From: a virus
Strand: one strand, 5' to 3'
IMG/VR virus record: IMGVR_UViG_3300050821_003551
Coordinates: 1-22,216 of that record
Length of the DNA stretch: 22,216 nt
How positions within the stretch are numbered: position 1 is the stretch's first letter; each line of letters opens with the position of its first letter. Shown in pieces: positions 1 through 22,216 of the stretch. Under the pieces are notes generated by a model. It worked only from the letters and a program-made list of their open reading frames with translations. It was not told the DNA's origin and made no database searches. The translations under genes and the position numbers were made by a program.

Positions 1-60
1 CAGGAGAAGGCTATCGACCGGGTGCTGGCGATCTGCGCCAGGACCGCGCATGCGAAATAA
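1..60 (+). CDS. C-terminal end of an unidentified protein (cut by window edge)
   Basis: The first frame is open from base 1 and ends at TAA 58-60, giving 19 residues ending in ICARTAHAK. The next gene starts inside it at ATG 50, an 11-nt overlap. The second and third genes of this run overlap by 11 nt in the same way, so this looks like the tail of a genuine upstream gene in the same plus-strand run. Too little is visible to assign a function. Confidence 0.45.
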   Translation, partial: QEKAIDRVLAICARTAHAK

Positions 61-349
61 AGTCGCGATTTTCGCGGGACTTATTTGCGCCTTGGGCGTC
101 GGCGAGGCGCACGCCTGTCATCGCTTCGCCCGTTGGTACTACCCGTGGCCGCAGCAGTGCGGGGCGCGGGCCTACCAGCAGGTCGCCTATAGGCGGACCT
201 ATCTCGGCCCGCCGCCGATCCCGCCAGTCAAGGTGATCGAAATCCCGCTTCCGGACATGACCTTCGCGCCATGCCCGCCAGCCTCGGATGAAGCCGCCGG
301 ACGCATTCTGCTCCGCGCGGCCCTCACAGGAGAAGCTCATGACAGATGA
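50..349 (+). CDS. Small exported protein of unknown function
   Basis: This 99-residue protein begins with MRNK and then a hydrophobic stretch (VAIFAGLICALGVG) ending in an A-H-A motif just before Cys23. That is a typical Sec signal peptide with probable cleavage after Ala22. The mature part starts CHRFARWYYPWPQQC and has Cys23, Cys37 and Cys75 and a Pro-rich middle (GPPPIPPVKVIEIPLP). A lipoprotein is less likely because no LAGC-like lipobox is present, although a Cys does sit at the cleavage point. Short exported proteins with a similar aromatic CHR-RW-YPWP-C segment are, from memory, common in Bradyrhizobium-related genomes, which hints at the host. The start overlaps the upstream gene and the end overlaps the downstream gene, so the three are probably cotranscribed. 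No function is assigned. Confidence 0.6.
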   Translation: MRNKVAIFAGLICALGVGEAHACHRFARWYYPWPQQCGARAYQQVAYRRTYLGPPPIPPVKVIEIPLPDMTFAPCPPASDEAAGRILLRAALTGEAHDR

Positions 350-671
350 AGTCAACACACCTCCGCGACCGCCGGAAAGGCCGTTCGCAACGCTCCCCGA
401 CCGCCCGCCGCTGCGCACAATCGGCAGCCCCGAGGCGGACATGCGGCAAGCCGCCAACTCTCTAGGCCAAGCGCGAGCGGTGGAGCTTCGCACCGCAGCG
501 AGGCGCGACGCCGCCATTGTGGTGAGCCGCGCGCGCCAGCGCGCCGGCATCGAGCGCAGCAATTGGTCAGGGCACGACGTCGATGTCCTGCACGCCATCA
601 CCGAGCTGCTGATGCAGGTTCAGGCGCAGAACCCGCAGAAGCCGGACCCGGTGTTCGGCGACGGAGCTTAG
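339..671 (+). CDS. Hypothetical protein, 110 aa
   Basis: I place the start at ATG 339 (MTDEVNTPPRPPE), not at the earlier in-frame ATG 288, because AGGAGA at 328-333 sits about 5 nt upstream of it and it overlaps the preceding stop by only 11 nt. The N-terminal 35 residues are Pro-rich and probably disordered. From about residue 45 the protein looks helical and rich in Ala and Arg (QAANSLGQARAVELRTAARR), and it ends with a short helix containing LHAITELLMQVQAQ. I see no catalytic motif, membrane segment or Cys cluster and do not recognise the family. Confidence 0.6.
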   Translation: MTDEVNTPPRPPERPFATLPDRPPLRTIGSPEADMRQAANSLGQARAVELRTAARRDAAIVVSRARQRAGIERSNWSGHDVDVLHAITELLMQVQAQNPQKPDPVFGDGA

Positions 672-862
672 GCGCGCGTAAGGCGTACCGGCCCCGAGCT
701 GCGTTGCCTGACTGCGGAATGGTCTGGCGGGCTCGGAAACCGGCGCTGGTGAGTTTTCGCCAGCGAAAGCTGGAGTAGGTCGCCTGAGGCGGCCCGGACC
801 TTTCCTGCCCCCCAACCTGGTCCGGGTCGCTTTTTCTATAGCGGGGGAGAAAGGGACTGGAA
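672..862 (+). other. Non-coding gap between small plus-strand genes
   Basis: I find no convincing gene in these 191 bases. They hold the terminator-like hairpin described separately (793-835), a smaller hairpin around TTTCGCCAGCGAAA near 755-768, and the ribosome-binding region of the next gene (GGAGAAAGG ending about 10 nt before ATG 863). The AT-rich CTTTTTCTATA just before the next gene serves as the U tract of the terminator; I cannot support a promoter here. Confidence 0.4.
793..835 (+). terminator. Rho-independent terminator-like hairpin
   Basis: CCCGGACC at 793-800 pairs perfectly with GGTCCGGG at 819-826. The loop is 18 nt, and TCGC then TTTTT follow at 827-835. An 8-bp GC-rich stem and a U tract fit an intrinsic terminator for the plus-strand genes ending at 671. 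The long loop and the 4-nt offset of the U tract make it less than ideal. Confidence 0.5.
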
Positions 863-1069
863 ATGTACGACGAAGCAACGGCCACCCTTGGCGGGGATGT
901 CAAGGAGCCTGTCGCCAAGCCGAAGACCCGGGCCGAAAGGATTGAGGCGTGGCGGGACGAGAACCGCACCGCCTACCTGAACGCCTGCAAGCAGAGCCAA
1001 TGCACCTGCACGCCGACCCGCGCGCAGATGCTGTTGATGGATGCGTGGGAGAGCCCGCCGGTCGACTAA
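863..1069 (+). CDS. Hypothetical protein, 68 aa
   Basis: The protein begins MYDEATATLGG and has an Arg/Glu-rich helical middle (TRAERIEAWRDENRTAYLNA). A Cys group follows (Cys42, Cys47, Cys49, as CKQSQCTC), then PTRAQMLLMDAW. GGAGAAAGG lies about 10 nt upstream of the ATG. The three close cysteines could bind a metal, but there is no complete zinc-finger pattern. A strong hairpin begins 8 nt after the stop. I do not recognise the family; small proteins like this are typical of phage accessory genes. Confidence 0.55.
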   Translation: MYDEATATLGGDVKEPVAKPKTRAERIEAWRDENRTAYLNACKQSQCTCTPTRAQMLLMDAWESPPVD

Positions 1070-1076
1070 GCAAAAC

Positions 1077-1101
1077 GGCGGGAGGGGCAACCCCTCCCGC
1101 C
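1077..1101 (+). terminator. Strong perfect hairpin, possible terminator
   Basis: GGCGGGAGGGG (1077-1087) pairs perfectly with CCCCTCCCGCC (1091-1101) around a 3-nt CAA loop, an 11-bp stem 7 nt after the stop at 1069. No T run follows on the plus strand. On the minus strand the stem is followed by GTTTTGC, so the element resembles a terminator more in the reverse orientation. It may instead act as a 3-prime end stabiliser for the plus-strand transcript. Confidence 0.5.
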
Positions 1102-1145
1102 TCCGATCCACCCGGCCTTACACGCAATTTGGATACTACTACAGC

Positions 1146-1409
1146 ATGGTCGAAATTCACACGCCGCCAAACGAGAGGGTCATCGGCTCTGTCTGGATCG
1201 GCTTATCTGAAGACGCAGATGGCAAGAACGGGATCGTCGCCGCCTATGCGCCGGGGATCGGTGGCACGCCGATGGTGACCGCGAGCCCCATCGTGCTCGA
1301 TTACTTCAGAGGGCAGGCGCAGGAGCTGGCCAACCAGACCGGCAAGACGATCAAGATTTACCGCTTCATCCGGGTCGAAGTGGCCAACGAGTACAAGCCA
1401 GAAACATGA
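1146..1409 (+). CDS. Hypothetical protein, 87 aa
   Basis: The frame is open further upstream, but those codons run through the strong hairpin at 1077-1101, so I start at ATG 1146 (MVEIHTPPNERVIGS). No good ribosome-binding sequence precedes this ATG, so the start is uncertain. The protein looks like an alternating beta/alpha fold: VIGSVWIGL, then GIVAAYAPGIGG, then a helix (LDYFRGQAQELANQTG), then a final strand (TIKIYRFIRVEVAN). There are no Cys residues and no membrane segment. The end overlaps the next start as ATGA, which points to translational coupling with the Cys-rich protein downstream. Function unknown. Confidence 0.6.
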   Translation: MVEIHTPPNERVIGSVWIGLSEDADGKNGIVAAYAPGIGGTPMVTASPIVLDYFRGQAQELANQTGKTIKIYRFIRVEVANEYKPET

Positions 1410-1615
1410 CGCGCTTCTGCAAGGACTGTATGTGGTTCGGAGGCTACAACGGCGAGCGCTACGTCTGCCTTGAGGCTCGCAACTGGCACCTCGATCCGGT
1501 GACCGGAAAGATGATCAGCTACGACTGCTCGTGGCTGCGCAAGCTCGACCACCTGTGCGGCGAGAAGGCCGAGTGGTGGAGAGCGGCCACAGATGTCGCC
1601 CACAAAGACGCCTGA
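1406..1615 (+). CDS. Small Cys-rich phage protein, putative zinc binder
   Basis: This 69-residue protein has Cys5 and Cys8 (FCKDCMWF), Cys21 (VCLEARN), Cys41 (YDCSWLR) and Cys51 (LCGEKAEWW), with a conserved-looking DPVTG turn at 30-34. The order CxxC, C, D-PVTG, C, then CGxxAxxW is one I associate with short hypothetical proteins in many phages of Gram-negative bacteria. A structural Zn site using four of the five cysteines is likely but inferred. The start overlaps the previous gene by 4 nt (ATGA), so the two are probably cotranslated. The partner and role are unknown. Confidence 0.65.
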   Translation: MTRFCKDCMWFGGYNGERYVCLEARNWHLDPVTGKMISYDCSWLRKLDHLCGEKAEWWRAATDVAHKDA

Positions 1616-1635
1616 AATAACCATTTGCTTTGTCC

Positions 1636-1679
1636 CAGCGCGCCGCCCATTATTGCATTACGCGCAATAGTGCGCGCTG
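1636..1679 (+). promoter_or_regulatory. Nested inverted repeat upstream of the 1695 gene
   Basis: Two dyads share one centre region. The outer arms are CAGCGCGC (1636-1643) and GCGCGCTG (1672-1679); the inner arms are TATTGC (1651-1656) and GCAATA (1664-1669), with a 7-nt loop. All arms pair perfectly. The element ends 15 nt before ATG 1695, just upstream of its AAGGA ribosome-binding site. It could be an RNA structure in the leader or an operator for a dimeric regulator. I cannot tell which from sequence alone. Confidence 0.45.
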
Positions 1680-1694
1680 CGGAAAGGATGAGGC

Positions 1695-1973
1695 ATGAGC
1701 AAAATTCTGCTCCTGGCAAAGAAGGAGCTGAGGGATCGCAATCCCGCCGCCATACCCGACGATACGCCGCTCGAGGAATGGCTGGATCAATACTTCGACT
1801 TCCTCGGGCCGGCTACTGAGGAAGAGCTGAAGGAGGCGCTGGAGCGCGTCGAGCCCTGGATCGATCCGGACGGGAGCGGGCGACGCTATTGGGCCATGTT
1901 CGATCTCAAGGAAGGCGTAAAGCTGGGCGTCGGCCTATTAGGCCAGCCGGTAGATCCTCCGAGATTAAGCTAG
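1695..1973 (+). CDS. Hypothetical acidic protein, 92 aa
   Basis: Start ATG 1695 has AAGGA 6 nt upstream. The protein begins with a basic helix (SKILLLAKKELRDRN) and continues as a strongly acidic part (IPDDTPLEEWLDQYFDFLGPATEEELKEALERVEPWIDPDGSG). It ends with a mixed hydrophobic segment (GVKLGVGLLGQP). It has no Cys, no signal peptide and no clear membrane helix. It is the last plus-strand gene of the small-gene run and converges on the LuxR-type gene on the other strand. I do not recognise it. Confidence 0.6.
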   Translation: MSKILLLAKKELRDRNPAAIPDDTPLEEWLDQYFDFLGPATEEELKEALERVEPWIDPDGSGRRYWAMFDLKEGVKLGVGLLGQPVDPPRLS

Positions 1974-1989
1974 GATCGCTTTAGAAGGC

Positions 1990-2054
1990 CGCTGGCGGCT
2001 CTCTGCCCTTCGCGGGTATCATTCTATCAGCCATAGGGTGACAAGCCGCCAGCG
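1990..2054. terminator. Inverted repeat between convergent genes
   Basis: CGCTGGCGGCT (1990-2000) is perfectly complementary to AGCCGCCAGCG (2044-2054), separated by 43 nt. It lies almost exactly between the plus-strand stop at 1973 and the minus-strand stop at 2060. The position suits a bidirectional termination or transcript-end structure, but there is no adjacent T run and the loop is long, so a simple intrinsic terminator is not certain. Confidence 0.4.
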
Positions 2055-2059
2055 GGCCG

Positions 2060-2344
2060 CTATGCGGGCCGCTCTTCGGACTTTGGATCGGGCAAATCGG
2101 GCAGATTGCCCCGCCCGCGCAAGATCTCTTCCGGCGATAGGGTGCCGTTGGCCACCGCTACGGCGCAGGCTTGCGCGAGATTGACTACGTTGAGCTTGTA
2201 GCGCGCATGATCGAGATAGGTCTTCACCGATCCGTTCGAGAGGCTGACGATCTCCGAGATTTCGGCATAGGTCTTCCCCCGGCAGGCCCACAGCAGCATC
2301 TCGCGCTCGCGGCCGGATAGTCGATGGGGACGCTCGAGGATCAT
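2060..2344 (-). CDS. Stand-alone LuxR-type HTH DNA-binding protein
   Basis: I start at the ATG at 2344 (MILERPHRLSG), which overlaps the upstream stop as ATGA and has GGAG 7 nt upstream. The 94-residue protein is almost only a GerE/LuxR C-terminal HTH domain at about residues 9-69. It shows LSGREREMLLWACRGKTYAEI, then SLSNGSVKTYLDHARYKLNV, then AQACAVAVA. The W-A-x-GKT and A-x-x-KLNV-x-N pattern is closest to the quorum-sensing LuxR subclass, but there is no autoinducer-binding or receiver domain. The Arg usually found before the QA of the last helix is Leu here. The Pro/Asp/Glu-rich tail is probably disordered. It is the last gene of the minus-strand virion/lysis operon. Family assignment is secure; the target DNA and any ligand are unknown. 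Confidence 0.85.
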   Translation of the reverse strand: MILERPHRLSGREREMLLWACRGKTYAEISEIVSLSNGSVKTYLDHARYKLNVVNLAQACAVAVANGTLSPEEILRGRGNLPDLPDPKSEERPA

Positions 2345-2667
2345 GGCGGATCTCCGTGCGTTGCCCGACCGAGCCAATAGACGACCACCGCGCCAAAGCC
2401 CGCGCCCAGGGCTCCGACCACCCCCGGCGTGATGTCGTCCGAGGGGATCGTGAACACGAGGCAGTAGGCGGTCGTCCCCAGCATCCCGAGGACGATCATG
2501 ATCGAGATGGTCAGCGGGCCTTTGGTGTGATCGTACTTGCCGGCGATGAACAGCAGGACGGCGGTCGCGAGGACGGTGACGACGACGGCGGTGGCCGAAG
2601 GATAGTTGAAGATCGCCACCTGCGGCGGAGGGTTTAGGGCGCCCTCTGCCGCCAGGAGAATTACCAT
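2341..2667 (-). CDS. Holin-like membrane protein with three transmembrane helices
   Basis: The 108-residue protein has three likely membrane segments: about residues 25-45 (ATAVVVTVLATAVLLFIAG), 52-74 (LTISIMIVLGMLGTTAYCLVF) and 82-101 (GVVGALGAGFGAVVVYWLG). Short charged loops separate them (KYDHTKG, PSDDITP). Size, topology and position near the end of the late operon fit a class I holin-like protein that would permeabilise the inner membrane, but no family-specific motif is visible. No dedicated endolysin gene is next to it. It ends as a 4-nt ATGA overlap with the LuxR-type gene and begins 4 nt after the tiny membrane protein upstream. The ribosome-binding site is weak, so translational coupling is likely. 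Confidence 0.65.
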   Translation of the reverse strand: MVILLAAEGALNPPPQVAIFNYPSATAVVVTVLATAVLLFIAGKYDHTKGPLTISIMIVLGMLGTTAYCLVFTIPSDDITPGVVGALGAGFGAVVVYWLGRATHGDPP

Positions 2668-2671
2668 CTGA

Positions 2672-2806
2672 TCAGCGGATCAAGCTCTTGGCTCTGAGGT
2701 AGCCCTTGAGGATAGACAGCGCCCAAGCCGTCAACGCCGGAATGGCCAGCTCCAGAATGCCGTGCGCTACGGCGTCGAAGGTCTGGGCGTCCTCAAGCAT
2801 GGTCAT
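2672..2806 (-). CDS. Tiny membrane protein, possible lysis accessory
   Basis: I place the start at ATG 2806 (MTMLEDAQTFD), giving 44 residues; ATG 2800 is an alternative. The longer upstream frame runs back into the preceding collar gene and is Arg-rich, which is not convincing. An acidic N-terminus (EDAQTFDAVAHG) leads into one hydrophobic helix (ILELAIPALTAWALSILKGYL) and a basic tail (RAKSLIR). This fits a single-pass or amphipathic membrane peptide. Lying between the collar gene and the holin-like gene, it could be a second holin, an antiholin or a pinholin-like peptide. That role rests on context only. Confidence 0.5.
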   Translation of the reverse strand: MTMLEDAQTFDAVAHGILELAIPALTAWALSILKGYLRAKSLIR

Positions 2807-2813
2807 GGTCGGG

Positions 2814-3776
2814 CTACCATCGGATATACTTATTGACCGTTCGTGACGGTTGCACGTTGTTATGCGCGCCGCTGGAGCCGGATGGCGCGAGATTAGCATA
2901 GCCGACGCCGATCGTGATGCCGGTGCCCGCCGCCGCCGTGTTGCCGCCCGCAATCTCCGGCGGGTAAGAGCCGAGCGAAAACCAGCCGCCGCCGCCGACT
3001 TGGTTCAAGACCCCGCCATGCGCGTGGCCGGGGTCGCTCAGGCCATGGTTATGCCCATAGTCGCCGTGCGAGTGGTAGGGCATTTCGGCGAGCTGCAAGG
3101 TGTGATTGACCTCGCCGGTGATGCCGTTGGGGCCGAAGTTGAAGAACCGCCCAGCGTTGCCAGCCGGCCCGCCCATGTTGTCCGAGCCGACGAGGGAGTA
3201 GCCGCGATAGTCGGGAACCGCAAAGCCGGTCCCGCTGCCGCCGTAGGCGTAGCCCATCAGATCGAACAGGAGATCGTGCAGGGTGGTGTCGTACCAGCCG
3301 CCGTCGCAGCACAGCCAGCCGGGATGGAGAAAGCTGACCGGGAAGCTGGCGATGGTGCCGGGAGGGCAGCCGCCGTAATCCCAATAGACGCGCCCGGGAG
3401 TGACGATGATCGGGTAGGGGATGCCGAACTGCTGGATGAAATAGACGCCGGTCGGATCGTTGAAATTGTTGCCGCGGATGTAGACGCCAAAGCCGTTCAT
3501 GGCGCAATTGGGAATGACGATCTTGCGGCCAGCCGACGTCGGTGGAAAAGCAATGTATTGAGCCGATGTCAGGGAGCCGACGAGATAGATGATCTGGCAG
3601 TTGGCTTGGGCCTGGGTGAGGTAGATGTCGCCGCCGGTGCAGGTAATCGTCGCCTGCTGCCCGACCGCCGCATCGATCGAGTTGAGCGACGCGTCCATGG
3701 GCAGATCCCATGTGTTGACGTAATCGCCGCGGGCCGGGACTTCGAGCTGAAGACTTGGAGTGAAGGTACTAGCCAC
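2814..3776 (-). CDS. Phage tail-collar domain protein (receptor-binding fibre tip)
   Basis: The start is GTG 3776 with AGGGGG 6 nt upstream. The 320-residue protein has a beta-rich N-terminal half with no family I recognise. A tail-collar domain follows at about residues 139-200 (PGTIASFPVSF, WLCCDGGWYDTTLHDLLFDL, FAVPDYRGYSLVG). Next come three HxH motifs (His235/237, 242/244, 251/253) in HSHG, HNHG and HAHG form, and a Gly/Ala-rich end with GNTAAAGTGI and AHNNVQPSRTVNKYIRW. Tail-collar proteins form trimeric short fibres, and HxH motifs in such proteins are known to hold metal ions on the trimer axis. The C-terminal part is paralogous to the collar protein at 17123-17995. It is preceded on this strand by a 216-nt gap that carries an antisense gene. 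Confidence 0.85.
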   Translation of the reverse strand: MASTFTPSLQLEVPARGDYVNTWDLPMDASLNSIDAAVGQQATITCTGGDIYLTQAQANCQIIYLVGSLTSAQYIAFPPTSAGRKIVIPNCAMNGFGVYIRGNNFNDPTGVYFIQQFGIPYPIIVTPGRVYWDYGGCPPGTIASFPVSFLHPGWLCCDGGWYDTTLHDLLFDLMGYAYGGSGTGFAVPDYRGYSLVGSDNMGGPAGNAGRFFNFGPNGITGEVNHTLQLAEMPYHSHGDYGHNHGLSDPGHAHGGVLNQVGGGGWFSLGSYPPEIAGGNTAAAGTGITIGVGYANLAPSGSSGAHNNVQPSRTVNKYIRW

Positions 3777-3786
3777 GACCGCCCCC

Positions 3787-3815
3787 TTCTAACTTATTGC
3801 AAATTATGCTATAAT
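3787..3815 (+). promoter_or_regulatory. Promoter-like sequence for the antisense membrane gene
   Basis: TATAAT at 3810-3815 is a perfect -10 match. TTCTAA at 3787-3792, 17 nt upstream, matches the -35 consensus at about half its positions. The region is AT-rich in an otherwise GC-rich window. Transcription would start near 3822 and reach ATG 3836 at once, leaving a very short leader. Confidence 0.45.
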
Positions 3816-3817
3816 CG

Positions 3818-3838
3818 CGGGAATGGAGCTTCCCGATG
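3818..3838 (+). promoter_or_regulatory. Hairpin presenting a Shine-Dalgarno sequence in its loop
   Basis: CGGGAA (3818-3823) pairs with TTCCCG (3830-3835) around a six-base loop TGGAGC that contains GGAG. ATG 3836 follows the stem directly. The ribosome-binding sequence is therefore exposed in the loop with a 7-nt spacer to the start. It supports this start and may affect translation. Confidence 0.4.
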
Positions 3839-4039
3839 TCGCTTGTCTTTCTGATCCTTTTCATGGTGACCGGATACCCGTTCATCCTCTGGTGCTTCTT
3901 CCCAGGGCCGAGGTATGGGCCACGCCCGCCGCCGCCGCTGCCGCCGAGGCCTCGCACCCGGCAGGAGAACTTCAGGACGCTTGGCTTCATCCTCATTGGT
4001 TTTGCGATCCTGATCGCTTGGACGGGCTTATCGCATTGA
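3836..4039 (+). CDS. Two-helix membrane protein on the strand opposite the operon
   Basis: This 67-residue frame encodes MSLVFLILFMVTGYPFILWCFF, then a Pro/Arg-rich linker (RPPPPLPPRPRTRQENF), then a second hydrophobic helix (TLGFILIGFAILIAWTG). Two membrane helices joined by a positively charged loop look like a real protein and not a shadow frame. GGAG lies 7 nt upstream and a TATAAT box 20 nt further upstream. Its last 47 bases overlap the 3-prime end of the 669-residue gene on the minus strand, and it fills an otherwise empty 216-nt gap in that operon. It could be a holin-like or other host-membrane protein expressed separately from the late operon. The family is not recognised. Confidence 0.55.
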   Translation: MSLVFLILFMVTGYPFILWCFFPGPRYGPRPPPPLPPRPRTRQENFRTLGFILIGFAILIAWTGLSH

Positions 4040-6002
4040 GGATGTCGTCAGCGCCGACCCTGACGCCGAAGCTGGTGTTCAAAGCGGCGGCATAACGGGT
4101 CGCGGCTGCATACATGCGCCCGGCAGCGTCCTGGGTCGCCTGACCGGCGAAGTCGTGGGAGGCTCTCAAGAGTTGGGTGAGCGGGGTGCTGGTTGCTGGT
4201 TGCGCCAGCGAGGCGGCGATGAGGTGACCCGCCGCATGGGAGGCGGCGGCGGCGGTCAGCGCGGCGGTGCCGGTGACGGCGGCCGCTTTGATGTCGCCAG
4301 CCATTGCATGGCTGATGACCGGCTCGAGCAACGCCAGCGAGCCCGCGATATGAGAGCCCGTCGTGACGCCCTTGGAGACAGCGCCGGGGCCTTTGGCGAA
4401 GCCGGATAGGGTGGACAGCTGATCGAGGTTGTCGCGGACCTGCGACGAGCCGGCCACGCCATAGAGTTTGTCTTTGCCCTCTGGCGAAAGGCTGCTCCAG
4501 TCGGTGAGGAACTTGTTCGGATCGAACTCGCCTTCGGGGACGTTGCCCTTGCGCCCCATGCGGGCGATGGCGCCGCTGGTGAGCTCGGTCCAATCTTGCG
4601 GCGATAGGACTTTCTTGGCGAGATCGAGCTTTTCGAGGTTGCCTTGGCCGGGTCGGTCGGAACCGGCTTTGATGATCGAATTGTAGATGTTCTCGTTGCT
4701 GCTGCCGCCGATCATCTTCTGCACGGCGTTGCGCTGGTTGATGACGTCCATAGCGTCAGACTTGAACTGCTTCGCCAACTGCTGGCCGCGGAGACCGCCG
4801 GCCTGGAAAGCCGCCTCGCTCATGTCGTCGGTCAGCGCGCCGTACAGGCGGCTGACGTCGTTGGATTTGCTTTCTGGCTGGTCCCAAAGCTCCTTCCGCA
4901 ACAGATCCATCTGATCGTAGGTCAGCCCACCAGGTCGGGTGGCCGCCTCGAGGACATGATCGATCCCCGGCGTCGAGGCGACGTTGGGGTCTGTGCCGTA
5001 GGCGCCCTCGCGCTCGTTCAGGATTTTCTGCGCCAAGTCGCGGGTATTGGCGAGGTCGGCGGTGGCGTCTGGATTGGTGAAGCTGTTCTTGACGGCGGTG
5101 GCCTGGGCGTTGAGCTTCACCTTGGAGGCGGGGCCGAAATCCCTGAGCGATTGGCCGACCTGCGCCGCCGCCGCCGAAGGATCGCCGCTGCCGACCTTGG
5201 AGGCGAGATTGGTTTGCGCGGTTCCGATGTCCGTGCCCAGGTCGGTGCGCGCCTCTTGGATCGGCCCGGAGCCCGGAAGCTTGGACGCCAGCTTGGAAAC
5301 GCCCGCGAGCGGCGTCGAGGCCATGAAGCGCGGGAAATCGACGCCTTGCGCCTTGGCCGCGTCGAAGGCCCCTGAGCGCATCGCTGCGTCCCGCATGATC
5401 GCCGCCGTGCCGCTGGTCACTGCGCCCATCCCGACCGGGGCAGCAACACCCCCGGCAATGTTGGCGAGGGCGTGGAGGTATGGGTGGGCTTTGGGATCGA
5501 TGTTCTCGCTCGCCGCCTCGCCGCCTGCGCCGCTCGCCGTCCCGCCGACGAGGCCGCTGACGCTGGGCTCAGGGGCAAAGATGTTGCGGGCGGTCCTGAT
5601 CGCCGACGGGATGAAGCCGACCGCGCCGCCGGCGACATCCTCGGGCAGGGTTGCGCCCACGGCCATGCTTGCGCCGGTGATGCCGGCTGTTTGACCCGCC
5701 GCGCGGGAGACCTTCTCGGGGAAATTGCGAGCTGGGTTCTGCGCCGGATCGATGTTCTGCGGCGGCGACGGCGCCCCCGCCTTGCTTGCGACCCAGGTGA
5801 ACGGCTCTTCGACGCCATAGCCGAATTGCTGGCCAACGCTTTTCAGGGTCGCTGGCGGGGCGGGATCGGCAGGACGGTAGTCGTCACCGAAGAAGTCTTG
5901 GTCGGTCAGCCCGCCAGCCGGGGGCGCGCCGTCTGGTTTAGAGGAAGAGGTGCTGCTCCCATCCCCGAAGAACTGCTGGTCTGTGAGCCCTTGATCGGCC
6001 AT
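3993..6002 (-). CDS. Putative internal virion / DNA ejection protein
   Basis: This 669-residue protein lies directly downstream of the giant virion protein; its start ATG 6002 is 3 nt past that stop and GGGGT lies about 5 nt upstream. It opens with two copies of a short motif, GLTDQQFFGD (5-14) and GLTDQDFFGD (31-40), in a Pro/Ser-rich region. A Gly/Ala-rich part follows (about 100-205) with weakly hydrophobic stretches. The middle is largely helical (about 245-470, with LTYDQMDLLRKELWDQ), and a hydrophobic Ala-rich segment at about 548-602 (SLALLEPVISHAMAG, VTGTAALTAAAASHAAG) could insert into membranes. Long helical, Gly/Ala-rich proteins at this place in podovirus late operons are usually ejected with the DNA. 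That role is inferred from position and composition. Confidence 0.6.
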   Translation of the reverse strand: MADQGLTDQQFFGDGSSTSSSKPDGAPPAGGLTDQDFFGDDYRPADPAPPATLKSVGQQFGYGVEEPFTWVASKAGAPSPPQNIDPAQNPARNFPEKVSRAAGQTAGITGASMAVGATLPEDVAGGAVGFIPSAIRTARNIFAPEPSVSGLVGGTASGAGGEAASENIDPKAHPYLHALANIAGGVAAPVGMGAVTSGTAAIMRDAAMRSGAFDAAKAQGVDFPRFMASTPLAGVSKLASKLPGSGPIQEARTDLGTDIGTAQTNLASKVGSGDPSAAAAQVGQSLRDFGPASKVKLNAQATAVKNSFTNPDATADLANTRDLAQKILNEREGAYGTDPNVASTPGIDHVLEAATRPGGLTYDQMDLLRKELWDQPESKSNDVSRLYGALTDDMSEAAFQAGGLRGQQLAKQFKSDAMDVINQRNAVQKMIGGSSNENIYNSIIKAGSDRPGQGNLEKLDLAKKVLSPQDWTELTSGAIARMGRKGNVPEGEFDPNKFLTDWSSLSPEGKDKLYGVAGSSQVRDNLDQLSTLSGFAKGPGAVSKGVTTGSHIAGSLALLEPVISHAMAGDIKAAAVTGTAALTAAAASHAAGHLIAASLAQPATSTPLTQLLRASHDFAGQATQDAAGRMYAAATRYAAALNTSFGVRVGADDILNAISPSKRSGSQNQ

Positions 6003-6005
6003 GGC

Positions 6006-9000
6006 CTACCCCGACGGCATGAAGTGGCCGGTCTGCTTGTTCCAGCGATAGTTCTTGCCGTCCTTCGGGCTTTGATAGAGTTGGCCGTCGAGGCGCTCTT
6101 CCGGCTTCTCTGGGACATACTGGCCCTTGTAAGCGAAGTTCTTGCTGTCCTGGCTGATGAACTGCGACAGCGGGTGGTCCGCATCCCACTTCTGCTCGAA
6201 CTGGAGCGGGCTGTAGGCCCACGGGTTCTGCGCCTTCCACGCCACATAATCTTTGTAGTATTGGTTCTCGCGGTCGACCACGCCGATGGCTTGGCTGATG
6301 ACCATCGCGGCGGCGGCGGGCTGCATTTCCGGGTTGGCGACTGCCTTCTGGAAGCCGTTGATCTCGCTGACGAGAGGGCGGCCGCCCATGGTCTTCACCT
6401 GGTCCATGACCTGCCGCATGGTGAGCTTGGAGAATTCTTGGAAAGCCGCAGGATTGGCGGTCGCGGTGTTCGGCACGTTGATCCCGGCCGCGCGCAGGGC
6501 GGCGACGATCTCGCCCTTTTCCTCGGCGAACGCGCCGGGCTGGAACTTCTGCATGATGTCCTGCATCGTTTCCAACTGATTGCGCACTGCAACGCGCGCA
6601 TGGTTGGCCTCGAGCATGGCGGGTTCGGTCTTGGTGACGAGCTCCTTCTGCGCGTCCGAAATGAAGCCCGGATATTGCGCCGGGTTGCGCTTGCCGGACG
6701 CGAGATCGTCCAGAAGCTGTTGCTTTGGGATCTTGTAGGTCGGTCCGCCAGGCTGATCCTGCACATCCACCAGTTCGCGCTTCGCCTTCTCGGTTTCTTG
6801 CGCGCTGGTGACGGCTCCGGAGACGTCGGCCTGGTGCGAGGCCGGATCGTCGGTCTGGGCCGGATTGCCGTTGATGGTCCCGCTGGACGCATATTCGGCG
6901 ATCTGCTTCGGGTCGATGATGCGCTGCTTGGTGACCTTGCCGTCCGCACCGGTGACCCAGGCGTCGAACGGTTCGTTGGCGCCTCTGGCGGCGGCTTCCG
7001 CGCCCGCCTTCTGACCCGCGCCCGCCGCCTCCAGTTCGTAGGCGTTGGGGATCGGGATCATCTTGTTCTGGGTGGTGCTCCAGACCTGCTTCTGCTGCAT
7101 GATCGTGCGGGCGGTCTCGAGCGCTTTTTCGCCCTCCGCCATCCGCGCGCTGTCGAAGGGGTTGGATTGCAGGATCTTGGCGCGGTCGATCCAATACTTC
7201 GGAGTGTCGATCTGCCGGATGCCGTTGCTGCTCCAGAACGGCGAGTTGGCGTTCGTGCTCGCATCGGCGTTGACATTCTGGGCCGCGGGCGATGGCGCGT
7301 TGGCGTTCGTGGCGGTTTGCGTTGGCGCGGTGGTGCGCGGGCCGGTAGCGGTGTCGCTGGCGATGATCGGCGTTGGCGCCGTCGTCTCGCCGGGCTTGGC
7401 GATAGCGGCGATCGGGGACGGGGCGGGCGCAGAGCTGTCGGCGCTGTCGGCGGCCGGCTTGGGCGTAGGCGCGGGCGCGGGCGCGGTGCTGTCGGCTGGA
7501 GCGTTCGGGTCTTGCGCGTTCAGCGCCTTCGCCTGATCCATCGTCAGCTTATACTTCTGCGCCTCGATGCTCATCTTCTGGACTTCGAGCGCGGTGCCGA
7601 CGTCGGATCGGCGGTCCTCGTGGCCCAGGTGGTCGATCTCGGCCTGCTTCGAGATCCAGTCGCGGTCGAGCTGAGACTGCTTCTGGTAATAGTCCATGCC
7701 GGCCATCTCGCCGCGGCCGATATTGACCCACGGGTTGCGGCTCTCGCCGCCCATCATGGCGAAGCCGCCGTACATGAGGGCATTGAAGAACGCGCGCTTG
7801 GACGAGTTCGGATCGGCGTAGTCTTGAGCGGTGAAGTAGGGCTTGCCGCCGGTCACGAACGCCAGCGCCTTGTTGGGGTCCATGATGGCGCCGTCGGCGG
7901 TCGAGCCGGTGGAGCTGACTTCGCTGGCGTCTGAGGAAGCGACATTCGATCCGTCCAGACCAGCGGTCGCGCGGGCGACATAGCTGGCGTTGGTGGTGCC
8001 GTTGCTGTCGGAAGCGCCAGGGCCAGCGACAGAATAGGGATGGCCGGTGAACCACATCGATGCGGCGTCGCGGGCGTTGCCGTACTTGTCGAGGTAGCCG
8101 CCCATGATGCCTTTGAAGACCGCCTCTTGCGCCTGCGGATTGGCCTTGAACTGCTCGGGCGTCAGCTCCTGGCCGAGCACCTGCCGGGTCCACGACGGGA
8201 TGTTCGACGCCATGACTTGATACTTGCCGACAGCGTAGTCGCCGTTCTTCTGCACCGGACCAGTGATGCTGTATTTGCCGCCGCTCTCGATGCCGGAGAT
8301 GTTCTGCCCCAGCCGCGAGATGAGATCGCCGCTCTGCCCGCCGCCCGTCGTGCCGGTGGAGCTGACAGGCGTAGCCGATTGGCTTGGCTGACCGCCGCCG
8401 AACTGGTCGTCGATGGCCTTGCTGATCGCGGCCGGGCTCTGGACGATCGGATCGGGGCCGGTGGGAGCTGCCGCTGGCGCCTTGACGATGGGCGCGGTCT
8501 TGACCGAGGACGGGACTGCCGGAGCCGTGGCCGAGGGGAAGGTCGTCCCCTTCGGCGCAGGGCCGATGACCTTTCCGTCCGCGCCAACCAGCACGTCGCC
8601 GCTGTCGCCGCTCGACAGGTGCGCGCCAGCCGGGATTTTTGGCGCAGGAGCTGGCGCGGTCTTGGCGTCCGGCATGTGCGTGTCTTCGGTGTCGTTGGGG
8701 TTGAAGACCGGCCAATTGCCTCCCTTGGCGTGGCGGCCGAAATCGTCAGGAGCAGGGGCTGGCGCAGGTGCGGGTGCAGGCGCCGATGAGGCATCCGGAC
8801 CACCGAAGTTCTGATCGATGGCGGTGGAGAGATCGCTGTCGTCCGCGCCGCCGGCGGCGAAGTGGCCGCGGCGGGTGCGGCCGCCGCGCGACATCATGCC
8901 GATGCCGCCCCCGACCGGAGCATCAGAGCCGTCGAAGGTGTCATCCGGAAGGCTGTCGATGGCGTCCGCGCCCGCGCCCTGGACGATGTCGGAATAATCG

Positions 9001-11801
9001 AAATCAGTGAGAGCATCGAGAGCATCGCCGCCCGAGCCGCCGCCCGAGCCGCCGCCACCACTGCCTTGAACCTGCTTCACCAACTTGGTCGCGGCGTCGC
9101 CGAGGCCCTTGAGCTGATCTCCCGGCGATGGCTGACCGCCCCCGCCGCCGCTGGGCGGCGGGGTGCTGGACGGGGCGCTGGGCGGGCCGTGGCCCATGAT
9201 CTGATTGCCAGCGCTCGGCACCCATGACACCACTTCCGAGAACGGGTTCTCGCCGATCGCCGGGTTCATCGACGCGCCGCCGCCGTCAGCGAAGGTCGGG
9301 CGAAGGCCGCCGCTGCCGCCGAACATGTTGTTGAAGCCAGGCGAGCCCAGCGGGCCCTGTCCTGAGCCGGTGACCATCGCGCCCTGCGGCGGCTGCTCGA
9401 GCGCCGCTGGCATGCCGGACTGCCCGAGCATGCCGCCCGCCGCGCGATAGATCCGCGCCGGACCGCCCCGCGCCAGCGGCATCACGTCTGAGTAGGGCGC
9501 GCTGGTCAGGTCGAGACCGCCGCCGCTCTGACGGCCGATGCGGCCGCCGGTCCAGACACCGCCGCCGCCGCCGCCAGTGCCCGAGCCGCCGGCGCCCGCA
9601 CCAGCAGCCGCGCCGCCGCTCGATCCGGCGCCGGGACCGCCCCAATCGCGACCTTGCTGCGGCAGGAGCTGCGGCGCTCCTTGTTGGGCGATGACCTGCT
9701 GTTGGACCGTCGGAGCCGCCGCTGCGGCTGTCACTGGCGAGACCGCTGCGCGCGGCGGATTGGCCGTGGTTACGCCGCTGCCCGCAGGTCCGAACGGCGT
9801 GCCGCCGCTCATGCCCATGGCCGAAGCTGCGGACGGAGCCATGGCCGCCATGCGGTCGCCAACGCTCACACCCGGCATCGTCCCAGGAGGCGAACCGGAA
9901 ACACCCGGCTGGCCACTGCCGCCAAACGACGTTGGCGATCCCGACGCCCAATTGGCGAGGCCGGTCGCGAGGCTGGACGGCAGAGCTGGCCCGCCAACTT
10001 GGCCACCGCCGCCCGAGCTGTTGCCGCTCGATCCTGCCGCTGAAGGCAGGGAAGACGCAGCGGGGCTGCTCTCTGATGGACTAGTTTCGATCCCCGGACG
10101 GCCGATTAGTCCAGCTAGCGAGGCCTCCGCGCCGGCGGTCTGGAAGTCGTTTCCAGGCTGCTGCCAGTCTATCGCCGGCACGTTCTGCGCTGGGCCGGGG
10201 ACGGTGGTGTAGGGCGTCCCGGTCGGGGCGGCGGGGGTTCCGATAGCCTGAGCGACGCCGGTGTCGATGCTGTAGCCTGGGTTCTTGCTGCCCGCCGTGA
10301 GGTCGTCGTATTGCGCGTTGGCGATGCCAGCTTGCGGATCGAGGTATCCGGTGATCGGATTGTAGCTGTCGGTGTTGAGGACCGGCGCCGAGCCGCCGCT
10401 GTCGAACCCCTGCCGCATGCTGAGCGGCGCTGCGCCGGGTGTGCCGCCCTGCGCCCCTCCCATGCCCTGGAAGCTCATCATCGGCGTCCGGCCAGTGATG
10501 AGGCCAAGCGCGCCCATGCCAGCGCGCGCGCCGGGATCGCCAAGCGCGCCCATGGTGTAGGCTTGTTGGCCGACCGTGGGGAAGCGCGAGCTGCTCGGGT
10601 TCTGCGGCGTGGTCGGATAGTTGATCATGCCGCCGCCCATCGGCGTCGTCATCGGCGGGGCGCCGCCATTGGCGAAGTGGCCACGGTTGGCGCTGTCGCG
10701 GGTCGCGGTGTCGTAATCGACGCTGCGCATGCCGTCGCTGCTGCGCCCGACTGCCTCCGGATGATGATGCTCGGTCTCTTGCGCGATCAGGCCAACTTGA
10801 GTGCGCGGATCGCCCTTGTAGTTGAAGCGGTAGATCGTCTGGCCGTCGAAGGTCTTGCCGATCGGATGGATGTTATCCTTGGCGTGCACATCCGACATCG
10901 TCATCAGATTGCCGAGGATGCCGAGGCCGGATTGGGCCATGCCGAGGCCCTGCGAGATCGGGCTGCCGACCGGGGTCGTGGTCGAGCTCTGGCCGGTCCC
11001 GCCGCTGAGCGATCCGGTGCCTTCGACGATATTGCCGAGCCAGCCGGTGGTCTGAAATGGATAGGCTTGCTGCTGCAAATATTGGTTGTAGAGCGAGGTG
11101 TCGATCTGCTGCTGCTCTTGCTGCGGGATCATGCCCGCTTGGAGCTGCGCCTGAGCGCCTTGCAGGCCGGCGCTCTGGCTCGCGGTGCCGATGCCCGACA
11201 GCTGGTTCGCCATATTGCCGAGCTGCTGATTGTTGAAGGCTTGCGCCTGCAACCCCACGCCCTGCTGGGTGTTGAACTCGCTGAGGGCCTGATTGTAGTT
11301 CTGGTTGTAGAGGCCCGCGAGAACAGGCGCCTGCGCGGTCTGCTGCTGGTTGGCGAGGATCGCCTGGCTGACGCCGGCCCGGTCGCCGCCGAAGGCTCCC
11401 GAGCTGATGTTCTGGCTGTTCAGGAATTGCGACGCCTGCTGGTTTTGATTGTTGAACTGCTGCTGCGTCGCATCGACCACGTTCTGCGTGTACGGGTTCA
11501 TATACTGGCCAACTTGGCCAGCGGAGAAGGCGGTGGGCGAAACGGGTGTGGCCGCCGCCATGGTCGCCCCGGCGGCGGCGTTGTAGAACGGCTGCGCCGC
11601 CCCGGCATATTGGTTGATGGCTCCCAAGCCCTGCTGGGTCTGGCTCGAAAGCGGCGCGACGAGCTCGCCGGGATATTGCGTATAAGGGGTGTTGGCAGTG
11701 TTGGTGGCTCGGTTAACCAGACCCTGGTAGTCGGCCATCACCTGCGGCGGCGGGCTCGACGACGATTGCGAACTGGTGGTCTGGCTGCCCTTCGAGCCCA
11801 T
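6006..11801 (-). CDS. Giant virion protein with S74-like segment and lytic transglycosylase-like domain
   Basis: This is a 1931-residue protein. Residues 1-300 are Gln/Asn-rich and helical (MNPYTQNVVDATQQQFNNQN, QQAYPFQTTGWL), the start typical of tail-fibre-domain virion proteins in Rhizobiales phages. Residues 303-367 form an S74-like segment (SDVHAKDNIHPIGKTFDG, YRFNYKGDP, VGLIAQETE, HPEAVG, VDYDTAT) with Ser303 and Lys308 in the places of the autoproteolytic dyad. A long low-complexity Gly/Pro/Ala/Ser region (about 370-1150) carries repeated xGG motifs. Residues 1158-1255 look like a lytic transglycosylase (ISGIESGGKY with Glu1172, GDYAVGKYQVM, YGNARDAASMWFTG). A helical C-terminus follows (about 1540-1860) and ends in YRWNKQTGHFMPSG. 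It probably enters the cell envelope with the DNA and opens peptidoglycan locally. Confidence 0.75.
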   Translation of the reverse strand: MGSKGSQTTSSQSSSSPPPQVMADYQGLVNRATNTANTPYTQYPGELVAPLSSQTQQGLGAINQYAGAAQPFYNAAAGATMAAATPVSPTAFSAGQVGQYMNPYTQNVVDATQQQFNNQNQQASQFLNSQNISSGAFGGDRAGVSQAILANQQQTAQAPVLAGLYNQNYNQALSEFNTQQGVGLQAQAFNNQQLGNMANQLSGIGTASQSAGLQGAQAQLQAGMIPQQEQQQIDTSLYNQYLQQQAYPFQTTGWLGNIVEGTGSLSGGTGQSSTTTPVGSPISQGLGMAQSGLGILGNLMTMSDVHAKDNIHPIGKTFDGQTIYRFNYKGDPRTQVGLIAQETEHHHPEAVGRSSDGMRSVDYDTATRDSANRGHFANGGAPPMTTPMGGGMINYPTTPQNPSSSRFPTVGQQAYTMGALGDPGARAGMGALGLITGRTPMMSFQGMGGAQGGTPGAAPLSMRQGFDSGGSAPVLNTDSYNPITGYLDPQAGIANAQYDDLTAGSKNPGYSIDTGVAQAIGTPAAPTGTPYTTVPGPAQNVPAIDWQQPGNDFQTAGAEASLAGLIGRPGIETSPSESSPAASSLPSAAGSSGNSSGGGGQVGGPALPSSLATGLANWASGSPTSFGGSGQPGVSGSPPGTMPGVSVGDRMAAMAPSAASAMGMSGGTPFGPAGSGVTTANPPRAAVSPVTAAAAAPTVQQQVIAQQGAPQLLPQQGRDWGGPGAGSSGGAAAGAGAGGSGTGGGGGGVWTGGRIGRQSGGGLDLTSAPYSDVMPLARGGPARIYRAAGGMLGQSGMPAALEQPPQGAMVTGSGQGPLGSPGFNNMFGGSGGLRPTFADGGGASMNPAIGENPFSEVVSWVPSAGNQIMGHGPPSAPSSTPPPSGGGGGQPSPGDQLKGLGDAATKLVKQVQGSGGGGSGGGSGGDALDALTDFDYSDIVQGAGADAIDSLPDDTFDGSDAPVGGGIGMMSRGGRTRRGHFAAGGADDSDLSTAIDQNFGGPDASSAPAPAPAPAPAPDDFGRHAKGGNWPVFNPNDTEDTHMPDAKTAPAPAPKIPAGAHLSSGDSGDVLVGADGKVIGPAPKGTTFPSATAPAVPSSVKTAPIVKAPAAAPTGPDPIVQSPAAISKAIDDQFGGGQPSQSATPVSSTGTTGGGQSGDLISRLGQNISGIESGGKYSITGPVQKNGDYAVGKYQVMASNIPSWTRQVLGQELTPEQFKANPQAQEAVFKGIMGGYLDKYGNARDAASMWFTGHPYSVAGPGASDSNGTTNASYVARATAGLDGSNVASSDASEVSSTGSTADGAIMDPNKALAFVTGGKPYFTAQDYADPNSSKRAFFNALMYGGFAMMGGESRNPWVNIGRGEMAGMDYYQKQSQLDRDWISKQAEIDHLGHEDRRSDVGTALEVQKMSIEAQKYKLTMDQAKALNAQDPNAPADSTAPAPAPTPKPAADSADSSAPAPSPIAAIAKPGETTAPTPIIASDTATGPRTTAPTQTATNANAPSPAAQNVNADASTNANSPFWSSNGIRQIDTPKYWIDRAKILQSNPFDSARMAEGEKALETARTIMQQKQVWSTTQNKMIPIPNAYELEAAGAGQKAGAEAAARGANEPFDAWVTGADGKVTKQRIIDPKQIAEYASSGTINGNPAQTDDPASHQADVSGAVTSAQETEKAKRELVDVQDQPGGPTYKIPKQQLLDDLASGKRNPAQYPGFISDAQKELVTKTEPAMLEANHARVAVRNQLETMQDIMQKFQPGAFAEEKGEIVAALRAAGINVPNTATANPAAFQEFSKLTMRQVMDQVKTMGGRPLVSEINGFQKAVANPEMQPAAAAMVISQAIGVVDRENQYYKDYVAWKAQNPWAYSPLQFEQKWDADHPLSQFISQDSKNFAYKGQYVPEKPEERLDGQLYQSPKDGKNYRWNKQTGHFMPSG

Positions 11802-11804
11802 GGG

Positions 11805-12338
11805 TTACTCCGCGGCGGCGATTTGGGCGGGCGGTTCGTTCACCTCGCGCCAAGCCTGCTGCATCGCTGCGATCCGCTGCGGCGGCGAGTAGCAGAAGAA
11901 TTCTCCCATCTTGGGGACCAGACGACCGTAGAGCCTGCACTTCTCTTCGGTTCGGATGTTGCTGAAGACGCCGATCGTCAGGTCGACGCCGAGCTGATCG
12001 GCGCAGGTCTTGGCGTATCGGATGAGCTGGCGAGCGTAGTTCGATCTGCGCGCGTCCTCGCGCACATAGTTGAAAAATTCCAAGAGCTGCCAATCATCGC
12101 TGTACCAGACAGGCTCGAGCACGAGGAAGATCGCGGCTTTCAGATCGTGGCGCTCGCCGATGACGCCGATGATGCCGCGCGTGCGCGATGTCGCCAGCCG
12201 GATCATGGGCACGATCTTGTCCCAGGACAGCGGGTGATAGGGCTGCTCGCTGTGCATCAATGAGCACAGCTTGAAGATCTCGAACTCGTCGTGCTCGTCG
12301 GCCAGCCGGATGTCCTTGACGCTGACGAGCTCAACCAT
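11805..12338 (-). CDS. GNAT-fold protein (N-acetyltransferase-like)
   Basis: I start at ATG 12338, which overlaps the upstream stop as TGATG and has GGAGG 7 nt upstream; GTG 12341 is possible. The 177-residue protein has the order of a GNAT fold: an N-terminal part (DEFEIFKLCSLMHSEQPYH), strands (GIIGVIGERHDLKAAIFLVLEPVWYSD), the central strand WQLLEFFNYVREDARRSNYARQL followed by a helix, and LTIGVFSNIRTEEKCRLYGRL with MGEFFCY near the end. The acetyl-CoA loop (usually R/QxxGxG/A) reads VREDARRSNYA, so it is not canonical and activity is doubtful. GNAT-like folds occur in phage virion gene clusters, including T7 gp13. It sits 3 nt before the giant virion gene. Whether it is an enzyme or an assembly factor is open. 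Confidence 0.65.
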   Translation of the reverse strand: MVELVSVKDIRLADEHDEFEIFKLCSLMHSEQPYHPLSWDKIVPMIRLATSRTRGIIGVIGERHDLKAAIFLVLEPVWYSDDWQLLEFFNYVREDARRSNYARQLIRYAKTCADQLGVDLTIGVFSNIRTEEKCRLYGRLVPKMGEFFCYSPPQRIAAMQQAWREVNEPPAQIAAAE

Positions 12339-12658
12339 CACGCCGCCTCCGATTGCGGAAGCTCAGGCTTGTTGGTGATGCGGAAGCGAAGATAGACGCG
12401 CGGCCCCTGCATAAGGCTATCGAGATCGACGTCCGGTTTGATGCGCCAGTAGCATCGGTAGTCGCGCCCGCCGAACTCGATGATCGCGCCGATGGCCGCC
12501 CGGGTCAGGTCGGCAATCGTGGACGCGCGAATGACGACCTCGGTATATTCCTCACCGGTCTGGCAAGACGGGCCATGCAGCCCGTCTTTCGAGATGATCG
12601 AGTGCATGGCGAGGCCGTGCACGATGGCTTTCTGGACCTCAACTTCAATCGCGCTCAT
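12338..12658 (-). CDS. Hypothetical protein, 106 aa
   Basis: The protein begins MSAIEVEVQKAIVHGLAMHS. It has a mixed alpha/beta pattern: a helix at 5-18, TEVVIRASTIADLTRAAIGAIIEFGGRDY, then YCWR-like aromatic strands (YRCYWRIKPDVDLD) and VYLRFRITNKPEL. It has two Cys (32 and 69) and no membrane helix or catalytic motif I recognise. The start overlaps the upstream gene as ATGA and the end overlaps the GNAT-fold gene, so it belongs to the same translationally coupled block. A structural or assembly role in the virion is possible from context alone. Confidence 0.6.
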   Translation of the reverse strand: MSAIEVEVQKAIVHGLAMHSIISKDGLHGPSCQTGEEYTEVVIRASTIADLTRAAIGAIIEFGGRDYRCYWRIKPDVDLDSLMQGPRVYLRFRITNKPELPQSEAA

Positions 12659-13401
12659 TTGGCTGGCCCCGGCAGTTTCTGGAGGGTGGCGATGTGCTGC
12701 TTGCGCATCGCCTTGACGAAGGCGTCGAGGATCTGATGGCCGCGCGCCAAGTTGCCGCCGCCGCGCCGCTTGACTTCGGCGGGCGGGATGACGAATTCGC
12801 CTCCCGACGCAGCGATCGGCGTCGCCGGAACCGCGCCATGGACTGTGCCGCCGTGCTTGATGCGCCCCAAGGGATCAGGAGTGCGCTGCGGCATTGGCCC
12901 CGGCCCAGCTGGTCCGGCTGGCGTGGGGCTTACGCTGCCCGTAGGGCCGAAGTTCGGGCGCGGCGGCATAGGGTGGGGCATCGGCACGCCCTTGCCCATG
13001 GTGGCCTTCCCTAGCGGCACGCCCCAAGGACCGGCGGTGGCGCCGAAGGGCTGAGGGGTGAACATCGCTTTCAGGATTTTGAGGCCGTTGAAGGTGTTGC
13101 CCTCGCCCATGTGCGAGACGATGTCGGCGGGGATCACGTAAGCGCCGGACGGAACGTGCATCGGCACGTCGTCGGTGCGGCCCGCGCCGCTGCTAACAAT
13201 GGGCCCGGTGAACGGCTGATCGGGGCTGTCCGGAATGGGCCCGCCGGGCGCTCGCCCAAGGCGCGGGATCTGAAGCCCGAGCTTGGTCGACTTGGATGGG
13301 CTGGGTCCGGAGAAGGCGGTGGTCGGGCGCGGGATGCGATAGGAGAGCATGCGCGCGGTGCGGATCGAAGACGGGCCAGGGTTGAACAGTTGCTGCGCCA
13401 T
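12655..13401 (-). CDS. Pro/Gly-rich virion-associated protein with duplicated GxFVIP motif
   Basis: Two adjacent ATGs exist (13404 and 13401). GGAGG lies only 2 nt before the first and 5 nt before the second, so I choose 13401 (248 residues). The protein is rich in Pro and Gly. It carries two related segments: VPSGAYVIPADIVSHMGEGN followed by GLKILKAMF near residues 82-113, and IAASGGEFVIPPAEVKRRGG followed by GHQILDAFVKAMRK near 196-237. In both, a strand ending in VIP is followed by a helix. Such GEFVIP-type repeats occur, from memory, in hypothetical proteins of several phage groups, often next to ejection proteins. Function unknown. The gene is coupled to both neighbours by overlaps. Confidence 0.6.
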   Translation of the reverse strand: MAQQLFNPGPSSIRTARMLSYRIPRPTTAFSGPSPSKSTKLGLQIPRLGRAPGGPIPDSPDQPFTGPIVSSGAGRTDDVPMHVPSGAYVIPADIVSHMGEGNTFNGLKILKAMFTPQPFGATAGPWGVPLGKATMGKGVPMPHPMPPRPNFGPTGSVSPTPAGPAGPGPMPQRTPDPLGRIKHGGTVHGAVPATPIAASGGEFVIPPAEVKRRGGGNLARGHQILDAFVKAMRKQHIATLQKLPGPAK

Positions 13402-13658
13402 CATGGCCTCCGAGTGAAGAACGGCACGTAGACCACCTCGCCATCCGAGAGCGTGATCGCGACCGTGCCATCGGGCTCCGGCATCGCGCTACTGAGGAGC
13501 GCGATGGATGTGGACTGCGGCTGATTGGAGCGCGTGAGCGCTGCGGCGACCGCTGTCGTTGAGCCAGCGATAACCTTGGCGATTTGCCCTAGCTGCGTGT
13601 TGGTTTGCTGCAATGTGACGAGCAGCGTTTGCAGCTCGCCCGGGTCAACGCCAGCCAT
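13401..13658 (-). CDS. Small coiled-coil/beta protein, 85 aa
   Basis: The frame opens at a TTG (13694) inside the upstream gene, but ATG 13658 (MAGVDPGELQTLL) lies 7 nt past that stop and has GAGG 5 nt upstream, so I start there. The N-terminal half is a Gln/Leu-rich helix (LQTLLVTLQQTNTQLGQIAKVIAG) likely to form a coiled coil. The C-terminal half looks beta (DGTVAITLSDGEVVYVPFF). No motif is recognised. It lies between the hub/nozzle-like gene and the GxFVIP-repeat gene and could be a small tail or connector component. Confidence 0.55.
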   Translation of the reverse strand: MAGVDPGELQTLLVTLQQTNTQLGQIAKVIAGSTTAVAAALTRSNQPQSTSIALLSSAMPEPDGTVAITLSDGEVVYVPFFTRRP

Positions 13659-13665
13659 GAGGCCC

Positions 13666-15777
13666 TCAATTGGGGTTCCGCCCGTCAGGAGCAATTCGGA
13701 ACTTCAGGCCGCCGAGCCTCATAAACGACCCTAGATCGTTGCCAGCGATCTGGACCGAGAAATATCGGCCCCGGCAGCGCATGTCTACGGCGTCTGATCG
13801 ATTTGTGACTGTATAGGGTCCAATGGCGATGGGCGGATTGAGGTCGTCGTCCGGCCAATCGTTGACGAAGAAGGTGAGCTGAATGCGCGCCGAGACGCTT
13901 GGCGGCTGGGCGAACCGCTTCCACTTGAAGTCCGGAATGCAGTAATCGCAGAACACGAACTCCTCGCCTTCCATGAGCTGGAAGTAGCCGGTGCGCATCG
14001 AATATTGCAGCGGCAGGCCGTTGGCGTCCGGGACTTCCTCGTGCTGCATGATCAGCGATTGCGGAGCGCCCGTGGCGCTGGCGTCGGTCGGCATAGCGCT
14101 GATCGGGTTGCCGAAGACGTTCTGGTCGATCCATTCGCTGACTTGCTGGTAGCCGTAATCCCACTCGTTGGTGACGACGTTGAATTTGACGAAGATGTCG
14201 TTTTCGCCGTTGACCGAAGCCATCGACGGGCAATGCCAAGTGACCTCATCGAAGCCGGTGTTGGCGGCGGCGCGGATATGCGCCAGGAAATTGAGATTGA
14301 GGTTGTTCTTGAGGACGTCCCAAACATCGCACTGGAGGCGCATCGCGCCGCCGCCAGCGTAGGCCCAGAACCCGTCGCGGCTCATCCAGTAGACGTTGGT
14401 TCCGACGGTGACCGCCGCCTTCTTGGCGATCAGCCCGCAGCCGCGCGAGATTTCGAGGAAGCCCCAGACGTCCGGATAGCCGATATATTGCATCAACCAG
14501 AGCCCGACGTCAGTCCACAGCATGACCTGCAACGGGCCTTGCAGGCCGCCGATGATCTTCGAGCCGCGGCTCAGCCGATAGGTTCCGGCCTCGTTGCTCG
14601 CGCTGGCGATCCAATCGGTGTAGTCGCCGGCGTCGCACCATGCGACCAGCAGCGGGTCTTGGACGCCCTGGGTCGTGGCGCCGTAGGCGATGATCATCTG
14701 CTGCGGCATGGCGACGAACATGCCGTGCGCGAACGTTGGCCCGTTGACGATGACCTGGGCGTTGTTCAAGCCGGTGGTCGGGTCCCAGGTGAAGATCGGC
14801 TGGTCTTCTGGATTGGCGAGCAGCAAGCTGCCGAAATTGTCCATCGTCCAATCGGCTGCGGACAGGATCGTGCCGGTGATCGGCGGCGGCGCGGGCGCGG
14901 TTCCCCAAGCGGTGGTGCCGTCGGTTGCGGGAACGAAGCCGCCATAGGGGCCGTCGCCCCAGCCGCCTCCGGGCGGCTGCTGCGTCACCACCACCCATTG
15001 GATGAGCTGCGCGCCGTCGATGTTGCCGTACCATTGCTGGTCGGCGGTCAGCGCTTGGTTGGCGGCCGATATGGTGAAGGTGTTCTCGTCGATGACGGAT
15101 TGCACCGTGTAGAAGCCGCTGAGCGTGATCCCGCCAATCGTGGTCGGCAGAACGACGGAGAAATTCCGGCCGACCGCGATGTAGGGCGCGAACGAGCCAA
15201 TCGCGCCGGGGAGGCTGACCGTGATAACCGGCGAAGCCACCGTGCTGGTGAACTGGGGCACGATGTTTTCGGTGTCGGTGGTGACGGCGTCCTGGCCGCA
15301 ATCGAACGTGTACTCGTCAGGGCTCTGGACCGAGACGATCTGATAATTGCCGGGCCAGATGACGATCCCGCCGACCGCGACCGGCGATTGCAGCGTGATG
15401 CTTTCGTAAGTGGTCGCATTCGATCCGACGCTATCGACAGTAACGTCAGACGATCCAGCGGTGGTGGTGAAGCTCTGCGGCTGCTGGATATTGTAGAGCG
15501 GCGAAATCACCTTCACGGTGTTGCCGGTGATGACGGTCAGGCCGGTGTCGCCGGCGGCCGCCAGATGCTTGATCCCGTCGAGATCTTCCCAAGGCCAGAG
15601 TTCGCGGATCGGGCCTGCGACCGGGAACGGGAAGAACGGCGCCCAGCCGCCGATCTTCTCGGGGAGGCCCTCGCGCCAGCGGATGAGATTTGAGGCGACG
15701 ATCGCCGCCGTCACCAGCGTCGGCGTCTGCACGGCCTTGACGCCTGGGGCGACCAGCCGAAGCGTCATGAAGGCCAT
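13666..15777 (-). CDS. Tail hub / nozzle-like protein (P22 gp10-like type)
   Basis: This is a 703-residue, strongly beta protein. Near the N-terminus it has NLIRWREGLPEKIGGW (30-45), a motif I associate with podovirus DNA-stabilisation or nozzle proteins. Many beta repeats follow, including GTYRLSRGSKIIGGLQGPL, VGLWLMQYIGYPDVWGFLEI and VYWMSRDGFWAYAGGGAMRL, a WSRDGFW-like pattern as in beta-propellers. The C-terminal part resembles a beta-sandwich (VSARIQLTFFVNDWPDDD, CRGRYFSVQIAGND). Proteins of this kind cap the portal-adaptor channel and form the tail tube of podoviruses. It lies directly after a tiny gene and the adaptor-like gene, the order expected for connector and tail. The exact family is not proven; length and position agree. 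Confidence 0.65.
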   Translation of the reverse strand: MAFMTLRLVAPGVKAVQTPTLVTAAIVASNLIRWREGLPEKIGGWAPFFPFPVAGPIRELWPWEDLDGIKHLAAAGDTGLTVITGNTVKVISPLYNIQQPQSFTTTAGSSDVTVDSVGSNATTYESITLQSPVAVGGIVIWPGNYQIVSVQSPDEYTFDCGQDAVTTDTENIVPQFTSTVASPVITVSLPGAIGSFAPYIAVGRNFSVVLPTTIGGITLSGFYTVQSVIDENTFTISAANQALTADQQWYGNIDGAQLIQWVVVTQQPPGGGWGDGPYGGFVPATDGTTAWGTAPAPPPITGTILSAADWTMDNFGSLLLANPEDQPIFTWDPTTGLNNAQVIVNGPTFAHGMFVAMPQQMIIAYGATTQGVQDPLLVAWCDAGDYTDWIASASNEAGTYRLSRGSKIIGGLQGPLQVMLWTDVGLWLMQYIGYPDVWGFLEISRGCGLIAKKAAVTVGTNVYWMSRDGFWAYAGGGAMRLQCDVWDVLKNNLNLNFLAHIRAAANTGFDEVTWHCPSMASVNGENDIFVKFNVVTNEWDYGYQQVSEWIDQNVFGNPISAMPTDASATGAPQSLIMQHEEVPDANGLPLQYSMRTGYFQLMEGEEFVFCDYCIPDFKWKRFAQPPSVSARIQLTFFVNDWPDDDLNPPIAIGPYTVTNRSDAVDMRCRGRYFSVQIAGNDLGSFMRLGGLKFRIAPDGRNPN

Positions 15778-15984
15778 TTAGGCGGCCTCAGCTGCGAGCA
15801 GGCGATCCCGCCAGAAGCGCTTATAGTCGTTGGTTTCCAGTTCGCGTCGCGTGGCCGCAAGGCCGACGCGCTTATCATTTTTAAGGAAATAGATCGCATC
15901 ACTGGCGAAATCGACCGCTAGGTCGAGACCGCGAGACCGCGCCGCTGGCGCTAGTAGGTCAAAGTAATCGCTCAACGGCGCCAC
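15778..15984 (-). CDS. Hypothetical protein, 68 aa
   Basis: The start is GTG 15984 (MAPLSDYFDLLAP) with GGAGG 5 nt upstream, 1 nt after the stop of the adaptor-like gene. The stop TAA abuts the ATG of the hub/nozzle-like gene with no gap. The protein is mostly helical with an alternating charged pattern (ASDAIYFLKNDKRVGLAATR, DYKRFWRDRLLAAEAA). There is no Cys and no membrane helix. I do not recognise it. The tight packing and good ribosome-binding site argue that it is translated. Confidence 0.6.
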   Translation of the reverse strand: MAPLSDYFDLLAPAARSRGLDLAVDFASDAIYFLKNDKRVGLAATRRELETNDYKRFWRDRLLAAEAA

Positions 15985-15985
15985 A

Positions 15986-16777
15986 CTAGCCTCCGGGGAT
16001 CGGCATTGCAGCGGGCGGCGCGGGCGGCACAGGGTTCTCGGCGGTGTTGGCCTGCCAGCCGTGGAAGCGCTTGCGCAGCTCTTCGTCCATCGCGCTCTTG
16101 AACAGCGTTTGATACTGGGTCTCCCAGCTCATCGCCATCTTCGGGTCGTCCATCTGCGCGCCGAAGTTCTTCTGGTAGCCGGAGGCGTTGACCATCGCGG
16201 CGGCGAGGAAGAGATCGGGCAGATAGGTGGTGAGGAAGGTCGTCTGCGTGCCGTCGTTCGGCGGGGCGTTGTAGAGCGGGAACGGCCGATACATGCCGAA
16301 GATCGCAATCGTGTACGGCAGATCCGGCGGCGGTCCGAAGTCGAGAACGTCCTGCGAGGTGTGAGCGAAGTAGGCCGGGATGCCGGTATCGGAGCCGGGG
16401 CCGTAGACCGCATCGAGCCATTCGGGCGCAACCGGCGTGCAGGGGGTGGCGGCGGTAATCGGGTTGGTGGGCGAAGGCGGCGGGACGAGGCCGAACGGCT
16501 GGAGGATGCGAACGCGCTCGACGGTGACCGGCGGCGGCAGGTTGACCGGCTTCGGATACATGATGGTCGAAAGCCTGAAGGTGGGAACGGCAGCGGGAAG
16601 AATGCCGAACCAATCGGCGCGCGCGGCCAGGAGATCGAGCTCGCGATAGCAGCGCTGCTCGGCGTAATCGATGATCGACGGCAAAGCGGCGACGAAGTTC
16701 GGCGTCTCCACGTTCATGTTCGGGATCGCCATGTAGAGGGCGAGCGCCTGCTGGAAGGTGGTGTAGGTGTAGCTCAC
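15986..16777 (-). CDS. Head-tail adaptor-like protein
   Basis: The start is GTG 16777 (MSYTYTTFQQALALYMAIPN), overlapping the upstream stop as GTGA. The 263-residue protein shows the pattern of podovirus adaptor proteins. An N-terminal helix is followed by PNFVAALPSIIDYAEQRCYRELDLLAAR (about 26-54), then a beta part with FRLSTIMYPKPVNLPPPVTVERVRIL, a central YxxF-rich segment (YTIAIFGMYRPFPLYNAPP), and helical TTYLPDLFLAAAMVNASGYQ with MSWETQYQTLFKSAMDEELRKR near the C-terminus. This resembles the SU10-type adaptor family, which joins portal to nozzle. It lies upstream of the hub/nozzle-like gene, as expected. Identification rests on pattern and position. Confidence 0.65.
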   Translation of the reverse strand: MSYTYTTFQQALALYMAIPNMNVETPNFVAALPSIIDYAEQRCYRELDLLAARADWFGILPAAVPTFRLSTIMYPKPVNLPPPVTVERVRILQPFGLVPPPSPTNPITAATPCTPVAPEWLDAVYGPGSDTGIPAYFAHTSQDVLDFGPPPDLPYTIAIFGMYRPFPLYNAPPNDGTQTTFLTTYLPDLFLAAAMVNASGYQKNFGAQMDDPKMAMSWETQYQTLFKSAMDEELRKRFHGWQANTAENPVPPAPPAAMPIPGG

Positions 16778-17121
16778 CGTCGGCTCGCCCGGGACGGAGC
16801 TGGGGCCGGGGGATCAAGCGGCGGGACGGTGGGCGGCGATGAGGTCAGCATCTCGATGCGCTTCTCGAACTCCTGCATCTGCGCCAGCATCATGTCGTTG
16901 AAGCGCTGCTCGAACTCGAGCAGAGCCTCATTGAAGCGGTCGCCGGCGTCGATCTCAAGGCGGCTGACGCGCGCTTCCAGATCGTGGGTGTGCCGCACAT
17001 TGTCGTCGACCTTCTGCGCCGCGAGCATGAATTGCTGTTGCGCGGCGGGGATCTGCGGGTTGGCGTCCGGAGGCGGCGGAACGTAAACCGGGATTGGGCG
17101 ACCAGATCTGTCTTTAGCCAT
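16774..17121 (-). CDS. Coiled-coil protein, 115 aa
   Basis: The N-terminal 30 residues are Pro-rich (GRPIPVYVPPPPDANPQIP). A long heptad-patterned helix follows from about 38 to 93 (VRHTHDLEARVSRLEID, FNEALLEFEQRFNDMMLAQM, FEKRIEMLTSS), and the tail is Pro-rich (PPTVPPLDPPAPAPS). This is likely an oligomeric coiled coil with flexible ends, perhaps a fibre-base linker or an assembly chaperone between the fibre genes and the connector genes. The start at 17121 is 1 nt after the upstream stop, with AAGG about 10 nt upstream. No family is recognised. Confidence 0.6.
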   Translation of the reverse strand: MAKDRSGRPIPVYVPPPPDANPQIPAAQQQFMLAAQKVDDNVRHTHDLEARVSRLEIDAGDRFNEALLEFEQRFNDMMLAQMQEFEKRIEMLTSSPPTVPPLDPPAPAPSRASRR

Positions 17122-17122
17122 G

Positions 17123-17995
17123 TCATTGATACCTTATGATCCAGTACATAGCGACGAACGGCTGCATGTTGTTATGCCCCCAGGAGCCGCCCGCCGCAGC
17201 AATGGCGATGCCGGTGCCCGCGCCATAAACCCCCATCCCAGTCCCGACGGCGTTGTTCCAGGCGCCGGTGCCCGCGCCGCCGGTCCAGATGCCGGTCCCA
17301 GCAGCGGCGGTGTTGCCGGGGGTGGTGTTCCAGCCAGGGTTGCCGAGCGAAAACGCGCCGGCGTTGACAACCACCCCGCCATGGATGTGACCCGGATCGC
17401 CGATGCCGTGCGCATGGCCGGGATCGCTGAACACATGATTGTGGCCGGGATCATAGAGGCTGTGCGCGTGCGTCGGATCGCTGACGCCATGGGCGTGATA
17501 GGTCAGCTCGTTGCCGTCGAGGACATGACTGATCTCGCCGCCGGCGACGCCGATGCCCCACGAATTGCCAGCGCCGACCGGAACGCTGTCGAGCAGGTTG
17601 GGAACTGCGAAATTGGTCCCGTCCCAGCCGTAGCCGCCGCCGATGACGTTAAACAGCAGCGGCGCGTCGTCGGGAAGGTAATAGCCGCCGTTGCACAGCA
17701 GGAAGTCAGCTGGCACGCCGCCGCCAGCGCCGAACGTGGGATCGCCGGGCCAGACAATGATGCCGCCGACCGGAATGACGGTCTGGGTGTGGCCGTCGAC
17801 GTATTCCTTGGTGGCCGCATCAAGCGGATTGATGGGATCGGCGGCAAGCTCGAGATCGCCCTCCATGATCCCGCCAGCGATAGGCAGGTAGGGGACGCCG
17901 ACGCCCATCCACTTGACGCCATCCCACGCCCAGGTGCTTCCGCCAGAGCTGAACTCTTGGCCGACCGTGGGATTGGCGGGGAAATTGATCGCCAT
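17123..17995 (-). CDS. Phage tail-collar domain protein with five HxH repeats
   Basis: This 290-residue protein starts with a module (NFPANPTVGQEFSSGG, WAWDGVKW) shared with the next fibre protein upstream in the operon. A short beta part with the DAATKEYVD motif follows (about 59-67), common in tail fibres. The tail-collar domain spans about 76-143 (VGGIIVWPGDP, FLLCNGGYYLPDDAPLLFNV, NFAVPNLLDSVPVGAG). Then come five HxH motifs at exact 9-residue spacing (167-205), and a Gly-rich C-terminus with repeated GTG(I/A/M) and HNNMQPFVAMYWIIRYQ. It should form a trimeric fibre tip with metal ions on its axis, acting at the host surface. The start ATG overlaps the upstream stop by 1 nt (TGATG). It is paralogous to 2814-3776 in its C-terminal half. 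Confidence 0.85.
   Translation of the reverse strand: MAINFPANPTVGQEFSSGGSTWAWDGVKWMGVGVPYLPIAGGIMEGDLELAADPINPLDAATKEYVDGHTQTVIPVGGIIVWPGDPTFGAGGGVPADFLLCNGGYYLPDDAPLLFNVIGGGYGWDGTNFAVPNLLDSVPVGAGNSWGIGVAGGEISHVLDGNELTYHAHGVSDPTHAHSLYDPGHNHVFSDPGHAHGIGDPGHIHGGVVVNAGAFSLGNPGWNTTPGNTAAAGTGIWTGGAGTGAWNNAVGTGMGVYGAGTGIAIAAAGGSWGHNNMQPFVAMYWIIRYQ
17381..17497 (-). repeat. Tandem repeat encoding five HxH units of 9 residues
   Basis: The segment encodes HAHGVSDPT, HAHSLYDPG, HNHVFSDPG, HAHGIGDPG and HIHGG, a 27-bp unit that has diverged at the base level but keeps exact spacing. His pairs fall at residues 167/169, 176/178, 185/187, 194/196 and 203/205. In trimeric phage fibres such HxH motifs coordinate a metal ion on the three-fold axis. 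Confidence 0.75.
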
Positions 17996-19458
17996 CAGAT
18001 TTCCGCGCTCGCTGTCCAGGTGGCCTGGAAGTTGATAGAGCCAGTGACGACAGTCTGGGTGGCGTAAACCATGCAGCCATTGACGTCTGGAGCAATCTCA
18101 GCCGGAACATCGGTGGCGGCGTTGCCATCGAAGATCATTCCCGGAGCGCCGCTATTGTTTGAGTACGTTGTGAAAGTGGGGGTAGCTCGCTTTGTAACCT
18201 TAAATTGCACGAAATTGCCGCCATAATTGGCCTGCGCAGTCAGTCCACTCATGTAGAGAAAGTACCCGACACCGGCGCTGGTCTCGTAATACCGCTGGCA
18301 CCGCGCGAGACGGGCCGCCAAGCTCTCCATCGGGAACGCCGTGGCGGTCGAGCCCGGCTCCAGCTTGACCCCGGTGACCGCCCAATTGGCGTTGATGGTG
18401 GCGGTCACATGAACCGCGCCAGCGGCGGCCCAGGCGTTTGACGTCGCCCAAGCATTGAGGGTTGAGGTCTGCGCGGCTGAGCCGCTGCCGAAGTCGAAAA
18501 GGAGATACAGCCCCGGAGCATTGCCAACGGGCCAAGCGTTGGGGTTGGCCACGTCGCCGGGGATGGTGATGCTGATCTTGGTCCAGGTGTTCGCGGTCGG
18601 CAGGGAATAGGTGGTGACGTAGGATCGATAGACCGTGCCGCCGGATGTGGCGACAGTGCCGCTCTGAATGGCGAAGCTATGATTACCGGCTACGCTCGAC
18701 CGGGCCCAGAATGACACGGTGAACGACTGCGCGCCTGCTGCTCCGAGACCGAGATCGGCGATCAGATCGCCTTCGATGCCGTGCTGGAGATAGAGGCCAG
18801 CGTTAGCCCCAGCGGTGAAGGTGGTCGTCGATAGGATGCCGACGAAATATTTGAACCCGGTCGGTCCCGCGGCGATGGCTGGGGGATAATTCTGGCCGAC
18901 GTTGAACCGTGATGTGGCTTGGCTGTTGACGAACATAAAGCGATCCGGGGACCAGACCGCGGAATTGGCGGGCACGGCTTGGCTCGCGCCAGCATTGTGC
19001 TGATCCACCCACATGTCGCCGTTGTCGACACGATTAGGCGCGACCGACGACGGCGCGGCGGGACCGGTTGGGCCAGTCGCTCCGATCGGCCCTTGCGGAC
19101 CCTGCGCGCCTTGTGGGCCTTGAGGCCCTAGCGCCCCGGTGGACCCAGTCGCTCCGACCGGACCAGCCGGCCCTTCGAGCCCCTCTGGCCCCTCCGGACC
19201 AGGAGGTCCCGCGGCGCCGAAATTGACCGCGACCACCCATTGGGCGGTGGTGCCGTTGTCGTAGTAGATGAACATATTGCCGCTGACGGTGTCCCACCAC
19301 AGCGCCCCGTCGAGCGGATTGGTGGGCGGCGCGCTGTTGATCGAGATCGATCCGGAGCCGGATAGGGTCCACTTGATCCCGTCCCAGGTCCAAATGACGC
19401 CGCCGGATGTGAACCGCTGACCGGTCGTCGGGTTGGCGGGAAAGTCGATAGCAGCCAT
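17995..19458 (-). CDS. Collagen-like tail fibre with sugar-binding-like C-terminal half
   Basis: Start ATG 19458 has GAGG 8 nt upstream and overlaps the upstream stop by 1 nt. Of 487 residues, 1-34 hold the [15 protein letters not shown] / WTWDGIKW module shared with the neighbouring collar protein. Residues 47-79 hold a LWWDT...[15 protein letters not shown] module. Residues 81-134 form about 18 Gly-X-Y triplets. The rest is a beta domain seen in many phage fibres: [18 protein letters not shown], then [57 protein letters not shown] and CQRYYE. That region resembles carbohydrate-binding jelly-roll modules. The protein probably trimerises through the collagen-like rod and recognises surface sugar. 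Family assignment is firm; the ligand is unknown. Confidence 0.8.
19057..19218 (-). repeat. Collagen-like Gly-X-Y repeat of the second fibre
   Basis: About 18 uninterrupted Gly-X-Y triplets (residues 81-134 of the fibre) with GPQ, GPE, GAT and GPT units. Such repeats form a triple-helical rod in phage fibres. Confidence 0.85.
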
Positions 19459-22216
19459 CAGGCCAGCCTCGCTTCCAGCGCCTCGATGCGCGCCATCGCC
19501 TCCTGCAAAGCCTTGGTCAGCGCCGCGACCACCATGTTCATGTTGGGCGCTTGGATGAGATCGGGATCATCCTTGACCCCGGTCGCGGCGGTTTCGCCCA
19601 GCGTCTCTTGCAGCTCGTGGGCGACGAAGCCCCAGCGCTCGCGAGGGTCTGCCTCAAGCAGCGGGCGGACATTCTGAGCGGCGCCACGCGCCGCCGTCTC
19701 TTTCTGCCGGTAGCGGATCGGCTTAAGCGCCTTGACACGATCCCAAGTCGATGCGAGCGGCGCGATGTTCTCCTTGATCCGGTAGTCGCAAGCGGGATTG
19801 CCGAAGTCGAGCGACGTCCAGAATTGATAGGCAGCGGCTCCGTAAGACCAACCGCCCATGTAATAGCGGCCGTTGCTGCTCTGACCGAATTGGCTCGCGA
19901 ACTGATTATTGACGATGTAGGTCGCGAAGCAGTCGTAGTTCTCGTCTGCGCTCATGACGAAAGAGCTGAAACCGGCTTGGCCTAGCCCTCCGGGCGCGAT
20001 GTCGAAGTTCTGGTTGCCAGTGAAATTCGCCGCATTGTTGCAATTGAAGGGGCCGAAGAGGCCCGTCCCGTTGCAAGTGAGGTCGCCGTTGATCGTCGTC
20101 GCGCCGGTTTCGCGATTGATCGAGACCGGGGTGAACGTCGCCGTGGCGTCGTCATTCCACAGCGTGATACCGAAATCCGCTTCCGCCGAGCTATCCCCGA
20201 GGCAAATCTGCCAGCGGTAAAGCCCCGCCTTTTCCGATGTGATGTAACAGCCGAAGTCACCGCCAGGATCGCTAATGGCGAGCTGACCCATGTTGCCGTC
20301 AAGGCCCTCCAACGTGAGAAGGGTTTCCGCTGTCAGCGCCCCGCTGATCGTCCCGCCGCTTTGCCATCCGGCGTCGGATCGCAGGTAAGCGGTCCCGTCG
20401 CTCGGCGCGTCGCCGAAAGTGCCGCCGATTGGACCTTGCGGGCCGGTCGCGCCCATCGGCCCCGCTGGGCCCGGGCCGCCCAGGTTGTTGTTGGCGATCA
20501 CCCATTGCGAGGTGTTGGCGTCGCTGTACCAGACATAGAGCTGGCCGCCGGTCGTATCCCACCACATCTGCCCGACCATCGGGTTCGCCGGCGGGGTCGC
20601 GCCAACCTGGACCGCCGAAGCGCCCTGCGCCCACGACAGATTGCCAGCGCCATTGGTGGTGAGCACATAGCCCTGCGAACCGCCGCCCAGCTGGAAGTTG
20701 ACCGGACCAGCGAGGATGATCCCGGCGGTGAAGGCAGTGCCGCCCGACACCGTGCCGCCAGTCAGCGGCAGGTAGTTCGCCAGCGCCGAAGCGGCGGCGC
20801 GCGAGGTGTCGGTCGGATGGACGTGATCGCCGCGCGACCACAGCGCCGAAGATCCGGGCGCAGCCGTGCCGTCCATCGCCGGGTTCAAGGGCGAGGGCGC
20901 GGGCGGGAGCGGGACGAAGATCAGGCCATCGGTGCCGAGCGTGGCGTTGTTGGCGGCATTGGCCGAGACGGCGGTTGGCCCGGGCGGCCCTTGCGCTCCA
21001 GCTGATCCAGGCGCACCGGCCGGTCCCGTCGGGCCGTTCGCGCCCGGAGGTCCGGCAGCGCCAGCCGGTCCGGCTGGCCCCTGCACCGGGCCGACATTGA
21101 TCCAGCCATTGGGCGTGAAACCGGTCCCGGTATAGACCCAAATATCGTTGTTGCCAGTGTACATCAGCCCCCAGCCGATTTGCATCTGGAAGTCGGCAGC
21201 TGGCCAGCCGGTGGTGGTGTCCCAGCCAGCCGGAATGAGGCCGTCCAAGGGAGGCGCGCTATCCGGCGTGGTGAACTCCCCGACGATGACGGCGCTCTGG
21301 CCGTCCGCGCCCTCCGGGCCGGTGTCGCCAGTATCGCCCTGCGGCCCCTGAGCGCCGGTCGGGCCTTCGATCCCCTGCGGCCCCGGCGGTCCCATCGGGC
21401 CATCGGGGCCAACGATGCCTTGAACCCCTTGATCGCCTTGCGGACCGACCGGGCCTTCCGGACCAGCGCCGCCAGGAACGCCCTGCGGGCCGGTCGGGCC
21501 TGAGGCTCCAACTGGCCCCGGCTCGCCAGCAGGACCGATGACGCCCTGATCGCCCTGCGGGCCAGTTGGACCCTGCGGTCCCGGCACCCCCTGGATGCCT
21601 TGCGGTCCCGGCGGCCCCTCGACTTGCCCGAGGCTGATCCAGCCCGCGGGCGTGATCGATGAGCCGACGAACAGCCACACCCAGCTGGTGTTGGCGTCGA
21701 CCAGCGCCTGCCCCGGCTGCATCTGTATGGCGTTCGGCGGGTTGCCGGGGCTGTCCCAATCGGCGGGAAGGTTGCCGTTCGGTGGCAGCGTCGAAGGGTC
21801 TTGGACGCTGAACGATCCGATGATGATGCCGGTCTGCCCCGGCGGGCCTTGATCGCCCTCGACGCCCTGCGGCCCCTCCGGACCTTCCGGCCCTTGCGGG
21901 CCGTCGACGCCTTGGATGCCCTGAGCGCCAGGAGGGCCGGCGATGCCCTGCGGGCCAGTCGATCCCTGCGGCCCCACTGCGCCTGCTGGGCCCACCGGCC
22001 CCTGATCGCCTTGCGCACCCCTTGGCCCCTGCACGCCCTGCGGCCCTGTGGCCCCCGTAGGCCCCTGCAAACCCGGAGGGCCGGATAGCGCCCCAAGGTT
22101 CACCCAGCCGGTGTCGTCCCATTCGGTGCCGACGTAGCCCCAGAGCATGCCGGTCAGGGTGTGGAGGAGGGCTTGCCCGGGATAGAATTGCAGCGGCGAG
22201 ATCGGGTTGTTCTGGC
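19458..22216 (-). CDS. Long modular collagen-like tail fibre ending in an S74-type chaperone (5-prime end outside window)
   Basis: The frame has no stop between the ATG at 22148 and the right edge, and the 22 codons before that ATG ([14 protein letters not shown]...) continue a module repeated further along. The true start therefore lies outside, and at least 918 residues are visible. In order there are: a spacer domain; collagen-like block 1 (21828-22082); a second spacer; block 2 (21300-21617); a third spacer; block 3 (20976-21080); [19 protein letters not shown]; a WWDT...YVWYSD...QWVIANN module; a short fourth Gly-X-Y stretch (20421-20480); a beta region; and a C-terminal S74-type domain ([35 protein letters not shown]) with a terminal coiled coil ([12 protein letters not shown]). 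The S74 domain would guide trimerisation, but its usual first Ser is Cys. It probably acts as a long receptor-binding fibre. Confidence 0.8.
20976..21080 (-). repeat. Collagen-like Gly-X-Y block 3 of the long fibre
   Basis: About 12 Gly-X-Y triplets rich in GPA, GAA and GPP units follow the third spacer domain. A short further Gly-X-Y stretch occurs at 20421-20480 in the same gene. Confidence 0.8.
21084..21293 (-). repeat. Third copy of the fibre spacer domain
   Basis: About 70 residues starting [12 protein letters not shown] and ending GWINVGPV, between collagen-like blocks 2 and 3. It has the same landmarks as the other two copies but has diverged to perhaps half identity by eye. Confidence 0.7.
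21300..21617 (-). repeat. Collagen-like Gly-X-Y block 2 of the long fibre
   Basis: About 35 Gly-X-Y triplets with frequent GPQ, GDQ, GPE and GPT units lie between the second and third spacer domains. Codons vary from unit to unit, so the repeat is kept at protein level more than at DNA level. Confidence 0.85.
21621..21827 (-). repeat. Second copy of the fibre spacer domain
   Basis: About 69 residues starting [11 protein letters not shown] and ending GWISLGQV. It aligns by eye with copies at 21084-21293 and 22086-22216: IIIGSF / VIVGEF; P-DG/NG-PA-WD; QMQPG / QMQIG / [23 protein letters not shown] / [18 protein letters not shown] / [18 protein letters not shown]. Confidence 0.7.
21828..22082 (-). 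repeat. Collagen-like Gly-X-Y block 1 of the long fibre
   Basis: About 28 Gly-X-Y triplets ([18 protein letters not shown] and similar units) follow the first visible spacer domain. The block ends at GQTG just before the second spacer. Confidence 0.85.
22086..22216 (-). repeat. First visible copy of the fibre spacer domain (cut by edge)
   Basis: The visible part begins [16 protein letters not shown] and ends GWVNLGAL. It corresponds to the second half of the other spacer copies, which shows that the reading frame continues past the window. Confidence 0.65.

Follow-up and report, generated by a model that had tools for sequence, protein, structure and literature searches.

A sensorless quorum-sensing-type LuxR DNA-binding domain encoded by diverse phages, usually among late genes

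A bare LuxR-type gene closes a late operon

The stretch of DNA analysed here, which we call the window, is the 22,216-base IMG/VR virus record IMGVR_UViG_3300050821_003551 and probably represents a fragment of a soil-phage genome. Its minus strand carries a late operon of virion, tail and collar genes that closes with a 44-aa ORF, a 108-aa membrane protein and, as the final gene, a 94-aa protein consisting of a bare LuxR-type HTH domain. The following features lie at this locus:

2814..3776 (-): tail collar-domain protein, same operon, upstream (Pfam PF07484, 47.3 bits; PHROG tail families)
2672..2806 (-): ORF of 44 aa that has a single hydrophobic segment and probably belongs to the same cassette
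2341..2667 (-): small membrane protein of 108 aa with three hydrophobic segments (holin-like), no family match
2352..2355 (-): GGAG ribosome-binding site of the HTH gene, 7 nt before its ATG, read directly from the sequence
2060..2344 (-): bare LuxR/GerE DNA-binding domain protein, 94 aa, with its ATG at 2344 and its stop at 2060
1982..2062 (no strand): inverted repeat with 19-nt arms at the convergent junction directly past the HTH stop (z -3.1; no T-run)
1636..1681 (no strand): dyad or stable hairpin between two small plus-strand genes, upstream of 1695-1973 (+) (z -2.7)

The initial annotation had placed the HTH gene at 2060-2344 without giving a strand; the plus-strand frame is closed there, so the minus strand has to be added to otherwise correct coordinates. 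It had also described the gene as cotranslated with a holin-like gene at the end of a late operon. The coupling is borne out by the TGA stop of the 108-aa gene, which overlaps the HTH ATG as ATGA, and the gene is indeed the last of the window's minus-strand operon, but a late position turned out not to be universal among its relatives (see below). The inverted repeat beyond its stop is a probable two-way transcription end between the HTH gene and the convergent run of small genes. In a search for a phage RNA polymerase, the control itself matched nowhere.

The label “holin-like” refers to protein length and the three hydrophobic segments only; no family in Pfam, PHROG or NCBIfam matched this protein. 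Homologues with 54-73% identity are encoded by five other phages (L002-L006) that otherwise share little. A further relative (L105:2109-2423) was recognised by eye only.

Domain content and predicted fold

The window protein matches GerE (PF00196) over residues 8-62 with E=1.3e-12 and a score of 47.6 bits (cut-off 23.5), and neither an autoinducer-binding domain (Autoind_bind, PF03472) nor a receiver domain was found in its 94 residues. It is consequently not a quorum-sensing LuxR receptor, which would carry PF03472 at its N-terminus. The best NCBIfam matches are all of the quorum-sensing type (PA1136 family, EpsA, SdiA, VisR and TraR) and, together with the best PDB matches and the placement in our tree, assign the domain to the quorum-sensing subclass, just as had been proposed from the sequence at the outset.

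Bare LuxR-type HTHs of phages can carry the PHROG label “sigma factor” (phrog_3282; NC_030931.1 gp10; NC_029066.1 gp24). We rejected this identity for the window protein: its domain content, i.e., GerE without a sigma region 2, contradicts the label, and the HTH fits GerE much better than it fits Sigma70_r4_2 (2.1e-7 for the latter).

An AlphaFold model (mean pLDDT 80.8) predicts the four-helix GerE fold for residues ~7-70, with helices at 11-21, 26-33, 37-51 and 56-65, the recognition helix SNGSVKTYLDHARYKL, and a short additional C-terminal helix at residues 71-75. Aligned with VIA-align, the model best matches GerE itself (1fse_A; Z 12.4, rmsd 1.1 over 67), with further matches to TraR (Z 11.3-11.8) and QscR (Z 11.5).

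Two parts of the domain are well conserved in the phage family described below, the DNA-contacting helix and the dimer-interface helix of GerE-type domains (QAxAxAVxxG). Conservation of the latter would suit a protein that pairs with or sequesters a host LuxR instead of acting on DNA, in the manner of a mirror-image TrlR or an Aqs1-like factor, and LuxR antagonists do have precedents (PMC13043044). We consider such a role improbable, because few parts of the domain are as well conserved as the DNA-contacting helix, which a purely protein-contact antagonist would not need. Our preferred reading is that of a DNA-binding regulator.

A phage gene family under selection

Viral scans with the protein and then with growing alignments extended the family from 1 to 21 to 30 contigs, so that close relatives of the bare HTH are now known from 30 IMG/VR contigs. 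On distinct contigs their open frames encode short proteins that share one core and carry no partner domain, the exception being a distant pair (L033/L034).

One alternative raised by the initial annotation was that the gene is a decaying piece of host DNA which related phages lack. A passenger without function would fit the patchy presence of the gene and the finding that the closest cellular sequences are host genes of full length, yet we regard it as very improbable, since the family recurs across contigs, PF03472 was absent from 18/18 related phage records tested, and pairwise dN/dS is mostly about 0.1-0.5. These values, well under 1 and obtained between phages sharing little else, led us to reject decay; the reading frame is also intact in every contig inspected, and the window gene has a good ribosome site. 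Judged by its substitution pattern, the HTH gene is under purifying selection; it is no degraded remnant, and it is not confined to a single phage.

Shared ancestry with LuxI-paired regulators of Hyphomicrobiales

The nearest cellular relatives are the LuxRs of three Hyphomicrobiales MAGs (L035, L036 and L037), which are chromosomal, 256-279 aa in full length, composed of Autoind_bind and GerE, and each adjacent to a PF00765 LuxI gene. The window protein is only about 53% identical to them, and other surface residues differ. Across 297 Hyphomicrobiales genomes, a comparison set retrieved by profile and not by a recognition-helix pattern, almost every match falls in an open frame as long as a complete LuxR.

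We ran the phylogeny against host LuxRs that the initial annotation had suggested, and the phage HTHs cluster with these three host proteins in one clade with a support of 100/99, or 98/94 after seven further phage sequences had been added. A single origin of all 20 phage sequences, i.e., one acquisition as opposed to more, is possible and was not rejected (p-AU 0.32). By this tree, the phage HTHs share ancestry with LuxI-paired Hyphomicrobiales regulators, and the nearest cellular relatives of its protein suggest Hyphomicrobiales as the putative host group of the window phage.

The recognition helix adds detail to this relationship. The pair K41/D45 is present in 20/20 phage sequences compared with 4/35 others (L035-L037 and L039), though some retrieval patterns contained the recognition helix, which inflates its conservation. 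Residues 41 and 45 presumably correspond to the base-contacting arginines 206 and 210 of the TraR-DNA complex. The recognition helices of a phage protein (L102, FGSVKTHLDTAR) and a host LuxR (L037, FGSVKTHLDSAR) are one residue apart. This match to LuxI-paired LuxRs lends support to binding of host LuxR sites by the phage proteins.

The substitution of Leu for the conserved Arg of the last helix, initially taken as a hint at altered binding, is real (Leu 56). We rejected its reading as a defect or as evidence of changed DNA contacts: all phage sequences have L, M or V at position 56, the three host relatives all have L, and Leu 56 is thus typical of the lineage and marks no special defect.

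Gene contexts in related phages

Across the relatives the HTH gene occurs in at least eight gene contexts, including a lysis cassette and the neighbourhood of terminase, major head protein, tail fibre and methyltransferase-like genes. In three contigs (L021, L022 and L032), it is flanked by a tail-fibre-type gene and, directly after it, a GH19 endolysin with a membrane protein behind; in the first two, it overlaps the endolysin start by 4 nt. Elsewhere it stands between a terminase and a small membrane protein, structural genes and a portal (L092, L098, L102 and L103), after a major-head-type protein (L017/L018), in a 4-nt overlap with a ~770-aa gene (L015, L016, L082 and L091), or after a tail fibre and a 118-aa gene (L104/L105). 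In a further group (L019, L020, L023, L025-L027, L030 and L031), it is located behind a methyltransferase-like gene (a match tested as such in L019 and L023), or overlaps with it, at a convergent junction with a helicase operon.

Late placement is thus the rule among relatives but not universal. The HTH gene of L010/L024 is alone among small genes on the opposite strand, while that of L002 is convergent with the holin-like gene and begins right after a strong terminator, so the time of expression is unlikely to be uniform. In the latter contig, a terminator-type hairpin, very strong and followed through by a T-run (L002:999-1035 (+); z -4.2 for an 81-nt stretch), ends exactly at the HTH ATG, and expression would hence need read-through or a leaderless start.

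That the gene is found again and again next to late and lysis genes, with 4-nt overlaps with the endolysin (L021/L022) and with the window's holin-like gene, would suit a regulator internal to the phage that acts on the phage's own promoters, feeds back on late transcription or lysis timing and on the convergent run of small genes, and takes no part in host quorum sensing. The recognition-helix match would then reflect ancestry only. Bare LuxR regulators also sit at regulatory positions in cultured Pseudomonas and Rhizobium phages. We think this explanation possible though unlikely, given that the position of the HTH gene within the late region varies between phages, or falls outside of it.

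Comparison of the window phage with five contigs (G001-G005), retrieved by way of either the HTH or the holin-like gene, also speaks against a phage-internal role. The holin-like gene is common to them, the HTH gene is present in two but absent from 3/5, and the latter gene is thus not essential to late control. We rejected whole-phage kinship with these contigs: beyond the holin-like gene and sometimes the HTH gene, they share with the window only short stretches of few other genes (gK, gM or g1). Such limited sharing makes the HTH and holin-like genes look like mobile cargo among phages with similar hosts.

Two other kinds of proteins were observed in these surroundings. Exported-looking proteins with a PEP-CTERM-like tail (e.g., PEPSTWAMLILGFVGLGFVGLRHKAGR), an unusual phage cargo, are encoded on HTH-bearing phage contigs, and several of these phages have, close to the HTH or the holin-like gene, proline-rich proteins in which PDQGLP-type motifs are repeated:

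L105:5324-5962 (-), L104:1697-2335 (-), L106:3889-4623 (-), L094:2637-3371 (+): proteins with a PEP-CTERM-like tail
L002:445-894, L092:2846-3562, L094:3658-4254, L102:2892-3578, L005:8406-8807 (-), L006:8442-9119 (-): proline-rich proteins

Searches for operators

The dyad at 1636-1679 had been singled out early on as a candidate binding site. The structure is real, and the stretch 1636-1681 folds better than all but 1/200 shuffles, but a role as common operator was rejected since a loose pattern of the dyad occurred in 0/107 loci. In the intergenic DNA of 18 phage loci, no convincing shared dyad was found either (the best 5-mer dyad occurred in 4 loci, with a shuffle maximum of 3), and the resulting lack of a conserved dyad near the HTH gene again argues against a phage-internal regulator. 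On the host side, the luxI and luxR upstream regions of L035-L037 contained no clear conserved lux box, and a comparison of host luxI promoters with phage intergenic regions gave no shared lux-box-like motif, which counts against the role at host operators proposed below.

Proposed role

We propose that the HTH gene encodes a captured, signal-independent DNA binder of the LuxR type that is usually expressed late, resembles GerE or a truncated LuxR, and probably acts at host LuxR operators, a reading to which we assign a probability of roughly 0.5. LuxR without its N-terminal domain activates lux without autoinducer, and a bare domain can thus be an active regulator. Like GerE, the phage protein would fold and form dimers via its last helix with no need for autoinducer, would be made late in infection, and might then occupy host LuxR operators and perhaps copies of such operators in the phage. 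The host LuxR regulon would in this way be switched irrespective of cell density, with the protein serving either as a constitutive activator, like truncated LuxR, or as a blocking competitor.

A bolder version, which we put forward tentatively and with distinctly less confidence, is that unrelated types of lytic soil phages share this half-regulator as cargo that seizes host LuxR operators late in infection and uncouples their regulon from density. If so, the uncoupled quorum-sensing regulon might include phage-defence or surface genes. Binding at host LuxR operators predicts that the phage proteins should bind an operator of the type recognised by the L035-L037 LuxRs.

Comparison with known systems

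GerE of Bacillus subtilis (1fse), the best structural match, is likewise a free-standing sensorless LuxR-type domain of about 70-90 aa. It is, however, only 28% identical, a sporulation regulator of a Gram-positive host and not phage-borne, whereas the window protein falls among proteobacterial quorum-sensing LuxRs. The LuxI-paired Hyphomicrobiales LuxRs have a near-identical recognition helix and also Leu at position 56, but differ as full-length, chromosomal receptors with Autoind_bind beside luxI.

Among phages, the Pseudomonas and Rhizobium phage proteins phi2 gp10, PS-1 gp24, RHph_Y1_10 and RHph_I3_18 (phrog_3282) are bare LuxR-type HTHs as well. They are 38-46% identical to one family member, and their genes lie near repressor, ParB, replication or GcrA genes and not in a late operon. 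Such small LuxR or “sigma factor” proteins have apparently been annotated but not studied.

The LuxRs of phiARM81ld and Apop share with the window protein that they are phage-encoded and of quorum-sensing ancestry (Silpe & Bassler 2019; Silpe 2023). These are full-length AHL receptors that have an XRE partner and trigger prophage induction (PMC6456758, PMC10432266), whereas the window protein has no ligand domain and is encoded in a late operon. Phage LuxRs are thus already known, while the sensorless late variant appears to be undescribed: in the literature searched, we found no phage LuxRs that comprise only the DNA-binding domain, are linked to late genes and are related to a LuxI-paired lineage. 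The published search for phage LuxRs used the autoinducer-binding domain (PMC6456758) and would for this reason miss the whole sensorless family. If the proteins do act on host LuxR operators, these phages would control quorum-sensing regulons without sensing anything, a strategy that would differ both from eavesdropping (VqmA-phage, LuxR-ARM81ld) and from protein antagonism (Aqs1).
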